Made by a program: the position numbers and the translations under genes. 64,000 nt of DNA from Pseudobdellovibrionaceae bacterium (GTDB lineage Bacteria; Bdellovibrionota; Bdellovibrionia; Bdellovibrionales; Bdellovibrionaceae), in the NCBI GenBank assembly GCA_019637915.1, contig JAHBUV010000001.1, forward strand, positions 1,892,565 through 1,956,564, given 5' to 3'. How positions within the stretch are numbered: the stretch's first letter is position 1; every line of letters starts with the position of its first letter. Shown piece by piece: positions 1 to 64,000 of the stretch. The notes under the pieces are model-generated. The model was not told the DNA's origin. It ran no database searches and worked only from the letters and a program-made list of their open reading frames with translations.

Positions 1-741
1 TCCCTGGCGGCCTACACGATCCTCATGGCGGGCTGGGGTTCCGGGAATAAATTCTCCCTGATGGGGGCGTTGCGTGCCAGCGCGCAGATGATCTCCTATG
101 AGCTGGCCCTGGGTCTTTCCATCGTCGGCATCATCATGCTGTACGGAACCTTCAACCTGACGGAAATGATCAACGCCCAGCAGGGGGCGCTGACCTACTC
201 CGCCTTCGGCCATCAGCTGGCCATTCCGGCGCTGCCGAACTGGGGGCTGTTCTATCAGCCGCTCGGCTTCATTTTGTTTTTCGCCGCCACCTTCGCGGAG
301 GCGAACCGCCTGCCCTTCGATTTGGCGGAAGGGGAGGCGGAACTCGTCGCCGGGTTCCACACGGAGTACGGCGGCTTCAAGATGCTGATGTTCTTCATCG
401 GTGAATACGCGCACATGATGATCGCTTGCGGCCTGGTCGTGACCTTCTTCTTCGGCGGGTACCTGGTTCCCTACATGACGCCGGAACAAGTGCAGAGCTG
501 GGTCGCCACCTGGGCCTCTTCGCCGAACGCGGTGAGCGCCTGGACGTCGGTGATCCACCTGCTGAGCTATTTCGTCAAATTCGCCTTCTTCATGTGGTTC
601 TTCATCTGGGTGCGCTGGACGTTGCCGCGCTTCCGCTACGACCAACTCATGGACCTCGGCTGGAAGACCATGTTGCCCTGGGCGCTGGCCAACACCATTC
701 TCACGGCCCTCGTCGTGTATTTCGCTCACACCATCAAATAA
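1..741 (+). CDS. nuoH: NADH-quinone oxidoreductase subunit H (5' end outside window)
   Basis: Membrane subunit of respiratory complex I that helps form the quinone-binding site where the membrane arm meets the peripheral arm. The frame is open from base 1, so 246 C-terminal residues are present and the start lies upstream. The NuoH signature is clear: NRLPFDLAEGEAELVAGFH followed by TEYGGFKMLMFFIGEYAHM, the conserved acidic loop and helix of the family. Further hydrophobic helices follow up to a C-terminal segment ending VVYFAHTIK. It is the first gene of a tight nuoH-J-K-L-M-N run on the same strand. The nuoI gene that normally follows is not here; the next start is only 12 bases after this stop. 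Confidence 0.97.
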   Translation, partial: SLAAYTILMAGWGSGNKFSLMGALRASAQMISYELALGLSIVGIIMLYGTFNLTEMINAQQGALTYSAFGHQLAIPALPNWGLFYQPLGFILFFAATFAEANRLPFDLAEGEAELVAGFHTEYGGFKMLMFFIGEYAHMMIACGLVVTFFFGGYLVPYMTPEQVQSWVATWASSPNAVSAWTSVIHLLSYFVKFAFFMWFFIWVRWTLPRFRYDQLMDLGWKTMLPWALANTILTALVVYFAHTIK

Positions 742-752
742 GGAGAAGGATC

Positions 753-1286
753 GTGACGGCAGACGCATTCATTTTCTGGTTCTTGTCGCTGATCACCCTG
801 GGCAGCGCCCTTTCGGTGATGCTCCTGGCGAACCCGGTTTATTCGGCCCTGTCGCTGGTGATGACCATGGTGGGGATCTCCGCTTTGTTCGTGACCCTGG
901 GCGCCTACTTCATCGCGGGTGTTCAGTTGATCGTCTACGCGGGCGCGGTGATGGTTTTGTTCGTAATGGTCCTGATGCTCTTCGATCTGCGCGCCGAGTT
1001 GCAGGCCTTCAGCCGCGGGCAGATCAGCGGGGCCTTGAAGCTCGCGACCGTGGGGGCTTTGGCCGGTTTGATCGGCGGGGCTCTCCTGCTGAGCGCCGGC
1101 AACGTGGCGGAGCCGAGCATGGCCGAAGCGGCGAAGCTGCCGCCTGACGCCTCGAAGGCGCTGGGCATCGTTCTTTTCACGCGGCACATTTTCGGATTCG
1201 AGGCCTTGGGCGTTCTCCTGTTGGTGATCGCCATCGGCACGGTGGCCCTGGCCCGCGCCAAAGGGGGAACTCATGCCAAGCACTGA
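753..1286 (+). CDS. nuoJ: NADH-quinone oxidoreductase subunit J
   Basis: Proton-pumping membrane subunit of complex I, 177 residues. The GTG start at 753 is preceded by the strong ribosome binding site AGGAGAAGGA; the frame stays open further upstream but that part reads through nuoH in another frame and is not coding. The protein has five hydrophobic helices and the family region [27 protein letters not shown], here given only in part: the [14 protein letters not shown] segment is diagnostic of NuoJ. It overlaps the start of nuoK by 14 bases, which suggests translational coupling. Confidence 0.95.
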
Positions 1287-1599
1287 CGTCTTCACCACCA
1301 TCACGCTGCAACACTATCTGGTGCTGTCGGCGGCCTTGTTCATGATCGGTCTCACCGGGGTTTTGTTGCGCCGGAACGTCATCGTGATCATGATGTGCAT
1401 CGAGCTGATGCTGAACGCGGTGAACCTGAGCTTCATCGCCTTCAGCAAGTTCTCGGGTCGCATCGACGGGCAGATCATGGTCTTTTTCGTGCTGACCATC
1501 GCCGCCGCGGAAGCGGCCGTGGGCCTGGCCCTGATCGTTTGCATCTTCAAACGTTTCCGCGAAGTGAACATCCGCTTTTTCGAGCATCTGAAGGGATAA
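1273..1599 (+). CDS. nuoK: NADH-quinone oxidoreductase subunit K
   Basis: Small antiporter-related membrane subunit of complex I, 108 residues with three transmembrane helices, the usual length. The second helix has the conserved Glu in [16 protein letters not shown] and the third has the Glu of [13 protein letters not shown]; both are needed for proton translocation in characterised NuoK proteins. It overlaps the end of nuoJ by 14 bases and is followed after 4 bases by nuoL. Confidence 0.96.
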
Positions 1600-1603
1600 T
1601 CCG

Positions 1604-3544
1604 ATGAATCACTCCTTGTTGATGGCGATCCTTTTGCTGAGCCCTTTCGTGGGCTTTTTGATCAATGGACTTCGCTGGCGGAAAAACGGCCCCAACCTGG
1701 CCGGCGGGATCGCCACCGTGGCGATCTTCATTTCCTTCATCTGCTCGGTTTTGCTGTTCGTCGATCTGGTGTCCATGCCGCAGGAGGCGCGCCGGATCGC
1801 CGTGACTTTTTTCGAATGGATCGCGGTTGACCGCCTGAAGATCGGCGCCGGATTCGTCGTGGATCCGATCAGCGCCATCATGATCCTGGTGATCACCGGC
1901 GTGGGGACCCTGATTCACTTGTTCTCGGTGAGCTACATGCACCACGACAAGGGCGTCGCGAAATACTTCGCTTACCTGAACCTCTTCGTTTTCAACATGC
2001 TGATCCTCGTGCTGGGCGACAGCCTGGTCACCATGTTCGTCGGCTGGGAAGGCGTGGGCCTGTGCTCTTATTTGCTGATCGGCTTCTGGTTCACGGACCG
2101 CGAAAAAGCCGCGGCCGGGATGAAGGCTTTCATCACGAACCGCATCGGGGACGCGGCGTTCCTGCTGGGGATGTTCGTGCTGTTCATGACCTTCGGGACG
2201 CTGAACCTGCATGAGCTGAATGAGCTCGCGCCCACGGTGGCCGAAGGATCCTGGTTGGGGGCGGCGACGTTGGGAACTTTGCTGCTCTTCATCGGCGCGA
2301 CGGGCAAATCCGCGCAGATTCCTTTGTACGTCTGGTTGCCGGACGCCATGGCGGGCCCGACGCCCGTGTCCGCGCTGATTCACGCGGCGACCATGGTGAC
2401 CGCGGGCGTCTACATGATCGTGCGTTTGAACGCCATGTTCATCGCCGCCCCGAACACGATGATGGTGATCGCGGTCATCGGTGCCGCCACCGCGGTTTTC
2501 GCGGCGACCATCGGCATGACTCAATGGGATATCAAAAAAGTCCTGGCTTACTCCACGGTTTCGCAGCTCGGGTACATGTTTCTGGCGGCGGGCGTGGGCG
2601 CTTTCGGCGCGGCCATGTTCCACTTGATGACCCACGCCTTTTTCAAAGCGCTGATGTTCCTGGGCTCCGGTTCGGTGATCCACGCCATGCACGAAGAGCA
2701 GGACATCCGCAAGATGGGCGCCCTGAAGAAATACATGCCGATCACGCATTTCACTTTCTTCCTGGGCTGGCTGGCCATCATCGGGATGCCGCCCTTCGCG
2801 GGTTTTTTCTCGAAAGATCTGATCCTCGAAAAAGCCTTCGCGTCGCCCCTCGGTCATCCGTTGCTGTGGGCGGCGGGCGTTCTCGGCGCCGTGATGACGG
2901 CTTTCTACATGACGCGTTTGATGGCTTTGACCTTTTGGGGGAAAAGCCGCGTTCCGAAGGAAGTGCATCCCCACGAATCCCCTTGGTTGATGACGATCCC
3001 CCTGATCGTGCTGGGTTTCCTGTCGGTGGTCGGTGGCTGGATCGGCATTCCCCACGTCATCAGCGCGATTTTGCCGGGCCATCCGGCGAACATCCTCGGC
3101 GACTGGCTCGCACCGATGCTGAAAGTCCCGCTGAGCGACGCCCATCACCACCTGGATGCGGCGACGGAATGGACTTTGATGGGCATCTCGGTGGTGCTGG
3201 CCGCGATTTCAGCCGCCGTGGCCTACCAGTTCTACGTGCGTTCCCCGGAAACGCCGGACAAGATCGCCAAGGCCCTGGGTCCCGTCTATCAGCTCGTTTC
3301 GAAAAAATACCTGATCGACGAGCTCTACTTCGGCGCCGTCATCAACCCGTTGATCCGTCTGTCGAAGAACCTCTGGCACCACGTCGACGTGAATTTCATC
3401 GACAAGATCACCTATGTTTTGGGCGATCTCGTGAGGGGCGGGGGTTCGCTCGTGCGCACCCTGCAAACGGGCAATATGCAGCTTTACGCCATGTATGTCG
3501 GTCTCGGCTTGGTCGCGATTCTTTCCTTCGTTTTGATGAGGTAG
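1604..3544 (+). CDS. nuoL: NADH-quinone oxidoreductase subunit L
   Basis: Largest antiporter-like proton-pumping subunit of complex I, 646 residues. The quinone-oxidoreductase proton channel core is recognised by LVTMFVGWEGVGLCSYLLIG near residue 145, by IPLYVWLPDAMAGPTPVSAL (lysine/His channel region) and by DIKKVLAYSTVSQLGYMF. The His-rich stretch DAHHHLDAA lies in the C-terminal third, before the region expected to form the long lateral helix. The start ATG lies 4 bases after the nuoK stop. Length and motifs are normal for NuoL. Confidence 0.97.
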   Translation: MNHSLLMAILLLSPFVGFLINGLRWRKNGPNLAGGIATVAIFISFICSVLLFVDLVSMPQEARRIAVTFFEWIAVDRLKIGAGFVVDPISAIMILVITGVGTLIHLFSVSYMHHDKGVAKYFAYLNLFVFNMLILVLGDSLVTMFVGWEGVGLCSYLLIGFWFTDREKAAAGMKAFITNRIGDAAFLLGMFVLFMTFGTLNLHELNELAPTVAEGSWLGAATLGTLLLFIGATGKSAQIPLYVWLPDAMAGPTPVSALIHAATMVTAGVYMIVRLNAMFIAAPNTMMVIAVIGAATAVFAATIGMTQWDIKKVLAYSTVSQLGYMFLAAGVGAFGAAMFHLMTHAFFKALMFLGSGSVIHAMHEEQDIRKMGALKKYMPITHFTFFLGWLAIIGMPPFAGFFSKDLILEKAFASPLGHPLLWAAGVLGAVMTAFYMTRLMALTFWGKSRVPKEVHPHESPWLMTIPLIVLGFLSVVGGWIGIPHVISAILPGHPANILGDWLAPMLKVPLSDAHHHLDAATEWTLMGISVVLAAISAAVAYQFYVRSPETPDKIAKALGPVYQLVSKKYLIDELYFGAVINPLIRLSKNLWHHVDVNFIDKITYVLGDLVRGGGSLVRTLQTGNMQLYAMYVGLGLVAILSFVLMR

Positions 3545-3547
3545 TGG

Positions 3548-5107
3548 ATGTTGCTCTCAACGATCGTTTTTCTGCCGGTTGTTTTCGCCCTGGTGATCGC
3601 GCTCTGGCCGCGTGAAAATTCCTTGCGCCACCTGGCGCTGGGTTTTTCGCTGATCGAGTTCATCCTGAGCCTGAAGATCTTCCAGCAGTTTGATCCGTCT
3701 TCCTCCTCCCTGCAGTTGGTGGAAAAACACATGTGGATCGAACGCTTCGGGATCCAGTACTTTTTCGGCATCGACGGCATCAGCCTCTGGCTGGTGATCC
3801 TGACGACCTTCCTCACGCCGATCATCATCCTGGCGAGCTGGAATTCGATCGACAAGAGGGTCAAAGGCTTTCACGCGGCGCTGTTCCTGCTGCAGACGGC
3901 GATGCTGGGAACCTTCCTCGCTTTCGACGCGATCTTCTTCTACGTTTTCTGGGAACTGTCGCTGATCCCCATGTACTTCATGGTCGGTATCTGGGGGGGG
4001 ACGCGCCGGATTTACGCGACGGTGAAATTCTTCATCTTCACGATGGTGGGTTCGGTCCTCATGCTGATCGCCATGATCTACATGATGTACCTGACCCAGG
4101 AGGCCCTGGGAACGATGAGCGCCTCGCTGCTCGATTTCTACCGCCTGAAGATTCCCTTCGTGGGCGGGACCCTGCTGAGCCTTCAGAGCCTTTTGTTCTT
4201 CGCCTTCGCCCTGGCCTTCGCGATCAAAGTGCCGATCTTCCCGCTGCACACGTGGTTGCCGGACGCGCACGTGGAGGCGCCGACGCCGGGCTCGGTCATC
4301 CTGGCCGGCGTGATGCTGAAGATGGGGACTTACTGCTTCCTCCGCTGGATCATCCCGCTCTTCCCGGAGGCGGCGGAGTACTGGGCCTGGTTGTTCCTCC
4401 TCCTGGGCGTCATCGGGATCGTTTACGGGGCCCTCGTCGCCATGGTTCAGCCGGACGTCAAAAAGCTCGTGGCTTACAGCTCGGTTTCCCACATGGGTTA
4501 CATCATCATCGGTCTCTTCGTCTTCAACAGCTACGGCATCACGGGCGGTTTGTACCAGATGCTGAACCACGGGATCTCGACCGGCGCGCTGTTCATCCTG
4601 ATCGGCATGATCTACGAGCGCACGCACTCGCGCGAGATCGCGCGTTACGGCGGCCTGGCCTCGGTGCTGCCGATTTTCACGATCTTCTTCTTCATCGTGA
4701 CGATGTCGTCGATCGCGGTGCCGCTGACCAACGGCTTCATCGGGGAGTTCCTGATCCTGATGGGCGTGTTCGAGAAAAACCCCTGGTTCGCCGCCGTGGC
4801 CGTGACCGGCGTGATCCTCGGCGCCGCCTACATGCTGTGGATGTTCATGCGGGTTTTCTTCGGTCCCAAGGGCGAACTCGTTTCGGATGAGCACCACCCC
4901 CTGCATGATCTGAACGCCCGGGAGATCGGCGTCATGATCCCGCTCGTGGTGATGATCTTCTGGATGGGGATCTTCCCGAACCAGTTTCTCGATTGGTCGA
5001 AAGCCTCGGTGGATCACCTGGTGAAAAACCGCAGCTCGTACAATCTCACCATCAAGGCTTCGGGGTCCCACGATCCCCAGGCCCTCCCTGAGGAGGCGGC
5101 CCAATGA
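3548..5107 (+). CDS. nuoM: NADH-quinone oxidoreductase subunit M
   Basis: Second antiporter-like subunit of complex I, 519 residues and about 14 transmembrane helices. Typical NuoM motifs are FYVFWELSLIPMYFMVGIWG with the conserved Glu, FPLHTWLPDAHVEAPTPGSV, and DVKKLVAYSSVSHMGYIIIG with the channel lysines. It starts 3 bases after the nuoL stop and its stop overlaps the nuoN start by 4 bases. Confidence 0.97.
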   Translation: MLLSTIVFLPVVFALVIALWPRENSLRHLALGFSLIEFILSLKIFQQFDPSSSSLQLVEKHMWIERFGIQYFFGIDGISLWLVILTTFLTPIIILASWNSIDKRVKGFHAALFLLQTAMLGTFLAFDAIFFYVFWELSLIPMYFMVGIWGGTRRIYATVKFFIFTMVGSVLMLIAMIYMMYLTQEALGTMSASLLDFYRLKIPFVGGTLLSLQSLLFFAFALAFAIKVPIFPLHTWLPDAHVEAPTPGSVILAGVMLKMGTYCFLRWIIPLFPEAAEYWAWLFLLLGVIGIVYGALVAMVQPDVKKLVAYSSVSHMGYIIIGLFVFNSYGITGGLYQMLNHGISTGALFILIGMIYERTHSREIARYGGLASVLPIFTIFFFIVTMSSIAVPLTNGFIGEFLILMGVFEKNPWFAAVAVTGVILGAAYMLWMFMRVFFGPKGELVSDEHHPLHDLNAREIGVMIPLVVMIFWMGIFPNQFLDWSKASVDHLVKNRSSYNLTIKASGSHDPQALPEEAAQ

Positions 5108-6564
5108 ACATGAACATCGGCCTTCCCGATCTGCTGCTCGTTTCCCCGATGATCGCGCTGTTCCTGGCGAGCCTGGTGCCCATCACCATCAAGGTCTTGC
5201 GCGGCAACCAGGAGCAACCGGCATTGGCGACTCTTTCCCAGGCTCTGATCGGCCTGGTCGCCGCCATCGCCTTGCTGATGGTTTTCGGCGGTCCCGGGCA
5301 GACGGCTTTCAACAACTCATTGATCTTCGACGGGGTGACGCAATGGATGGGCATCATCGCCATGGCGGCGGCGGCCGGATCCATGGTTTTGATGTATGAA
5401 AACCCGGCCACCAAGGGACGTCAGTTTTCGGAGCTGATGTTCCTGGCGATGAACTCCGCCGTCGGGATGTTGGTGCTCGTTTCCGCCGTGGACCTGCTGA
5501 TGGTTTTCATCGGCCTCGAAATGATGTCCCTGTCGTTGTACCTCATGATCGCCATGAGCCATGAAGAAAAGCTTTCAAAGGAAGCGGCCTTCAAATATTT
5601 CGTTCTCGGCTCCGTGGCCTCGGCGATCTTTTTGTACGGCACGTCCTTCATTTTCGGCGCGACCGGCAGCACGAATCTGCTGGGCTTCATGGAAAACGCC
5701 CAGCGCCTGATCGTTGACAACCGCCTGTTCCTCTTCGGAACCTGCCTGGTCATCGCCGGCTTCTGTTTCAAGGTTTCCATCGTTCCGTTCCACGCCTGGA
5801 CGCCGGACGTCTACCAGGGCGCCCCGACGCCGCACACCTCCTTCATGGCCACGGCGGTGAAGACGGTGTCTTTCGCGGCCTTCCTGCGCCTGATGGCGAC
5901 GAAGTCCCTGATCGCCTCGCCGAACCTGCTGGACATCCTGCAGTGGCTGGCGGTGATCACCATGATCGTCGGCAACGTCGCGGCCATCGTGCAGAACAAC
6001 CTGAAGCGCATGATCGCCTACTCGAGCATCTCCCATTCCGGCTACATCATGATCGGTTTGATCACGACGGGCGTGAGTGAAAACGGCGCTTTCGGCGCGG
6101 GCAGCGTGATCTTCTATCTGCTGAGCTACGCCATGATGACCCTGGGCGCTTTCGCCATCGCCAATTTGATGGAGCGTTCGGATTCGCACATCGTCAACAT
6201 CGATGATTTGGCGGGCTTCGCGAAAAAGCGTCCCATCATGGCTTTGTGCCTGACGATCTTCCTGCTGTCCCTGGCGGGGATCCCGCCGACCCTGGGCTTT
6301 TTCGGGAAGTTCTATCTTTTCAGCGCCGCCATCGGGGAAGGTCTTTTGTGGCTCGCCCTCTGGGGCGTCGTGAACTCGGTCATCAGCGTTTACTACTACC
6401 TGCGACCCATCGTGGTCATGTACATGAAAGAAGGGGAGGCGGACATCGCCCAGCACTCCCTGAACGCCACCATGGTGACGGCCGTGATCTCGGCGATCCT
6501 GATCATGTCCTTGGGCATGGTGTCCGGTCCGCTGTTCGAGGCCGTCGAGAAAAGTCTGTTCTAG
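5104..6564 (+). CDS. nuoN: NADH-quinone oxidoreductase subunit N
   Basis: Third antiporter-like subunit of complex I, 486 residues. The family is shown by LMVFIGLEMMSLSLYLMIA, VPFHAWTPDVYQGAPTP and NLKRMIAYSSISHSGYIMIG. It begins inside the nuoM stop (ATGA overlap) and is the last gene of the operon; an intrinsic terminator follows about 30 bases after the stop. Confidence 0.97.
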   Translation: MNMNIGLPDLLLVSPMIALFLASLVPITIKVLRGNQEQPALATLSQALIGLVAAIALLMVFGGPGQTAFNNSLIFDGVTQWMGIIAMAAAAGSMVLMYENPATKGRQFSELMFLAMNSAVGMLVLVSAVDLLMVFIGLEMMSLSLYLMIAMSHEEKLSKEAAFKYFVLGSVASAIFLYGTSFIFGATGSTNLLGFMENAQRLIVDNRLFLFGTCLVIAGFCFKVSIVPFHAWTPDVYQGAPTPHTSFMATAVKTVSFAAFLRLMATKSLIASPNLLDILQWLAVITMIVGNVAAIVQNNLKRMIAYSSISHSGYIMIGLITTGVSENGAFGAGSVIFYLLSYAMMTLGAFAIANLMERSDSHIVNIDDLAGFAKKRPIMALCLTIFLLSLAGIPPTLGFFGKFYLFSAAIGEGLLWLALWGVVNSVISVYYYLRPIVVMYMKEGEADIAQHSLNATMVTAVISAILIMSLGMVSGPLFEAVEKSLF

Positions 6565-6594
6565 AACAGTGACCAAGACCCCTTGGAGACGATG

Positions 6595-6625
6595 AAACCC
6601 CGACAGCCGTCGGGGTTTTTCTTTT
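6595..6625 (+). terminator. Intrinsic terminator of the nuo operon
   Basis: AAACCCCGAC (6595-6604), loop AGCC, and GTCGGGGTTT (6609-6618) form a perfect 10-bp stem that runs into a T-rich tract up to about 6625. It lies 30 bases downstream of nuoN and matches the standard rho-independent form. Confidence 0.9.
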
Positions 6626-6688
6626 TCAGTCCGGATCCAGGTGCAACTTCCACCGCATGGGGTGATTCTGAAAACTCTGGGGGAAACC

Positions 6689-7153
6689 ATGTTGCGCTGG
6701 AAAATTCCGTCCGTTCTCGTGCTGTCTTTGGCGCTGGGCTGCGCGCCGAAGAAAGAGGAAGCTGAAAACAAAAACCAGGAGGCGGGACAGTCCCAACCCC
6801 CGCCGCCGGCCGATCCGGATCCCACGCCCCTTCCTCCGGCCCCCGTTGAAGAGAAGCAGGTCGTTTTGCTCGAGACTTTTTTCATCCGCACTTTGCATCA
6901 GGATGTTTTGGAGGCCGCGGCCACCTTGCCGGTGGGGACCGTGATCACGGTTCGAAAAGACGCGACGTTGGTCCACCATCCCTATCGCATGACCAATGGC
7001 CAGACCGCGGTTTCCATCACCGGATTTTTGCCGATCCATCGGATCATGCAGATTCCCGCGGGTTATGAAATGGAACTCCCGCCGGAGCGGTTGCAACAGC
7101 TGCTGCATCTGCCCGGGGGTCTTTTCGTGTCGGGGCGGGTGGCCGTCCCTTAG
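6689..7153 (+). CDS. Small proline-rich lipoprotein, function unknown
   Basis: 154-residue protein with a lipoprotein signal: basic MLRWK, hydrophobic core VLVLSLALG and a lipobox cysteine (LALGC) followed by charged residues. I chose the ATG at 6689 because it gives this signal peptide and follows GGGGGAAACC; an in-frame ATG at 6641 would bury it. After the cysteine comes a low-complexity Gln/Glu and Pro-rich linker (about residues 22-55) and then an ordered-looking domain of roughly 100 residues that I do not recognise. Probably anchored to an envelope membrane with the linker crossing the periplasm. Its stop overlaps that of the opposing patatin gene. Confidence 0.75.
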   Translation: MLRWKIPSVLVLSLALGCAPKKEEAENKNQEAGQSQPPPPADPDPTPLPPAPVEEKQVVLLETFFIRTLHQDVLEAAATLPVGTVITVRKDATLVHHPYRMTNGQTAVSITGFLPIHRIMQIPAGYEMELPPERLQQLLHLPGGLFVSGRVAVP

Positions 7154-8352
7154 TCCAGTCTGTAACGGCGAAGGACGTTCAGGGCGGACTTGAAACCGAT
7201 GCGGACGATGCGCTCCAGAATGTAGGGATTCAAGCTGAAGTGATCGACGAAAAACATCTCGTAGTCCTGGGGACGGGGATGGATGTAGACGTAATCCACG
7301 TCGGGCCGGTAATTGACCTTTTGCCGGATGATTTCCAGCACCCGTTCGCGGTGCTCCTCGGGCAGGCTTTTGTCTTTGAAGTAGCGGTCGATTTCCTTGT
7401 AGATCTGGCGCAGGTTCGTTTGCCATTCGATGTTGCGGGAGATCTTCTGTTCGATCACCTGGTACAAAGCCTGGTTGATGATGACCGGAATCCCATAGGT
7501 GTGCAGGCTGCCCATCTCTTCCGTGTAATGGTAAGGCTGGACGCTGTACGAGGAAATAACCAGGTCGCAGCCATGATCGGCGGCGACATGGGCGGACAGG
7601 GTCTCGCGGATTTCCCCGTCGTAGTAAAAGAGCTCTTTGTGCTCGTTCTCTTTGATGCCATAAGGGGCGAAAACCGGCGGGAGGGCCGTGGAGGCCGCCA
7701 CGGCCTCGCTGATGCTGGCGTTGTTGACGTATTTCGTGGTCGGTGTTTTGTAATTCTCCTGAAAATTCCCGAAGATCGCCTTGCGCGTGTGGTTCAATTG
7801 TGTGGCGATCACATAGAGCTCCACGCCCAGGCGGGAGAAATCATTGTCGATCAGGGCCTCTTGCCGCAGGTATTTCTCGATGCCACGGGTGGTGAAGAGG
7901 CCGTTGAGCTTGAAGCCGTTTTTCAGGAAGGCTTCGATCCCTCCCCGGACCAAAGACCGGCGGAGCAAGGCATCCGGTAAAATGCGGAAAATCCGGGAGC
8001 TGTTGACGTTGAAAATGTGCTTGTAAAGAAGCGGCGTCAAAAAGTGCAGGTCGCCTTCCTCGAAGGAAGGATTTTCCCCGGAGCCGAGCCGGAAAGCATT
8101 CACCAAAGATTCGGGCTCGTAGCCGCCGGCCAGGATCGCGCTGATGAAAGCACCGGCGCTGGATCCGACGTAGACACGGAATGTGAGGGGAAGCTCCGCG
8201 GAGAACTTTTGACGCACGGTCTCTTTGGTGCCGCCCGCGAAGCGGAAGCCCTTTTCTTTCAGGGCGAGGCAGACGCCGATGTGAAAGGCGGCCGCCTTGA
8301 TGCCCCCTCCACTTAAGACCAGTCCAAGCTTCTTTTTTTCCTGAATATTCAT
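7150..8352 (-). CDS. Patatin-like phospholipase
   Basis: Serine lipase/acyl hydrolase of the patatin family, 400 residues. The N-terminus has the glycine-rich oxyanion loop LSGGGIKAAAFH (about residues 13-24), the nucleophile elbow GSSAG with Ser65, and a candidate catalytic Asp in FYYDGEIRE near residue 243. No signal peptide is visible, so it is either cytoplasmic or exported by another route; patatins of this kind often hydrolyse membrane phospholipids. The substrate cannot be told from sequence. It has its own promoter (8396-8424) divergent from the HTH gene at 8509. Confidence 0.9.
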   Translation of the reverse strand: MNIQEKKKLGLVLSGGGIKAAAFHIGVCLALKEKGFRFAGGTKETVRQKFSAELPLTFRVYVGSSAGAFISAILAGGYEPESLVNAFRLGSGENPSFEEGDLHFLTPLLYKHIFNVNSSRIFRILPDALLRRSLVRGGIEAFLKNGFKLNGLFTTRGIEKYLRQEALIDNDFSRLGVELYVIATQLNHTRKAIFGNFQENYKTPTTKYVNNASISEAVAASTALPPVFAPYGIKENEHKELFYYDGEIRETLSAHVAADHGCDLVISSYSVQPYHYTEEMGSLHTYGIPVIINQALYQVIEQKISRNIEWQTNLRQIYKEIDRYFKDKSLPEEHRERVLEIIRQKVNYRPDVDYVYIHPRPQDYEMFFVDHFSLNPYILERIVRIGFKSALNVLRRYRLD

Positions 8353-8395
8353 GCCTTCGTCCAGTTTTCCATTCCTTGGAGGGCTTGAAAAGGAG

Positions 8396-8424
8396 ATTAT
8401 CCAGGTGATTTGAGCGCTTGCAAA
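8396..8424 (-). promoter_or_regulatory. Promoter of the patatin gene
   Basis: Read on the - strand: -35 TTTGCA (8424-8419), 17-base spacer, -10 GATAAT (8401-8396, five of six consensus bases). Transcription would start near 8389, about 37 bases before the patatin ATG. Confidence 0.5.
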
Positions 8425-8437
8425 GGACGAAGGTCCT
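8424..8437. promoter_or_regulatory. Inverted repeat between two divergent promoters (candidate operator)
   Basis: AGGAC, 4-base spacer, GTCCT is a perfect 5-bp inverted repeat lying between the -35 boxes of the patatin and HTH promoters. The position suits a site controlling both, possibly bound by the product of the HTH gene at 8509. This is inference; the repeat is short. Confidence 0.25.
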
Positions 8438-8453
8438 GATTAACCATACGGAT

Positions 8454-8481
8454 TTGACAGGCCCCCCACCTTTGATACAGT
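8454..8481 (+). promoter_or_regulatory. Promoter of the HTH/coiled-coil gene
   Basis: Perfect -35 TTGACA (8454-8459), 16-base spacer, -10 TACAGT (8476-8481, four of six). The start codon at 8509 follows after about 27 bases and an AAGGAG ribosome binding site. Confidence 0.55.
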
Positions 8482-8508
8482 GGTGACCAGGACCAAGAAG
8501 GAGATTTG

Positions 8509-8955
8509 ATGACCGCCAGTTGGTTGCCACTCACTGACTACTCAATGAAGTACAAGGTGAGTGTTTCCACGCTGAGAAGGCGAATCAAAGCCGAGGACAT
8601 CAAATTTCGTTTTGAAGATGGGAAGTACCTCATTTTTGATGAGGCTCCGACCGGTTCGCCGCACCACCAACCGCAGCGAGTGCATCGCCCCTCCCTGACA
8701 CGTGACGAAGCACAGCGGACCCCTGGTGAGACGGACCGATCGGGGATTCAGGCCCGACTATCCAAAGCGGAGCTCACTGACGAGCCGGTTTTGTTAGCGG
8801 CCAATAAACTTCTCAACGAATTGAAGCGGGCCTACTCACAGATCCTTCAGGAAAAGGAGGAGCAGATCCTCCAACTGAAGGAAGAGGTGGCCGACCTGAA
8901 AACCCTCGTCCGGGTCTTGGAAAGTGAAAACGGCCGTTTGAAGCAGGTTTATTGA
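8509..8955 (+). CDS. Small HTH protein with C-terminal coiled coil, likely regulator
   Basis: 148 residues. The first ~45 residues look like an excisionase/MerR-type winged helix: WLPLTDYSMKYKVSVSTLRRRIKAE, then a short beta hairpin with YLIFDE. A polar linker follows, and residues about 85-148 form a heptad-rich coiled coil (LNELKRAYSQILQEKEEQIL, LKTLVRVLESENGRLKQ), which would give dimerisation. ATG at 8509 is preferred to the TTG three bases earlier because of the AAGGAG site at 8498. The gene has its own promoter and its own terminator, and converges on lon. Target genes are unknown. Confidence 0.75.
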   Translation: MTASWLPLTDYSMKYKVSVSTLRRRIKAEDIKFRFEDGKYLIFDEAPTGSPHHQPQRVHRPSLTRDEAQRTPGETDRSGIQARLSKAELTDEPVLLAANKLLNELKRAYSQILQEKEEQILQLKEEVADLKTLVRVLESENGRLKQVY

Positions 8956-8981
8956 TCGATTCGGAAACGACCGGACATCCG

Positions 8982-9017
8982 AAAACAAAAGGGGCTCTAT
9001 GGAGCCCCTTTTGTTTT
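8982..9017. terminator. Bidirectional terminator between the HTH gene and lon
   Basis: A perfect 16-bp stem (8982-8997 with 9002-9017, loop TATG) made of AAAACAAAAGGGGCTC and its complement. T-rich on the right for + transcripts and T-rich on the left for - transcripts, so it can end both convergent genes. Confidence 0.9.
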
Positions 9018-9049
9018 TTCTCGTTTGAGATTTTTCAGAATGCGAGCAC

Positions 9050-11461
9050 TCAGGCCGCCGCGGCGGTGGGTTTGGACTTTTTGCCGTCCTTCTTCCCACC
9101 GGTCTTTTTGGCGACTTTTTCGGACTTGTCGAAAACCACCGCGAAGACTTCGTCGAGATTTTCGGCCAGGACGAAATTCATGCGGTCTTTGAAGATCTTC
9201 GGAATGTCCGAAATGTCCTTCTGGTTCGCGATCGGGATGATCACGTTGGTGATGCCCTGGTTCAAAGCGGCCAGGCATTTTTCCCGGATACCGCCCACCG
9301 GCAGCACCCGACCTTGCAGGGTCACTTCGCCCGTCATCGCGATGTCGTGACGGATGGGGGTGTCGGTCATCAAGGACACCAGCGCCGTCGTCAGCGTGAT
9401 CCCGGCCGAAGGTCCGTCTTTCGGGATGGCGCCCGCGGGCAGGTGCACGTGGATGTCGTACTTCTCGAAGAAGTCGGCGGGGATGCCGAGTTCATCCATG
9501 TGCGCCTTGGCGTAAGACATGGCGGCATGGGCGGACTCTTTCATGACGTCGCCGAGCTGGCCGGTCAGCACGAGGCCGCCTTTGCCCTTCATCTTCAGCG
9601 CTTCGACCATCAGGACTTCGCCGCCGGCCTGGGTCCAGGCGAGGCCCTGGACCACACCGATCTGGGAGTCGGCGAGTTTGTCGTCGCGCAGGAAGCGGGG
9701 CGGGCCGAGGAGCTCGGGGACCGTCGTCGCGTTCACTTCGACGAACTTCACGCCGTCCATCACCGTTTGTTTGGCGACTTTGCGGCAGACCGAGCCGATT
9801 TCGCGCTCGAGATTCCGCACGCCGGCTTCGCGGGTGTAACCGGCGATCACGTACTTGATGCCATCGTCGGTGAACGAGATGTTCTGGGACGTGATGCCGT
9901 TGTTTTCCATCTGGCGACGGATCAGGTGCTTCTTCGTGATGAAGAGCTTGTCGTTTTCCGTGTAGCCCGGGATGTGGATGATCTCCATCCGATCGCGCAA
10001 GGCGGCCGGGATGTTCTCCACGACGTTGGCCGTGGCGATGAAGAGCACGTTCGACAGGTCGAAATCCACGTTCAGATAATTGTCGCGGAAAGCGTGGTTC
10101 TGTTCCGGGTCCAGGACCTCGAGCATGGCGGCCGAGGGGTCGCCGCGGAAATCGGAACCGAGCTTGTCGATCTCGTCGAGAACGATGACCGGGTTGTTGG
10201 TCTTCGCCTGACGAAGGGCCTGCACGACTTTGCCGGGCATGGCGCCGACGTAGGTGCGGCGGTGACCGCGGATTTCGGCCTCGTCCTTCACGCCGCCCAG
10301 GGCGATGCGATGGTACTCGCGACCCATGGCTTTCGCGATGGATTTACCGAGGGAGGTCTTGCCGACGCCCGGGGGGCCGGCGAAGCAGAGGATCGGACCC
10401 TTCATGTTGTTGGCCTTGAGTTTACGCACGGCCAGGAACTCGAGGATGCGGTCTTTGGCTTTGGTCAATTCGTAGTGGTCGTCATCGAGGATCTCTTTCG
10501 AGTGGTTCAGATCGATGGCGTCCTCGGACCGCTTGTTCCACGGCAGGTCCACCAACCAGTCGAGGTAGGTGCGGACCATGGTGGCTTCCGAAGCGTCCGG
10601 ATGCATGCGCTCAAGGCGGCCCATTTGCTTCAGGGCTTCGCTCTCGACGGGCTGGGGCATGCCGGAGTTGATGATTTTATCGCGCAGCTCTTCCATCTCT
10701 TCCGACTTGGAATCGCCTTCGCCGAGCTCGTTTTTGATGGCTTTCATCTGCTCGCGCAGGAAGTATTCGCGCTGCGATTTGGACATGTCGTCCTTCGAGT
10801 GCGAACGGATTTTCTGTTGCATGGACATGACGTCCAGCTCGGCCTTCAGGATGTCGTTCACGAGCTTCAGGCGCTCTTTCGGGTCCTGGGTTTCCAGCAC
10901 CGTCTGGGCATCCTGGGTCTTGATGCCGAGATTGCTGGCGATCAGATCGGCGATGCGCCCCGGGTCGGTGACGTCGTCCAGAACCAGGAGGATGTCCGGG
11001 GAGAGCGGGCGACCGAGAGCGATGATGCGTTCGATCTGTTCTTTGGCGGTGCGGATCTGGGCCTCGATCTCCAGGGGGGAGGCGGTCGGCGGGATCTCCT
11101 CGATTTTCTCGACGCCGACTTCGAAGCTGGGCGTGGTTTTCGCGAAGGACTTCACGCGGCCCTTGGCGACGCCTTGGATGAGGATCTTCACGCGGCCGTC
11201 GGACAGCTTGCGCATGCGCATGATCATGGCGATCGTGCCGACTTCATAGATGGATTCGGGCGTGGGATTTTCTTCGGTGATGTCTTTTTGCGAAGCCAGG
11301 AAGATCAGGCGGTTCTTCGCGAGCGCCTCTTCCACCGAGCGGATGGAGGCTTCTCTGCCCACGAAGAGCGGAATGATCATATACGGGAAGACCACGATGT
11401 CTCGCACTGGCAACATGGGAAGTGTTTGGGGGATTTCCAGCACTTTATCGTCAAAGCTCAT
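9050..11461 (-). CDS. lon: ATP-dependent protease Lon
   Basis: Cytoplasmic AAA+ serine protease that degrades misfolded and regulatory proteins, 803 residues. The N-terminal substrate domain begins LPMLPVRDIVVFPYM; the AAA+ module has Walker A GPPGVGKTS near residue 358; the protease domain has catalytic Ser in PKDGPSAG (about 684) and Lys in IREKCLAAL (about 727). The C-terminus ends in a Lys/Gly/Ala tail (KKTGGKKDGKKSKPTAAAA). ATG at 11461 is chosen because it follows GGAGGAG and starts the conserved N-domain; the frame is open a further 63 codons upstream with no family similarity. It is convergent with the HTH gene. Confidence 0.97.
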   Translation of the reverse strand: MSFDDKVLEIPQTLPMLPVRDIVVFPYMIIPLFVGREASIRSVEEALAKNRLIFLASQKDITEENPTPESIYEVGTIAMIMRMRKLSDGRVKILIQGVAKGRVKSFAKTTPSFEVGVEKIEEIPPTASPLEIEAQIRTAKEQIERIIALGRPLSPDILLVLDDVTDPGRIADLIASNLGIKTQDAQTVLETQDPKERLKLVNDILKAELDVMSMQQKIRSHSKDDMSKSQREYFLREQMKAIKNELGEGDSKSEEMEELRDKIINSGMPQPVESEALKQMGRLERMHPDASEATMVRTYLDWLVDLPWNKRSEDAIDLNHSKEILDDDHYELTKAKDRILEFLAVRKLKANNMKGPILCFAGPPGVGKTSLGKSIAKAMGREYHRIALGGVKDEAEIRGHRRTYVGAMPGKVVQALRQAKTNNPVIVLDEIDKLGSDFRGDPSAAMLEVLDPEQNHAFRDNYLNVDFDLSNVLFIATANVVENIPAALRDRMEIIHIPGYTENDKLFITKKHLIRRQMENNGITSQNISFTDDGIKYVIAGYTREAGVRNLEREIGSVCRKVAKQTVMDGVKFVEVNATTVPELLGPPRFLRDDKLADSQIGVVQGLAWTQAGGEVLMVEALKMKGKGGLVLTGQLGDVMKESAHAAMSYAKAHMDELGIPADFFEKYDIHVHLPAGAIPKDGPSAGITLTTALVSLMTDTPIRHDIAMTGEVTLQGRVLPVGGIREKCLAALNQGITNVIIPIANQKDISDIPKIFKDRMNFVLAENLDEVFAVVFDKSEKVAKKTGGKKDGKKSKPTAAAA

Positions 11462-11576
11462 AACGCTCCTCCGCGACACGCGGGCGTGTGTTTGTGTACA
11501 TTTCTTCTCGGATGGAGACAGTGGAGCCTTTAAAGAAAAACGGCTTTCTTTCGTCCGGATTTTGTTGGGCGAAAAC

Positions 11577-11609
11577 GCGATAAATCGGCTCTGGGCCCTG
11601 CCAAGAGCC
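11577..11609 (-). promoter_or_regulatory. Weak candidate promoter of lon with overlapping inverted repeat
   Basis: On the - strand: -35 TTGGCA (11604-11599), 16-base spacer, -10 TATCGC (11582-11577). The -35 overlaps an inverted repeat GGCTCT (11587-11592) / AGAGCC (11604-11609), which could be an operator. It does not match the sigma-32 heat-shock consensus or CIRCE. The -10 is poor, so this is tentative. Confidence 0.25.
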
Positions 11610-11673
11610 TGAAATGGACGCGCGAACAGGGCTGACGTCCGTGTCAGCAAGCCTCACTCCATGAGTCCAAAGC

Positions 11674-12036
11674 TTATTGACGGGGATGGGATTCCTGTTC
11701 TTCCATGCAGGAAACGCACAGGGTGGAAAAGGGATGCACCTGAAGACGGCGCGGTCCGATCGGATAGGCGCAAGCTTCGCACTGGCCGTAGGTCCCATCG
11801 GCGATTTTGCCAAGGGCGCGCTCGATCTGATAAAGCGTGCGGCGATCGCGCTCGTGCAGGTGGATGGAGATGCTGTCCTCCAGGTTGCCACTGGCCGCCT
11901 CGGACTCGTCCGAAACGGGCGCGCGATTGCATTGCTCCTGACGAAATTCGTAGGATTTATTGAGGATCAGACTTTTTTGTTCAAGCAACGACTCGTGAAG
12001 AGTTTGAATCATCGCTTGAATTTCGCCTGGATTCAT
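11674..12036 (-). CDS. DksA/TraR-family protein with four-cysteine zinc finger
   Basis: 120-residue RNA polymerase secondary-channel regulator of the DksA/TraR family. The N-terminal ~75 residues are predicted coiled coil; the C-terminal finger is complete, GQCEACAYPIG then STLCVSCMEEQ, i.e. Cys-X2-Cys-X17-Cys-X2-Cys. The ATG at 12036 follows GGGGGAGGGG; the frame is open upstream but those residues are not DksA-like. It has a good promoter at 12089-12116. A second DksA-like gene without the cysteines lies immediately upstream on the same strand. I do not assign the name dksA because either copy could be the principal one. Confidence 0.88.
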   Translation of the reverse strand: MNPGEIQAMIQTLHESLLEQKSLILNKSYEFRQEQCNRAPVSDESEAASGNLEDSISIHLHERDRRTLYQIERALGKIADGTYGQCEACAYPIGPRRLQVHPFSTLCVSCMEEQESHPRQ

Positions 12037-12088
12037 CGCCCCTCCCCCAGTGTCACTGGTGATGATGCTCAAGTCGAAATACGCGTGC

Positions 12089-12116
12089 ATCATAAGAGGG
12101 AAACGAATGGTGTCAC
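12089..12116 (-). promoter_or_regulatory. Promoter of the zinc-finger DksA-like gene
   Basis: On the - strand: -35 GTGACA (12116-12111, five of six), 16-base spacer, -10 TATGAT (12094-12089, five of six). Transcription would begin near 12082 and give a leader of about 46 bases. Confidence 0.5.
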
Positions 12117-12207
12117 CAAAAAAAAGCAGATTGCTCGCGTTCTCAGCAGACAATGCGCGCGTGCGCGTCACGCCTTGTCCGCTGCGGCGAATATTCAAAA
12201 AAGAATT

Positions 12208-12594
12208 TTAACGCGCGAATTTCCGAGAGAGAGCTTCGCGAATCTCAGCGCCCTCGATGCTCAGACGGGTCCACGGCACCGCCAGCAAGCGCTCCGCTTC
12301 GATTTGCTCTTCCGTCTCTTCGCAGATGCCGAACGTGCCGTCCTGAAGGCGGGCCAAGGCGAGTTCGATTTCCCGCAGGTGGTGGCGCATGCGCTCTTGA
12401 GAAATCAGGAATTCGTGCTCTTCCAGCTGCGCGACCGTTTGATCCGCTTCATCACCGCTGGTGGAGGCGATCGATCTCGACTGGGAAAAATTTTGCGCGG
12501 AGGCCCGAACACGATTCAAAATATCCTGCTTCATGATGAGCAGTTTCTGACGGCACTCCTTCAGGGTTTCATGGGTCAATTCACGCGACTTCAT
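12208..12594 (-). CDS. DksA-family protein lacking the zinc-finger cysteines
   Basis: 128-residue DksA-type protein. The fold signature is kept (MKQDILNRVRASAQ, LQDGTFGICEETEEQIEAERL, PWTRLSIEGAEIREA) but only one of the four zinc ligands remains: the finger reads C-E-E-T and L-S-I-E instead of C-X2-C and C-X2-C. Alpha-proteobacterial DksA and P. aeruginosa DksA2 are known cases with reduced cysteines. ATG at 12594 follows AAAGGAGG; upstream in-frame residues are not conserved. The ribosome binding site overlaps a 10-bp inverted repeat (see 12602-12663). The conserved acidic tip of the coiled coil is plausible in STSGDEADQT. Confidence 0.85.
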   Translation of the reverse strand: MKSRELTHETLKECRQKLLIMKQDILNRVRASAQNFSQSRSIASTSGDEADQTVAQLEEHEFLISQERMRHHLREIELALARLQDGTFGICEETEEQIEAERLLAVPWTRLSIEGAEIREALSRKFAR

Positions 12595-12601
12595 GGGGCC
12601 T

Positions 12602-12663
12602 CCTTTCCTGGACACCGTGATTCGGCGCCTTATGGCCCGTTCGACTCGGGCCACCAGGAAAGG
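12602..12663 (-). promoter_or_regulatory. Structured leader over the ribosome binding site of the zinc-free DksA gene
   Basis: CCTTTCCTGG (12602-12611) and CCAGGAAAGG (12654-12663) are a perfect 10-bp inverted repeat. Between them and directly next to the outer arm lies a second hairpin, TGGCCCG (12633-12639) / CGGGCCA (12647-12653). In the - strand mRNA the inner arm of the long repeat contains most of the AGGAAAGGAGG ribosome binding site, so folding would hide it. This could be a translational switch; no known riboswitch class is recognised. Confidence 0.4.
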
Positions 12664-12710
12664 GGTTAAGGAAAATCGATGAAATTTTCTTATGGGATCC
12701 CTCAGCGGGA

Positions 12711-14441
12711 TTAATTCGCCTTGCGGAGGGGGGTGGGCGTGGGGGAGGAGAGGGTGGAGTAGGTCACCACGGGCCGTCCGACCTCACGCTGAGGGGTCAT
12801 GTCCAACAAGCCCAACACGCCGGGAAAACGCTTCAAATCCGTCAGACGCCGGGTCAAGGATTCCCGTGAGCTTGCCCCCTGGGAAATCAGCTGGCGCAGC
12901 AAAAGAGCGGAGTCATACGCCTGAAGTTCCACCAGGGACGGGTTTTCGCCGAACATCTGTTTGTAGTCCTTCATGAAACGCACGGAACGTCCGTCGGCGG
13001 AGGGGGAATCCGTGGGGGCGCTGTCGACAAACAGGAGCTGATTGGCAAAAAGCCCCGCGCGCTTGGCAAGATCCGGGGTGTTCCAAAGATTCGTGCCCAG
13101 GAGCTTCACGTTGCGAACGCCGGCATAGGAAAGAAACGCGGCAAGTTGGGACATTTTCTTGGAGCTGTCCGGAATGAAAACCGCATCGAAGTCGACGACC
13201 GGCGACAGGATGTCCTCCGCGGTTTTTTCCTGACGGACGGATTTTTTCTTCGGATCCTTGCTGCGCTCGCGGGCCAGCATTTTGAATTCCGGCTCGCGGG
13301 CTTCGATGTACCAGGTGCCGACCAGGCGTTGGGCTTCGGCGCGAAAATCGGTGCCTTTCGGATTGTAGGTCTGGGCGGCGGTGATGCTGCCTCCGCGGGC
13401 CAGGACCTCGTCCCAGAAGATGTTGGCGAATTCGACGCCGTAAGCATCGTTCGGGTAGAGGATGGCGAAACGCCGCATGTTGAAATCGTTCATGGCCGTG
13501 CGCACGAGCTCGCGCACCTGCATTTCGCTGGTCAGGGCGTTGCGGAAAACGGTGGGCCCGATTTCCGTGATGCCCGCTTTTTGCGACAGGGCCAAGGTGG
13601 GGACGCCCAGCTCGTCGGCCTTGGTGGCGACCGCGGGGGCCGTGCGGCTCAACAGGCTGCCGATGATGGCGATGACGTTGTCCTCTTTCACCAACCTTTC
13701 GACACCGCGGCGGGCGGCGTCGGGATTGCCCTCGCTGTCCATCACCGCGAGTTTGAAGGAGGTGTTGGCTTCGTGCAGTCCGAGGCCCATCTCCACGCCG
13801 CGCAGGGCTTTTTGCCCGATGGAGGCGTTGCGTCCGCTCAGGGGCAGGATCACGCCGATGGTTTTCGGTTCCACGTATTTGATGCTTTCAAGCTGCGAGA
13901 GGATTTCCTGGGAGCGGAAGGCCAGGTCGGAGCCCGGGAGAAAACTCATCACGCTGGAAAAATAGCGTCGCGCTGAATCCGTGTCCCGGCGATCCATGGC
14001 GATCTCGCCCAGCTGAAAAAGGGCATGGCCGCGCAGAAAACCGAAATCCGAACTGTCGGCGACCTGACGAAGATCTTCCTCATTCAGGCGGGTCTCCAGC
14101 AGGTCCACGGCCTTCAGCCGGGCCGATTCCTGTTGGGAGGGGGTGGGACTTGAAACGGAGACATTCAAGTACTCTTTCATGGCGTCGACGAAGTGGCCTT
14201 GACGCTCGAGATCCAGGGCCTTTTGTGTTTCGGAAACGACCGGGGCGAGCGGGGCCACGGGCGTGGAGGTGACTTTCCCGGGAGCCGCGGGCGCCGGTGC
14301 CGGAGGGGGCGGTGCGGGGCGAGTGGCGCTCAAGGGATTGGCGGGCCTGGACGTGGGGCGCGCCGGGGAGTCGCGGCGCACGGTGGTGACGGAGCAGGCC
14401 GCCAAAGACAGAGGCAAAGTCCAAATCAGGAATCGCTTCAT
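12711..14441 (-). CDS. Periplasmic-binding-protein-like lipoprotein (LpoA/LppC or branched-chain amino-acid receptor fold)
   Basis: 576 residues. Lipoprotein signal [16 protein letters not shown], then a Pro/Ala-rich linker (to about residue 65), a helical TPR-like region (about 70-185), and a type I periplasmic-binding fold starting [17 protein letters not shown] and continuing with [20 protein letters not shown] and [20 protein letters not shown]. The TPR plus binding-fold arrangement is that of the penicillin-binding-protein activator LpoA/LppC family, which would place it at the outer membrane acting on peptidoglycan synthases. The start overlaps the dnaJ stop by 4 bases. A receptor role in amino-acid uptake is the alternative, but no permease genes are nearby. 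Confidence 0.8.
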
Positions 14442-15424
14442 TTTCTCGTCCTCATCAGCTGCGCCGCTTTGTCGCGGAAGGTTTTGACCAAAGGGGTTTC
14501 GAAATTCGTCTCGGCGAATTTTTCGAGGTATTCTTTCTGACGGCTGCTCAAAGATTCCGGCGTGTCGACCAGAACGCGGATCAACATGTCGCCGTTGCCG
14601 AAGCCGCCGATTTTCGGGAAGCCTTTGCCTTTCAGGCGCAGGGTCTGTCCCGTGTGGGTGCCGGCCGGGATCTTGATTTCCGCTTTGCCGGTCAGGGTCG
14701 GAATTTCCACGGAGGTCCCGAGCATGGCATCGACGAAAGAGACGGGCAGGTCCAGCAGCACGTCGGCATCCTGGCGTTTGAAGAGCGGATGCTCGTGGAA
14801 GTTCACGATCACGTAAAGGTCGCCCGCGCCGCCCGGGGTGACATCGCCCTCACCGGACAGTTTCAGGCGCTGCGCGTCCTTCACGCCGGCGGGAACGGTG
14901 ACGTTCAATTTGCGGTTCTCTTCCTTGCCGCTGTTCTGGCGCATGAAGTGAATGACTTTTTCGCAGCCGACGGCGGCTTCCTCCAGGGTCAGGGTCAGCG
15001 TGTAGCGCAGATCGGCGCCGCGCACGCTGCGGCGGCGCGGACCGCCGGCGGTCGCCCCGCCCGGGCCGCGCCCTTGGAAAACATCGCCGAAAAGATCGCC
15101 GAAAATATCCTGAAAGGGATCGCCGCCGGGTCCGCCCCGGGCGCTGCCGAAGGGTCCCCCCGCCCCGAAGGGATTTTCACCACCGAAGCCGCCGGCTCCC
15201 TGCGGGCCCGCGAAGCCGAACTGATCGTACGTTTCGCGTTTTTTCGGGTCGCTCAGCACATCATAAGCCTCGCTGAGCTCTTTGAACTTCTCCTCGGCCT
15301 TTTTATCGCCGGGGTTTTTGTCCGGGTGATACTGCATGGCGAGTTTGCGATAAGCTTTTTTGATTTCGTCGGCCGACGCGGACCGGGAAACGTTGAGAAT
15401 GTTGTAATAATCCCTTTTGGCCAA
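14438..15424 (-). CDS. dnaJ: DnaJ-type co-chaperone without zinc-finger domain
   Basis: 328-residue Hsp40. The J domain is intact with the HPD motif ([12 protein letters not shown]) at about residue 30-35 and QFGFAGPQ at its end; a Gly/Phe-rich linker follows (about 70-130), then two C-terminal beta domains ([42 protein letters not shown]). The four CXXCXGXG repeats of class A DnaJ are absent: the chain passes from [15 protein letters not shown] directly into the beta domain. It is therefore a class B (CbpA/DnaJ2-like) protein, although it sits next to grpE like a main dnaJ. Nine bases separate its start from the grpE stop. Confidence 0.92.
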
Positions 15425-15432
15425 TCAGGACC

Positions 15433-15972
15433 TCACTCAGGTTTTTTCGCGACCACGACTTGGGCGGGCCGGACGAGTTTGTCATGGAGGCGATAGGCTT
15501 TTTGGAAAACCCGGCTGACGTGGCCCGCGGGAACCTGCTCCGTGGCCTCGCTGGACAGGGCTTCGTGCACGGCGGGATCGAAAGCGACGCCGTCGGCGGG
15601 AACTTCCGTCACGCCGTGACGCTGCAAAACCGCCTTCAATTCCGCGGCGGTGAGGTCGACACCCTGTTTGAAAGAGGGGAAGTTTTCCGCGGTCACGTTG
15701 ATGGCCAAGGCGCGTTCGAAATTGTCAATCACCCCCAGAAGGTCGCGCACCAGGCGCTCACAGCCGTACTTCAAGATTTCCGAACGCTCCTTGATGGCGT
15801 GCCGCTTGTAGTTTTCCATTTCGGCGCGCAAATACAAATAGTCGTTCTTGGCTTTTTCGGCCTGCTCCTGCAGGGTCTGCAGCTGGGTGTTCAAGTCGGT
15901 CGAGGCCCCGTTTTCAGCCGCGGTTTCGGCCCCATTGCTGTTATCCTGGCCCTGGTTCTTCGTGTCCGACAT
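15433..15972 (-). CDS. grpE: Nucleotide exchange factor GrpE
   Basis: 179-residue partner of DnaK. An acidic, disordered N-terminus precedes the long dimerising helix (LQEQAEKAKNDYLYLRAEME, NYKRHAIKERSEI) and the beta domain with the GrpE C-terminal pattern FDPAVHEALS and GHVSRVFQKAYRLHDKLVRPA. ATG at 15972 follows GAAGGAGG; an in-frame ATG nine codons earlier has no such site. dnaJ follows, while dnaK is not in the window. No CIRCE element is seen upstream. Confidence 0.95.
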   Translation of the reverse strand: MSDTKNQGQDNSNGAETAAENGASTDLNTQLQTLQEQAEKAKNDYLYLRAEMENYKRHAIKERSEILKYGCERLVRDLLGVIDNFERALAINVTAENFPSFKQGVDLTAAELKAVLQRHGVTEVPADGVAFDPAVHEALSSEATEQVPAGHVSRVFQKAYRLHDKLVRPAQVVVAKKPE

Positions 15973-16029
15973 GGTGCCTCCTTCAGAGATCGAATTCATT
16001 GCTTAAGATTGTGGATTGAATAGGGAAAG

Positions 16030-17229
16030 TCAACGTGGGGAGGCCGTCAACTCGTCCTTCAGAAAGGTCATTTCGGAGAAGACCAGGTTGCTGAGGACAA
16101 CGCCCTCTCGTGTCAGAGACCAACCATCGGGGATGACCTGCAAAAGACCCCTTTTGACGAGGCGATCCAGGCGCGTTTTCACCGGCGAAGTCAGCCGCGA
16201 AGGAAATTTCGCGAGCAACTCGGCCTCTTTCAGCCCCCTCATCAGGCGCAGGGAGGTGTGACAAAAGTCGGTGAGGGATTGATGCATCTCAAGCTGCTCG
16301 GAGAGATCCGCGGACAGGGCCTGGCGAGGCGATTGAAAACGCCGCCCGCGATGAGCCTCGATCAGCTTGCGGTAATCGCCGATGGAGCTGGGATTCCAAA
16401 AACGGGTGCCCCAGACCTCCCGCTTGGAATAGGAATGAGCGCTCAATCCGACGCCCCAATACTCCTCATCGGTCCAGTACAACAAATTATGTCGGGACTC
16501 ATGGCCGGGCAGCGAGAAATTCGAAATCTCATAGGGCGAAAAGCCGCGGCTCACGAGGGCGTCGCGGATCAGCTCGAACATCTCCGCCTGCTCTTCGTCC
16601 GGAGCGCGCCCTTTTGACAAAGGATGGCCGGAGGGGACCGTCAGACAATAGGGACTGATGTGCTTGGAGCCGCGGTCGATGGCGATTTCGAGATCACGAC
16701 GTACCCCGTCAAGAGTTTGAGTCGGCAGGGCAAAGAGCAAATCAAAGCTGAAGTTCAAGTCGCGCTTTTGCAGCAGGTCCAGGGTCTCGAGAGTTTGTCG
16801 GGAGTTGTGCTCCCGGTGGACCATTTTCAGGAGGCCGTCATCAAAGGTCTGGGCGCCGACGCTGAAGCGGTTGATGCCGGCGTCGAGGTAAGCGCTGAGC
16901 TTGTCCTGGCTGACGGTGGCGGGGTTGATCTCGATCGTGACTTCGGTTTTATCGGAACGACGATAGCCGTGCTTTTCAAGACCCTTGAGCAGGGATACAA
17001 TCTCTTCAGCCGGCAGGAGGCTGGGAGTGCCGCCGCCGAAGTAGATGGTGTCGAGGAAGCGGGGGCCGTAAAAATCCGCGCGCTGGGAGAGCTCTTCCAG
17101 AACGAGGTCGACGTAAATGGACGAACCGAAGATCTTGCTTTGTTCATAGGTCGCGAAGTCGCAATACGTGCAACGCTGCAGGCAGTAGGGGATGTGAATG
17201 TAAACCCCGAAGGCCGGGCGGGAATCCAT
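16030..17229 (-). CDS. hemW: Radical SAM protein HemW (HemN-like)
   Basis: 399 residues. The radical-SAM cluster motif CLQRCTYC has Cys at 16, 20 and 23, followed by the glycine motif FGGGTPSLLP and the HemW/HemN region SVGAQTFDDGLLKMVHREHN. The N-terminus is YIHIPYC as in HemW, without the extra N-terminal residues of true oxygen-independent coproporphyrinogen oxidase, so a heme-chaperone role is more likely than heme-precursor oxidation. Its start is only 13 bases from that of the divergent M16 peptidase gene, so each promoter must lie within the neighbouring coding sequence. Confidence 0.9.
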   Translation of the reverse strand: MDSRPAFGVYIHIPYCLQRCTYCDFATYEQSKIFGSSIYVDLVLEELSQRADFYGPRFLDTIYFGGGTPSLLPAEEIVSLLKGLEKHGYRRSDKTEVTIEINPATVSQDKLSAYLDAGINRFSVGAQTFDDGLLKMVHREHNSRQTLETLDLLQKRDLNFSFDLLFALPTQTLDGVRRDLEIAIDRGSKHISPYCLTVPSGHPLSKGRAPDEEQAEMFELIRDALVSRGFSPYEISNFSLPGHESRHNLLYWTDEEYWGVGLSAHSYSKREVWGTRFWNPSSIGDYRKLIEAHRGRRFQSPRQALSADLSEQLEMHQSLTDFCHTSLRLMRGLKEAELLAKFPSRLTSPVKTRLDRLVKRGLLQVIPDGWSLTREGVVLSNLVFSEMTFLKDELTASPR

Positions 17230-17242
17230 GACGGAGTGGTAT

Positions 17243-19852
17243 ATGAAGCCTGTGAAATATCAACTGAAAAATGGCCTGACGGTGATCCTCGCGGAAAGCC
17301 GCAAATCCCCGGTGGTTTCCGTGCAGATGTGGGTGAGAACGGGCAGCGCCGACGAAAGCCCGCCCCAGGCGGGCATCAGCCATTTCATCGAACACCTGGT
17401 CTTCAAGGGCACGCGCAAGTACGGCGTCGGCGAGGTCGCCGCCATGGTCGAAGGGGCGGGGGGCGAACTCAACGCCTACACCTCGTTCGACCAAACGGTT
17501 TTTCACGTCACCATCGCGAGCTCCAAAGCGAACGTCGCCATGGACGCCATCTCGGAAATGATGGGCTTTCCGCGCTTTGATCCGGAAGAGATCGATCGCG
17601 AGAGGGAAGTGGTCATCGAGGAAATCAAGCGGGGCCAGGACAGCCCGGGCCGCCGCAGTTCGCAGCTGATGTTTTCAACCGCTTACCGCAAGCACCCCTA
17701 CGGCCGCCCGGTCATCGGTTACGAGCGCATCATCCGCAAGGTCTCGGTGGGTGTTTTGAAAAAATACTACCAGGACCGCTATTGCCCGCGAAACATGTTC
17801 CTGCTGATCTCCGGGGACTTCGAAAAAGCGGCGATGAAAAAACAGGTGCAGGAATTTTTCGGATCCTTCGCGGACTATCCCGTCCGTCGCGTGAAGCGGG
17901 TGAAGGAACCCGCGCAGAAAAGCGCGCGGGTGAAAATCGAAAAAGCCCCCTTCAAGGAGACCATGACGAGCCTGACCTGGAAAATCCCGCCCGTCGTCCA
18001 CCGGGACGTCGCGGCCCTCGACGCCCTGGCGTTGATCCTGGGGCAGGGGGACAGTTCCCGCCTGATGACCCGTTTGCGCATCGAAGAGCCCCTGGTGAAT
18101 TCCGCGGGCGCCTCGGCCTTCACGCCGATGGATCATGGTTTGTTCGCCGTGTCCCTCAACCTCGACCGGGAGAACCTGGAGCGCGCGCTTCAGGTCGTGA
18201 ACGAGGAAATCGCCCGCATCCAGAGCGAAGCCCCGACGGCGGAAGAACTGTCGAAGGCCGTGATTTGCCTGGCGAGCGATCAGATCTACTCTCTGGAGAC
18301 GGTGGACGGCATCGCGCGCTCCCTCGGGAGCCAGGAATTCTACCTGAAAAACCCGAACGCGTTCGCGGCTTACCTGAAGAGGATTTACGCCCTGAAGCCG
18401 GCGGACATCTCGCGGGTCGCGCAAAAGTACCTGATCCCGCAGACCCTGTGCGCGACGGGCTTGAGCGAAGAGGCGACGGACAAGCTCAAAAAATCGCTGA
18501 ACCGGTTCCTGAGCTCGCAGAAGAAGAACAAAAAGAAAAAGATCGTCAAAGCGACCAAGTCCACGCGAAAAGCGCGGCGCCTGCGGGCCCGCGGCCTCGG
18601 TCTTTCCGGCCGTCCCGTGACGGAGCGTTTGCGCCTGCCGGGCGGCGGGCTGCTGCTCCTGCGCGACGAGCGCGAGACGCCCACGGTGTCGATGCGCCTG
18701 GCTTTCGGCGGCGGCGCTCTCAGCGAACCCTCCGGCAAAGACGGGCTCACCGAGCTCTTCGCGCGGGTGTGGGGGTCGGGCGGCGAGAAATACGACGAGC
18801 TGGCGATCAACAGCGCCATCGATTCGATGGCGGCGGGTTTCGGCGCTTTTGGCGGCCGCAACACCTCGGGCCTCAGCGCCGATTTCATTTCGGATTTCGA
18901 CCAACCCATCTGGGACATCATGGAGGACGTGCTCTGCCGCCCGACCTTGCCGGCGGAAGTCCTGCAGAGGGAAAAGGAAATCCTTTCGCGCCAGATCAAG
19001 CTCCGCCGCGACAATCCGTCGCAGGTTTGCATCCGCGCCTTCATGGACACGCTTTTCCGCGGCCACCCCTATTCCCGGGAGCTGCAAGGGACGGAGGAAA
19101 CCCTGCCACGGATTTCCGTGGAGGATCTGCGGGCCTACCGGGAAAACGTTTTCACGAAAGGCAATCTCGCGATCTGCCTCACAGGTGATTTCTCCGCCTT
19201 GAAATGGCGTCAACGCATGGAAAAGTTCGTCGAATCCATTCCGGCGGGCACATCCCTGATCCGCGAATTCTCCCACGAAGGGCCGAAGAAAAACGAAAGG
19301 CTCTTCCACGAGCTGAAAAAAGAGCAAACGCATTTGGTCGTGGGCTACAGGGGCTTGAGCCTTTCGGACCCGCGCCGCTGGGCCCTGCAATTGATGCAAG
19401 CCGTGCTGGCGGGCCAGGGCGGCCGCCTGTTCCTGGAACTCAGGGACAAGAATTCGCTCGCCTATTCGGTGAGTCCCTTGCGCATGGAGGGCGTGGGAAC
19501 CGGGTATTTCGGCGCCTATATCGCCTGCTCGCCGGACAAGACCCGCAAGGCGGAAAGGATGATCAACGAGGAATTCCAGAAGCTCGTGGAGACGCCCATT
19601 CCGGAAGAGGAACTGGAGCGGGCGCGGAATTACCTCGTCGGGCGCACCGCCATCGATCTCCAGAGAAAGTCGGCGGTTTGCAACAGTCTCCTCTTCGATG
19701 AGATCTACGGCCTTGATTCGGAAGAGGGCCTGCGTCCCGAGGCGCGTTACCGCGCCGTCAGCGCGGCCGACATCCGCGAGCTCGCCGGCTTCCTCTTCTC
19801 GCAACCGTCCGTGGTGAGCGTCGTTGGTCCCCATGAGGGGGCCGCCGGATAA
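17243..19852 (+). CDS. M16 zinc peptidase, two-domain fusion
   Basis: 869-residue insulinase/pitrilysin-family protein made of two M16 units. The first has the inverted zinc motif HFIEH at residues 47-51 and the downstream acidic helix EEIDREREVVIEE. After a very basic linker (KKNKKKKIVKATKSTRKARR, near residue 430) a second unit starts, EPSGKDGLTELFARVWGSGG, where the HXXEH motif is lost; inactive partners are usual in this family, though often encoded by a separate gene. No clear signal peptide is visible. ATG at 17243 is preferred because GGAG lies 6 bases before it; an ATG at 17228 overlaps hemW. Confidence 0.9.
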   Translation: MKPVKYQLKNGLTVILAESRKSPVVSVQMWVRTGSADESPPQAGISHFIEHLVFKGTRKYGVGEVAAMVEGAGGELNAYTSFDQTVFHVTIASSKANVAMDAISEMMGFPRFDPEEIDREREVVIEEIKRGQDSPGRRSSQLMFSTAYRKHPYGRPVIGYERIIRKVSVGVLKKYYQDRYCPRNMFLLISGDFEKAAMKKQVQEFFGSFADYPVRRVKRVKEPAQKSARVKIEKAPFKETMTSLTWKIPPVVHRDVAALDALALILGQGDSSRLMTRLRIEEPLVNSAGASAFTPMDHGLFAVSLNLDRENLERALQVVNEEIARIQSEAPTAEELSKAVICLASDQIYSLETVDGIARSLGSQEFYLKNPNAFAAYLKRIYALKPADISRVAQKYLIPQTLCATGLSEEATDKLKKSLNRFLSSQKKNKKKKIVKATKSTRKARRLRARGLGLSGRPVTERLRLPGGGLLLLRDERETPTVSMRLAFGGGALSEPSGKDGLTELFARVWGSGGEKYDELAINSAIDSMAAGFGAFGGRNTSGLSADFISDFDQPIWDIMEDVLCRPTLPAEVLQREKEILSRQIKLRRDNPSQVCIRAFMDTLFRGHPYSRELQGTEETLPRISVEDLRAYRENVFTKGNLAICLTGDFSALKWRQRMEKFVESIPAGTSLIREFSHEGPKKNERLFHELKKEQTHLVVGYRGLSLSDPRRWALQLMQAVLAGQGGRLFLELRDKNSLAYSVSPLRMEGVGTGYFGAYIACSPDKTRKAERMINEEFQKLVETPIPEEELERARNYLVGRTAIDLQRKSAVCNSLLFDEIYGLDSEEGLRPEARYRAVSAADIRELAGFLFSQPSVVSVVGPHEGAAG

Positions 19853-19962
19853 GTTTTCTTCATGGGAGAAATGAACGAGATTTATAGACGACGGGGTTTC
19901 AGATTCAAGTTGGGACCCATGTCCAGAAATTTCAGGTTCGTCCCGGAATCGTCCGAAAGGTC

Positions 19963-19971
19963 TGGTAGAAT
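19963..19971 (+). promoter_or_regulatory. Extended -10 promoter
   Basis: TGGTAGAAT contains an extended -10 (TG, one base, TAGAAT, five of six consensus). There is no good -35. It would drive the gene at 20022 with a leader of about 45 bases. Confidence 0.4.
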
Positions 19972-19994
19972 CGGAAGAGGAAGACCAAGCCGCT

Positions 19995-20009
19995 GTCTCA
20001 ATGTGAGAC
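19995..20009 (+). promoter_or_regulatory. Small hairpin just upstream of a ribosome binding site
   Basis: GTCTCA-ATG-TGAGAC is a perfect 6-bp inverted repeat ending two bases before the GGGAGCCGGAAG ribosome binding site of the gene at 20022. It would form in the leader RNA if the promoter at 19963 is used. A role is not known. Confidence 0.3.
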
Positions 20010-20021
20010 GGGAGCCGGAAG

Positions 20022-20627
20022 ATGAATCTGCTCGTTTCGCCGAAAGATTATTTCAGCGAGCTCGTCAAAGAAGGGCTCAACCAGAGAAAAATCGAGACGT
20101 TTCCGCGCGTGGAATCGTATCTGGTCGATCTTCTGCAATTCTACCTGGACGCGGAAAACCTGTACGAGCCCGAACACGATGAAAACGGCCAGCGCCGGCC
20201 TCAGACCCTGGCGGAAATGTACCTGACGGCGGGTCAGCTGGAAGCCTTCGCGAGAGCCGAGCTGTTGAAAAAACTCGGAGACCGCACCCTTTACATCAGC
20301 GGGTTTTTCGGGGACTCGTTGGCGCGCAAAATCGTCGACGTGGATTATTACGCCGACATGGGCGGTGCCGCGTACCGTGACCTGGCTTCGGTGACCGGGG
20401 ACGAAACCCTGGCCCAGGTGTACCGGGTGTTTTCACGGCGTTTCATCGACTACGTGGACGTCCTGACCTACATCAGCCAGAAGTCCCTCGTGCAAACCAA
20501 TGAAAGCATTTTGCGGCTCTATGACCGCTATCTGAAAACCGGGTCGGAAATGGCCCGGGAAAAGCTCACCGAGGTCGGGGTTTTGACCTTGCCTCTCAAC
20601 CAGGCGAAGAAAGCCAGGCAGTTTTGA
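20022..20627 (+). CDS. Conserved-looking protein of unknown function
   Basis: 201-residue soluble protein, predicted mostly helical, without signal peptide or membrane segment. The start ATG follows GGGAGCCGGAAG. Hydrophobic and aromatic residues recur regularly (YLVDLLQFYLDAENLYEP, DVDYYADMGGAAYRDLA, RRFIDYVDVLTYISQKSLV), which argues for a folded domain. I do not recognise the family. It precedes tatB by 36 bases on the same strand and probably shares its transcript; co-transcription with Tat components may be incidental. Confidence 0.75.
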   Translation: MNLLVSPKDYFSELVKEGLNQRKIETFPRVESYLVDLLQFYLDAENLYEPEHDENGQRRPQTLAEMYLTAGQLEAFARAELLKKLGDRTLYISGFFGDSLARKIVDVDYYADMGGAAYRDLASVTGDETLAQVYRVFSRRFIDYVDVLTYISQKSLVQTNESILRLYDRYLKTGSEMAREKLTEVGVLTLPLNQAKKARQF

Positions 20628-20663
20628 AGTGACTTGCCCTGGGGGCTTGGCTATTTTGACCTC

Positions 20664-20957
20664 ATGTTCGGTTTGAGTATCGGGGAGATCATTTTTTTGG
20701 GAGCGCTGGGGCTGATCGTGATCGGCCCGAAGCAGTTGCCGGAAGTGGCCCGCACGATCGGTCGTTTTCTGAACGAACTCAAGCGCGCGACGGACGGGCT
20801 CACTCAAGACTTCCGGCAATCGACGCGCATCGATTTTGATCTCCACAACCGCAATCCACCGCCGGCCCTGCCTCCGCAGCCACCGGCCTCTCCGGCCGCG
20901 GAAGCAACGGCGAACCCGGAGAAAAAAGACGATTCTGATTCCGGGAAGCCCACGTGA
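20664..20957 (+). CDS. tatB: Twin-arginine translocase subunit TatA/TatB family
   Basis: 97 residues with a single N-terminal transmembrane helix and an amphipathic helix: MFGLSIGEIIFLGALGLIVI then GPKQLPEVARTIGRFLNELK. The I-G-P hinge and conserved Glu8 resemble TatB rather than TatA, which has F-G. The rest is a Pro/Ala-rich tail. ATG at 20664 gives the family N-terminus; the frame is open 10 codons earlier. The 3' end overlaps tatC by 4 bases. No second TatA-like gene is adjacent, so this may act as TatA, TatB or both. Confidence 0.85.
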   Translation: MFGLSIGEIIFLGALGLIVIGPKQLPEVARTIGRFLNELKRATDGLTQDFRQSTRIDFDLHNRNPPPALPPQPPASPAAEATANPEKKDDSDSGKPT

Positions 20958-21715
20958 GCGGTGATTACGATCTGTCTGACCAGAATCTTTCCCTGATCGA
21001 TCATCTGACGGAATTGCGCGTGCGTCTGGTGCGCAGCCTCGGCATCATCCTGATCGCGACGTTCGTGTGCTTTCATTACGCCGAATGGATCTTCAATATC
21101 CTGCGCGAGCCCATCGCCCCCTACCTGCCCCAGGGGGGGCTGATTTACACCGGTCCCATCGATAAATTCATGGCCTACGTGAAGATCGCCGTCGTGGCGG
21201 GGGTGATCCTTTCCTGCCCGCTTTGGTTGTGGCAGGTGTGGCAGTTCGTGGCGCCGGGCCTTTACAAGCGCGAGAAGAAATACGCCGTCGGTTTTATCTT
21301 TTCGGGATCGGGCCTCTTCCTGCTCGGCGTTTTTTTCGCTTACAAAGTGGTTTTGCCCATGGCCTTCCACTTCTTGATGACCTTTGGCGGCGAGACGGAC
21401 AAGCCCATGATCGCCATCGATAGCTACCTGTCCTTCGTGACTCAAATCACCCTGATGTTCGGGCTTTCTTTCGAGTTGCCTCTGATCCTCGTGATCCTGG
21501 CGATGATGGACCTGGTGAGCCGGTCGTTCCTGGCGAAGAACCGCCGCTACGCCGTGATGATCATGGCGGTCGTTTCCGCCATCGTGACGCCGCCGGATCT
21601 TCTGTCCATGGTGATGATGCTGGGTCCGATGTGGCTGCTTTTCGAGTTCGGCCTGATTCTGGTAGCCATCGTCGAACGCAAAAAAGTCGCCGCAACACAA
21701 TCGCAGCGGGAATAA
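20954..21715 (+). CDS. tatC: Twin-arginine translocase subunit TatC
   Basis: Inner-membrane receptor for folded proteins with twin-arginine signals, 253 residues, six predicted helices. Family motifs: LSLIDHLTELRVRLVRS at the N-terminus with the conserved Glu, GLYKREKKY after helix 2, and FGLSFELPLILVILAMM. It starts at GTG within the tatB stop (GTGA overlap). A terminator overlaps its stop codon region. Confidence 0.95.
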   Translation: MSGDYDLSDQNLSLIDHLTELRVRLVRSLGIILIATFVCFHYAEWIFNILREPIAPYLPQGGLIYTGPIDKFMAYVKIAVVAGVILSCPLWLWQVWQFVAPGLYKREKKYAVGFIFSGSGLFLLGVFFAYKVVLPMAFHFLMTFGGETDKPMIAIDSYLSFVTQITLMFGLSFELPLILVILAMMDLVSRSFLAKNRRYAVMIMAVVSAIVTPPDLLSMVMMLGPMWLLFEFGLILVAIVERKKVAATQSQRE

Positions 21716-21741
21716 AAAAGGCGGCCGGAAGGCCGCCTTTT
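21716..21741. terminator. Bidirectional terminator between tatC and the acyl-CoA carboxylase operon
   Basis: AAAAGGCGGCC (21716-21726), loop GGAA, GGCCGCCTTTT (21731-21741): a perfect 11-bp stem with A-rich and T-rich ends, placed between convergent stops. Confidence 0.88.
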
Positions 21742-21742
21742 C

Positions 21743-22270
21743 TCAAGGTTCTTCGAACTTGATCAGCACCGCGCCGGACTCGACGCTGTCGCCTTGCTTC
21801 ACGCAGACGTCTTTGATCTTCACGTCGCGGGTCGAGCGCATCTCGTTTTCCATTTTCATGGCTTCCATGATGAGCAAGGGTTTGTTCGCCGCGACCACGT
21901 CGCCGGGCTTGACGAAGATCTCGATCACCTTGCCCGGCATGCCGGATTTGAGTTCGGCGTCGCCGCCGAAACCGCCGCCTTTTTTCAGGGATTCGTGCAA
22001 AAGCATCTCGTCGTTGAAGATCTTGATGGCTCGGAAGGAGTTCCGCGTGAACACGGTGTACTCCGTGTCCTGACCGATGACGTCGATCAGGTAAGACTGC
22101 CCGCTGAAGAGGAAACTGATGTACTCCTCCGCCTGCTTGTAGTCTTTTTTGGAAATATCATAGTGTTTCCATTCCTTGCCCTCGGCCTGGATGGACACTT
22201 TCCAGAGGTGACGTTGTTCCGTCACGTCCACTTTGTACTTCTGGCCTTTCATCTCCGCTTCAAAATACAC
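21743..22270 (-). CDS. Biotin carboxyl carrier subunit of an acyl-CoA carboxylase
   Basis: 175 residues. The C-terminal ~75 residues are a biotinyl domain with the attachment site EAMKMENE and the preceding MPGKVIEIFVKPGDVV. The N-terminal half resembles the linker domain of propionyl/methylcrotonyl-CoA carboxylase alpha chains rather than E. coli AccB. A GTG start at 22270 after GGGAGG is most likely; an ATG six codons later is possible. It is the last gene of carboxyltransferase - biotin carboxylase - carrier, spaced by about 12 bases. Confidence 0.9.
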   Translation of the reverse strand: MYFEAEMKGQKYKVDVTEQRHLWKVSIQAEGKEWKHYDISKKDYKQAEEYISFLFSGQSYLIDVIGQDTEYTVFTRNSFRAIKIFNDEMLLHESLKKGGGFGGDAELKSGMPGKVIEIFVKPGDVVAANKPLLIMEAMKMENEMRSTRDVKIKDVCVKQGDSVESGAVLIKFEEP

Positions 22271-22282
22271 AAGGCCTCCCGA

Positions 22283-23785
22283 CTAGGTCCGCAGGGCGAG
22301 TTTGCGCCCCGTGCGTTTCCAATTGGACACGATATTGAGTTGTCGGACGTCTTTCGACTTCCGGTCGTTGTATGCGGTGATCGCGCCGGCGATCAGGAAC
22401 ACCGGGTCCTCCACGGAGGCGAACAGTTGAGGCTCGATGACCTCGAAGTTCTTCTCGATGAACTGGGTGGTGTACGAACCATCGCGGAATTTCGGATGAT
22501 CCAGGATCGTCTTGTGCAGGACGATGTTGGTCTTGATGCCGGTGAGCACGAATTCGGTCAGCGCGCGCTGCATGCGTTCGATGGCCTCTTCGCGGGTCTC
22601 GCCCCACGTGATGACCTTGGCGATCATCGGGTCATAGTAGATCGGCACTTCGTAACCCGGATAAGCGTAGGAATCGACGCGCAGGAAGGGTCCCTGCGGG
22701 TGCCGGCAGGCGCGGATGACGCCGGGATTCGGCTTGTAGGTCACCGGGTCCTCGGCGCAAATGCGGCACTCGATGGCGTGGCCGTTCTGCTGCAGTTCGC
22801 CCTGCTGGAAAGTCAGCGGATTGCCGAGGGCCACGTTGATTTGTTCTTTGACGAGATCGACGTTGGTGGTGAGCTCGGTGATGGGGTGTTCCACCTGCAG
22901 GCGGGTGTTCATCTCCATGAAGTAGAAGTCCTTCGTCTGGTTGTCGAAGATGAACTCGATGGTGCCGGCGCCGATGTAATCGATCTGCTTGGCGGCGCGC
23001 ACGGCGGCCTCGCCCATGCGGGCGCGCACTTCCGGCGGGACGGACGGGCTGGGCGCCTCTTCGATGATCTTTTGATGGCGGCGCTGCACGGAGCACTCGC
23101 GCTCGAACAGGTGAACGACGTTGCCGTGGGTGTCGCCGAACACCTGGATCTCGATGTGTTTCGGGTCGTTGATGAACTTTTCGATGTAGACCGTGGGGTT
23201 CGCGAAGTAGTTCTGACCTTCCGATCGGCAGGCGCGGTAAGCGCTTTCCAGCTCATCCGGTTTGCGCACGACGCGCATGCCTTTGCCGCCGCCGCCGGCC
23301 GTGGCCTTGATGATGATCGGAAAGCCGATGGATTCGGCGATGCGCTGGGCCTCTTCGACGGTTTCGACGCCGCCGTCGCTGCCGGGGACGGTCGGGACCT
23401 TGGCTTTTTTCATCAAGGCCTTGGCCGAGAGCTTGTCCCCCATGGCCTCGATGTTTTCCACCGTGGGGCCGATGAAGGTGATGCCGGCGTCTTTGCAGGC
23501 CTTGGCGAAAATCGTGTTTTCCGAAAGGAAGCCGTAACCCGGGTGAACGGCGTCCGCTCCGGACTGGAGGGCGACGTCCAGGATTTTCTTGTAATTGAGG
23601 TAGCTTTCTTTCGACGGGGCGGGACCGATGCCGTAGGCCTCGTCGGCGAGGAAAACATGCAGGGAATCGCGGTCGGCTTCGCTGAAAACGGCGACCGATT
23701 TGATGCCGAGCTCGCGGCAAGCGCGGGTGATGCGGATGGCGATTTCCCCGCGGTTGGCGATCAGGATTTTTTTAAAAGTTTTCAT
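22283..23785 (-). CDS. Acyl-CoA carboxylase, biotin carboxylase subunit
   Basis: 500-residue ATP-grasp enzyme that carboxylates biotin. N-terminus FKKILIANRGEIAIRITRACRE is the family signature; the nucleotide loop is IKATAGGGGKGMRVV, and the catalytic region EMNTRLQVEHPITE is intact. Longer than E. coli AccC (449) and close to the carboxylase part of PccA. Partner genes on either side point to a propionyl- or acetyl-CoA carboxylase split into three chains. The product converts acyl-CoA for fatty-acid synthesis or for entry of propionyl-CoA into central metabolism; the substrate is not decided by this subunit. Confidence 0.93.
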   Translation of the reverse strand: MKTFKKILIANRGEIAIRITRACRELGIKSVAVFSEADRDSLHVFLADEAYGIGPAPSKESYLNYKKILDVALQSGADAVHPGYGFLSENTIFAKACKDAGITFIGPTVENIEAMGDKLSAKALMKKAKVPTVPGSDGGVETVEEAQRIAESIGFPIIIKATAGGGGKGMRVVRKPDELESAYRACRSEGQNYFANPTVYIEKFINDPKHIEIQVFGDTHGNVVHLFERECSVQRRHQKIIEEAPSPSVPPEVRARMGEAAVRAAKQIDYIGAGTIEFIFDNQTKDFYFMEMNTRLQVEHPITELTTNVDLVKEQINVALGNPLTFQQGELQQNGHAIECRICAEDPVTYKPNPGVIRACRHPQGPFLRVDSYAYPGYEVPIYYDPMIAKVITWGETREEAIERMQRALTEFVLTGIKTNIVLHKTILDHPKFRDGSYTTQFIEKNFEVIEPQLFASVEDPVFLIAGAITAYNDRKSKDVRQLNIVSNWKRTGRKLALRT

Positions 23786-23797
23786 GGACGACCTTCC

Positions 23798-25360
23798 TCA
23801 CAGCGGAATGTTGCCGTGTTTTTTCGGCGGATTCGTCTCGCGTTTGTTTTTCAGCATCTCCAGGGCGTCGATGATCCGCTTGCGGGTCATGGCGGGCTCG
23901 ATGACTTCGTCCGTGTAGCCGAGCTCGGCGGAGACGTAAGGATTGCTGAACTTGTTCTCGTATTCAGCGATCAGACGCGCCCTTTCGGCGGCCGGGTCGG
24001 CGGCTTTGGCGATCTGTTCACGGAAAATGATGTTGACGGCCCCTTCGGCCCCCATCACGGCGATTTCGGCCGTGGGGTAGGCGAGGTTGACGTCGGAGCG
24101 CAAGAGCTTCGAGCCCATCACGATGTAAGCGCCGCCGTAAGCCTTGCGGGTGATGACGGTGATTTTCGGCACGGTCGCTTCCGCGTAAGCGTAGAGCAAT
24201 TTCGCGCCGTGGGTGATGATGCCGTTCCATTCCTGGTCCTTGCCGGGCAGGAAGCCGGGCACGTCCACGAAAGACACGACGGGGATGTTGAAGGCGTCGC
24301 AGAAACGGATGAAACGCGCCCCTTTGCGGGAGGCTTCGATGTTCAGGCAGCCGGCCAGGACGTTCGGCTGATTGCCGACGATGCCGACGGGGCGGCCGTT
24401 GAAGCGCGCGAAACCGACGATCAGGTTCTGCGCGTAGTGCTTGTGAACCTCCAGGAAGTAGCCTTCGTCCACGCACTCGGTGATCACGCTCAGCATGTCG
24501 TAGGGTTTCTTCGGGTTGTCGGGGATGAGGTTGTTCAGGCCCTCGACGATGCGGTCCGGGGTGTCCGTGGTGGGCAGCACCGGGGCGTCATCCAGGTTGT
24601 TCGCCGGCAGGAAGCCCAGGAGCTCGCGGATCATCAGGAGGCAGTGCTTGTCGTCTTCGGTCGCGAAATGCGCGACGCCGGAGCGCTGCGAGTGGGTGAT
24701 GGCGCCGCCGAGATCCTCCTTGGTGACGTCCTCGTGGGTGACGGTCTTGATCACGTCCGGCCCGGTCACGAACATGTAACTCGTGTTCTTCACCATGAAG
24801 ACGAAGTCCGTGATGCTCGGCGAATAAACCGCGCCGCCGGCGCAAGGGCCGAGGATGGCGGTGATCTGCGGGATCACGCCGGAAGAGGTGACGTTGCGGG
24901 TGAAGATGTCCGCGTAGCCGCCCAGCGATTCGATGCCCTCTTGAATGCGCGCCCCGCCGGAATCGTTCAAGCTGATGAAAGGGGCGCCGTTTTTCAGGGC
25001 GAGGTCCATGACTTTGCAGATCTTGTTGGCCTGGGTGCGCGACATGGAGCCGCCGATCACCGTGAAGTCCTGGCTCGAGACGTAGATGAGCTTGCCGTTG
25101 ACGCGTCCGTAACCCGTGACGACGCCGTCGCCGGGGGCGCGCTGATCGGCCATGCCGAAATTGTTGCAGCGGTGGACGACGAAGCGGTCCATCTCGACGA
25201 AGCTGCCCGGGTCGAGGAGGATGTCCAGGCGCTCGCGCGCCGTCAGGCGGCCGCCTTGTTTGTGTTTCGCCAGGCGGTTCGCGCCCCCGCCCTGCATGGC
25301 TTTTTCATTGCGGGTCTCGAGTTCGCGCAAGCGCTTCTGAATGAGGGTTTCCATTTCCAT
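23798..25360 (-). CDS. Acyl-CoA carboxylase, carboxyltransferase subunit (PccB-like)
   Basis: 520-residue carboxyltransferase with N- and C-terminal crotonase-like halves. Motifs: [37 protein letters not shown] for the first oxyanion region, and [20 protein letters not shown] with [14 protein letters not shown] in the second. These fit propionyl-CoA carboxylase beta better than AccD/AccA, which are separate chains. Start ATG at 25360; GGAG lies 10-11 bases before it, slightly far, and a second ATG two codons on is possible. First gene of the carboxylase trio, 15 bases after asnS. Confidence 0.92.
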
Positions 25361-25375
25361 CGTCGTGTGTCTCCG

Positions 25376-26665
25376 TTAGGGGTAGCTGCGGCCGTAGAGG
25401 CGCGGGAAGGGGATGGTCTCGCGGATGTGCGGCAGACCGCAGATCCAGGCGACGGCCCGTTCGACGCCCAGACCGAACCCGCTGTGCGGGAAGGATCCGA
25501 ACCGGCGCAGGTCCAAATACCATTGGAAATCTTTTTCGCTCAAATCGTGCTCTTTGATCTTGGTGAGGAGCTTTTCGATGCTCTCCTCGCGCTGGCCGCC
25601 GCCGATGATCTCGCCGTAGCCTTCCGTCGCCAAAAGGTCGCAACCCATGGCGTAGCCGGGCTCGTTCGGGTCTTCCTTCATGTAGAAGGCCTTCACCGCG
25701 GCCGGGTAGTGGTGGACGAAAACGGGCTTGTCGAATTTCGAGGAGATCACCGTTTCATCCGGCGCGCCGAAGTCGTCGCCGATGACGAAGTCGGGGTTTT
25801 CCTTCTTCACCAGGGCCGCGGCCTCGGTGTAGTGCAGGCGCGGGAAAGAGCCCTTGATCACCTCGAGCTTCGAGGTGTCGCGCTCCAGAACCTTCAATTC
25901 ATCGGGACGGTTTTTCAGCGTGCGCTGGACGATGTACTCGACGAACTGCTCGGCCAGTTCCATGTTGTCGTACATGTCGTTGAAAGCGACTTCCGGCTCC
26001 ACCATCCAGAACTCGATCAGGTGGCGGCGGGTTTTCGATTTTTCGGCGCGGAAGGTGGGTCCGAAGCAGTACACCTTGCCGAGAGCGGCCGCGGTGGCCT
26101 CCATGTAGAGCTGTCCGGACTGCGAGAGGTACATCTTCTCGTCGAAGAACTTCGTTTCGAAAAGGTTCGAAGTCCCTTCGCAGGCACTGGGCGTGAAAAT
26201 CGGGGCGTCGGTCAGCGTGAAACCGCGGCCGTCGAAAAAGTCGCGGATGGCGGCGATGATCTCATGGCGCACGCGCAGGATGGCGTGCTGGCGCTTGGAG
26301 CGCAGCCACAGGTGACGGTTCTCCATCAGGAAATCCGTGCCGTGCTCTTTCGGCGAGATCGGGTAATTTTCGGCGGGGGCGAGGATCTCGAGTTTCTCGG
26401 CGCCCACTTCGAACACGTTGTCGTGCTTCGGGTGTTTGCGCACGACACCCGTCACTTTGACGGTGGCTTCCTGGCTGACCTTTTCGAAGGTCTCCAGGGC
26501 CGCGTCCTCGCACTCGCCGCGGAAGAGGATGCAGGGCACGATGCCCGTGCCGTCGCGGAGTTCGAGGAATTTCACTTTGCCCGAGGAGCGGGTGTTGTAA
26601 GCCCAGCCCTTGAGCTCCACTTTTTGGCCGACATGATCTTTGAGATCGGAGACATACGTCCGCAT
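25376..26665 (-). CDS. asnS: Asparaginyl-tRNA synthetase
   Basis: Class IIb synthetase, 429 residues. N-terminal OB domain ([20 protein letters not shown]) binds the anticodon; the catalytic domain has motif 2 [21 protein letters not shown] and motif 3 [16 protein letters not shown], and SEGTSNLFE-type residues ([14 protein letters not shown]) that distinguish AsnRS from AspRS. It leads the carboxylase genes and lies 90 bases after the subtilisin-like gene, in which I see no clear promoter. Confidence 0.95.
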
Positions 26666-26755
26666 CTATCACTGACTCCCTGTAAAGAGCCCCCATACAT
26701 ACCATGCCGGAGGCGGGAATCACGCGTGAAGCGAGCGATGCGGCGCAGAATGGGT

Positions 26756-27916
26756 TTAGGGAACCAGGCTTTGCAGGGTCTGCCAGGCGCGGCGCACGTT
26801 CAAGCGGCCTTGGGTGGCGACGCGGTACTCGTGATTGGGCGTCACCGTGACGGAGCTCCAGAGCGCCTGGCGGATCTGCCCGGCGGTCGCTTGCGGCTTG
26901 GCACTCCATAAAAGGGCCGCGGCCCCCGAGACGAAGGGTGTCGCCATGCTGGTGCCGTCCATCAGGCCCGTGCCTCCGGGAATGGTGCTGAAAATGCCGG
27001 CGCCGGGCGCGGCCAGGTGCACATTGTTGAAACCGCTGTTGGACCAGCTCGCCAAAAAATCCAAAGGCGTGGAGGCGGCGATGGTGAGCTGATTGGGGAT
27101 GCGGTAAGCGGCCGGGTAAATGGGCGATCGATCGATGTCCTGTCCGTCGTTGCCCGCGGCGACCATCAGCAGGATTCCCTGCTGGCTCAGCTGGGCGAAG
27201 ACCTGCCCCAGGGTTTCGTTGCAGGAAAGGATGCCGCCCCAGCTGGCATTGATGATTTTCACGCCTTGCGAAGCCGCGTATTGCAGCGCCTTGATGGCGT
27301 CTCCCATGGAGCCGCTGCCGTTGTTGGCGATGAAGGGCGCGGGCAGGATTTTCGCCCGGGGCGCCAGCCCCTTCACGGGACCACGGGCGGGGTCCGCGGC
27401 GATGATGCCCGAGACATGCGTGCCGTGGGAACTCATCTTTTGATTGCTGTCGTCGTAGGAAATGAAGCTCTGCCCGGGGAGGGCGTTGTTGATCAACTGC
27501 GGGTGAGTGACGTCGACGCGCGAGTCGACGACACCGACGAGAACGCCTTGCCCCTGGATCCCTTCGTCCCAAAGGCTTTGCGCCTCGACGATGCTTTGGC
27601 CCCAGTCTTCGGAGGGCGTGACCTGCGGGGTGATGGCGACGGGCTGCTGAAGGGTGATGACATGGTCGTATTCCGCGCGACGGATGTCCTGCAGGTGTGC
27701 GGCGAGGAAGTCGCGTTTGAAGGCGTCGGCGTCGGGGGCCTCCTCCACGCTGACGCGGCCGTCTTCCCATTCGACGATGAAGCGGCTTTCAATGCGGCTG
27801 CTCGCGCAGACGGTGCTCGAGGATTTGCTGAGAACGGTGTCCGGGCTTTTGGAGCCGCCGCAGGCGGCGAGCATGGAAAAAAGCGCGAGACCGAAGAGTC
27901 GCTTGAAAACGTCCAT
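26756..27916 (-). CDS. Subtilisin-like serine protease lipoprotein
   Basis: 386-residue S8 peptidase. Lipoprotein signal ends LAAC with Cys19. After a short pro-region comes the catalytic domain with Asp131 (LVGVVDSRVDVTHP), His164 (SSHGTHVSGIIAADP), oxyanion Asn in VAAGNDGQD and Ser near 323 (DGTSMATPFVSGAAALL). All three triad residues are present, so it should be active. Lipid attachment implies an envelope or outer-surface location, which would suit degradation of external or periplasmic protein. Confidence 0.92.
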   Translation of the reverse strand: MDVFKRLFGLALFSMLAACGGSKSPDTVLSKSSSTVCASSRIESRFIVEWEDGRVSVEEAPDADAFKRDFLAAHLQDIRRAEYDHVITLQQPVAITPQVTPSEDWGQSIVEAQSLWDEGIQGQGVLVGVVDSRVDVTHPQLINNALPGQSFISYDDSNQKMSSHGTHVSGIIAADPARGPVKGLAPRAKILPAPFIANNGSGSMGDAIKALQYAASQGVKIINASWGGILSCNETLGQVFAQLSQQGILLMVAAGNDGQDIDRSPIYPAAYRIPNQLTIAASTPLDFLASWSNSGFNNVHLAAPGAGIFSTIPGGTGLMDGTSMATPFVSGAAALLWSAKPQATAGQIRQALWSSVTVTPNHEYRVATQGRLNVRRAWQTLQSLVP

Positions 27917-28026
27917 GTTTTCCCCTTCGGAGGTTCTGAAAGATCGGTTCCGTCAATGGGACCGAAACAGAGAACTCCGTCGGTTAGCTCTTCGGCTCAA
28001 TTTGTATTTTGTCCAAGTCCGGGACG

Positions 28027-28056
28027 AAAAAAGGCCTCAAGAGGAACCTCGAGGCC
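28027..28056 (-). terminator. Intrinsic terminator after the PfpI-like gene
   Basis: On the - strand GGCCTC-GAGG-TT-CCTC-TT-GAGGCC followed by six T (28032-28027). The stem has a 2-base bulge. It ends the deoC-deoA-punA-PfpI gene run 8 bases after the last stop. Confidence 0.8.
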
Positions 28057-28063
28057 CGTGAGA

Positions 28064-28678
28064 TCAGGTCAGAGGTCGGGTTTCCGGGCGGGCCGGCATT
28101 TTTTCCGAGGGACGCAGGTTCCGCGGCGCGTGTCGTCCTTCCGCGAACTCCTCGATCATTTTTTCATTGAAGGCATCCAGATCCTCGGGCGTGCGGCTGG
28201 TCACGAGGCCTTGGTCGGTGACGACCTCGCGGTCCACCCAGTGGGCGCCGGCGTTGATCAGGTCGGTTTTGATGCCGGGAAAAGAGGTCATGGTCCGCCC
28301 TTGGAGGCCGCCCGCTTCGATCAGGGTCTGCGGCCCGTGGCAGATGGCGGCGATGGGCTTTCCCGAGCGCACGAAGGATTTCACGAAATCCACGGCCTCT
28401 TCGCTGACGCGCAATTTGTCGGGGTTGATCACTCCCCCCGGCAGCATGAGGGCGTCGTAGTCGTCCGCGTTGGCGGCCTCGACCGTGACGTCCACGTGCA
28501 CGGAGCCGGACCAATTCCCCTTGCTCCAGCCTTTGATGCTGCCGTTCTTCAAGGAGACGACGTGCACTTCGGCGCCGGCCTCCTCCAGGGCGGTTTTCGG
28601 TTTGTCCAATTCGGATTGTTCATAGCCGTCGGCGGCCAGGATCGCGACCTTGCGGCCGGTGAGTTGAGTGTCAGACAT
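28064..28678 (-). CDS. PfpI/DJ-1 family protein (general stress protein 18-like)
   Basis: 204 residues, PfpI subfamily of the DJ-1 superfamily. Features: KVAILAADGYEQSELDKP at the N-terminus with the conserved Glu, ALMLPGGVINPDKLR, and the nucleophile elbow AAICHGPQTLIEAG with the reactive Cys and following His. Members are deglycase/protease-like or redox-protective; precise activity here is not known. ATG at 28678 follows AAAGGAGG; upstream in-frame sequence is noncoding. It follows punA by 71 bases, which contain a hairpin at 28718-28733. Confidence 0.9.
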   Translation of the reverse strand: MSDTQLTGRKVAILAADGYEQSELDKPKTALEEAGAEVHVVSLKNGSIKGWSKGNWSGSVHVDVTVEAANADDYDALMLPGGVINPDKLRVSEEAVDFVKSFVRSGKPIAAICHGPQTLIEAGGLQGRTMTSFPGIKTDLINAGAHWVDREVVTDQGLVTSRTPEDLDAFNEKMIEEFAEGRHAPRNLRPSEKMPARPETRPLT

Positions 28679-28717
28679 ACGACCTCCTTTTTGGTGGTGA
28701 TCGTAGCTTAACGCCGT

Positions 28718-28733
28718 CCCCGAAATGTCGGGG
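28718..28733. other. Hairpin between punA and the PfpI-like gene
   Basis: CCCCGA-AATG-TCGGGG forms a perfect 6-bp stem in the 71-base gap. No T tract follows on the - strand, so it is not a standard terminator; it could stabilise a processed transcript end. Confidence 0.3.
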
Positions 28734-28749
28734 GAGCTTGATGAAAACT

Positions 28750-29565
28750 TCAGATGGATTCGATGAAGTCTTTCAGGAAGAGGGTGAATTTCTGTTCCAC
28801 TTCCCGGGCGGTTTCCGTGACTTCCTCGTGGGACAGTTTGCGGCGCGAAATGCCGGCGGCGAGATTGGTGATGCAGCTCAGGGCGGCGACCCGCATGCCG
28901 AGGTGGTTGGCGGCGATGGACTCCGGGACGGTGCTCATGCCGACGGCCTTGCCGCCGATCATTTTCAGATAGCGCACTTCCGCCGGCGTTTCGTAGGTCG
29001 GACCGCTGACCGCGCAATAAACGCCCTTGTGGAAACGGGTGCCGTGCCTGTTGAAAACGACCTCCATCTTTTCGATCAGGGAGCGGTCGTAGGCCTCCGT
29101 CATGTCCGGGAAGCGCGGTCCGAGTTCTTTGATGTTCGGACCCATGAGGGGGTTCGTGCCCATGAGGTTGATGTGATCCTCGATGATCATGAAATCGCCC
29201 GCCTGCATGGTGTCGCCGAAACCGCCCGCCGAATTGGTGAGCACCATGATTTCGGCGCCGAGCAGGGCCATGGTCCGCGTCGGGAAAACGACGGTCTCCA
29301 TGCTGTGGCCCTCATAGAAATGGTTCCGCCCCTGGAGGATCGCCACCGGGTGGTCGCCGACATGCCCGAAGATCAGGTTGCCGGAGTGGCCTTCGACGGT
29401 GGGGGCGAGGAAGTTCGGGATGTCGCGGAAAGGGATGGTCGTTTCAACTTTCACTTCCTTGACGAACGCGCCGAGACCGGAACCGAGGACGATCCCGATT
29501 TTCGGTTTGATCGAGGTGCGGCTCCGGATGAAGCTGACCGTTTCTTGAAGTTTGTTGAAAACCAT
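28750..29565 (-). CDS. punA: Purine nucleoside phosphorylase (trimeric type)
   Basis: 271-residue enzyme that splits purine nucleosides with phosphate into base and ribose-1-phosphate. The trimeric PNP signature is clear: IGIVLGSGLGAFV phosphate loop, EGHSGNLIFG, LTNSAGGFGD with the base-binding region, and SGPTYETPAEVRYLKMIG. It follows the thymidine phosphorylase gene by 10 bases, in a nucleoside-salvage operon deoC-deoA-punA. Confidence 0.95.
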   Translation of the reverse strand: MVFNKLQETVSFIRSRTSIKPKIGIVLGSGLGAFVKEVKVETTIPFRDIPNFLAPTVEGHSGNLIFGHVGDHPVAILQGRNHFYEGHSMETVVFPTRTMALLGAEIMVLTNSAGGFGDTMQAGDFMIIEDHINLMGTNPLMGPNIKELGPRFPDMTEAYDRSLIEKMEVVFNRHGTRFHKGVYCAVSGPTYETPAEVRYLKMIGGKAVGMSTVPESIAANHLGMRVAALSCITNLAAGISRRKLSHEEVTETAREVEQKFTLFLKDFIESI

Positions 29566-29575
29566 TCCCGTGCCC

Positions 29576-30877
29576 TCAAGACAAAGTTTTCAATATCAGA
29601 ACCGGCGAGGAAATCTTTTGCAAGGAATAAGTCACGGCTTTTTGTAAGCGTTTGGTTGCCTCGGGAAAGGGCGTTTCGTCATCCCCGTGGACGGTGAAAA
29701 GCGTTTCGCCTTTTTTGACGCTTTCGCCGATCCGGCGATGGAACTCGATTCCGGCCACGGGATCGACGGGGTCTTCGGCGCGGGCGCGCCCGGCGCGCAA
29801 CAAAACCCCGGTGTAACCGACGGCCTCGGTGTCGAAGGCGGCGATGAAACCATCCTGCGTGGCGGGGACGGGATGTGACTTTTTCGCCCGCGGCAGTTCC
29901 GCCAGGCGCCCGCCGTGCAAGCGGCAAAGCTCCTCGAATTTCGCGAGGGCGCGCCCGGAAACCAGGGTCTCCTCGGCGATCCGGTAAGCCCCTTCCCGCG
30001 TGCCCCCCTGGCCCGCGAGCAGCAGCATGTCCGCGGAGAGGCGCAGGCTCAGCTCGCGCGTGTCCTCGGTAAGGGGGTGGCGTTGGTTTTTCATGATCTC
30101 CACGCACTCCTGGATCTCCAGCGCGTTTCCGGCGTAGCGTCCCAGGGGCTGGTTCATGTCCGTCAGCAAGGCGGAGACTTTTTTGCCGTAAAGCCTGGCC
30201 ACGTCCATCAGCAGCAGCGCGAGTTCTTCCGCTTTTTCGGCGCTTTTCATGAAGGCGCCGCTGCCGAATTTCACGTCGAGGACGAGGCCGTCGATGCCCT
30301 CCGCCAGTTTCTTCGAGAGGATGCTCGCGCAGATGAGGGGCAGGCTCTCCACGGTGGCCGTAACATCGCGCAGGGCGTAGATTTTCCGGTCGGCGGGGCA
30401 AATTTCCGGGGTTTGCCCGATGAAGCAGATGTCGTGCTCGCGAACCGCCCGGACGAACTGTTCGAGCGAGAAATGGATATTGAAGCCGGGAATGCTCTCC
30501 AGTTTGTCCAGGGTCCCGCCCGTGTGGCCGAGGCCGCGCCCGGAAATCATCGGGACGGCGACGCCGCAGGCGGCGACGATCGGGCCTAAAATCAGACTGG
30601 TTTTATCGCCCACGCCGCCGGTGCTGTGCTTGTCCACCTTGAAGCCGGGGACGGAGGACAGATCGACCACTTTTCCCGAATGCAGCATCGCGCGGGTGAG
30701 GGTGAGGGTCTCGGCATGGCTCATGCCCTGGAAGAAAATCGCCATGAGCAGCGCCGACATCTGGTAATCGGGGATGGAACCTCGCGTGTAACCGTCGATG
30801 AAACGCTCGATCTCCGCGTCCGTCAGCTCGGCGCCGCCGCGCTTTTTCTTGATCACTTCCACGGGAAGAAACGACAT
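29576..30877 (-). CDS. deoA: Thymidine / pyrimidine-nucleoside phosphorylase
   Basis: 433 residues. The family signature SGRGLGHTGGTLDKLESIPG is present, with KHSTGGVGDKTSL for phosphate and LDVKFGSGAFMKS. The enzyme releases thymine or uracil and (deoxy)ribose-1-phosphate. ATG at 30877 shares one base with the deoC stop (TGATG), so translation is likely coupled. Thymidine-specific versus broad pyrimidine specificity cannot be told. Confidence 0.93.
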   Translation of the reverse strand: MSFLPVEVIKKKRGGAELTDAEIERFIDGYTRGSIPDYQMSALLMAIFFQGMSHAETLTLTRAMLHSGKVVDLSSVPGFKVDKHSTGGVGDKTSLILGPIVAACGVAVPMISGRGLGHTGGTLDKLESIPGFNIHFSLEQFVRAVREHDICFIGQTPEICPADRKIYALRDVTATVESLPLICASILSKKLAEGIDGLVLDVKFGSGAFMKSAEKAEELALLLMDVARLYGKKVSALLTDMNQPLGRYAGNALEIQECVEIMKNQRHPLTEDTRELSLRLSADMLLLAGQGGTREGAYRIAEETLVSGRALAKFEELCRLHGGRLAELPRAKKSHPVPATQDGFIAAFDTEAVGYTGVLLRAGRARAEDPVDPVAGIEFHRRIGESVKKGETLFTVHGDDETPFPEATKRLQKAVTYSLQKISSPVLILKTLS

Positions 30878-31548
30878 CAGTAGCCCCCGCCGCTTTGCAG
30901 GCCTTGAACGATGGCGACGCCGGAGCTCGTGCCCAGGCGCGTGGCGCCGGCCTCCAGCAGGGCTTGGGCGGCGGCCAGATCGCGCACGCCGCCGCTCGCT
31001 TTGACTTCGCAGTCGTCGCCCACGGCGTTTTTCATCAAACGGACGTCCTCGACGGTGGCGCCGCCGCCGCCGAATCCCGTGCAGGTCTTGACGAAAGCGG
31101 CCCCCGCGTCGCGGCTGAGCTCGCAGGCGATCACTTTCTCCTCCTCCGTCAGCAGGGCGGTTTCCAGGATGACTTTGACGGGGGCGCCGGCCGCCGCCTG
31201 AACGACGGAAGCGATATCGAGGGAGACCTCTTTCAGCTTGCGGTCCTTCAGCGCGCCGATCGGCAGGACCATGTCGATTTCCTTGGCGCCCAGCTCGACC
31301 GCGCGCCGGGCCTCGAAGGCCTTGGACACCGGATCCATGGCCCCCAAGGGGAATCCCACCACGGCGGCGATCTTGACCTGGGAGTCCTTGAGCTCGCGCG
31401 CGCACAGCGAGACGAAGCGTGAATTCACGCAGACGGCGTAAAAACCGTGGTCCCGCGCCTCCTGGCACAGCTTGAGGATGTCCTTTTCCGTGGCGTCCGG
31501 TTTGAGAAGGGTGTGGTCGATCCGTCGCGCGATTTCTTGCGGCGTCAT
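30877..31548 (-). CDS. deoC: Deoxyribose-phosphate aldolase
   Basis: 223-residue class I aldolase cleaving deoxyribose-5-phosphate to glyceraldehyde-3-phosphate and acetaldehyde. Residues: [13 protein letters not shown]-terminus, Schiff-base Lys in [16 protein letters not shown], and [13 protein letters not shown] with the second active-site Lys. First gene of the nucleoside catabolic operon; ATG follows GGAGG closely (4 bases). Promoter at 31572-31600. Confidence 0.96.
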
Positions 31549-31571
31549 GGGGCCTCCGAGGAAAACACTTG

Positions 31572-31600
31572 AAGTTATCCCCCGGCGCCGCCAATGTCAA
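31572..31600 (-). promoter_or_regulatory. Promoter of the deoC-deoA-punA operon
   Basis: On the - strand: perfect -35 TTGACA (31600-31595), 17-base spacer, weak -10 TAACTT (31577-31572). It lies in the 69-base gap between divergent genes. The weak -10 may reflect a need for an activator. Confidence 0.45.
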
Positions 31601-31617
31601 AAGCGGGAGGTCGCACC

Positions 31618-31959
31618 ATGAAGCTCATTGTTTTTTCCCTTTGCGCGATGCTGGCGGTTTCGACGGTGCACGCGCAAACGTCGGCGACCTCCAATGAAAC
31701 CCTGCGCTCCTGGAAACGGGGGACGGCGATCGTGCTGTTCGCCGGCGTGGGCGGCGGCATCCTGGGCCTCAGCACGCTGAGCTTTCACGGCCAGCCCCAA
31801 GAGCACACGTCGAACATCACGACGGGGGCGCTGCTGGGCGTCCTCGGCGGTCTCGGTTACGTTTTTTGGGAATCGAACCGCGCGCCGGCGCCTTCGACCT
31901 GGAGCCTCGCCGTCACGCGGGAAGGCGATCCGGCGCTGGCCTACCATTTGAGCTTCTAG
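31618..31959 (+). CDS. Small exported membrane protein, unknown
   Basis: 113 residues. A signal peptide (MKLIVFSLCAMLAVSTVHAQ) ends with an AXA-like site; two further hydrophobic stretches follow (AIVLFAGVGGGILGLSTLS and ALLGVLGGLGYVFW), so it may be a small two-helix envelope protein, and the C-terminus is beta-like. ATG at 31618 follows GGGAGG; an in-frame ATG eight codons earlier has no site. Its stop overlaps that of pilT from the other strand. Family not recognised. Confidence 0.7.
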   Translation: MKLIVFSLCAMLAVSTVHAQTSATSNETLRSWKRGTAIVLFAGVGGGILGLSTLSFHGQPQEHTSNITTGALLGVLGGLGYVFWESNRAPAPSTWSLAVTREGDPALAYHLSF

Positions 31960-33059
31960 CCGGTCTTCGAGCCGTTGCCGCCGCCGCCGACGCTTCCCAC
32001 GGAGGTTTTCGCGGCGATGGTTTCCGTCTCTTTCCCGAGGAAAGAGCGGGCGTCGTGGATCGAGATTTTGCCCTTGCGGACCAGATCATCGATGTATTTC
32101 TCGAACAGAACCATGCCGGAATTTTGTCCCGCGGTCTGGATGGCGGAGGGGATCTGGTGGATCTTGCCCTCGCGAATCAGGTTGGAGACGGCTTTGGTGT
32201 TGCGCATGATTTCATAGGCGGCGATGCGACCCTGGCCGTCGGCCCGGGCGAACAGGGTCTGCGCGATCACGCCACGCAGGGACTCGGCCAGCATGGTGCG
32301 GATCTGGGCTTGCTGACCGGCGGGGAAAACGTCGATGATCCGGTCGATGGTTTTGGCGGCGGAATTGGTGTGCAAGGTGCCGAAGACGACGTGGCCGGTT
32401 TCGGCCGCGGTCAGGGCGAGGGAGATCGTTTCCAAATCCCGCAATTCACCCACCAGCAGGATGTCCGGGTCTTCGCGCAAGGCGGCTTTCAGGGCGTTGG
32501 CGAAAGACTTCGTGTGGCTGCCAACTTCCCGCTGGTTGATCAGGCACTTGATGTTCGGATGCACGAATTCGATCGGGTCCTCGACGGTGATGACGTGGCA
32601 CTCGCGGGTCATGTTGATGTGATGCATGAGCGCCGCGAGCGTCGTCGACTTCCCGGAGCCGGTGGGACCGGTCACCAGGATCAAACCCTTGTCGCAATCG
32701 ATCATGTCCATGATGGCCGGGGACAGGCCGAGTTCCTGGGCGGTGAGGATTTTTTCCGGGATGATCCGGAACACCCCGCCCAGGCCCTTGCGTTGCATGA
32801 AGACGTTGCAGCGGAAGCGGCCGACACCTTGCAGAGTGTAGGCGCAATCGAGCTCCCACTTCTCGACGAAGACGCGCTTTTGCTTCTCGGAGAGGATCTC
32901 GAAAATCAAACCCTGCACGTCCTGGCTGCTGAGCTCGCGGTAGTTCAGGGGAACCATGTTGCCGTGAATGCGAAGAAAAGGGGGGGCGCCACTGGTGATG
33001 TGGAGATCGGAGGCCCCTTGTTCGACCATCAATTTGAAAAGCTCATCGATCGTTGCCAT
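31956..33059 (-). CDS. pilT: Type IV pilus retraction ATPase PilT
   Basis: 367-residue hexameric ATPase that depolymerises type IV pili. Walker A GPTGSGKSTTLAALM near residue 131, Asp box TVEDPIEFVHPN, Walker B AALREDPDILLVGELRDLET, and the PilT-typical His box GHVVFGTLHTNSA. The C-terminus is Gly/Ser-rich after the AIRAG-like region (here IREGKIHQIPSAIQTAG). PilT has IREGK where PilB does not, supporting the retraction motor call. No other type IV pilus gene is next to it. Confidence 0.94.
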   Translation of the reverse strand: MATIDELFKLMVEQGASDLHITSGAPPFLRIHGNMVPLNYRELSSQDVQGLIFEILSEKQKRVFVEKWELDCAYTLQGVGRFRCNVFMQRKGLGGVFRIIPEKILTAQELGLSPAIMDMIDCDKGLILVTGPTGSGKSTTLAALMHHINMTRECHVITVEDPIEFVHPNIKCLINQREVGSHTKSFANALKAALREDPDILLVGELRDLETISLALTAAETGHVVFGTLHTNSAAKTIDRIIDVFPAGQQAQIRTMLAESLRGVIAQTLFARADGQGRIAAYEIMRNTKAVSNLIREGKIHQIPSAIQTAGQNSGMVLFEKYIDDLVRKGKISIHDARSFLGKETETIAAKTSVGSVGGGGNGSKTG

Positions 33060-33148
33060 GTCGTCTTTATCGGCGAAGAAGCTTTCAAAACTTAAATCTT
33101 ATTGCCCAAGTGGGAGGTTCTGGACTAATGACCTGAGGAGGAGCATGC

Positions 33149-34684
33149 ATGTCGGCTGAGATTCTCATCAACGTCCGTCCCCAGGAAACACGAGTGGCCT
33201 ACGTCGAGGCCGGTGTCCTCACGGATCTCAAGATCGAGCGCAAGACCTCCCCGACTTTGGTGGGCTCCATCCACCGCGGCACCGTGATCCGCGTCCTCCC
33301 CGGCATGCAGGCGGCCTTCGTTGACATCGGCCTGGACAAAGCGGCCTTTCTTTACGTCGGCGATATCCGCGAAGACCTGGATTCGGACTCTTATCCCTAT
33401 TCGGACATGGACCGGGACGAACCGCTCACCACCGACGACGCGGACGATGACAAACTTCCCACCTCCCACTCGGGGCACAAAACCCCGATCCAGGATCTGC
33501 TTAAAGAGGGGCAGGCGATCCTCGTGCAGGTGGCGAAAGATCCCCTGGGCACGAAAGGCGCCCGGCTGACCACGCACATCTCCCTGCCGGGTCGTTTCGT
33601 CGTGTACCTGCCGACCGTCCGCCACCTGGGCATTTCACGTCGCATCGAGGGTGAAAACGAACGCGAGCGCCTGCGCAAATCGGTGCAGAAGATGAATCCC
33701 CCCGGCGGCGTGATCGTGCGGACCGCCGGCGAGGGCGCCACGGACGAGCAGCTGAAGAGCGACATCGAGTACCTCGACCGCCTGTCGAAGGAGATCTTCA
33801 AAAACTACGAAAAGAAAAAAGCGCCGGGCATGATCCACCAGGAGCTCGACGTCGAGTTGCGCGCCCTGCGCGACCTGATGAACGAAGACGTCTCCACCGT
33901 GTGGGTGGACGATGTCGAGGTTCACAAAAAAGTCGTCAAGTTCGTGAACCAGCTGATGCCGAAGTACAAGCAGAACATCGTTCTGTATGAGGAGAAAAAG
34001 CCCCTCTTCGACCTGTACGACGTCGACATGGAGATCTCGCGCTCCATGGACCGCAAGATCTGGCTGAAATCCGGCGGCTACATCGTCATCGACGAGGCGG
34101 AAGCCCTGGTCGTCATCGACGTGAACACGGGCCGTTTCGTCGGCAAAAAAGATCTCGAGGACACCATCCTGAAAACGAACCTCGAGGCCGTGCGCGAGAT
34201 CGCCCACCAGCTGCGCATCCGCAACTGCGGCGGCATCATCATCATCGACTTCATCGACATGGAGAAGGAATCCCACCGAGAGAAAGTCCTCGACGCCCTC
34301 AAAGAGGAGGTCGTGAAGGACCGCGCCCGCACCAACGTCATGTCGATGTCGTCCCTGGGGCTCGTGGAGATGACCCGCAAGCGCATCCGCCCGAGCCTGA
34401 TCAAAACCCTGTGCGAACCCTGCGCCTACTGCGAGGGCAAAGGCTACGTGAAGCGCAAATCCACGGTGGCGAACGAAATCTTCCGCGAGTTGGAACGGGA
34501 GATCGGCAATCTGCTGGGTAAAAAAACCAATATCGTCATCCATTGCCATGGCGAAGTGGCCGATTGGATCTACGAGACGGAAGGCGACACCCTGGAGCAC
34601 ATCGAGCAAAAGTTGGAGCGTTCCATCGCTTTCAAAATCGAACCGCAATATCACGTTGAACAGTACGAAATTTTTTACGTATAA
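33149..34684 (+). CDS. rng: Ribonuclease G/E family endoribonuclease
   Basis: 511 residues, RNase G-sized. An S1 domain near the N-terminus (TVIRVLPGMQAAFVDIGLDK) carries an acidic, probably disordered insert of about 40 residues (DSDSYPYSDMDRDEP and following). The catalytic core has the metal-binding Asp in LVVIDVNTGRFVGK and IIIIDFIDME, and the zinc-link cysteines CEPCAYC. Acts in rRNA maturation and mRNA decay. ATG at 33149 follows GAGGAGGAG. The promoter of rplU lies across its stop codon. Confidence 0.93.
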   Translation: MSAEILINVRPQETRVAYVEAGVLTDLKIERKTSPTLVGSIHRGTVIRVLPGMQAAFVDIGLDKAAFLYVGDIREDLDSDSYPYSDMDRDEPLTTDDADDDKLPTSHSGHKTPIQDLLKEGQAILVQVAKDPLGTKGARLTTHISLPGRFVVYLPTVRHLGISRRIEGENERERLRKSVQKMNPPGGVIVRTAGEGATDEQLKSDIEYLDRLSKEIFKNYEKKKAPGMIHQELDVELRALRDLMNEDVSTVWVDDVEVHKKVVKFVNQLMPKYKQNIVLYEEKKPLFDLYDVDMEISRSMDRKIWLKSGGYIVIDEAEALVVIDVNTGRFVGKKDLEDTILKTNLEAVREIAHQLRIRNCGGIIIIDFIDMEKESHREKVLDALKEEVVKDRARTNVMSMSSLGLVEMTRKRIRPSLIKTLCEPCAYCEGKGYVKRKSTVANEIFRELEREIGNLLGKKTNIVIHCHGEVADWIYETEGDTLEHIEQKLERSIAFKIEPQYHVEQYEIFYV

Positions 34685-34685
34685 T
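34656..34685 (+). promoter_or_regulatory. Promoter of rplU-rpmA inside the 3' end of rng
   Basis: -35 TTGAAC (34656-34661), 18-base spacer, perfect -10 TATAAT (34680-34685) that includes the rng stop codon. It gives a leader of about 155 bases before rplU. A second -35-like TTGACA at 34783-34788 lacks a convincing -10. Confidence 0.55.
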
Positions 34686-34847
34686 GACGCGATTTCAGAT
34701 AGTTAGGATCTGATGGTCGGTTTCCCGGACGACCCGGGGAATGTGAGAATCGCACCAATGCCTCTTTTTTCAGCCAGATCGGTTGACAACTCCCGGCATG
34801 AAGTGGCATTTACCTTTGGCTTATCCAAGAATTTTGGGGGTTTTTAC

Positions 34848-35426
34848 ATGTACGCAATCATCCGCACCGGTGGAAAACAATATACCGTTAAACCCGGTGA
34901 CGTCGTTCAGGTCGGCAAGCTGGAGCAGGATCTCGGATCCGAATTCTCCATCAGCGAAGTGCTGCTGATCGGCGGCGACAACACGCAAATCGGCGCCCCG
35001 CTCGTCAAAGACGCGACCGTCACCGTGGTCGTGACCAAACAAGCCAAAACGCGCAAGTTGGACGTTTTCAAAAAGAAGCGTCGTCACTCTTACCGCAAAT
35101 GGAACACGCACCGTCAGGACTTCACGGAGCTTTTCGTGAAGGGCATCTCTTTCGGCGGCAAAACGGCGAAAGCCGAAACCGAGCCGAAAGTCTCCGACGT
35201 CGCCGCTCAACGCGTGGAGCGCATTCAGCAAAAACAAGCTGATTCCCGCGCCCGCGCCGAAGCTCGTGGCGAAGTCGCCGAGACCCTGAAGGCCGAAGCC
35301 AAAAAGTCCGTGGCCAAGAAGAAGACCGCGAAAAAAGCCGCTCCGAAAAAAGCCGGCAAGAAAACCGTGGCCAAGAAAAAAACCGGCGCGAAAAAAACCG
35401 CCAAAAAAACCAGCAAAAAAGCTTAA
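34848..35426 (+). CDS. rplU: 50S ribosomal protein L21 with long Lys/Ala-rich tail
   Basis: The first ~103 residues are ordinary L21 (MYAIIRTGGKQYTVKPGDVV; FKKKRRHSYRKWNTHRQDFT). The chain continues to 192 residues with a charged segment (VSDVAAQRVERIQQKQADSR) and then about 40 residues of Lys/Ala/Thr repeats such as KKKTAKKAAPKKAGKK, like histone H1. Usual L21 proteins end near residue 103. ATG at 34848 follows GGGGG at 7 bases. The frame is open from 34713 but that part is leader. Confidence 0.95.
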   Translation: MYAIIRTGGKQYTVKPGDVVQVGKLEQDLGSEFSISEVLLIGGDNTQIGAPLVKDATVTVVVTKQAKTRKLDVFKKKRRHSYRKWNTHRQDFTELFVKGISFGGKTAKAETEPKVSDVAAQRVERIQQKQADSRARAEARGEVAETLKAEAKKSVAKKKTAKKAAPKKAGKKTVAKKKTGAKKTAKKTSKKA

Positions 35427-35443
35427 TCGACTGAGGTGACATC

Positions 35444-35704
35444 ATGGCAAGTAAGAAGGCCGGTGGCAGTACAAAGAACGGACGGGATTCACAGAGTAAA
35501 CGCCTGGGCGTGAAACGCTTCGGCGGCGAAGCCGTCCTCCCGGGAACGATCATCATCCGCCAACGCGGCACCAAGTACCACTTGGGCACGAACGTGAAAA
35601 TGGGCCGTGACCACACGATCTATTCCGTGATCGAAGGCGTGGTGAAGTTCGAACGCGAAAACAAAGAGCGTTTCAAAGTCAGCGTTTACCCGAAAGCCGG
35701 GTAA
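35444..35704 (+). CDS. rpmA: 50S ribosomal protein L27
   Basis: 86 residues. The N-terminus [20 protein letters not shown] reaches the peptidyl transferase centre in known ribosomes; [21 protein letters not shown] and the C-terminal beta domain are standard. There is no N-terminal extension requiring cleavage as in Firmicutes. It follows rplU by 17 bases and is followed by a terminator. Confidence 0.97.
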
Positions 35705-35763
35705 CCGAAGTTTCCTTCGTCCGACGAAGGTCTTTGCGCTGCAAGAGCGAATTTCCAAAGGAG

Positions 35764-35793
35764 AGGGAGCCGCGAGCTCCCTTTTCTTTTTTT
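35764..35793 (+). terminator. Intrinsic terminator after rpmA
   Basis: AGGGAGC (35764-35770), loop CGCGA, GCTCCCT (35776-35782) followed by a T-rich tract to 35793. It separates the ribosomal protein pair from obg, whose start is 10 bases further on, so partial read-through may supply obg. Confidence 0.8.
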
Positions 35794-35802
35794 GAGGGAA
35801 CC

Positions 35803-36837
35803 ATGAAGTTCATCGATGAGGTCCGTATCACAGTTGCTTCCGCCCACGGCGGACCCGGCGGAGTCAGTTTCCGTCGCGAGGCTTTCGCTCCGCGCGGCGG
35901 CCCGGATGGCGGCGATGGCGGGAAGGGCGGCGATGTCATCCTGAGGACCTCCAAGCACCTCAACTCCCTCGTGGATTACAAGGCCAACAAGCGCTATGCC
36001 GCCAAAGAGGGCGAGCCGGGCGCGGCCGCCAACTGCTCCGGCGCCGCCGGAGCGGACATGGTGCTCTTGGTTCCGGAAGGAACCCTGATCCGGGACGACG
36101 AAACCGGCGAAATCCTGATCGACATGACCGAGATCTCGGAGCACGTGCTTTTGAAGGGCGGTCGTGGCGGCAAAGGAAACGCCTTTTTCAAAACCAGCGT
36201 CAATCAAGCCCCTGAATACGCCCAGCCCGGCGAGGACGGCGAAAGCCTGTCGATCCGTTTGGAGCTGAAGCTGATCGCCGATGTCGGGATCATCGGATTC
36301 CCCAACGCCGGCAAGTCGACGCTGATCTCGCGCGTTTCCGCGGCCAAACCGAAGATCGCGGACTATCCCTTCACCACGCTCGCACCCAACCTCGGTGTCG
36401 TGCGGGCGGCGGAGTACCGTTCTTTCGTCGTGGCCGACATTCCGGGGTTGGTGAAGGGCGCGCATCAGGGCGTCGGCCTCGGCATCCAGTTCCTGCGTCA
36501 CATCGAGCGCACGCGTTTGTTCATCCATCTGATCGACGCTTCGGGGATGTCGGGCCGCGATCCCGTGCAGGATTACGAAGACATCAACTTTGAAATCAAA
36601 ATGTACGATGAGGCGAACGCGGGCAAAGACGGGTTTTTCCCGCTGTCCACGCGTCCGCAATTCGTCGTGTTCAACAAGATCGACACGCTGTCCGCCGACG
36701 CGCTGAACCGCTTGATCGCGGAATTCAAAAAGCGCACGCAAGCGACGCCCGTGGCGATTTCGGCGGTGACCGGCCGGGGTGTGAAAGAGCTCATCCAGGA
36801 AGTCGCGCACCGCGTGTTCGAGGATCGAAAGGACTAG
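35803..36837 (+). CDS. obg: GTPase Obg/CgtA
   Basis: 344-residue ribosome-assembly GTPase. The glycine-rich Obg fold is complete (GGPGGVSFRREAFAPRGGP, GDGGKGGDVILR), then the G domain with G1 GFPNAGKSTLI, G2/G3 DYPFTTLAPNLGVV and ADIPGLVKGAHQG, G4 NKID and G5 SAVTGRG. There is no extra C-terminal OCT domain. ATG at 35803 follows GAGGGAACC. Confidence 0.96.
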   Translation: MKFIDEVRITVASAHGGPGGVSFRREAFAPRGGPDGGDGGKGGDVILRTSKHLNSLVDYKANKRYAAKEGEPGAAANCSGAAGADMVLLVPEGTLIRDDETGEILIDMTEISEHVLLKGGRGGKGNAFFKTSVNQAPEYAQPGEDGESLSIRLELKLIADVGIIGFPNAGKSTLISRVSAAKPKIADYPFTTLAPNLGVVRAAEYRSFVVADIPGLVKGAHQGVGLGIQFLRHIERTRLFIHLIDASGMSGRDPVQDYEDINFEIKMYDEANAGKDGFFPLSTRPQFVVFNKIDTLSADALNRLIAEFKKRTQATPVAISAVTGRGVKELIQEVAHRVFEDRKD

Positions 36838-36840
36838 GCC

Positions 36841-37860
36841 ATGAAGAGAATCGGCATTTTCGGCGGCAGCTTCAATCCTCCCCACATGGGCCACGTCAAC
36901 AGCCTGCAGACCGTGCTCAAGAAAATGGGCCTGGACCGCATCCACGTTGTCCCGAGCAATCAAAATCCGCTGAAAGTGCAGGTCGAGGGACCGACACCGC
37001 AGCAGCGCGAGGAGATGATCCGTTTGGCGATGTCGTCGTATGGCGACGCCTTCTTCATCGATGATCGCGAGATCCGCCGCGGCGGCGTCAGCTACACGAT
37101 CGACACGTTGAAGGAGTTCCGTAAGGACCACGCCGCCGAGAACCTGTTCCTCATCATCGGCGCGGACAACCTCGAGTCTTTCCACGAGTGGAAGGACTAC
37201 AAGAAAATCCTGACGGAGGCGAACCTCATCGTCACCACGCGCCCGGGCTTTGAAATCCCCACCTCGGTGGAGGAGATGCCCGAATTCCTTCGCGACCTGG
37301 TGGAGGAAGCGGATTTCAACTTCATCGAACTCAAAACCGGCCGCAGCGTGCAGTTCCTGACCTTGTCCGACGTGGAGGTTTCCTCCAGCGACATCCGCAA
37401 AAAACTGCGCAGCGGCCGCCCGGTGCAAAAAGAACTGCCCCTGTCGGTGGAGTCCTACATCAAGGAACAAGGCCTGTACCGTCCCCTCGGGGACCGCATC
37501 GGCGACTACCGCAAGTTCGTGGATTTCTGCGCCAACGTCCTTTTCGAGAGAAAAGGCATCAATGTCCGCGGTTTCGACCTGCGTCCGACGACCTCGCCGA
37601 CGGAGTTCGCCCTCGTCGCTTCCGGCACGAGCACCCGCCACGCCTCCGCTCTGGCTGAAAACGTCATCGCCCGCGTGAAAGAGGAATACAACGTGCACCC
37701 GCAAGGCGTGGAGGGGATGGATGAAGGCCGCTGGGTCGTCATCGACTACGGCTCGTTGATCGTCCACTTGTTTTACGATTTCGTCCGCCACGAGTACGCC
37801 CTGGAGAATCTCTGGAAGGACGGCAAGGACCTGGGCCTCAAGGATCCCCATCCGGCGTGA
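36841..37860 (+). CDS. nadD: Fusion of nicotinate-nucleotide adenylyltransferase (NadD) and ribosomal silencing factor (RsfS)
   Basis: 339 residues, against about 200 for NadD. Residues 1 to about 215 are NadD: nucleotide-binding FGGSFNPPHMGHVN, GADNLESFHEWKDY, and VSSSDIRKKLRSGRPV. From about residue 222 the sequence is RsfS/YbeB: KFVDFCANVLFERKGINVRG, then ASGTSTRHASALAE and GRWVVIDYGSLIVHLFYDFV, ending YALENLW. One frame covers both with no internal start resembling an rsfS start. In many bacteria rsfS directly follows nadD and precedes rlmH, so this looks like fusion of neighbours. The start is 3 bases after the obg stop. Confidence 0.93.
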   Translation: MKRIGIFGGSFNPPHMGHVNSLQTVLKKMGLDRIHVVPSNQNPLKVQVEGPTPQQREEMIRLAMSSYGDAFFIDDREIRRGGVSYTIDTLKEFRKDHAAENLFLIIGADNLESFHEWKDYKKILTEANLIVTTRPGFEIPTSVEEMPEFLRDLVEEADFNFIELKTGRSVQFLTLSDVEVSSSDIRKKLRSGRPVQKELPLSVESYIKEQGLYRPLGDRIGDYRKFVDFCANVLFERKGINVRGFDLRPTTSPTEFALVASGTSTRHASALAENVIARVKEEYNVHPQGVEGMDEGRWVVIDYGSLIVHLFYDFVRHEYALENLWKDGKDLGLKDPHPA

Positions 37861-38327
37861 AAATCGTTTTCCTGCACGTCAGCACCGCCCATGAGGAATG
37901 GGCGGATCGGGCGTCCGATCTGTACCTCAAAAAGATCTCCGCCTTCATGCCCGCCGCGGATGAGGCGATGAAGCCGCGCAAAGCCTCCCGCGAGGACGCC
38001 GCCGCGAAAAAAACCCGCGAGTCGGAGCAGATCCTCGAGTTCCTGAAAAAAGACGACTACCTGATCCTCTTCGATGAGCGCGGGGAAAAACTCGACTCCC
38101 GCGGCTTCGCCAAAAAACTGGAAACGGCCCTGGGAAGCTCCAAAAAGCGCCTGGTGTTTCTGATCGGCGGCGCCTACGGCGTTGACGAAAACGTCCGTCG
38201 TCGCGCCGATCGGGTGGTCAGCCTTTCGCCCTTGGTGATGAATCATTTGCTGGCGAAAACCGTGGCTCTCGAGCAGATCTACCGAGCCTTCACGATCCTG
38301 CGCAATATCCCGTACCACAACGACTGA
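37857..38327 (+). CDS. rlmH: 23S rRNA (pseudouridine-1915-N3)-methyltransferase RlmH
   Basis: 156-residue SPOUT methyltransferase that acts on helix 69 of the large subunit rRNA. The SAM-binding knot is shown by LVFLIGGAYGVDENVR and the C-terminus LEQIYRAFTILRNIPYHND. GTG start at 37857 overlaps the nadD-rsfS stop (GTGA), so it is translationally coupled to the fusion. Confidence 0.94.
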   Translation: MKIVFLHVSTAHEEWADRASDLYLKKISAFMPAADEAMKPRKASREDAAAKKTRESEQILEFLKKDDYLILFDERGEKLDSRGFAKKLETALGSSKKRLVFLIGGAYGVDENVRRRADRVVSLSPLVMNHLLAKTVALEQIYRAFTILRNIPYHND

Positions 38328-38360
38328 AACTCCGGCCCGTCGCTTGCTGCTTTCCGGGCC

Positions 38361-39056
38361 ATGGAAACGTCCTGGTCAAAATTCCTTCTTTTCGGTTTGA
38401 GCGCCTGTCCGGGCTGCGGAAGTTATTGGCGGCAAGAGGGGCTTCTTTGCGCCACCTGCGAGGCGATTTTGTCGGTCAAGATGGCCGCTCACGTGGAAAA
38501 GGTGGAGGGTCTCACGGTGCGTTCGCTGTTCCAGTGGGAACCCGGGGAAAGCGACATCCTCTCCCATCTGATCCTGGCTTTGAAAGGGCCGCACCGCGCC
38601 CGGGCCTGGCGCCACTGGGCCTTGCAGTTTGCCCGCCATCATGAAGGGCATTTGCCGAGCGGAGCCTGGCAGGTGCTGAGCGCGCCGTCGTCGAAAAAGA
38701 CGAAAGGTCGCGATCATGCCGACTCCTGGGGGGAAGGCCTCGCCGATCTGCATGGACTGCGCTTCGAGGGAAAGCTCTTCGGGCGGCCCGGGGGGAGTCA
38801 CCGTTTCCTTAACCGTGACCGGCGGATGAAGGAGCACGGCCTTGTAAAATTGACAGAGTCCCCGGTGAACCGGCACCGGGCTTGGATCATGGCCGATGAC
38901 ATTTTGACCACCGGCGCGACGGCGCAAGCGGTATATCGCGCCCTGCAACGACCGAAGCATTTTGAAATATGGTGCCTGGCACGGCGGACCCACATTTCTT
39001 GCGCCGCGTCTGGCTCTATGTTAAGACTCGGAGAACTCAAGGGATTTCAAATATGA
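38361..39056 (+). CDS. ComF/GntX-like phosphoribosyltransferase-family protein
   Basis: 231 residues. An N-terminal zinc ribbon (CPGCGSYWRQEGLLCATC) and a C-terminal phosphoribosyltransferase loop (AWIMADDILTTGATAQAVYRAL) are the two hallmarks of ComF proteins, which take part in DNA uptake or use. The middle is divergent and the segment GGSHRFLNRDRRM stands where ComF has Q-X3-R-X2-N. No ribosome binding site is visible before the ATG at 38361; a GGCCC/GGGCC inverted repeat abuts it. The 3' end overlaps the lolA-like gene by 4 bases. Confidence 0.8.
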   Translation: METSWSKFLLFGLSACPGCGSYWRQEGLLCATCEAILSVKMAAHVEKVEGLTVRSLFQWEPGESDILSHLILALKGPHRARAWRHWALQFARHHEGHLPSGAWQVLSAPSSKKTKGRDHADSWGEGLADLHGLRFEGKLFGRPGGSHRFLNRDRRMKEHGLVKLTESPVNRHRAWIMADDILTTGATAQAVYRALQRPKHFEIWCLARRTHISCAASGSMLRLGELKGFQI

Positions 39057-39691
39057 CCATGTGGATGACGACGCTTTTTTCCCTCGCCCTGGCGGCCGGT
39101 GGAAATGCGGACCTCAAAAAGATCGATCAAGCCACGGCTTTTCTGCGCGGCTCGAACGGCCGGAAAATCATCGTGGAAAAAACGGTGGTTTACGACCTGC
39201 TCGACAAGACACAGACCTTCAAAGGCGTCATCACGCTGTCCAACAATAAATTTCGTTGGGAAACCAGCGAGCCGGAAAAATCCCTGATCGTTTTCGACGG
39301 GAAAACCCTGCTGACGCTGCAGTATCCGCCGGCGGAACTGGGCGGTCCCGTGCAGGTGACGCGCTCCCGCCTGAACGGCAAAGCGAAAGACCAGGTGTTG
39401 CTGGGCCTTCTCGCCGGCCGCGAGAAATTTTCCGGCCGTTTCAAAATCAATTCGACGAAGAAGGACGGAAAGCTCAAAACCTACGAGCTGGAGCCGCTCA
39501 AGGCCGACCCTTCCGTGCGCCGCTTCTCGATCGCGATCGAAGATCCCGCCAAGCTCAAGGAAATCTCCTACGTGGATGAAGTGAACAACAAGACCGCCAT
39601 CCGCATCATCAAACACGAAGCCGTGAAAAATCCCGCTGCGAAACTCTTCGAAGTGAAATTGCCGAAGGATGCCGAGGTGACCGATCTATGA
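39053..39691 (+). CDS. lolA: LolA-like outer-membrane lipoprotein carrier
   Basis: 212 residues with a short signal peptide (MTMWMTTLFSLALAAGGNA). The LolA-type half-barrel is suggested by the series of strands FKGVITLSNNKFRWETSEPE, SLIVFDGKTLLTLQYPP and the later YELEPLKADPSVRRFSI and LKEISYVDEVNNKTAIRI. LolA moves lipoproteins across the periplasm to LolB or the outer membrane. ATG at 39053 overlaps the stop of the comF-like gene (ATGA) and its own stop overlaps rimO (ATGA). Confidence 0.8.
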   Translation: MTMWMTTLFSLALAAGGNADLKKIDQATAFLRGSNGRKIIVEKTVVYDLLDKTQTFKGVITLSNNKFRWETSEPEKSLIVFDGKTLLTLQYPPAELGGPVQVTRSRLNGKAKDQVLLGLLAGREKFSGRFKINSTKKDGKLKTYELEPLKADPSVRRFSIAIEDPAKLKEISYVDEVNNKTAIRIIKHEAVKNPAAKLFEVKLPKDAEVTDL

Positions 39692-41064
39692 AAAACCAGG
39701 AACACGCCCAGAACCGCAAAGTGCATTTCATCAGCCTCGGTTGCCCGAAAAACCTCGTCGACAGCGAGATCATGGCCGGCACCCTGATGAAAGAGGGTTA
39801 TGAAGTCGTCGGTGACGAGAGCGAGGCGGAAACCGTCATCGTCAACACCTGCGGCTTCATCGAGGACTCGAAGCGCGAATCCATTCAACGCGTTCTCGAC
39901 ATGGCCGAGCTGAAGAAAAACGGCCGCCTGAAAAAACTCGTCGTGGCGGGCTGCCTCACGCAACGCTACAAAGACGACCTCGTGGAAGGCCTGCCGGAAG
40001 CCGATCTTTTCGTCGGCTCCGGGGAGTTCCAGAACATCGCGAGCATCCTGAAAAAATCGGATGCCGGCGACCCCACCAAGAAATTCTTCAACCTGCCCAC
40101 CTACCTTCAGCAGCAGGAAACCCCGCGCGTGAATTCGCAGCCGGGTCATCGCGCCTACCTGAAGATTTCCGAGGGGTGCATGAAGCGCTGCGCTTTCTGC
40201 GCGATCCCCGTCATCCGGGGCAACCTGCAGTCGCGCACCATCGACAGCGTCGTCAACGAGGCGAAGCTGCTCGCCGCCGGCGGCGTGAAGGAACTGATCA
40301 TCATCAGCCACGATTTCACCGATTACGGCTGGGACCTGCGTCGCAAGAACCCGCAGGCGACGGAAGCCCCCGTGGAGCTGTTGCGCGCCCTTTGCCGCGT
40401 CGAAGGCATCGAGTGGATCCGCTTGTTGTACCTCTACCCGGACGGCATCACGCCGGAGATGGTGGAACTCTTCGCCACCGAGCCGAAGCTGGTGAAATAC
40501 TTCGACATGCCCTTGCAGCACGTCAATGACGACGTCCTGAAGCGCATGAACCGCAAAATGACCCGTGGGGAAATCGAAACGGTCCTGCAGAACATCCGCG
40601 AGAAAATCCCCAACGCCATCATCCGCACGCAGTTCATCGTCGGTTTCCCGGGCGAGACGGAAGAGCAGTTCGAGGAAATCCTCGACTTCATGACCCGGCA
40701 CGAATTCGACCGCGTCGGCTGCTTCAAGTACTCGCCGGAGGAAAGCACTCCGGGCGGGAAGATGGCGGATCAGATCGATGACGAAACCAAAGAACGCCGC
40801 TGGGACGCGGTGATGAGCGTCGCCCAGCGCATCAGCCTGGATAAGCACCGCCAGATGGTCGGCCAAACGCTGGACGTTCTGGTCGAGGGCTTGAGCGAGG
40901 AAACGGATCTGCTGTTGCAGGGCCGCTTCTGGGGCCAGGCCCCCGAGATCGACGGCGTCGTCTTGATCAACGACGGGCAAGCCCGTTCCGGCGAAATCGT
41001 GAAAGTCCTGATCACTGAAAGCATGGAATACGATCTCATCGGCGAGATCGTCGCGGAGGCCTGA
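39688..41064 (+). CDS. rimO: Ribosomal protein S12 methylthiotransferase RimO
   Basis: 458-residue radical-SAM enzyme that methylthiolates Asp of S12. N-terminal UPF0004 domain with three cluster cysteines (SLGCPKNLVDSE, NTCGFIEDSK, AGCLTQRY), radical SAM motif GCMKRCAFCAIP, and a C-terminal TRAM domain. The SLGCPKNLVD sequence separates RimO from MiaB. Confidence 0.95.
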   Translation: MKNQEHAQNRKVHFISLGCPKNLVDSEIMAGTLMKEGYEVVGDESEAETVIVNTCGFIEDSKRESIQRVLDMAELKKNGRLKKLVVAGCLTQRYKDDLVEGLPEADLFVGSGEFQNIASILKKSDAGDPTKKFFNLPTYLQQQETPRVNSQPGHRAYLKISEGCMKRCAFCAIPVIRGNLQSRTIDSVVNEAKLLAAGGVKELIIISHDFTDYGWDLRRKNPQATEAPVELLRALCRVEGIEWIRLLYLYPDGITPEMVELFATEPKLVKYFDMPLQHVNDDVLKRMNRKMTRGEIETVLQNIREKIPNAIIRTQFIVGFPGETEEQFEEILDFMTRHEFDRVGCFKYSPEESTPGGKMADQIDDETKERRWDAVMSVAQRISLDKHRQMVGQTLDVLVEGLSEETDLLLQGRFWGQAPEIDGVVLINDGQARSGEIVKVLITESMEYDLIGEIVAEA

Positions 41065-41066
41065 GA

Positions 41067-41576
41067 ATGAAGCCCGGCGACGCCCTGCTGGTTCTCGAGA
41101 TGGAAAGCCTGGGGAAGGCTTATGAAGTCATCCAAGGCCTTGCGAACGCCGTTGAAGCCGTGGAGATGATCCCGGGCGCCACGGGCGCCGTGGTGATGAT
41201 TGCCGGGAACGAGACGGCCCTGAAAGGTCTGCAGGGCCATGCCGGGATCACGCGCCAGCGTCTGGTCCCCAGCCTGTCGGAAGCCGTCGTGCAGGCCTAC
41301 CTGGGCCTTGAGAACCCCCCTTTGGACGGGAATTTTTTCTGCTTTGAAAGCCCCGACCTCGGCGAGGTTTTCGAGGTCGCCGACACCCTGGCTCAAAAGG
41401 GTTTCGCGCCTTTTGACCTGCGCATCCTGCGCGGCGGTCCCTGGAAAGCCTATGTGCTGGCCACGGGCCGGGGCGGGACGGAGAGTCTGGCGGGATTTCC
41501 ATGGTTGGTGCGCCTGACGCACATTCCGTCACCGAGCGCCTCCCTGCGGGATTATTTTTCCCTGAAACCTCACTGA
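41067..41576 (+). CDS. Protein with two BMC-like repeats, function unknown
   Basis: 169 residues. Two segments resemble one another and the bacterial-microcompartment shell (BMC) pattern: residues ~5-55 (ALLVLEMESLGKAYEVIQGL ending VVMIAGNETAL) and ~88-136 (FFCFESPDLGEVFEVADTLA ending KAYVLATG). Both keep an E-X2/3-LG-X2-YEV/FEV core, a strand, and a final ...-G turn. No other shell protein or encapsulated enzyme is in the window. The gene starts 2 bases after rimO, so it is probably co-translated. The BMC relation is my reading of the pattern and needs profile confirmation. Confidence 0.7.
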   Translation: MKPGDALLVLEMESLGKAYEVIQGLANAVEAVEMIPGATGAVVMIAGNETALKGLQGHAGITRQRLVPSLSEAVVQAYLGLENPPLDGNFFCFESPDLGEVFEVADTLAQKGFAPFDLRILRGGPWKAYVLATGRGGTESLAGFPWLVRLTHIPSPSASLRDYFSLKPH

Positions 41577-42613
41577 AAAGCGCAGCGTTCGGCGACGGTC
41601 TCGAGCTTTTCCGCCCATTCCAGGGCCTTCATCTGTCTTAACGAACTCGCGGCCCGGCGCACGATCGGGGTGTGCTTGCGGCCGTTGCGACGGCAGGCGG
41701 CCTGAAAGGCGTCGTGGGCGCGCTCGAATTTTTTGAGCTGGATTCCGGAGTTGCCGACGCCCACCAGACAGCGTTCCGAGTTCTTGTCCGCGAGCAGGCA
41801 GGCCTCGTAGTATTTGGCCGAATCGACCCAGTTCTTCTGGCTTTCGTAGTAAGCGGCGATTTCGTATTGCGCGAGCTCGGAGGAGGGGAATTTGTCGGCG
41901 GCGGCCTTCAACAGGCGGCCGGCTTTGTCCTCCTCGCCCTTTTGCTTGGCGATGATCCCGAGATAGACGTGGTTGTCGGCGATTTTGGGATTCACGCCGA
42001 TGGCCTGTTTGCACACGGCCTCGCCCTGTTCGTTTTCGCCGTCGTTGGCGTTGAGTTCGCAAAGTTTCGTGAGGAAGTCGGCGCGCGGCCCGAAGGCCTC
42101 GATCATGTCCTGGTAAAGCAAGCGCCGTTCGTAGGGGTTTTTTTCGTAGATTTCGGCGAGAACCTCGTAGGCCGGCTGGTACTTGGGATTCACTTCGATG
42201 GCTTTTTTCAGGGTCTCTTTGGCCTCGTCGGGCTTGCGTTGACGCATGAATTGGGCGCGGCCGAGGAAGGTCAGGACCTCTTCGTCGTTGTTGTTTTTAC
42301 CGAGCCAGAGGTTGGCGGCGCGGATGACGTCGTTCCACTCTTTTTTCGCCTCATGGGCTTTGATCAGCAAAATGATCCCGGCTCGGTCCAAACGCTCGAC
42401 GTTCTTCCACAGCAGGGCCGTGGTTTTCGCGTAGTCGTTCTTTTTGAAGAGGCCTTGGGCCTCGTGGTAAATTTCTTTCGGGGACGCCGGCGCGGCGGGG
42501 GCCGCCCAGGCCGGACCAATGACCAGGAATGAGACGAGAACGATCCAACCCCCGGCCGGAAGGCGTATTCCAGAGCGGAAGGAGTCTCTTTGCGAGCCAA
42601 GGAATCTTGCCAT
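41570..42613 (-). CDS. TPR-repeat periplasmic protein
   Basis: 347 residues with a signal peptide (hydrophobic GGWIVLVSFLVIGPAWAAPA) and about seven tetratricopeptide repeats, for example PDEAKETLKKAIEVNPKYQP, GEEDKAGRLLKAAADKFPSS and WVDSAKYYEACLLADKNSER. TPRs serve protein contacts; the partner is unknown. The start lies 20 bases from the divergent pilin-like gene, a possible functional link. The N-terminus before the signal core is long, so a start a few codons later is possible. The 3' end overlaps the opposing gene by 7 bases. Confidence 0.85.
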   Translation of the reverse strand: MARFLGSQRDSFRSGIRLPAGGWIVLVSFLVIGPAWAAPAAPASPKEIYHEAQGLFKKNDYAKTTALLWKNVERLDRAGIILLIKAHEAKKEWNDVIRAANLWLGKNNNDEEVLTFLGRAQFMRQRKPDEAKETLKKAIEVNPKYQPAYEVLAEIYEKNPYERRLLYQDMIEAFGPRADFLTKLCELNANDGENEQGEAVCKQAIGVNPKIADNHVYLGIIAKQKGEEDKAGRLLKAAADKFPSSELAQYEIAAYYESQKNWVDSAKYYEACLLADKNSERCLVGVGNSGIQLKKFERAHDAFQAACRRNGRKHTPIVRRAASSLRQMKALEWAEKLETVAERCAFQ

Positions 42614-42633
42614 GTGCTACCTTTATTTATGAG

Positions 42634-43494
42634 ATGCCGAGGGGAATTTTTCCAGGGAAATCATCACGACAGTCCAGTCTGAGATGCCGATCCGGGCAGG
42701 GCATGATCGAGTACATCCTCGTGGTGACCGTGACGGTGATCATCGTCACCGCCATGGCCCAGAGGATGTATAAGCCGTTGGGCGACTTCGTCGAAGGGCT
42801 CATGGGCACGTACGTGGCCTGCCTTTTGGAAACGGGGGAGCTGCCGGCGCTGGGGAGTCCCGATGGCAACAGCGAATGCAGGCCCCCTTTGATGGGTGGG
42901 GAGCCCGGGCCCGACGTCGCCGACGGCTCGCAAAGCCAGCCGAAGAGCGACTCCTCCAAAAACACCGGCGAGGACCCCGATTCCTCGGACAAGGTGAAAG
43001 ATCCGCGTTCAACCAACGACAACCCCAGTGCCAGCAACAACGCCGGAGCGGGCTCTCGGACGATCATTCGCGGACAAGGCGCGAGCGCGGGCGTTGACGG
43101 CGCCGTTCCCGGCCGGCGCGTCGAAATTTCCCTGGATGGCGGCGGGGGAGGAGCTTTTTTCGGCAGCGGTGGCGGCGGCGGTGGAAGCATCTATCAAAGG
43201 AACAGCCGTTATCTGGCGGTGACCGGCGGATTGGCCGAGGAAGTGAAAAAAAGACAGGAGCGCGAGAGCTCCAAGGTCAGCTCCCAGCGCGTGGAGGGCG
43301 ACGCCCGAGGCGCCAACAAGAAGATCGAAGTGAAACAACCCGAGCGCAAGCCGGCCGAAGACAAGGAAATGGGCGGTTTGGACATCTCGGAAATCATCAA
43401 ATACATCCTCATCGCCGGCATTATCATCATTCTTCTGGTGCTGATCGGCGGCCAGGCCCTGCAGCTCTCGAAAAGCTGGGAAAAGGGCGAGTGA
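42634..43494 (+). CDS. Class IVb pilin-like (Flp/TadE-type) protein with Gly-rich middle and C-terminal membrane helix
   Basis: 286 residues if ATG at 42634 is used; the ribosome binding site there is poor. Near residue 21 is a class IVb prepilin site, SG-QGMIEYILVVTVTVII: cleavage after Gly21 would place Glu at +5 and Tyr at +6 as in Flp pilins. After the hydrophobic helix come a disordered Ser/Asp-rich stretch, a poly-glycine segment (GGGGGGAFFGSGGGGGGS), a charged region and a second membrane helix (IIKYILIAGIIIILLVLIGG). The second helix is unusual for a pilin. The frame is open to 42529. Tad-like genes occur at the end of the window. Confidence 0.7.
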   Translation: MPRGIFPGKSSRQSSLRCRSGQGMIEYILVVTVTVIIVTAMAQRMYKPLGDFVEGLMGTYVACLLETGELPALGSPDGNSECRPPLMGGEPGPDVADGSQSQPKSDSSKNTGEDPDSSDKVKDPRSTNDNPSASNNAGAGSRTIIRGQGASAGVDGAVPGRRVEISLDGGGGGAFFGSGGGGGGSIYQRNSRYLAVTGGLAEEVKKRQERESSKVSSQRVEGDARGANKKIEVKQPERKPAEDKEMGGLDISEIIKYILIAGIIIILLVLIGGQALQLSKSWEKGE

Positions 43495-43534
43495 TTCCGT
43501 CTGGAATTTCGCGTTGTCCGAGGGGAAAAGGGCC

Positions 43535-43562
43535 TTTGTTGCTAACGCCTCGCGATTAAAAT
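43535..43562 (+). promoter_or_regulatory. Weak candidate promoter before the DUF2203-nadE pair
   Basis: TTTGTT (43535-43540), 16-base spacer, TAAAAT (43557-43562, five of six -10 bases). It would leave a leader of about 105 bases. The -35 is poor. Confidence 0.25.
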
Positions 43563-43673
43563 TTCTTCTCAGGGGATTCTTAAGTTTTCTTTCACGGTGT
43601 TTTTCTCTTGAGACAAGGTCGTCTTTCAAGGACAAGAGGCTCTCGCAAAAAAAAGGCGGAGGGGTTTTCGGCC

Positions 43674-44051
43674 GTGATCGTTCAGATCAACAGACATCGC
43701 ATTTTCAGCTTGGTTGAGGCGCAGAATCTGCTGCCCGTCGTCTATCGCCTGACGGAAGAAACCAGCCGCGAAGTCCGTAAAATCCTGCAATGCCTGGAGA
43801 CGCTGCCGGACAAGCAATCGTCGCGGGCCGCTGAACTCGAGGGGCGCGCGGACGGGCTGATCGATCGCTGGCAGAAGAAGATCGAGCGCCTGGGCGGATC
43901 CCCCAAGGGCATGTGGCTTGTGGATTTTGACAACGGCCAGGGGTACTGGTGCTGGAAATTCCCCGAAGTTCGCATTGAATACAGTCATGGCTACCAAGAC
44001 GGCTTTTCCGGGCGTAGACTCGTTGAGAACACGCACGGGAAGCAACTATGA
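43674..44051 (+). CDS. DUF2203 family protein
   Basis: 125 residues. Typical of the family are the N-terminal RIFSLVEAQNLLPVVYRLTE and the C-terminal KGMWLVDFDNGQGYWCWKFPE. Function is unknown; members are small and soluble. I chose the GTG at 43674 because GGCGGAGGGG lies 9 bases upstream and the protein then begins as family members do; an in-frame ATG at 43608 adds 22 basic residues. Its stop overlaps nadE by 4 bases. Confidence 0.8.
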   Translation: MIVQINRHRIFSLVEAQNLLPVVYRLTEETSREVRKILQCLETLPDKQSSRAAELEGRADGLIDRWQKKIERLGGSPKGMWLVDFDNGQGYWCWKFPEVRIEYSHGYQDGFSGRRLVENTHGKQL

Positions 44052-45667
44052 GAATCGGCATCGCCCAGATCAACCCCGTCCTCGGGGATTTTGAAAACAA
44101 CAAAGAAAAAATCCTGACCCATGTCCGGGAAGCGCGATCGAAAAAGTGCTCCCTGGTGGTTTTCCCGGAGTGCGCCCTTTTCGGCTACCATCCGTTCGAT
44201 CTGCTGGAGAGGGAAGGGGTGGTGGAGGCGCAGCTCAAGGCCTTCGCGGAGCTGCAAAAGGAAATCCCCGCGGACCTCGCCGTGATCGTGGGACTGATCA
44301 CGAAAAACCCGTCGAAACTGGGCAAACCTTATTTCAACTCCGCCGCCCTTCTGGTGAAGGGCAAAAAACCCAGGATCTTCCACAAGACCTTGTTGCCCAC
44401 CGGGGATGTTTTCGACGAGGCCCGCTTCATCGAGAGCGGCGACATGACGAAGAACGTCTTCACCTGGAAAGGGAAAAAATTCTTTCTCAGCATCTGCGAG
44501 GACATTTGGGCCTGGCCCGATTCGAAGGGCCGTTCGTTGTACCGCCGCAATCCCCTGAAGTCGGTTCCGAAATCCGGCTTTGATCTGCTCATCAACCTCA
44601 GCGCGTCGCCTTGGCACGTCGGCAAGCTGCAAAAACGCGACGTCGTGACGGCCAAAACGGCGGCCCTGCTGAAGGCGCCTTTGCTGTACGTGAACATGGT
44701 GGGCGCGCAAGACGAGATCATTTTCGACGGCCGCAGTTTCGTGATGGGCCCGAAGGGGAAAAAACAAGTCGAATGCCTGGCCTTCGAAGAGCACCTGAAC
44801 GTGTTCGACCTGGACACGATGGAAAGCTGGACGCCCCGTTCGTCGCTTGATGAGACCGAGGAACTGCGCCAAGCCCTGGTGCTGGGGATGCGCGACTTCA
44901 GCGTGAAAACCGGGATCCGCAAGGCCCACCTGGGTTTGAGCGGCGGCATCGACTCCGCCGTGGTGGCGTGCCTGGCGGTGGAGGCTTTGGGCGCGGGGGC
45001 GGTGAAGGGCTTTGGGTTGCCGGGCCCTTTCAGCTCGCCGGAAAGCCTCAGCCTGGCGCGGGACCTGGCGAAAAATCTCGGCGTCGCGATTCAAACCCTG
45101 AGCATTCAAAACGCCTTTGATACGATTCAACGCGACCTGGACAAGGCCTGGAATCTCGGTCCCTTGAGCGTGGTTCATGAAAACCTGCAATCGCGTTTGC
45201 GCGGGCTGTTCATGATGGCTTACGCCAATAAGGAAAACAGTCTTTTGCTCACGACGGGGAACAAGAGCGAGTACGCCACCGGCTACGCGACCCTTTACGG
45301 CGACATGTGCGGCGGGCTCGCGCCCATCGGCGACCTCACCAAAGAGCAAGTGTACGCGCTGGCCCGTCACTACAATCTCGAGCGCGAAGTCATCCCGGAA
45401 AAGATCATCACGCGTCCGCCCACCGCGGAGCTGCGGCCCGACCAGAAGGACCAGGACTCTCTGCCGCCTTATGCGGAGCTGGACGCGGCGGTGGAAGAAC
45501 TCGTGGAAAAATGCGGAAAAGCGAAAAAGCCCGTGGAAAAATGGCTGGTGGCCCAGCTTTTCAAAACGGAGTTCAAAAGATGGCAGGCGGCGCCGATCCT
45601 GAAGGCTTCGGCCCATTCGTTCGGCCGCGGTCGCCGCTACCCCGTCGCCCATCGGGCGAAAGAATAG
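44048..45667 (+). CDS. nadE: Glutamine-dependent NAD+ synthetase
   Basis: 539 residues. The N-terminal nitrilase-type glutaminase has the Glu-Lys-Cys triad in FPECALFGYHPFDLL, FHKTLLPTGDVFDE and LSICEDIWAWPD; the C-terminal synthetase has the pyrophosphatase loop LGLSGGIDSAVVACLA and TGNKSEYATGYATLYGDM. It amidates deamido-NAD using glutamine. nadD, the preceding step, is at 36841 in this window. Start overlaps the DUF2203 stop (ATGA). Confidence 0.96.
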   Translation: MRIGIAQINPVLGDFENNKEKILTHVREARSKKCSLVVFPECALFGYHPFDLLEREGVVEAQLKAFAELQKEIPADLAVIVGLITKNPSKLGKPYFNSAALLVKGKKPRIFHKTLLPTGDVFDEARFIESGDMTKNVFTWKGKKFFLSICEDIWAWPDSKGRSLYRRNPLKSVPKSGFDLLINLSASPWHVGKLQKRDVVTAKTAALLKAPLLYVNMVGAQDEIIFDGRSFVMGPKGKKQVECLAFEEHLNVFDLDTMESWTPRSSLDETEELRQALVLGMRDFSVKTGIRKAHLGLSGGIDSAVVACLAVEALGAGAVKGFGLPGPFSSPESLSLARDLAKNLGVAIQTLSIQNAFDTIQRDLDKAWNLGPLSVVHENLQSRLRGLFMMAYANKENSLLLTTGNKSEYATGYATLYGDMCGGLAPIGDLTKEQVYALARHYNLEREVIPEKIITRPPTAELRPDQKDQDSLPPYAELDAAVEELVEKCGKAKKPVEKWLVAQLFKTEFKRWQAAPILKASAHSFGRGRRYPVAHRAKE

Positions 45668-45675
45668 CCGGCGGT

Positions 45676-46293
45676 TTACAGGCCGCCGAAGAGATCCATT
45701 TGTTTCGGTTGACGGACAATCTGCGGGAATTTCAATTCCGGCCGTCCGGTGAGACCCACCAGCTGCTCCAGATTCGGAGCGCGTCCCGCCACGGAAATCC
45801 GGCGCAGCATCTCGTGGAATAAATGTCCGGCGGAAATGGCATCGGCCTGGGCGCGGTGGTATTCGCTGGCTTGGATTTTCAGGTGCTGGACCAGGGTCGA
45901 GAGTTTGTAGTTCGGGAGACCGGGCAGAACCTTGCGCGAAATCGACAGCGTGTCGAGGATGGTGCCGCGCGGGGCGCTCGATTCGTGCTTCTTGATGTCC
46001 GCGGTCAGAAATTGGGCGTCGAAAGAGGCGTTGTGCGCGATCAGCGGATCGTCGCCGCAGAATTCAGCGAAAGAATCGAGGAGGTTTTCAATCAAAGGTT
46101 GGCCTTGAACCATGGAGTCGGTGATGCCGTTGACGGCGGACGCGCCCGGAGGAATCGGGCGACGGGGATCGACCAAAGTCACGAAAAGGCTTTCAGGTTG
46201 GCCATCGATAAAACGAACGGCGCCGATTTCAACAATTTGATCAACGCCAGGGACAGTTCCAGTGGTTTCAAGGTCAAAAGCGATGAATTTCAT
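45676..46293 (-). CDS. DnaQ-like 3'-5' exonuclease with C-terminal clamp-binding motif
   Basis: 205-residue DEDDh exonuclease: Exo I FIAFDLETTGTVPGVDQIVE, Exo II AHNASFDAQFL, Exo III YHRAQADAISAGHLF. The last residues, QMDLFGGL, match the consensus QL(S/D)LF of peptides that bind the DNA polymerase beta sliding clamp. It could be the epsilon subunit of polymerase III or a stand-alone proofreader. ATG at 46293 starts the domain; the frame is open 29 codons earlier but that region overlaps the divergent ferredoxin gene. Convergent with nadE. Confidence 0.88.
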   Translation of the reverse strand: MKFIAFDLETTGTVPGVDQIVEIGAVRFIDGQPESLFVTLVDPRRPIPPGASAVNGITDSMVQGQPLIENLLDSFAEFCGDDPLIAHNASFDAQFLTADIKKHESSAPRGTILDTLSISRKVLPGLPNYKLSTLVQHLKIQASEYHRAQADAISAGHLFHEMLRRISVAGRAPNLEQLVGLTGRPELKFPQIVRQPKQMDLFGGL

Positions 46294-46329
46294 GAGACCA
46301 TAGATACCTAAGGCGCGGAGGCCTTTCAA

Positions 46330-46629
46330 ATGAAACCGTTCTCTTTTGAAATCGACGGACTGCTTGTCCAGGCGAGTCAAAACGACAGTATTTTAGAGGC
46401 TTGTTTGCGGGCGGGCGTGAAGCTGGATCACAGCTGCGGCGCTTCCGGGAGTTGCGGCACCTGCCGCGTCTGGGTCGAGAGCGGTTTGACCCATTTGGAT
46501 ACCCGGAATTCCGTTGAGGCGGAAATGGCCCATGATCGCGATTTTTTGCCGGAAGAGCGTTTGGCCTGTCAAACGCGGGTCGCGGCGGGGCTTTCTTTGA
46601 AAAGCCCGCGCTTCAAGGCGAAACCCTGA
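46330..46629 (+). CDS. 2Fe-2S ferredoxin
   Basis: 99-residue plant-type/ISC-type ferredoxin. Cluster cysteines are in HSCGASGSCGTCRVWV (C-X5-C-X2-C) with the fourth in RLACQTRV. The start follows GGAGGCCTTTCAA. Divergent from the exonuclease gene with 36 bases between starts; its stop overlaps the opposing PHP-like gene by 17 bases. Redox partner unknown. Confidence 0.92.
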   Translation: MKPFSFEIDGLLVQASQNDSILEACLRAGVKLDHSCGASGSCGTCRVWVESGLTHLDTRNSVEAEMAHDRDFLPEERLACQTRVAAGLSLKSPRFKAKP

Positions 46630-47821
46630 AATTGTTCGTGTAAATCCAGGTCATCCATCGTTTCGCGTCGGGCAGGGGCAGGTAAGGACTGACGCGAACC
46701 TGCACGCGGTAAGTGCCGGCTTCCGTCAGGCGCAGTTCGACGTTGTCGTCGTTGAAGGTTTTGTAGCGCGCGCCGTCCTTGTAAACAACGACCTCAAAGA
46801 AACTGGTCGGTCGCACGGGGAGCTGGATTTTCAAAGCCATGTCGCGCGTCAGTTTGATCTTCGAACCGGGAAGGTGAAAACGGCCGTGCTCTTCGATGGC
46901 GGCGAAAAAACCCTTCGGGTCGCCGAGCAGCTCAACGCAAAGGTAGAACTGTCCCTTTTTCAAAGCGCTGAAAATCTTGAGTTTGTCGGTGTTGGGGTTG
47001 CCGGTGAGTTCGGAGCTGAGCAGAACGTGATTGGTGAGGAAATCGAAAGAGCGCTGGTAACTCGGAAACTTGATCAGGTAGTCCGTGATGGCGATGGCGC
47101 GCGCGGAAGCCTCGGCCCCGGCGAAGGCCACGACCGGGCGTTCCCGGCCCAGGCGGTCGAACAGCTCGATCTCCTCGCTGGGCTCCGAAAACAGGCGCAG
47201 AAACGCCAGGGGGGGATTGAAAGGATAGGTCAGCAGGCTCCAGATGGTCGAAGGCTTCGAGGTTTCCCAGGAGCGGATCGAAAGGCTTTTGGCGTTGAGC
47301 AACTCGAAGCCGTCGAGTCCGCTCGGGAACTCGCCGGACCAGGAAAACCCGGCCTTGTAAGGGTGGGCCAGGATCAGCAGATCGTCGGCGTTGGCTTCGA
47401 CGGGCTGGCTCAGCAGATCGGCGAGCCTCACCTGCACTTCCCCCAGGTTTTCCCCGATGACGTTTCTTTTGGGCGAATAGTGGATCAACCGCGAATCCAA
47501 GTAACTGTATTTCGACCCCACCATCACGAGGGTGTTGCCATGGTAATTTTCGAGATTTCCCAGACTGCGGAAAAGGTTCAGGTCGGTCAGCATGATGAAA
47601 TCGAGCCCCGCGGCCTTGGCGGCTTCGATCACCTGCTGCGGCGAGCTCGATCCGATGCTGAGATCCGTGTGAACGTTGATCACGCCCTTGTAGTCGTAAA
47701 GTCCGTGAGGCGTTTCCCTTTTCAGGCGGCCCGGGACGACGTTGGGATCGTCCTGGGAGATGTAAAAACCATAGGTGAAATACAGAATCAAAGCGCTCGA
47801 GAGGAAAATCCAAAGTTTCAT
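46613..47821 (-). CDS. Membrane-anchored PHP-like (putative metal phosphoesterase) protein
   Basis: 402 residues. N-terminal signal anchor (KLWIFLSSALILYFTYGFYI), then a PHP-like start YKGVINVHTDLSIGSSSPQQ followed by EAAKAAGLDFIMLTDLN, which resembles the HXHXD-type motif and second metal motif of the PHP family, and LLILAHPYKAGF for a further His. The C-terminal ~90 residues form a beta-rich domain. The first motif is NVHTD rather than HXHTD, so a metal ligand may be missing. The ATG at 47821 overlaps the stop of the glycosyltransferase gene (ATGA), and the two probably work together on an envelope glycan or lipid. Confidence 0.75.
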   Translation of the reverse strand: MKLWIFLSSALILYFTYGFYISQDDPNVVPGRLKRETPHGLYDYKGVINVHTDLSIGSSSPQQVIEAAKAAGLDFIMLTDLNLFRSLGNLENYHGNTLVMVGSKYSYLDSRLIHYSPKRNVIGENLGEVQVRLADLLSQPVEANADDLLILAHPYKAGFSWSGEFPSGLDGFELLNAKSLSIRSWETSKPSTIWSLLTYPFNPPLAFLRLFSEPSEEIELFDRLGRERPVVAFAGAEASARAIAITDYLIKFPSYQRSFDFLTNHVLLSSELTGNPNTDKLKIFSALKKGQFYLCVELLGDPKGFFAAIEEHGRFHLPGSKIKLTRDMALKIQLPVRPTSFFEVVVYKDGARYKTFNDDNVELRLTEAGTYRVQVRVSPYLPLPDAKRWMTWIYTNNFRVSP

Positions 47822-49167
47822 TCGCGCCTCACTTCCCAAAGTTCAAGTCCCGGGGCGGGCGATGTCGTTCGGATCACGCGCCAGCCCTGTCCGGAATAGA
47901 TCTCAGGAAGTGTTTTACCCTCTTCGGTGAGCAGACGGAAGCTTTGACCCGACGGCGTTGATTCGCCCCAAAGATCGTACATGTCGAAACGGTTCATGCC
48001 GGCGAGTTTGTAAACCGGAACTTTCGAGAGATACCAAAGGCTGGAGGCCATTTGATAGCTGGAGGCGAAAAGCGGCGGCTCCTGCTTTGGCAGCTCGCGC
48101 AAAGACAGGAAACGGTAAGGCTCCAGGATCTTTTCGTGCAGGTGGAATTTTTCGGGAAATCCCAGGGCGGCGAAAATGGCCAGCTGCAGAACAACCCAGA
48201 AAGCCAGGGACAGGCGGCGTCCCCAGGTCCCGAGGGCGAAGGCCGCCAGTGCGAAAACGCCCGGGTAAGCCATGGCCGGCCAATTGATTTCCGTGGAGGC
48301 GCGCAGGCTCGTGAGCGCGAAAAAAAGCAACGGCCCGAAGGCGGTGAAAAGCAAAACCGTGCCCGTGCGGTTTCTGGGCGCGCGCCAGGCGGCCCAGAGC
48401 ACGGCCGGGGTCAATAAAACGAGTTGTCCCAGCAGATATTCCGCCGGCCATTGCCAGCGGAACTCGTGCCCTGAGAGGCCATGCCCCAGCTGGAACCGGA
48501 AAGAGAGGAAATCGCGCTGCAGGTTCCACAGGAGAACGGGCAGACAGCCGAGCAGGCCCATGGCGAAAGCCGGAATGAAAAACCGCGGCCCCAGGCGATC
48601 GCGCCAGTCTTTTTTCAGCAGGAGAGGGGCGAGGGAAAGCGGCAGAAGAACGATGTGGTACTTCGAGCAGAACCCGAGGCCCAACCACCATCCGAAAAAC
48701 GCGGCGGTGCGGGGGCGGGGCTCTTCAAGGTAATGAAAGAGCGAGCGCAGGGCCAGGGACCAGAAAACCAGCAAGGGGAGATCCGGGGTCAGAACGATTC
48801 CGCCCAATCCCGTCAGGGGGCAGAGGAAGAAAAGAAAAGCCCAGAGCAGCCGCTTTCCCGGAGGCAGGTATTTCTCCAGGACGGGCCACCAGATCCACGG
48901 CACGAGATGGGCCAGCAGCACGGCCGGCCAGCGCACGGCATGGCCGAAAAACTCCAAAGGATGACCGAGGGCGAAAAGCCAGGCGATGAACGGAGGATGA
49001 TCGTAATAGCCGATGTCGAGCTTGTGGGACCAGACCCAATAATAAGCCTCGTCGGCGGACAAAGGCAGGATCGCCGCGATCGCGAGTTTGATCAAAAGAG
49101 CCACCGCCCAGAGGGCGGCGAACAGCCCTTGATCAGTAGCGGAGCGTGGTGGGTTTCCCGAGTTCAC
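47818..49167 (-). CDS. Glycosyltransferase family 39-like membrane protein
   Basis: 449 residues with about ten hydrophobic helices. The first periplasmic loop contains ADEAYYWVWSHKLDIGYYDH, the DE-containing signature of the PMT/ArnT superfamily that uses polyprenyl-phosphate sugars as donors. It would add a sugar to lipid A, a glycan or a protein outside the inner membrane. GTG start at 49167 with GGGAG upstream; overlaps rodZ by 35 bases. Confidence 0.85.
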   Translation of the reverse strand: MNSGNPPRSATDQGLFAALWAVALLIKLAIAAILPLSADEAYYWVWSHKLDIGYYDHPPFIAWLFALGHPLEFFGHAVRWPAVLLAHLVPWIWWPVLEKYLPPGKRLLWAFLFFLCPLTGLGGIVLTPDLPLLVFWSLALRSLFHYLEEPRPRTAAFFGWWLGLGFCSKYHIVLLPLSLAPLLLKKDWRDRLGPRFFIPAFAMGLLGCLPVLLWNLQRDFLSFRFQLGHGLSGHEFRWQWPAEYLLGQLVLLTPAVLWAAWRAPRNRTGTVLLFTAFGPLLFFALTSLRASTEINWPAMAYPGVFALAAFALGTWGRRLSLAFWVVLQLAIFAALGFPEKFHLHEKILEPYRFLSLRELPKQEPPLFASSYQMASSLWYLSKVPVYKLAGMNRFDMYDLWGESTPSGQSFRLLTEEGKTLPEIYSGQGWRVIRTTSPAPGLELWEVRRE

Positions 49168-50311
49168 CGGGGACTCCCAGGTCTTTGCCGTTGAGGATGA
49201 CGTTCACGGCGCCCCCGTTGCTGACGGTGATGCGCAGGCCGTTTTGGCTGCGGATCGTGTGCACCTGGTCGGCGTTCAGACGCATTTTCTGGGAAGCGCC
49301 CGTGGCGCCGGCGTATTCGATATCGACTTGATCCAGGGCTTCGATGATCAATTCCAGGTTGCGGGCGACGGGTTTTTTCTCGGCCGGTTTCGCGGTTTCA
49401 GGGGTGGCCGGTTTTTGTTCCGCCGGCGGTTTCGGTGACTCAGCAGGCTTGGCGACCGCGGCGGCCGGAACGGTCGGCGCCGGGGGCGACGGTTTGACGG
49501 GCACGGGGGCGGGGACAAGCACGGGAGTCGCTGCGACCGGGGCGGCGGGGGCGACAGGCGTCGGGACGGGCGGCTTCACGGCGGGCGCGACCACCGGGAC
49601 CGGGGCGGCAACCGGAGTCGGGGCTTGCGCGGCGGTTTGAGGCACCGGGACGGGCGTCGGTGTGGAGGGCGCCGCCGCGGTGGCGGGGGCGGTTCCAGGG
49701 GTCATCACCGGCGCGCTGGTTTTCGTCTCCGTCAGCAAAGGCGGCTCGGGTTTGGCCGGCTCCGCCGGCAGAGGGGCCGTGACCGAGACCTGCTCCGGAG
49801 GAACGGATTCGCGCTGATAACGATCGATGATCTTTTTCGTCCCGAAAATCAGAAGAACCAGGGCGACGCAAAAAACGGAAAGAATCAGAACTTTGGTGCG
49901 GCTCCCGTCCTCCATGGAGGACAAACCGCTTTCCAGGGCGCTGGATTTATTGTCCGACGCCGGAGCGCCGTCAGCGCGCGGGGCCGGCACGACGACGTTC
50001 GGGGCGGTGGCGCCGGGTTGTTCCTCGGAAGAGGTTTCATTGGCGACCGCGGCGCCCTCGGGGGCCGGCGCCCGGGACAAGCCCATCTCCTCGTTGAAGA
50101 GGGCCAGGACCTCGTCCGTGTTGAGTTTCAGGTAATTGGAATAACTTTGCACGAAACCGCGCAGGAAGGTTTTGGCGGGCAGTTTCGACAGATCGCCGTT
50201 TTCGAGGGCGGAAAGGACTTTGCTGTTGATCTTCAAGGAGAGGGCGATTTCGTTCAGGGAAAGCTCGCGTTCTTCACGGGCCTTGCGCAGTATTTCTCCG
50301 GTGCGTTTCAT
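49133..50311 (-). CDS. rodZ: Cell-shape protein RodZ (HTH, membrane helix, periplasmic domain)
   Basis: 392 residues. Cytoplasmic HTH (EILRKAREERELSLNEIALS; FLRGFVQSYSNYLKLN) at residues 5-70, a transmembrane helix (KVLILSVFCVALVLLIFGTK) near 140-160, a long Pro/Ala/Val-rich linker and a C-terminal domain with SQKMRLNADQVHTIRSQNGL and ILNGKDLGVPGELGKPTTLR as in RodZ (DUF4115). RodZ links MreB to the wall-synthesis machinery. ATG at 50311 overlaps the stop of the TPR lipoprotein gene (ATGA). Confidence 0.92.
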   Translation of the reverse strand: MKRTGEILRKAREERELSLNEIALSLKINSKVLSALENGDLSKLPAKTFLRGFVQSYSNYLKLNTDEVLALFNEEMGLSRAPAPEGAAVANETSSEEQPGATAPNVVVPAPRADGAPASDNKSSALESGLSSMEDGSRTKVLILSVFCVALVLLIFGTKKIIDRYQRESVPPEQVSVTAPLPAEPAKPEPPLLTETKTSAPVMTPGTAPATAAAPSTPTPVPVPQTAAQAPTPVAAPVPVVAPAVKPPVPTPVAPAAPVAATPVLVPAPVPVKPSPPAPTVPAAAVAKPAESPKPPAEQKPATPETAKPAEKKPVARNLELIIEALDQVDIEYAGATGASQKMRLNADQVHTIRSQNGLRITVSNGGAVNVILNGKDLGVPGELGKPTTLRY

Positions 50312-51066
50312 TGAACACCCTTTCTGATCAGATCCAGCATGGCCCGGGCTTTTTCGCGGTATTTGCCCTCGGGGTAATTTTTGACGATCTCCTGGAAGCG
50401 GGCCACGGACTTGTCTTTTTCGTCGAGACGGTACCAGGCGACCGCGCTGTAGTAGTGAGGTTCGTCGAACATCTGTTTTTGGCAAAAGCCGACGGCCTTG
50501 TCGAGGTTTTCAGCGGCCCGGCGATAATCACCGAGTTCGAACAGGGAGCGCCCGTAGTAGGAGTTGGTCAGGCAGTTGTCGCGGTTGCCTTGCAGGGATT
50601 TCTCAAAGGCGCTTTTCGCCGCGGCCCAGTTTTTCTGGTGGAAACGCAAAAGGCCCATGTTGAACCAGGCGCGATCAAAGCCGGCGTAAGTCAAATCCGA
50701 CAAAGCCTTGTTCAGCTCGTCCTCGGCCTCTTTGTACTTTTTCGCCTCAATCAAAACGCGCGAAAGATTCACGCGCGCTTCGGAGTAGTTTTCCTGCAGG
50801 CGAGTCGCCTGCCTCAGGTGTTTCTCGGCCAGGTCAAGGCGTTCACGGGTGAAGTACACGAGGCCCAGGTTGTTCTGAACCAAAGCGTTCTTGGGGTCGA
50901 GCTTTTCCGCCTCGAGAAGCTCTTTCAGCGCAAGAGGGTAGTTTCCCTGGGCGAAATAGGAGTTCCCGATCCGCATGTGCAGCTCGGCCTTTTCCTGCGA
51001 GCCTTGGAAAAAGCTGGCGCAAGAGCTCAGGGCCAAAAGCGAAAAGACCGCGAAAAACCTCATCAT
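50308..51066 (-). CDS. TPR lipoprotein, PilF/PilW-like
   Basis: 252 residues. Lipobox LALSSC at Cys16, then six tetratricopeptide repeats (GNYPLALKELLEAEKLDPKN, RLDLAEKHLRQATRLQENYS, NWAAAKSAFEKSLQGNRDNC). Six TPRs in a lipoprotein directly before rodZ match PilF/PilW, the pilotin for the type IV pilus secretin; the gene order pilF-rodZ is common in proteobacteria. Two ATGs (51066 and 51063) are adjacent. Confidence 0.88.
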   Translation of the reverse strand: MMRFFAVFSLLALSSCASFFQGSQEKAELHMRIGNSYFAQGNYPLALKELLEAEKLDPKNALVQNNLGLVYFTRERLDLAEKHLRQATRLQENYSEARVNLSRVLIEAKKYKEAEDELNKALSDLTYAGFDRAWFNMGLLRFHQKNWAAAKSAFEKSLQGNRDNCLTNSYYGRSLFELGDYRRAAENLDKAVGFCQKQMFDEPHYYSAVAWYRLDEKDKSVARFQEIVKNYPEGKYREKARAMLDLIRKGVQ

Positions 51067-51096
51067 TTCGAAAGTTTAATATCGTCGCGTCGAGAG

Positions 51097-52254
51097 TCAA
51101 CCCCGCCGCCGCGAGAGCTGGGCGATGGTCTCCACGTGGTCGGTCTGCGGAAACATCTCAAAGGCCTGAACGCGGGTGAGCGTCCAGCGCGAATCGGGGC
51201 GAAGAACCGCCGCGAGATCCCGGGCGAGGCTCACGGGGTGACAGGCGATGTAGATCATCTCGTCCGCGTCGGAGGCGGCGAGCGAGCGCAGGACTTCGGG
51301 CCCGGCTCCGGCCCGCGGCGGGTCCAGCACGACCAGGGAACCCGGGGGAGGAAAGCGGCGGCGGGTCCATGCCTGCACGTCGGACAGGTGGAATTTGGCC
51401 TGCTTGGATTTGTTTTTTTCGCGAGCCAGTCGGACCAAGGTCTTGCTGAGTTCGACGGCGACGACCTCGCTGTGCGGGAAACGCTCGATCAAGGGGAAAG
51501 TGAAATTGCCGGAACCGGCGTACAGATCCCAAACTGTGGCGGGCGAAAGACCTTGCGTCCAATCCAGCACGGTGCGGATCAGATCCTCGTTCTGAAAGCG
51601 ATTCACCTGGGAAAAGCCGAAGGCCCCTTCGGTGCTGGTTTGGAGGGAAGCCTCGGCTTTGCCTTCGGCGGTCAGGCGCAGCTCGATGCGGGCGGTGTCG
51701 CCCGTCGGCAGGGGCGGTGGTCGGCGGAAAAAAGCGTTCAGGGGTTCTTCGACGATCAGGCATTGATCGACCGGCAGGAAATCGTGGCTGCGCCTTTTGA
51801 AATAACCCAGGCGGCCGTCGCTCCAGCGCGGCTGAACGCGATTGCGGTAATGGAGGGAACGCGGGCTGGGAACGAAGGGCAGAAGCGGGATTTCCTGGCC
51901 GGGCAGGAACTTTTTCAGCGTCTCGAGAACCAGACGTTGTTTTTGCTCATGCTGCACGGACTCTTCCAGATGCTGCCAATTGCAACCACCGCATTCGGGG
52001 GCGTAATGGCAGGGCGGTTCCCGGCGGCCTTCGCCGGGGCGGAGAACCTCCAGGATTTCAGCCTCGGCGTGGTTTTTGTGCAGGACCCGCACTTCCACGC
52101 GCAGACGATCGCCGGGCGCGGCGTCGGGCACGAAAAAAACAAAGCCGTCGTGACGGGCGATGCCCTGTCCTCCGACGGCGAGTTTGTCGATTTCAACTTC
52201 GAGGCGATCACCGGCGGCGGGCCGGTGGCCCGCCGGGTGTTTGGCAAAAGACAT
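51097..52254 (-). CDS. 23S rRNA (uracil-5-)-methyltransferase, RlmD/RumA-like
   Basis: 385 residues. N-terminal TRAM domain (LEVEIDKLAVGGQGIARHDG), Fe-S cluster cysteines CHYAPECGGCNWQH, SAM-binding VWDLYAGSGNFTFPL and VVLDPPRAG, with the catalytic cysteine in YIACHPVSLARDLA, and a downstream QTDHVETIA. RlmD methylates U1939 of 23S rRNA, but TrmA-like or RlmC-like targets are possible, hence no symbol. Follows ndk by 3 bases. Confidence 0.9.
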   Translation of the reverse strand: MSFAKHPAGHRPAAGDRLEVEIDKLAVGGQGIARHDGFVFFVPDAAPGDRLRVEVRVLHKNHAEAEILEVLRPGEGRREPPCHYAPECGGCNWQHLEESVQHEQKQRLVLETLKKFLPGQEIPLLPFVPSPRSLHYRNRVQPRWSDGRLGYFKRRSHDFLPVDQCLIVEEPLNAFFRRPPPLPTGDTARIELRLTAEGKAEASLQTSTEGAFGFSQVNRFQNEDLIRTVLDWTQGLSPATVWDLYAGSGNFTFPLIERFPHSEVVAVELSKTLVRLAREKNKSKQAKFHLSDVQAWTRRRFPPPGSLVVLDPPRAGAGPEVLRSLAASDADEMIYIACHPVSLARDLAAVLRPDSRWTLTRVQAFEMFPQTDHVETIAQLSRRRG

Positions 52255-52257
52255 CGA

Positions 52258-52683
52258 TCAGAGATTGGCGAATTCGTGTTTGTCGAAGAAGATCGCCAGC
52301 TCACGCTGGGCGGAAGCCGGGCTGTCCGAACCGTGGGCGGCGTTCTCGCCGACGCTGTCGCCGTGCTTGGCGCGGATGGTGCCGGGGGCGGCTTTCTTCG
52401 GATCGGTGGCGCCCATGATTTCGCGGTTCTTCGCGACGGCGTTCTCACCGGCCAGGCACATGAGCATCACGGGACCCGAGGTCATGAAGCTCACGAGCTC
52501 ACCGAAAAAGGGACGCTCTTTGTGCTCGGCGTAGAACAGCTCGCACTTGTCTTTCGACAGGACGGTGAGCTTGGCGGCGGCGATGCGCAGGCCGTTTTCC
52601 TCGAATTGCTTGATGATGTCGCCGATGACGCCCTTTTTGACGGCGTTCGGCTTGATGATCGAGAAGGTTTTTTCGATACCCAT
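52258..52683 (-). CDS. ndk: Nucleoside diphosphate kinase
   Basis: 141 residues, standard size. [20 protein letters not shown] at the N-terminus and the phospho-histidine in [16 protein letters not shown], with [15 protein letters not shown]. It equalises NTP pools and can use GTP formed at the succinyl-CoA synthetase step encoded just upstream. Confidence 0.97.
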
Positions 52684-52699
52684 TTCTGTCTCCTTAGCG

Positions 52700-53569
52700 T
52701 TATTTCAGCAACGATTTCAGCGTGGTCCCAAGATCTGCCGGACTCCGGGCGATTTTGCAACCAGCGGCTTCGAGGGCGGCAAATTTCGCCTCGGCCGTGC
52801 CTTTTCCGCCACTGATGATGGCCCCGGCATGGCCCATGCGCTTGCCCGGGGGGGCCGAAGCGCCGGCGATGAAGGCCGCGACGGGCTTTTTGAACTCTTT
52901 TTTGATGTAGGCGGCGGCCTCTTCCTCGGCCGAACCGCCGATTTCACCGATCATGATGACGGCGTCGGTGTCCGGGTCGGCGTTGAAGAGCTTCAGCACA
53001 TCGATGAAATTCGTGCCGTTGACCGGGTCACCGCCGATGCCGACGCAGCTCGATTGCCCCAGGCCCAGTTGCGTGAGCTGGAACACGGCTTCGTAAGTCA
53101 GGGTGCCGGAGCGGGAAACGACGCCGATGCGGCCGGGCTTGTGGATGTGACCGGGCATGATGCCGATCTTGCACTCGCCGGGCGTGATGACGCCGGGGCA
53201 GTTGGGGCCGATCAGGCGGGTGCGTTTGCCTTCCATGAAGCGTTTCACCTTCACCATGTCGAGGACCGGGATGCCCTCGGTGATGCAGACCACCAGATCG
53301 AGGTCGGCGTCGACGGCTTCCATGATGGAATCGGCGGCGAAGGGCGGCGGCACGAAGATCATGCTGACGTTGCAGCCGGTGGCCTCTTTGGCCTCGTGGA
53401 CGGTGTTGAAAACCGGCAGGCCGATGTGCTTGGTACCGCCTTTTCCGGGCGTCACGCCGCCGACCATTTTCGTGCCGTAGGCCAAACACTGTTCGGCATG
53501 GAAACTGCCCTGGGATCCGGTGATGCCCTGGCAGATAACTCGTGTGTCTTTATTGATCAGAATGGACAT
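52700..53569 (-). CDS. sucD: Succinyl-CoA synthetase alpha subunit
   Basis: 289 residues. CoA-binding N-domain ([20 protein letters not shown]) and the phospho-His in [18 protein letters not shown]. With sucC converts succinyl-CoA to succinate with substrate-level phosphorylation. 3 bases after sucC. Confidence 0.97.
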
Positions 53570-53572
53570 GGT

Positions 53573-54736
53573 TCAACCTTTCGCCGCGGCGACCGCTTTT
53601 TTGGCCGCGTCGGTGAGATCATCGGCCGGGGTGATGTTCAGGCCGCTTTCTTTGAGCAACTTCTTCCCGAGTTCAACGTTGGTGCCTTCAAGGCGCACGA
53701 TCAGGGGCACTTTCAGCCCGACTTCTTTCGAGGCGGCGATCACGCCCTCCGCGATGACGTCGCACTTCATGATGCCGCCGAAAATGTTCACCATGATGGC
53801 GCGCACGTTCTTGTCCTGCAGGATGATCTTGAAGGCCGCGGTGACCTTCTCTTTGTTGGCGCCACCGCCGACATCGAGGAAGTTCGCCGGCGTGCCGCCG
53901 TGAAGCTTGATGATGTCGAGGGTCGCCATGGCGAGGCCGGCGCCGTTCACGAGGCAGCCGATGTTGCCATCGAGCTTGATGAAGGCGAGGTCGTACTTGG
54001 AGGCTTCGATTTCGGTCGGCTCCTCTTCCGTCAGGTCGCGCATCTCCATGATTTCCGGGTGGCGATAGAGGGCGTTGGAGTCGAAGTTCATCTTGGCGTC
54101 GAGGGCGAGGACGTCGCCCTCTTTGGTGACGACCAAAGGATTGATCTCGGCGATCGAGCAGTCGGACGCGATGAAGGCGTTGTAGAGGCCCATGAAGAAC
54201 TTCACGGCTTTGCCGGCGACGTCCGGGGCCATTTGCAGGCGGAAGGCCAGCTCACGGGCCTGGAACGCGGCGAGACCGACCACGGGATCGATGTCGACCT
54301 TGAAAATCCGCTCGGGGTGCTTTTCGGCGACCTCTTCGATGTCGACGCCGCCCTCGGAAGAGGCCATCATCGCGACGCGACCGGTGCCGCGGTCCACGAG
54401 GCAGGCCACGTAGTATTCCTTGGCGATGTTGCAGCCCTGCTCGATGAGGACCTTGTTCACCTTCTTGCCCTCGGGACCCGTTTGATGGGTGACCAGGGTC
54501 ATGTTGATGATTTTCGAGGCGAGCTGGTGGACTTCATCCAGGCTCTTGGCGACCTTCACGCCGCCGCCTTTGCCGCGGCCGCCGGCGTGGATCTGGGCTT
54601 TCACCACCCAGACGTTCCCGCCGATTTCCTTGGCGACGGTCATGGCTTCATCCGGGGAGAAGGCGACTTTGCCTTTCAAAGTCGCGACCCCGAACTTGCG
54701 CAGAATCTCTTTGCCCTGATACTCGTGAATATTCAT
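53573..54736 (-). CDS. sucC: Succinyl-CoA synthetase beta subunit
   Basis: 387-residue ATP-grasp subunit. [20 protein letters not shown] start, nucleotide lid [19 protein letters not shown], and succinate site [20 protein letters not shown]. It follows mdh by 8 bases. Confidence 0.97.
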
Positions 54737-54744
54737 GTGACCCC

Positions 54745-55689
54745 TTAGTATTGCAGTTTGGCCAAGGCTTCGACGAGTTCACGGACGGCGGCGCCGGATT
54801 TCTCCAGCATGGCGCGCTCCTGATCGTTGAGCTTGAGTTCGATGACTTTTTTGAAACCCTTGCCGTCGAGACGGACCAGGACGCCCATGAAGAGGCCCTT
54901 GAAGCCGTACTCGCCGTCGAGCTCGACGGCGCAGGGGAGGATGCGACCCTGGTCCTTCAGGATGGCTTCGGCCATCTGCACGGCGGATGCGGAGGGCGCG
55001 TAGTAAGCCGAACCGGTCTGCAGGAGCTTGACGATCTCGGCGCCGCCGTTCACGGCGCGGTTGACGATGGCGTCGATTTTGTCCTGCGGCAGCAGTTCGG
55101 CGAGCGGCACGCCGCCGACGAAGCAGTAGCGCGGCATCGGCACCATGGTGTCGCCGTGACCGCCCAGGGTGAAGCCCTGCACGTCCTTCACGGACACGTC
55201 GAGGGCTTCGGCGACGAAGGAGCGGAAACGGGCGGAGTCGAGGACGCCGGCCATGCCGATCACGCGCTCGCGCGGGAAACCCAGGACTTGTTTGGCGACC
55301 GTGCACATGGCGTCCAGGGGATTCGACACGACGATGACGACGGAGTTCGGGGCGTACTTCTTGATGCCTTCGCAGCAGGCTTTGACGATCTTGGCGTTGG
55401 TCTGCAGGAGGTCGTCGCGGCTCATGCCGGGCTTGCGGGGCATGCCGGCGGTGAGGATGACGACGTCGGAATCGGCGATGTCCTTGTAGTCGGCGGTGCC
55501 GGTGACCTTCGAGTCGAACTGCTCGACCGGGGACGCCTCGAACAGGTCGAGCGCTTTGCCTTTGGCGGCGCCTTCGTTGATGTCGAGAAGGACGACGTCA
55601 CCGAGTTCTTTTTGCGCGGCCCAGTGGGCGGCGGTGGAGCCGACGAAGCCGGCGCCGATCACGGCGACTTTTTTGCGTTTGTGAACCAT
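54745..55689 (-). CDS. mdh: Malate dehydrogenase (LDH-like type)
   Basis: 314 residues. NAD-binding [15 protein letters not shown] and the acidic ribose ligand in VVLLDINEG; substrate loop [16 protein letters not shown] with the extra Arg typical of malate rather than lactate enzymes; catalytic His in [13 protein letters not shown]. First gene of the long - strand operon mdh-sucC-sucD-ndk and beyond, divergent from the Mla operon. Confidence 0.96.
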
Positions 55690-55776
55690 GGATATCTCCC
55701 TTGCAGAAACTTTGATGTTGATTGAACCGCGCCATTCAATCTTAAATCAGAGGGGGAGACAAGTCCGGATCAGGCG

Positions 55777-55793
55777 AGTCATTTGAAATGACT
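55777..55793. promoter_or_regulatory. 17-bp perfect palindrome between mdh and the Mla operon
   Basis: AGTCATTT-G-AAATGACT is symmetrical over 8 bp each side. It lies 8 bases before the first Mla ATG (55802) and in the 112-base gap between divergent operons. It could be an operator for one or both, or an RNA hairpin next to the GGAG ribosome binding site. I do not recognise the binding protein. Confidence 0.45.
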
Positions 55794-55801
55794 GGAGATT
55801 T

Positions 55802-56572
55802 ATGAAACCAAAGGCCTTCGAGTTGCGTCGGGTGGGAGTCGCGTTTGACGGGCGGAGCGTCTTGCGCGACGTCACCCTGGATGTCGGCGAAGGGGAGTGT
55901 TTGGTTCTGATCGGACCCAGCGGTCAAGGCAAGACCACTTTGCTGAAAACAATGGCAGGATTGATTGCTCCCCAAGACGGTGAAATCACTGTTCGAAATC
56001 AGAATTTTTTGAAAATGGATGCCACTGAGCGTCTCAATCTTTTGAAGCGCATGGGGATGCTTTTTCAGCGCAATGCCCTGTTTGACTCGATGACTTGCGC
56101 GGAGAACGTGGCTTTCCCTTTGCGTGAAACCACCGACGGGGACGAGGCGTGGATCGGGGACAAAGTGGAGCAATTCCTCGAGGCCGTCGGACTGTCCCAA
56201 GCCCGGGATTTGTACCCGGATGAGATCAGCGGCGGCATGCAAAAGCGCCTGGGCATCGCCCGGGCCCTGGCGCTCAGCCCGGAAATCATTTTTTACGACG
56301 ATCCGACGGCGGGACTGGATCCGATCACGTCGCGCAAAATTGTTGAGCTGATCCAGCGCCTGCGACATGAACAAAACAGCACCGTGATCGCGGTGACAAA
56401 CGACATGAACCGGGCTTATCAAATGGCCGATCGCCTGGCGCTGGTGGCGGACGGCGGGGTGCTGGTCACGGGCTCCGTCGAGGAAACAAAACGACATCCG
56501 GACCCGCGCGTGCGACAATTCATCCATGGATCCGTTGAAGGGCCTTTAAGTCCGGTTTCAGGAGGCGGCTGA
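55802..56572 (+). CDS. MlaF-type ABC ATPase with degenerate catalytic residues (subunit 1)
   Basis: 256 residues. Walker A GPSGQGKTT (38-46), canonical signature ISGGMQKRLG (142-151), but Walker B reads IIFYDDPTAGLD, with Asp167 where the catalytic Glu should be, and the H-loop has Asn200 (VTNDM) in place of His. The overall match is to MlaF/Ttg2A of retrograde lipid transport. Combined with the second ATPase at 58946, which keeps Glu and His but has an altered signature, it would form an asymmetric dimer. First gene of the operon, with GGAG at 55794. Confidence 0.9.
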   Translation: MKPKAFELRRVGVAFDGRSVLRDVTLDVGEGECLVLIGPSGQGKTTLLKTMAGLIAPQDGEITVRNQNFLKMDATERLNLLKRMGMLFQRNALFDSMTCAENVAFPLRETTDGDEAWIGDKVEQFLEAVGLSQARDLYPDEISGGMQKRLGIARALALSPEIIFYDDPTAGLDPITSRKIVELIQRLRHEQNSTVIAVTNDMNRAYQMADRLALVADGGVLVTGSVEETKRHPDPRVRQFIHGSVEGPLSPVSGGG

Positions 56573-57567
56573 TGAGCGCAAAGAGTCTTCGCACGTTGAT
56601 GATCGTTCTCGGCGCGGTGGTGGTGCTGCCCGTCGTTCTTTTCGCCATGCTGCGGATCGTGAACGGCTTCGATCAACGGCTGAAACCGGAAGTGCGGAGA
56701 ATCCTCGACGAGGAAAAACCGCTGACGGGCGCCCAGTCGGCGGCTTTGGCGGAGATCCAAAAAACGCCCTTGTGCGAAGAGGAAGAACTCAGCGATGCGC
56801 AAATGGCGGTCTTGCTGGAGCGGCTGGACGGCGCCGCTTTGTATGAATCGTTGCACGCGGAAAAGGAAGGCATGCTCTTCACGCGCTGCCTGACCCGTTT
56901 GATCCGCACGGAAAACGGCGTGGATTTTCTTTCCGGAGTCGAAAACCTGTCGCGCAAGAATCCCGCCCTCGCGGTCGGGCGCCTGAAACGCTACATTCAT
57001 TTCCTTCTGAAAACCGCGGACGAAGGGCAAACCTTGCTGGCCCGGAGCATGGCCGTGGGACAGCTGGTGCCGGCGGTGGAAAAAGCGCAGGCCTGGGCGA
57101 AAAGGACCCCGCGCCTGTCGGGCGCTCTGCCGACGGCCGAAGTCACGGCGTTCGTGAACAGGGACCTTGGCGATTTCCTCAGGTCCGTTCGGGACAACGA
57201 AATGCGTTTGAGCCGCCACTGGTTGTCGCAATTGCCGAACCCGCGCTGGTTTTTGATCACCAACCTCCATTCCGATCAGGTCACCGCGCTGGAGGATCTT
57301 TTCGGGCGCGTCACGGCGCCCTTGTACCAGCCCAACCGCACTCTGAACGGCCTTTATGACCGCTGGAACGACACCATCGGGCTGACCGTGAAATGCGTGG
57401 CGGAAAACAGTTGCGTCGAGAGCGAGGCCGAAAGCCTCGGCGTCCTGGATTACGTGGTCAATCCCATCGGGGCGCATTTGCTGCGTTTGATGTCGCCCAA
57501 GACGTACAAGGCGGCCGAAAAGATCGAGGAGAGCCGGGCGAAAATCCGGTCTTTGCTCGCGGCCTGA
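56572..57567 (+). CDS. Membrane-anchored protein of unknown function in the Mla operon
   Basis: 331 residues. A single N-terminal helix (LMIVLGAVVVLPVVLFAMLR) after a few basic residues, so the rest is likely periplasmic and is mostly alpha-helical. Cysteines near positions 66, 107 and around 285-292 (VKCVAENSCVESE) could form disulfides. Stop and start share one base with the ATPase gene (TGATG), which argues for tight co-expression. It resembles no MlaB/C/D protein I can recognise. Its spacing, with only 40 bases to the next gene, suggests a subunit or partner of the transporter. Confidence 0.75.
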   Translation: MSAKSLRTLMIVLGAVVVLPVVLFAMLRIVNGFDQRLKPEVRRILDEEKPLTGAQSAALAEIQKTPLCEEEELSDAQMAVLLERLDGAALYESLHAEKEGMLFTRCLTRLIRTENGVDFLSGVENLSRKNPALAVGRLKRYIHFLLKTADEGQTLLARSMAVGQLVPAVEKAQAWAKRTPRLSGALPTAEVTAFVNRDLGDFLRSVRDNEMRLSRHWLSQLPNPRWFLITNLHSDQVTALEDLFGRVTAPLYQPNRTLNGLYDRWNDTIGLTVKCVAENSCVESEAESLGVLDYVVNPIGAHLLRLMSPKTYKAAEKIEESRAKIRSLLAA

Positions 57568-57607
57568 GAGTTGCATTCCGTGTGGTGTGGCTCGCCAAGG
57601 GGGGGGT

Positions 57608-58924
57608 ATGATGGCTTTTTTCGGTGTCATTTTGACCGTTTTTTTCTCAACGGCGGGTTTCGCCGCCACTCCGATGGAAAAAGCCATCGAGGCTTTGACG
57701 CCCCCGCCGTCCGGGGGGATCGTCACGGAACGCGTTTCCGGGGTGGACCTGCATTTTTTCTCTGAAATCGCGGAAGTCCTGCAGGCTTTGTCCCGCAAAG
57801 ATCCGCGGGAACCCGCGGAAAAAACGACCTCCCTGTGCGCGCGGGACCTGCGCTTGAACGAGGACCTGGCGCGCGCTTGTCCCGCTCTCGCGAAAAACAT
57901 CGAGGAATTGCGCGCGACCGCTGAATCCTGCCGGGACATGGAGGATCCCCTGCGGATTTACACCCGTCTGCCGGCCGGGGAACCGTCCGCCGAAGCTTTG
58001 GCGAAGGTGGAGGGGATTCTGGAAACGGTTTTGGTGCTGGCCACGAAAGTCAGCTGGCCCGACGCCCTTCAGAAAAGGGTCTGGGAGCAGCGGCTCCGGA
58101 ATCTGATCCTGAAAATCAGGCATCATGATCTGAACCAGTCGCTCCTGGCCCGCTCCCAGGTCCTGGCGCGCCTCCAAAGCGCGGTGAGCGTTTGCGAAGA
58201 TCAGGCCTGGGCGGGCAGAGTGTCGGCGGCGCAGCGGGATCTGCGCGCTCTGGCGAACCAGTGGGAGCATTTTCAATTTCTCTCCAAGCGCCAGGCACAA
58301 GCCGACGCGGAAGCGGTTCATCGCGCCGGTCGGGGGCGCGAGGCCATGCCCTATCCGATGCTGTCGGACCGGGACCGCGAATACTTTTCCGCGCTGTTCG
58401 GCGCGGTTTTGTGGCGCTTCCGCGGCGGCGGCGGTTACCTGCCGGACACCGGGCCCGATGAGACCCGCACCAACGAGCGGCGCTACTACTTCGTGCTCCA
58501 ACCCATGCGCGCCTTCGCCGAACTCAACGGCGCGAAATCCTACGGGACGGAAATTTCCATCGCCATGGGTTTAGGGCTCCTGAAGGGTTGGGGGCAGTGG
58601 CACGATATGGGCCGCCATCCCGGCGAAGACAAGTACTCCGATCACCGCAACATGGTGTCGCGCGGGGAGTACCAGCTGAGCTACGTGAAAAGACGCCTCA
58701 CGTGGGCGGGCTACAAAACCGGTTTCCTGCGCTTGGCGGGACCGCAAATGGGCCACTGTTATTTCTACGCGTGGGAAGCGATGGATGACGATATCCGCAT
58801 CGGTCTCGAGCTGGGGCCCCCGCACCACCAACCCATCTCGGGGGGGCCCACGAACATCGGCGAGTTCTGCACGGGCGCGGCGATGACTTTGGGCCTCGCG
58901 AAAACCCTGTTGCAGGGGCGCTGA
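57608..58924 (+). CDS. Exported protein of unknown function in the Mla operon
   Basis: 438 residues with a signal peptide (MMAFFGVILTVFFSTAGFAA) and no further membrane segment, so probably periplasmic. The N-terminal half is helical; the C-terminal half is richer in aromatic and Gly residues and contains potential metal-ligand clusters (GQWHDMGRHPGEDKYSDHRN; GPQMGHCYFYAWEAMDD; LGPPHHQPISGGPTN). The His/Asp/Glu arrangement looks enzymatic, but I cannot name a family. ATG at 57608 follows a run of G at 57599-57606. Confidence 0.75.
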   Translation: MMAFFGVILTVFFSTAGFAATPMEKAIEALTPPPSGGIVTERVSGVDLHFFSEIAEVLQALSRKDPREPAEKTTSLCARDLRLNEDLARACPALAKNIEELRATAESCRDMEDPLRIYTRLPAGEPSAEALAKVEGILETVLVLATKVSWPDALQKRVWEQRLRNLILKIRHHDLNQSLLARSQVLARLQSAVSVCEDQAWAGRVSAAQRDLRALANQWEHFQFLSKRQAQADAEAVHRAGRGREAMPYPMLSDRDREYFSALFGAVLWRFRGGGGYLPDTGPDETRTNERRYYFVLQPMRAFAELNGAKSYGTEISIAMGLGLLKGWGQWHDMGRHPGEDKYSDHRNMVSRGEYQLSYVKRRLTWAGYKTGFLRLAGPQMGHCYFYAWEAMDDDIRIGLELGPPHHQPISGGPTNIGEFCTGAAMTLGLAKTLLQGR

Positions 58925-58945
58925 ACATCGTGATCAGATCCAGGT

Positions 58946-59674
58946 GTGATCGAATATCGCGGCCTGGTGAAACGTTTCGGTGATCGCACGGTCCTGAAGG
59001 GCTTGAATCTGCGGATCAGCGAAGGGGAAATCGTCTTCGTGCTGGGAACCTCCGGCACGGGGAAGTCGGTGCTTCTGAAGAACACCGTGGGGCTTCTGCG
59101 GCCCGATGAGGGTGAAATCTGGATCGATGGCCGCGAGGTCTCGCGCCTGTCCGAGGAAGAGTACCTCGGGGTCCGCCGCATCTGCGGCATGGTTTTTCAG
59201 CACCCCGCTCTGTTCGATTCCCTGAGCGTGTACGAGAACGTGGCTTTCGGTTTGCGCCGCCACGACCGGCTGCCCGAGGAGTTGATCCGTCAAAAAGTCG
59301 CCGAGGCCCTGGCGCTGGTCCATCTGCCGGGGGTGGAGGAACGGCGGCCGGCGCAGCTGTCTTACGGCATGCAAAAGCGCGTGAGCCTGGCCCGCACGCT
59401 GGCTCTGGAGCCGAAAATCCTGCTGTTCGACGAGCCGACCACCGCCCTTGATCCCATCACCACCACGGCGGTGAACAACCTGATTCAAGAGCTCTCACGC
59501 CGCCTGCGCACGACCTCCATCGTCGTCAGTCACGATATGATCTGCGCCCTGGGCATCGCCGACCGCATCGTGGTTCTGGACCAGGGGAACATCGTCGCGC
59601 AAGGCACGCCCCGGGAAATCCGCGGCAGCGAGGTGCCCCTGGTTCAGGATTTCCTGGCCGAGGTGCCGGCGTGA
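58946..59674 (+). CDS. MlaF-type ABC ATPase with altered signature motif (subunit 2)
   Basis: 242 residues. Walker A GTSGTGKSV (34-42), Walker B LLFDEPTTALD with Asp162-Glu163 and H-loop His196 (VSHDM) are all canonical, but the signature is LSYGMQKRVS (138-147) with Tyr for the usual Gly. It is the mirror image of subunit 1. Start GTG at 58946; no strong ribosome binding site. Overlaps the permease gene by 4 bases. Confidence 0.92.
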   Translation: MIEYRGLVKRFGDRTVLKGLNLRISEGEIVFVLGTSGTGKSVLLKNTVGLLRPDEGEIWIDGREVSRLSEEEYLGVRRICGMVFQHPALFDSLSVYENVAFGLRRHDRLPEELIRQKVAEALALVHLPGVEERRPAQLSYGMQKRVSLARTLALEPKILLFDEPTTALDPITTTAVNNLIQELSRRLRTTSIVVSHDMICALGIADRIVVLDQGNIVAQGTPREIRGSEVPLVQDFLAEVPA

Positions 59675-60444
59675 ACCACCTCGCGCACGCCATCGACGAG
59701 ATCGGCCGGACCACGATGTTTTTCGCGGCGTTGCTGAAGACGATGTTCCGGCGCCCGAGCCGCTTCGGCGATGTCGTCGATCAGACCTGGAACGTCACCC
59801 TGCAGAGCCTGCCGACGACGGCCATGGCCGGTTTTTTCGTCGGCGCCATCATGGCGGTGCAATTCACCATGCAGATGCGCGACTTCGGGGCTCTGGGGTA
59901 CCTGGGGGGCCTTGCCACCAGCGGCACGCTGCGGGAGGTGGGGCCTCTGTTGATCGCCTTCATGTTGAGCGGCAAGGTCGGGGCCTACACCTCGGCGGAG
60001 CTGGGAACCATGCGCGTGACGGAGCAGATCGATGCCGTCCGCTGTCTGGGCGCGGATCCCCTCCAGGAGCTGATCGTGCCGCGCTTTTTGGGCATCGTGA
60101 TCTCTTCGTCTTTGCTGCTCGGCGCGGGGCTTCTGATGTCGGTTCTGGGGGGCATGACGCTCGGGCATCTGTTCGCCCATGTGTCCCCGGAAGAATACGT
60201 GCGCCACATCCCCACGATCCTGACCTGGCCTTCCATCCTGATCGGCTTCGCGAAGTGCGCGGTTTTCGCCGTGGTCCTGGCGACGATCTGCACTTACCGC
60301 GGTTACTCCGCCACGGGCGGCGCGAAAGGCGTCGGCCGCGCGGTCGTGACGACGGCGGTGTCGACCATGATGTGCCTGGTGGTGATGGATTGGGTGACGA
60401 GCTATCTCGCTGAAGCCGTCATGACCCTGGCGCGGGGGCCGTGA
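59671..60444 (+). CDS. mlaE: MlaE-family permease (subunit 1)
   Basis: 257 residues, about six hydrophobic segments. The MlaE core is clear: LREVGPLLIAFMLSGKVGAY and AELGTMRVTEQIDAVRCLGA followed by DPLQELIVPRFLG. GTG start inside the ATPase stop. Works with an MCE protein and ATPase to move phospholipids between inner membrane and periplasmic carriers in the described Mla system. Confidence 0.94.
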   Translation: MNHLAHAIDEIGRTTMFFAALLKTMFRRPSRFGDVVDQTWNVTLQSLPTTAMAGFFVGAIMAVQFTMQMRDFGALGYLGGLATSGTLREVGPLLIAFMLSGKVGAYTSAELGTMRVTEQIDAVRCLGADPLQELIVPRFLGIVISSSLLLGAGLLMSVLGGMTLGHLFAHVSPEEYVRHIPTILTWPSILIGFAKCAVFAVVLATICTYRGYSATGGAKGVGRAVVTTAVSTMMCLVVMDWVTSYLAEAVMTLARGP

Positions 60445-61122
60445 TTGAAGTCCCTGCGCTGGAAGGAAACCCTGCAACAGCTTTTTTTCGTCGCCAACGG
60501 CAGCGGGTTCATTGTGGTCTTTTGCGTGTGTTTCGCCGCCATGGTGACCATTCTCGAGGCCTCTTTCCATATGAAGATGGTGATCCAGAACGATTCGATG
60601 GTGCCGGGTTTCGCGGCTCTTTTGATCTTGAAGGAACTGGGAGCCGTGGTGACGGCCCTGCTTTTGACCTCGCGCGTGGGGGCGGGCATCGCCGCCGAAG
60701 TGGGGCTGATGAAGGTCACGGAGCAGATCGACGCCCTTCGCATGCTGGGGATCGAGCCCGTGCGTTATCTGGTTCTGCCCCGGCTCGTGGCATGCGTGAT
60801 CGGCGCCGTTTTGCTGACGTTGATCGCCAACATGGTCTGCCTGATCTGCGCCATGCTGGTCAGCGATCTGATGCTGGGTTACAGCCCGGCGATGTTTCTT
60901 TCTTCCATGCGGATTTTCGTGAAGTTCCAGGACCTGCTTCTCGCGGCCGTGAAGGGGGCTTTTTTCGGCGCCGTCATCCCTCTGGTCGCCTGCCACTTCG
61001 GTTTCCGCTGCCGGCCCGGCGCGGAGGGAGTGGGGAGCGCCACCACTCAAAGCGTCGTGGTCGCCTCGATCCTCATCATTGTTCTGGATTTTGTTTTGTC
61101 CTATACTTTTTCGTATCTTTAG
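60445..61122 (+). CDS. Second MlaE-family permease (subunit 2)
   Basis: 225 residues. Same family: LKELGAVVTALLLTSRVGAG, AAEVGLMKVTEQIDALRMLG and IEPVRYLVLPRLVACVIG. It is shorter than the first copy at the N-terminus. The frame cannot begin earlier because the codon before TTG 60445 is the TGA of the preceding permease; translation would restart at that TTG with no spacer. Two different permeases suggest a heterodimer, as with YrbEA/YrbEB of actinobacterial Mce systems. Confidence 0.88.
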   Translation: MKSLRWKETLQQLFFVANGSGFIVVFCVCFAAMVTILEASFHMKMVIQNDSMVPGFAALLILKELGAVVTALLLTSRVGAGIAAEVGLMKVTEQIDALRMLGIEPVRYLVLPRLVACVIGAVLLTLIANMVCLICAMLVSDLMLGYSPAMFLSSMRIFVKFQDLLLAAVKGAFFGAVIPLVACHFGFRCRPGAEGVGSATTQSVVVASILIIVLDFVLSYTFSYL

Positions 61123-61143
61123 CCCCATGGAGGGAAGGCTCGA

Positions 61144-61920
61144 ATGAAAACGGAAACGAAGGTCGGTTTGTTGGCCCTGGCCGCTCTGATTCTCGTCCTG
61201 GTTTTCGCGTCCATGATGGGGTCCCTGTCGCCATTTTCCCGGGGGCGTTCTTTGGACGTGGTCTACAATTACGCCGGCGGCATCGACGAAGGATCCCCGG
61301 TGCGGGTGATGGGGATCAACGTCGGCAAGGTGCGCGCGATCCGTTTCGAGCCGGGCTTCAAAATGCCCGACGGGGAAGAGGTCAAATTGCGCCTGACGAT
61401 CAGCGTGGACCAAAAAGCCTGGTCGAGCATCCGCACGGACAGCCGTTTCTACATCAATATGGCCGGCGTGATCGGGGAGAAGTTCCTGGAAATCTCGCCG
61501 GGCTCCCTGGACCAGCCTGAATTCGCGGACGGCGCGGTGGTGCGGGGCGAAGATCCCCCGCGCGTCGACCAGCTGATCTCGCAAAGCTACGGTCTGGCCG
61601 GAAAACTGATCAACCTCCTGGAGAAAAACGAAGGCTCGGTGAGCAACGTCATCCAGCAGGTGGACCGCTTGACGACGAACTTCAACAAGACCCTCTCGCT
61701 CTTGGATAAAACGTCAAAAAATAAAGAAATGGCGCGTTTGCTCGACAACGCGATCAAGATCAGCGATGACATGGCTTACCTGACCGGTTCCCTGCGGTCG
61801 AAAAAAGCGGAAGAGTCGTATCATCTGATGCACAAGCTGCTTTTCCGCCTGGAACCGTTGGATGGTCCGGCCATCCGCAAGTTTCTGCAGGAAGAGGGCG
61901 TGCGCGCCCGGGTTTTTTAA
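61144..61920 (+). CDS. mlaD: MCE-domain protein MlaD
   Basis: 258 residues. N-terminal membrane helix (VGLLALAALILVLVFASMM), then one MCE domain (VVYNYAGGIDEGSPVRVMGI; NVGKVRAIRFEPGF; FYINMAGVIGEKFLEISPG), then a helical C-terminal region of about 110 residues. MCE proteins form hexameric rings that make a lipid channel. Only one MCE gene is here, so a homohexamer is expected. ATG at 61144 follows GGAAGGC. Confidence 0.93.
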   Translation: MKTETKVGLLALAALILVLVFASMMGSLSPFSRGRSLDVVYNYAGGIDEGSPVRVMGINVGKVRAIRFEPGFKMPDGEEVKLRLTISVDQKAWSSIRTDSRFYINMAGVIGEKFLEISPGSLDQPEFADGAVVRGEDPPRVDQLISQSYGLAGKLINLLEKNEGSVSNVIQQVDRLTTNFNKTLSLLDKTSKNKEMARLLDNAIKISDDMAYLTGSLRSKKAEESYHLMHKLLFRLEPLDGPAIRKFLQEEGVRARVF

Positions 61921-61929
61921 GGAGGATGT

Positions 61930-62472
61930 ATGAATCGCATCGTTGGTTTTCTTCTGGCATGGGGCCTGGTTTGGACGGCGCAGGCCCAGGAATCGACTTA
62001 TTCGAACAACCTGAAAATGCGCGAAGACCGCCGTGTCGGCGTCGGCACCCAGGTCGGCGGCTCGGCGGGAATGATGGGCCTGCATGTCGAGTTGAACATC
62101 GAGGATCAAGACGGCGTGTTGGCGGGTTTCGGCCTCGGCGAGGGCTTTTCGACCTTCTCTTTGGCGTGGAAACACAACTTTGAGGGCGAGTTCTTCACCC
62201 CGTACACGACCATGGGCGTGTCCAGATGGTACAACTCGGCGGGAACATCCCCGGCGCGGTCCTATTTGTTGGACTCGCTCCTGACGGCCGAGGAAAAAAG
62301 CAGCGGCCGCTTCGGCGTCGACTTCCTCGTCGGTTCTTTGGGGGCTCAGTACAATCAGTTGGACGGCGAACTGGCGGGCGCGAGCTTCTTCGCTCAAGCC
62401 GATCTTTTCCTGGCGCCTTTCCGCGGTCAGGTCATGCCTTCGGCTTCGGTGGGCGTGACTTACTTCTTCTGA
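61930..62472 (+). CDS. Putative outer-membrane beta-barrel protein
   Basis: 180 residues with a signal peptide (MNRIVGFLLAWGLVWTAQAQ). The mature protein is a series of alternating, aromatic-bounded strands (FSTFSLAWKHNFEGEFFTPY; SFFAQADLFLAPFRGQVMPS) ending SVGVTYFF, the C-terminal Phe of Bam-assembled barrels. About eight strands are possible. Last gene of the Mla operon, 9 bases after mlaD, with GGAGG upstream. It may be the outer-membrane end of the lipid pathway. Confidence 0.75.
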   Translation: MNRIVGFLLAWGLVWTAQAQESTYSNNLKMREDRRVGVGTQVGGSAGMMGLHVELNIEDQDGVLAGFGLGEGFSTFSLAWKHNFEGEFFTPYTTMGVSRWYNSAGTSPARSYLLDSLLTAEEKSSGRFGVDFLVGSLGAQYNQLDGELAGASFFAQADLFLAPFRGQVMPSASVGVTYFF

Positions 62473-62490
62473 GGGCGGGATCCCGCCTTT

Positions 62491-62524
62491 CCGCGCGTCG
62501 ATTTCACGGGCGCGCGGCGTTTTT
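62491..62524 (+). terminator. Intrinsic terminator of the Mla operon
   Basis: CCGCGCG (62491-62497) and CGCGCGG (62511-62517) form a 7-bp stem with a 13-base loop, then CGTTTTT. A smaller GGCGG-GATC-CCGCC hairpin lies just before, at 62474-62487. Confidence 0.55.
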
Positions 62525-62530
62525 CCCAAT

Positions 62531-62559
62531 AAAAAACCCCTGAGGAAGTCCCCAGGGGT
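62531..62559 (-). terminator. Intrinsic terminator of the Lys-rich peptide gene
   Basis: On the - strand ACCCCTG (62559-62553), loop, CAGGGGT (62542-62536), then six T. It lies 27 bases after the stop of the 26-residue gene and faces away from the + strand genes. Confidence 0.85.
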
Positions 62560-62586
62560 CCTAGATTCCAAAGAACCTAAGAAGAA

Positions 62587-62667
62587 CTACTTCTTCTTGG
62601 TGGTCTTTTTCTTCGTGGTTTTTTTAGCAGCCTTCTTGGTGGCTTTTTTCTTGGCTTTTTTGGCCAT
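62587..62667 (-). CDS. 26-residue lysine-rich (histone H1-like) protein
   Basis: Short reading frame on the - strand: ATG at 62667, TAG at 62587-62589, 26 codons. It encodes MAKKAKKKATKKAAKKTT and then eight more residues of Lys and Thr: in all 15 Lys, 5 Ala, 5 Thr and the initiator Met. Evidence that it is a gene: a perfect AGGAGGAG ribosome binding site 5 bases before the ATG, a strong terminator 27 bases after the stop, and a possible promoter at 62756-62784. Lys codons are a mix of AAA and AAG and other codons vary too, so this is not a simple nucleotide repeat. It resembles the tail of L21 in this window. Likely to bind nucleic acid. Confidence 0.8.
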   Translation of the reverse strand: MAKKAKKKATKKAAKKTTKKKTTKKK

Positions 62668-62755
62668 GGTAGCTCCTCCTGTTGTCGTTGTTTTGTTTCT
62701 CCAATTGCCCTTCTCAACAGAACAATCTTCGAAAACTGTTTTCCTCTTGCCTTTA

Positions 62756-62784
62756 AGTCTTCACGGAACGACCGAGGCCGTCAA
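62756..62784 (-). promoter_or_regulatory. Candidate promoter of the Lys-rich peptide gene
   Basis: On the - strand: -35 TTGACG (62784-62779, five of six), 17-base spacer, weak -10 AAGACT (62761-62756). The leader would be about 85 bases. Confidence 0.3.
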
Positions 62785-62840
62785 CAAAAAATTTCACTTG
62801 CACTCTTCTTGCCCCGATCCGCGAGTCGGGAGGTGATTCC

Positions 62841-63569
62841 GTGATCATCAACATGCTGATTCCGATTTTCGGAACCGCTCTGATCGTCGTGTCCGCGCAA
62901 CGAACTTCGTTCAATCAACGCCTTTCGATGAAAAACAGGCGTCGAACGTGTTTCATTTTGTCATCACTGCCGTTTCTCGGCGTGATTTTCGGACTTTCAC
63001 CCGCCGTTCTCTGGTCATTCATCGGCGCCCTGTGCCTGATCTTGAGGGGGCATGGCGCTTTTTTCGGCGCTTCGAGAGCGGATTTGACTCTGGAAGAGGC
63101 GTTGAGAGTGCTTGATCGCGCGATTCTGTCGATGAAATCGGGCCGTTCGCTGCGGATCTCGCTGCGTGAGGCGGCGCGGGAGTCGCCGCCTTTCTTGTCG
63201 CGGCTTCTTCACAACATCATTGATCGACTCGAACACGGCGCCGCGAGCGGGAAAAGCAGCGGTCTCGCCGCGGAAATAGCGCGGGAATTGCGCCGCGCGG
63301 AGCTGCGGGGCGGTCGCATGCTCGAGTCCATGGAGTCTTTCCGCCGGGATTTGCGCCTGCGCGCCGATTTTCGACATAAGTCCGGTCAATTGACTCTGCA
63401 GACGCGGGCGCAGGCGATTTTGGCGCTGTTGCTGTACCTGCCGCTGCTCGGGATTCAGATCCGCTCCGGGCACCTGTTGGCGGCGCGGACACTGGTTTCG
63501 GTGGCGTTGTTTTTCGGCGCGCAGCTCTGCATTCATCTCACCGCGAGGAGTTTCAAGTGGAAGGTCTGA
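62841..63569 (+). CDS. TadB-like type II secretion F-domain protein
   Basis: 242 residues. Two helices at the N-terminus, a cytoplasmic helical region (LTLEEALRVLDRAILSMKSG; SLRISLREAARESPPFLSRL) typical of the T2SSF fold, and two more helices at the C-terminus. Shorter than usual TadB (about 300). GTG at 62841 follows GGGAGGTGATTCC. It and the next gene overlap by 13 bases, as tadB and tadC do; these anchor the Tad pilus ATPase in the membrane. Confidence 0.78.
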   Translation: MIINMLIPIFGTALIVVSAQRTSFNQRLSMKNRRRTCFILSSLPFLGVIFGLSPAVLWSFIGALCLILRGHGAFFGASRADLTLEEALRVLDRAILSMKSGRSLRISLREAARESPPFLSRLLHNIIDRLEHGAASGKSSGLAAEIARELRRAELRGGRMLESMESFRRDLRLRADFRHKSGQLTLQTRAQAILALLLYLPLLGIQIRSGHLLAARTLVSVALFFGAQLCIHLTARSFKWKV

Positions 63570-63988
63570 ATCCCGCCCTGAACTTGGCTTTGACGGTGCG
63601 AAGATCCCTGGAGGGCGGCGAAAGCACGCGCGCGGGGTTGCAGGCTTTCGCCCGCGAAAAAGGCGAATTGGCGGTTTTTTGCCGCCGCTGGCTGGAGCGT
63701 CGGGATCGGGGCGCGGATCACATGGCGTTGTTGCGGGAATTGCCTTCCATGCACCGCAGAACGCTTTTCATCGTTTTTGAGCGGGGTTTGCGCGGAGAAC
63801 CGATCCACGAAGCGCTTTGCGATGCGGAGAAAGAGGTGTTGGAGGCCTGCCGGCTGGAAATGGACCGCCACCTGGCCCTTTTGCCCTTCCGGATGATGAT
63901 TCCCCTGCTGCTTTTCCTGTTTCCCGCCGTGCTCCTGCTGATTCTGGCGCCCTTTTTGGACATTTTGTCGACGGGCTTCGCGCCGTGA
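63557..63988 (+). CDS. TadC-like type II secretion F-domain protein, short
   Basis: 143 residues. Helical cytoplasmic region (ALNLALTVRRSLEGGESTRA; LLRELPSMHRRTLFIVFERG) and a single strongly hydrophobic C-terminal hairpin (MMIPLLLFLFPAVLLLILAP). About half the length of standard TadC, so one of the two repeats is missing. GTG start at 63557 within the preceding gene. Confidence 0.7.
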   Translation: MEGLNPALNLALTVRRSLEGGESTRAGLQAFAREKGELAVFCRRWLERRDRGADHMALLRELPSMHRRTLFIVFERGLRGEPIHEALCDAEKEVLEACRLEMDRHLALLPFRMMIPLLLFLFPAVLLLILAPFLDILSTGFAP

Positions 63989-64000
63989 TGACGTTGGGGT
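63988..64000 (+). CDS. Start of a further gene, cut by the window end
   Basis: ATG at 63988 overlaps the TadC-like stop (ATGA) and reads M-T-L-G to the end of the window. The overlap style equals that of neighbouring coupled genes. The product cannot be told. Confidence 0.35.

Follow-up and report, generated by a model that had tools for sequence, protein, structure and literature searches.

We propose that a Pseudobdellovibrionaceae genome encodes, within the window (the whole stretch of 64,000 nucleotides that was analyzed), what is very probably an MCE lipid ABC transporter of fully heterodimeric type, in which two unlike ATPases and two unlike permeases would create one ATP site that works and another that is degenerate, beneath an MCE ring of a single type. 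As far as could be found, such an asymmetric two-ATPase, two-permease design has not been described for the MlaE/MCE class of transporters, and a search of the literature on Bdellovibrio Mla/Mce found nothing on a two-ATPase module. The families of MCE/MlaEFD transporters are present (two MlaE permeases, an anchored MCE protein and MlaF-family ATPases), and it is from these families that we infer lipid binding and transport by the module.

The two ATPases, ATP1 (55802..56572) and ATP2 (58946..59674), the two distinct MlaE-family permeases, E1 (59671..60444; PF02405, 2.2e-60) and E2 (60445..61122; PF02405, 1.5e-61), and a membrane-anchored protein with a single MCE domain and a helical C-terminal part (MCE, 61144..61920; PF02470, 8.8e-16) all lie on the forward strand, where the initial annotation had placed them. 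The end that it gave to the unit, position 61920, did not stand, as the conserved unit runs on to a forward-strand gene (61930..62472) for a predicted eight-stranded outer-membrane beta-barrel with a signal peptide (model pLDDT 86), which matches OprF/OmpA barrels (E 7.5e-7). Both ATPases are MlaF-like, with MlaF proteins as the best solved-structure matches of each, and they score 203 (ATP1) and 202 bits (ATP2) against the NCBIfam MlaF profile, under its equivalog cut-off of 441. ATP1 and ATP2 share 39% identity and E1 and E2 share 31%. The GTG start of E1 overlaps the stop of ATP2, and the TTG start of E2 comes immediately after the stop of E1 and in the same frame, the E2 N-terminus being shorter than in most relatives. 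In the structure model of MCE, an N-terminal anchor helix (residues 3-27) leads into the MCE strands and then into helices, with the C-terminal part being of low confidence and too weak to interpret. Two lineage-specific genes (56572-58924) separate ATP1 from ATP2 in this genome, both on the forward strand and outside the conserved module, and they encode a 331-aa protein (56572..57567) and a 445-aa protein that is predicted to be secreted (57587..58924). None of 59 relatives has a homologue of the former at the module, and the latter has homologues in one relative only, at sites other than the module, while searches of Pfam, NCBIfam and PHROG with the two proteins led nowhere. As they are missing from the modules of relatives, the inserted genes were rejected as components of the system. 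A promoter scan found none, and a plasmid search with the locus as query gave no match.

In an ABC dimer, each ATP site is made up of the Walker A/B motifs and H-loop of one subunit together with the signature of the other subunit. Both Walker A motifs are intact in the present sequence, and the residues to which the initial annotation had drawn attention were all read as described. Specifically, ATP1 has Asp167 (codon GAT, 56300-56302, forward strand) where the catalytic Glu that follows Walker B would be expected and Asn200 (codon AAC, 56399-56401, forward strand) in the place of the H-loop His, with an intact ISGGM signature. ATP2 has the canonical Glu163 and His196 and a degenerate signature, LSYGM, where Tyr140 (codon TAC, 59363-59365, forward strand) occupies the second position of the SGG core. 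Because each site pairs the Walker A/B motifs and H-loop of one subunit with the signature of the other, these changes would yield one canonical and one degenerate composite site. In heterodimeric exporters the Glu is changed (often together with the H-loop) in one subunit and the signature is altered in the other (PMC7756269), and in TAP1/TAP2, TM287/288, BmrCD and CFTR the defects are divided as they are in the module, all within one composite site. The module differs from the TAP-family type I exporters in that its MlaE-type permeases are separate from its half-size ATPases, and in its transmembrane fold and function, so the likeness would be one of convergent mechanism and not of membership.

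The module was recovered at 80 loci, all of them in Bdellovibrionota, in lineages of Bdellovibrio and Bacteriovorax type with B. bacteriovorus among them, and the two-ATPase, two-permease module is lineage-specific, as the initial annotation had suggested, at the level of the phylum. The signature position of ATP2 is Tyr at 76 loci and Phe at the other four, and ATP2 keeps the Glu at 80/80 loci and the His at all 79 that are readable. The SGG signature of ATP1 is kept at 79/79 loci, its H-loop position is Asn at 75, Ser at four and His at one (non-His in 79/80), and its catalytic-Glu position is Asp at 64/80 and Glu at 16/80. The Walker A Lys is intact in both ATPases across this survey. A non-His ATP1 accompanies a Tyr or Phe in ATP2 at 79/80 loci, and the remaining locus (L083), which has the sole His-bearing ATP1, has Asp in that subunit. 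In Bacteriovoracia the Glu of ATP1 is mostly retained, but with Asn at the H-loop. An ATP1 with both Glu and His, the finding that the initial annotation had named as speaking against its reading, occurs at none of the loci (0/80). The nearest systems outside the phylum that have an adjacent permease consist in 55/55 cases of one ATPase and one permease with canonical Glu and His, the SGG part of this control being partly set by the search pattern. Because the residue pattern is kept phylum-wide at 80 loci, versus 55/55 canonical loci outside, it is not a matter of chance. Neutral drift, or annotation or assembly noise, acting on two symmetric working sites might be suggested by the conservative nature of Asp for Glu and by the slow hydrolysis that remains possible when Asp replaces Glu (PMC7756269). 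We find this scarcely credible, given that complementary changes are seen at the same positions through the whole phylum and in dozens of independent assemblies, that all of the outside loci with a permease retain Glu and His, and that canonical MlaF needs its Glu, since the E170Q variant fails to rescue E. coli (PMC7367683). Drift and sequencing noise were rejected on the recurrence of the pattern at 80 loci. Nevertheless, with Glu in ATP1 at 16 loci and slow hydrolysis possible with Asp, the degenerate site may be weakened there rather than dead.

The pattern of inheritance bears on which subunits pair with each other. Both ATPases are present in 45 of 60 relatives (in one of these, part of the ATP2 gene is masked) and neither is in 14, with ATP2 being found without ATP1 in a single relative, an incomplete assembly. 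ATP1 and ATP2 are ≤100 bp apart at 71/80 loci, with the genes overlapping at 58; E2 is present at 79/80 loci, MCE at 73/80, and the barrel gene is recognized at the module in 47/80. In one relative (G042) ATP1 is on a separate contig from ATP2-E1-E2-MCE-barrel, but both parts are retained, with Asp and Asn preserved in ATP1. In trees from quick searches without bootstrap, ATP2 forms one clade (99), as do E1 (100) and E2 (100), and the internal order of the clades agrees. Distance correlations corrected for the other subunits (71 loci) are 0.67 for ATP1-ATP2 and 0.77 for E1-E2 versus ≤0.24 for cross pairs, although part of the correlated divergence of ATPases or of permeases may come from their belonging to one protein class. 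When a paralogous MlaF serves as the control (29 genomes), the values are 0.61 for ATP1-ATP2, 0.37 for ATP1-control and -0.16 for ATP2-control, and the ATP1-ATP2 pair beats the control in 95% of subsamples, it being noted that the control removes only some of the class effect, as the ATP1-control value indicates. Co-occurrence, operon overlap, distinct subunit clades and paired divergence support the heterodimeric core put forward in the initial annotation, with its assembly as a prediction. One could argue that two homodimeric transporters are encoded together, an ATP1 pair and an ATP2 pair on separate permease pairs that share MCE, as the ABC domain of each ATPase is complete, with its Walker A kept, and the solved MlaF and MceG are homodimers. 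This is very improbable in our view, since at all 80 loci a homodimer of ATP1 would have no catalytic site that is fully canonical and a homodimer of ATP2 no signature that is canonical, the defects are complementary, the pairs are lost together, and paired divergence points to ATP1-ATP2 and E1-E2.

We also consider it unlikely that an ATP2 homodimer drives the heterodimeric permeases with ATP1 as a regulatory or assembly subunit (MlaB-like or a spare ATPase), as an ATP2 homodimer would have LSYGM at both sites and the SGG and Walker A of ATP1 are invariably retained, when a purely regulatory subunit would have no need of them. Such a role would be in keeping with ATP1 evolving faster than the other four subunits (mean distance 0.80 versus 0.56 for ATP2) and with the loci where it is unlinked (L061/L288, L091). 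Moreover, orphan relatives (L072, L073, L077, L084, L089) have the Asp, mostly keep the His and have no permease nearby, so that the ATP1 branch can have other roles and ATP1 may conceivably have another partner.

We therefore retain the heterodimeric core and put forward a hypothetical cycle for it. The inner-membrane core would be ATP1-ATP2 on E1-E2, with a ring of the one MCE protein on top. The Walker motifs of ATP2 and the ISGGM of ATP1 would form the canonical, hydrolyzing site, while those of ATP1 and the LSYGM of ATP2 would form a site that binds ATP and hydrolyzes it slowly or not at all. It is likely that one ATP is hydrolyzed per turn, with the degenerate site serving as a latch that keeps the ATPases together, a role that has been proposed for TAP-type exporters. 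The two unlike permeases would create an asymmetric lipid pocket, and lipid would pass via the MCE ring between the inner membrane and the periplasm or outer membrane without MlaA or MlaC, perhaps assisted by the co-encoded small outer-membrane barrel. The assembly, catalysis at one site and the latch role are what we infer from the sequences.

The module shares MlaE permeases, MlaF ATPases and a single-domain MCE protein with MlaFEDB (E. coli/Acinetobacter/Pseudomonas, type VIII). Of the proteins with solved structures, those of MlaFEDB are the closest to ATP1, ATP2 and E2, and they rank among the closest to MCE. E. coli-type Mla has identical MlaF and MlaE copies, whereas the ATPases and permeases of the module are two unlike pairs of distinct lineages, with one degenerate ATP site. 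Compared with MlaF (269 residues), the full C-terminal tail is missing, as ATP1 aligns to MlaF residue 252 and ATP2 to residue 245. There is no MlaB STAS subunit among the module genes, and MlaC (PF05494) and MlaA (PF04333), both detected in the E. coli control, had no match in the genome. Mycobacterial Mce1 (YrbE1A/YrbE1B, MceG) also has heterodimeric permeases of the same family, and E1 has YrbE1A as its best match among solved structures. In Mce1 a single kind of ATPase, MceG, is present twice and there are six different MCE proteins (PMC9882608), in contrast to the two ATPases and one MCE gene of the module. The minimal MlaEFD of the Veillonella type has a trans-envelope MlaD with an outer-membrane barrel element, and works without MlaA/MlaC (PMC10665443). 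The module resembles it in having such an element and no MlaA/MlaC, but the Veillonella barrel is part of MlaD and that of the module is predicted as a separate monomeric eight-strand protein, and the Veillonella core has a single MlaE and MlaF where the module has two of each.

The essence of our proposal is that this would be, as far as could be found, the first MlaE/MCE-class lipid transporter with a conserved degenerate ATP site. Intermediates that exist in nature, the Glu/Asn combination of Bacteriovoracia and the Asp/His combination of L083, give a hint of which steps came first. Far more tentatively, and with some doubt, we suggest an ancestral, phylum-wide heterodimeric MCE transporter in which the latch sets the direction of lipid movement and its own barrel provides a route free of MlaA/MlaC, perhaps tied to how the envelope of the predatory Bdellovibrionota works. 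The direction and energy coupling of Mla are disputed in symmetric systems, whose two ATP sites are genetically inseparable. With four unlike core subunits, one ATP site or one permease half could be mutated at a time. If the proposed core is correct, TAP/CFTR-style asymmetry would have arisen anew on another transmembrane fold.

The genes and residues singled out in the initial annotation were confirmed from the window sequence: two MlaF-like ATPases, ATP1 (55802–56572, +) and ATP2 (58946–59674, +), two MlaE-family permeases, E1 (59671–60444, +) and E2 (60445–61122, +), and an MCE-domain protein (61144–61920, +). ATP1 contains the motifs GPSGQGKT, ISGGM, FYDDP and VTNDM, with Asp167 (codon GAT, 56300–56302) after Walker B and Asn200 (AAC, 56399–56401) in the H-loop, and ATP2 contains GTSGTGKS, LSYGM, LFDEP and VSHDM, with Tyr140 (TAC, 59363–59365) in the signature. 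The ATPases are 39% identical and the permeases 31%. E1, E2 and the MCE protein are clear members of their Pfam families, and ATP1 and ATP2 score 203 and 202 bits against the NCBIfam MlaF equivalog model, so far under its cut-off of 441 that by this standard they are MlaF-like and non-orthologous. The TTG start of E2 directly adjoins the TGA stop of E1 in the same frame (60442–60447), which may reflect readthrough or an assembly error; the N-terminus of E2 is about 17 residues shorter than in relatives.

In ABC dimers, an ATP site is formed by the Walker A, Walker B and H-loop of one subunit and the signature of its partner (PMC7756269). Because the sites are composite, pairing ATP1 with ATP2 would gather all of the defects in one site and leave the other whole, while pairing each ATPase with itself would spoil both sites in both dimers. 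The initial annotation had accordingly claimed a heterodimeric Mla transporter with one canonical and one degenerate site, resting on Asp167, Asn200 and Tyr140. The surroundings of ATP1 relatives were fetched across Bdellovibrionota and classified with profiles made from the first set. ATP1, ATP2 and E1 occur together at 80 loci, of which 79 have E2, 73 the MCE gene and 47 a recognizable barrel gene, several of the missing genes being explained by contig ends. The position of Tyr140 is Tyr (76) or Phe (4) throughout and that of Asn200 is Asn in 75 loci (Ser in 4, His in 1), so these two residues held up across relatives, while Asp167 did so only in part (Asp in 64, Glu in 16). ATP2 has the catalytic Glu in 80/80 and the H-loop His in 79/79 readable loci, and Walker A and SGG of ATP1 are intact in 79/79 readable loci. 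An ATP1 with both Glu and His, the case named beforehand as speaking against the claim, was found at none of the 80. Every Glu-bearing ATP1 comes from a family that does not belong to the class of the window, within a group including Bacteriovoracaceae, although two members of that group (L112 and L215) have Asp. In an ATP1 tree built without the two columns, each position requires at least three changes. Almost the entire set thus shares an ATP1 that has lost the H-loop His and an ATP2 with SYG or SFG in its signature, while Glu to Asp is variable; the direction of these changes is our inference. A single module (L083 in genome G041, also L110) combines Asp with an H-loop His in ATP1, either a natural half-way state or a reversion.

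Two unrelated homodimers would be an alternative to one machine. The ATP1 and ATP2 genes lie within 100 bp of each other in 71 of 80 loci and overlap in 58. Both ATPases are present in 45 of 60 genomes (ATP2 partly masked in one) and neither in 14, which are spread over several families so that losses look repeated; the one genome with ATP2 and no ATP1 is an incomplete assembly. In genome G042, ATP1 lies far from ATP2-E1-E2-MCE-barrel, yet it is retained with the same residues. After the displaced gene come two large ABC exporter-like genes of 625 and 632 aa (L061/L107, 6980–11476), perhaps themselves a heterodimer. In quick trees, whose clade support should be read cautiously, ATP2 forms a single clade (99) amid the ordinary MlaF sequences, a 99 branch sets ATP1 with its orphan relatives apart, and E1 and E2 form separate clades (100) with the main lineages in the same internal order. 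After correction for the remaining subunits, paired divergence is 0.67 for ATP1-ATP2 and 0.77 for E1-E2, with all cross pairs at or below 0.24; with a paralogous MlaF as control in the same 29 genomes, the values are 0.61 for ATP1-ATP2, 0.37 for ATP1-control and −0.16 for ATP2-control. Paired divergence falls short of proving contact but would be unexpected for two unrelated homodimers, and together with gene order, co-occurrence, G042 and the trees it points to ATP1 and ATP2 working in one machine.

The best matches to the ATP1 profile outside the phylum are ordinary MlaF genes. All 55 control loci with an adjacent permease, which include one ordinary single-permease Bdellovibrionales locus (L121), have one ATPase, one permease and SGG/E/H. 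Because the search pattern was SGGMQK or DDPTAGLD, the SGG part of this control is partly built in, unlike E and H. Asp-bearing ATPases outside the phylum occur in Spirochaetes, including Leptospiraceae (L135, L143, L181), and in Myxococcus/Corallococcus (L132, L145), the latter with Pro at the H-loop, and no permease was found beside them. Orphan ATP1-like ATPases in several Bdellovibrionota (L072, L073, L077, L084, L089, L094) have Asp, in most cases together with His, and no permease is encoded close to them.

Elsewhere in the window genome are four further MCE-type loci: three MlaE systems, each with a single permease and a single ATPase, and a fourth place where two MCE domains occur but no permease was matched. 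Two permeases and two ATPases occur at the module locus only. Nine loci, that of the window among them, have an ATP1-ATP2 gap above 100 bp; in the window the gap (56572–58924) holds two uncharacterized proteins (331 and 445 aa), which have no counterpart at the module in any of 59 relatives. One other genome (L256) encodes a C-terminal relative of the 445-aa protein. A short Lys/Ala-rich coding-like stretch, histone H1-like in flavor, lies immediately downstream of the module (62580–62670, −). Bdellovibrio bacteriovorus strain kdesi, of the same family, has the same module adjoining mdh (L104), in surroundings that agree with those in genome G192. Its MCE protein (L104, 10062–10907) has a near-perfect 23-residue tandem duplication within its helical region, which shows up in the alignment as an insertion.

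MlaA and MlaC have no match in the window genome, and the system is thus a minimal MlaEFD-like one rather than the E. coli Mla pathway. The next gene after MCE (61930–62472) encodes a predicted eight-strand barrel (mean pLDDT 86) with a signal-peptide-like start that resembles OprF/OmpA barrels. Veillonella MlaD bears its own outer-membrane barrel (PMC10665443), whereas the Bdellovibrionota barrel is a separate protein that, from its linkage, could have a related role.

We found no description of a Bdellovibrio Mla or MCE system in the open-access literature, where a report may have escaped us, and structural studies of MceG (PMC9882608) and MlaF (PMC7367683) show homodimers. The families of the parts and this style of asymmetry are known; to our knowledge, their combination on an MlaE-type core is undescribed. 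Human degenerate sites all have a signature change, Glu to Asp is second commonest and H-loop changes often accompany the latter; such a site is suggested to act like glue by remaining closed on its ATP (PMC7756269). The E170Q variant of E. coli MlaF gave no rescue (PMC7367683), and the catalytic Glu is thus important in this family. Since the defects would fall in one site, we would expect ATP1-ATP2 to hydrolyze one ATP per cycle. The MCE ring of MlaFEDB consists of six copies of one protein, and by analogy the ring here would too. The authors of the Mce1 study proposed that a permease heterodimer might aid recognition of asymmetric substrates (PMC9882608), and a putative E1-E2 heterodimer of the Bdellovibrionota module could do likewise.
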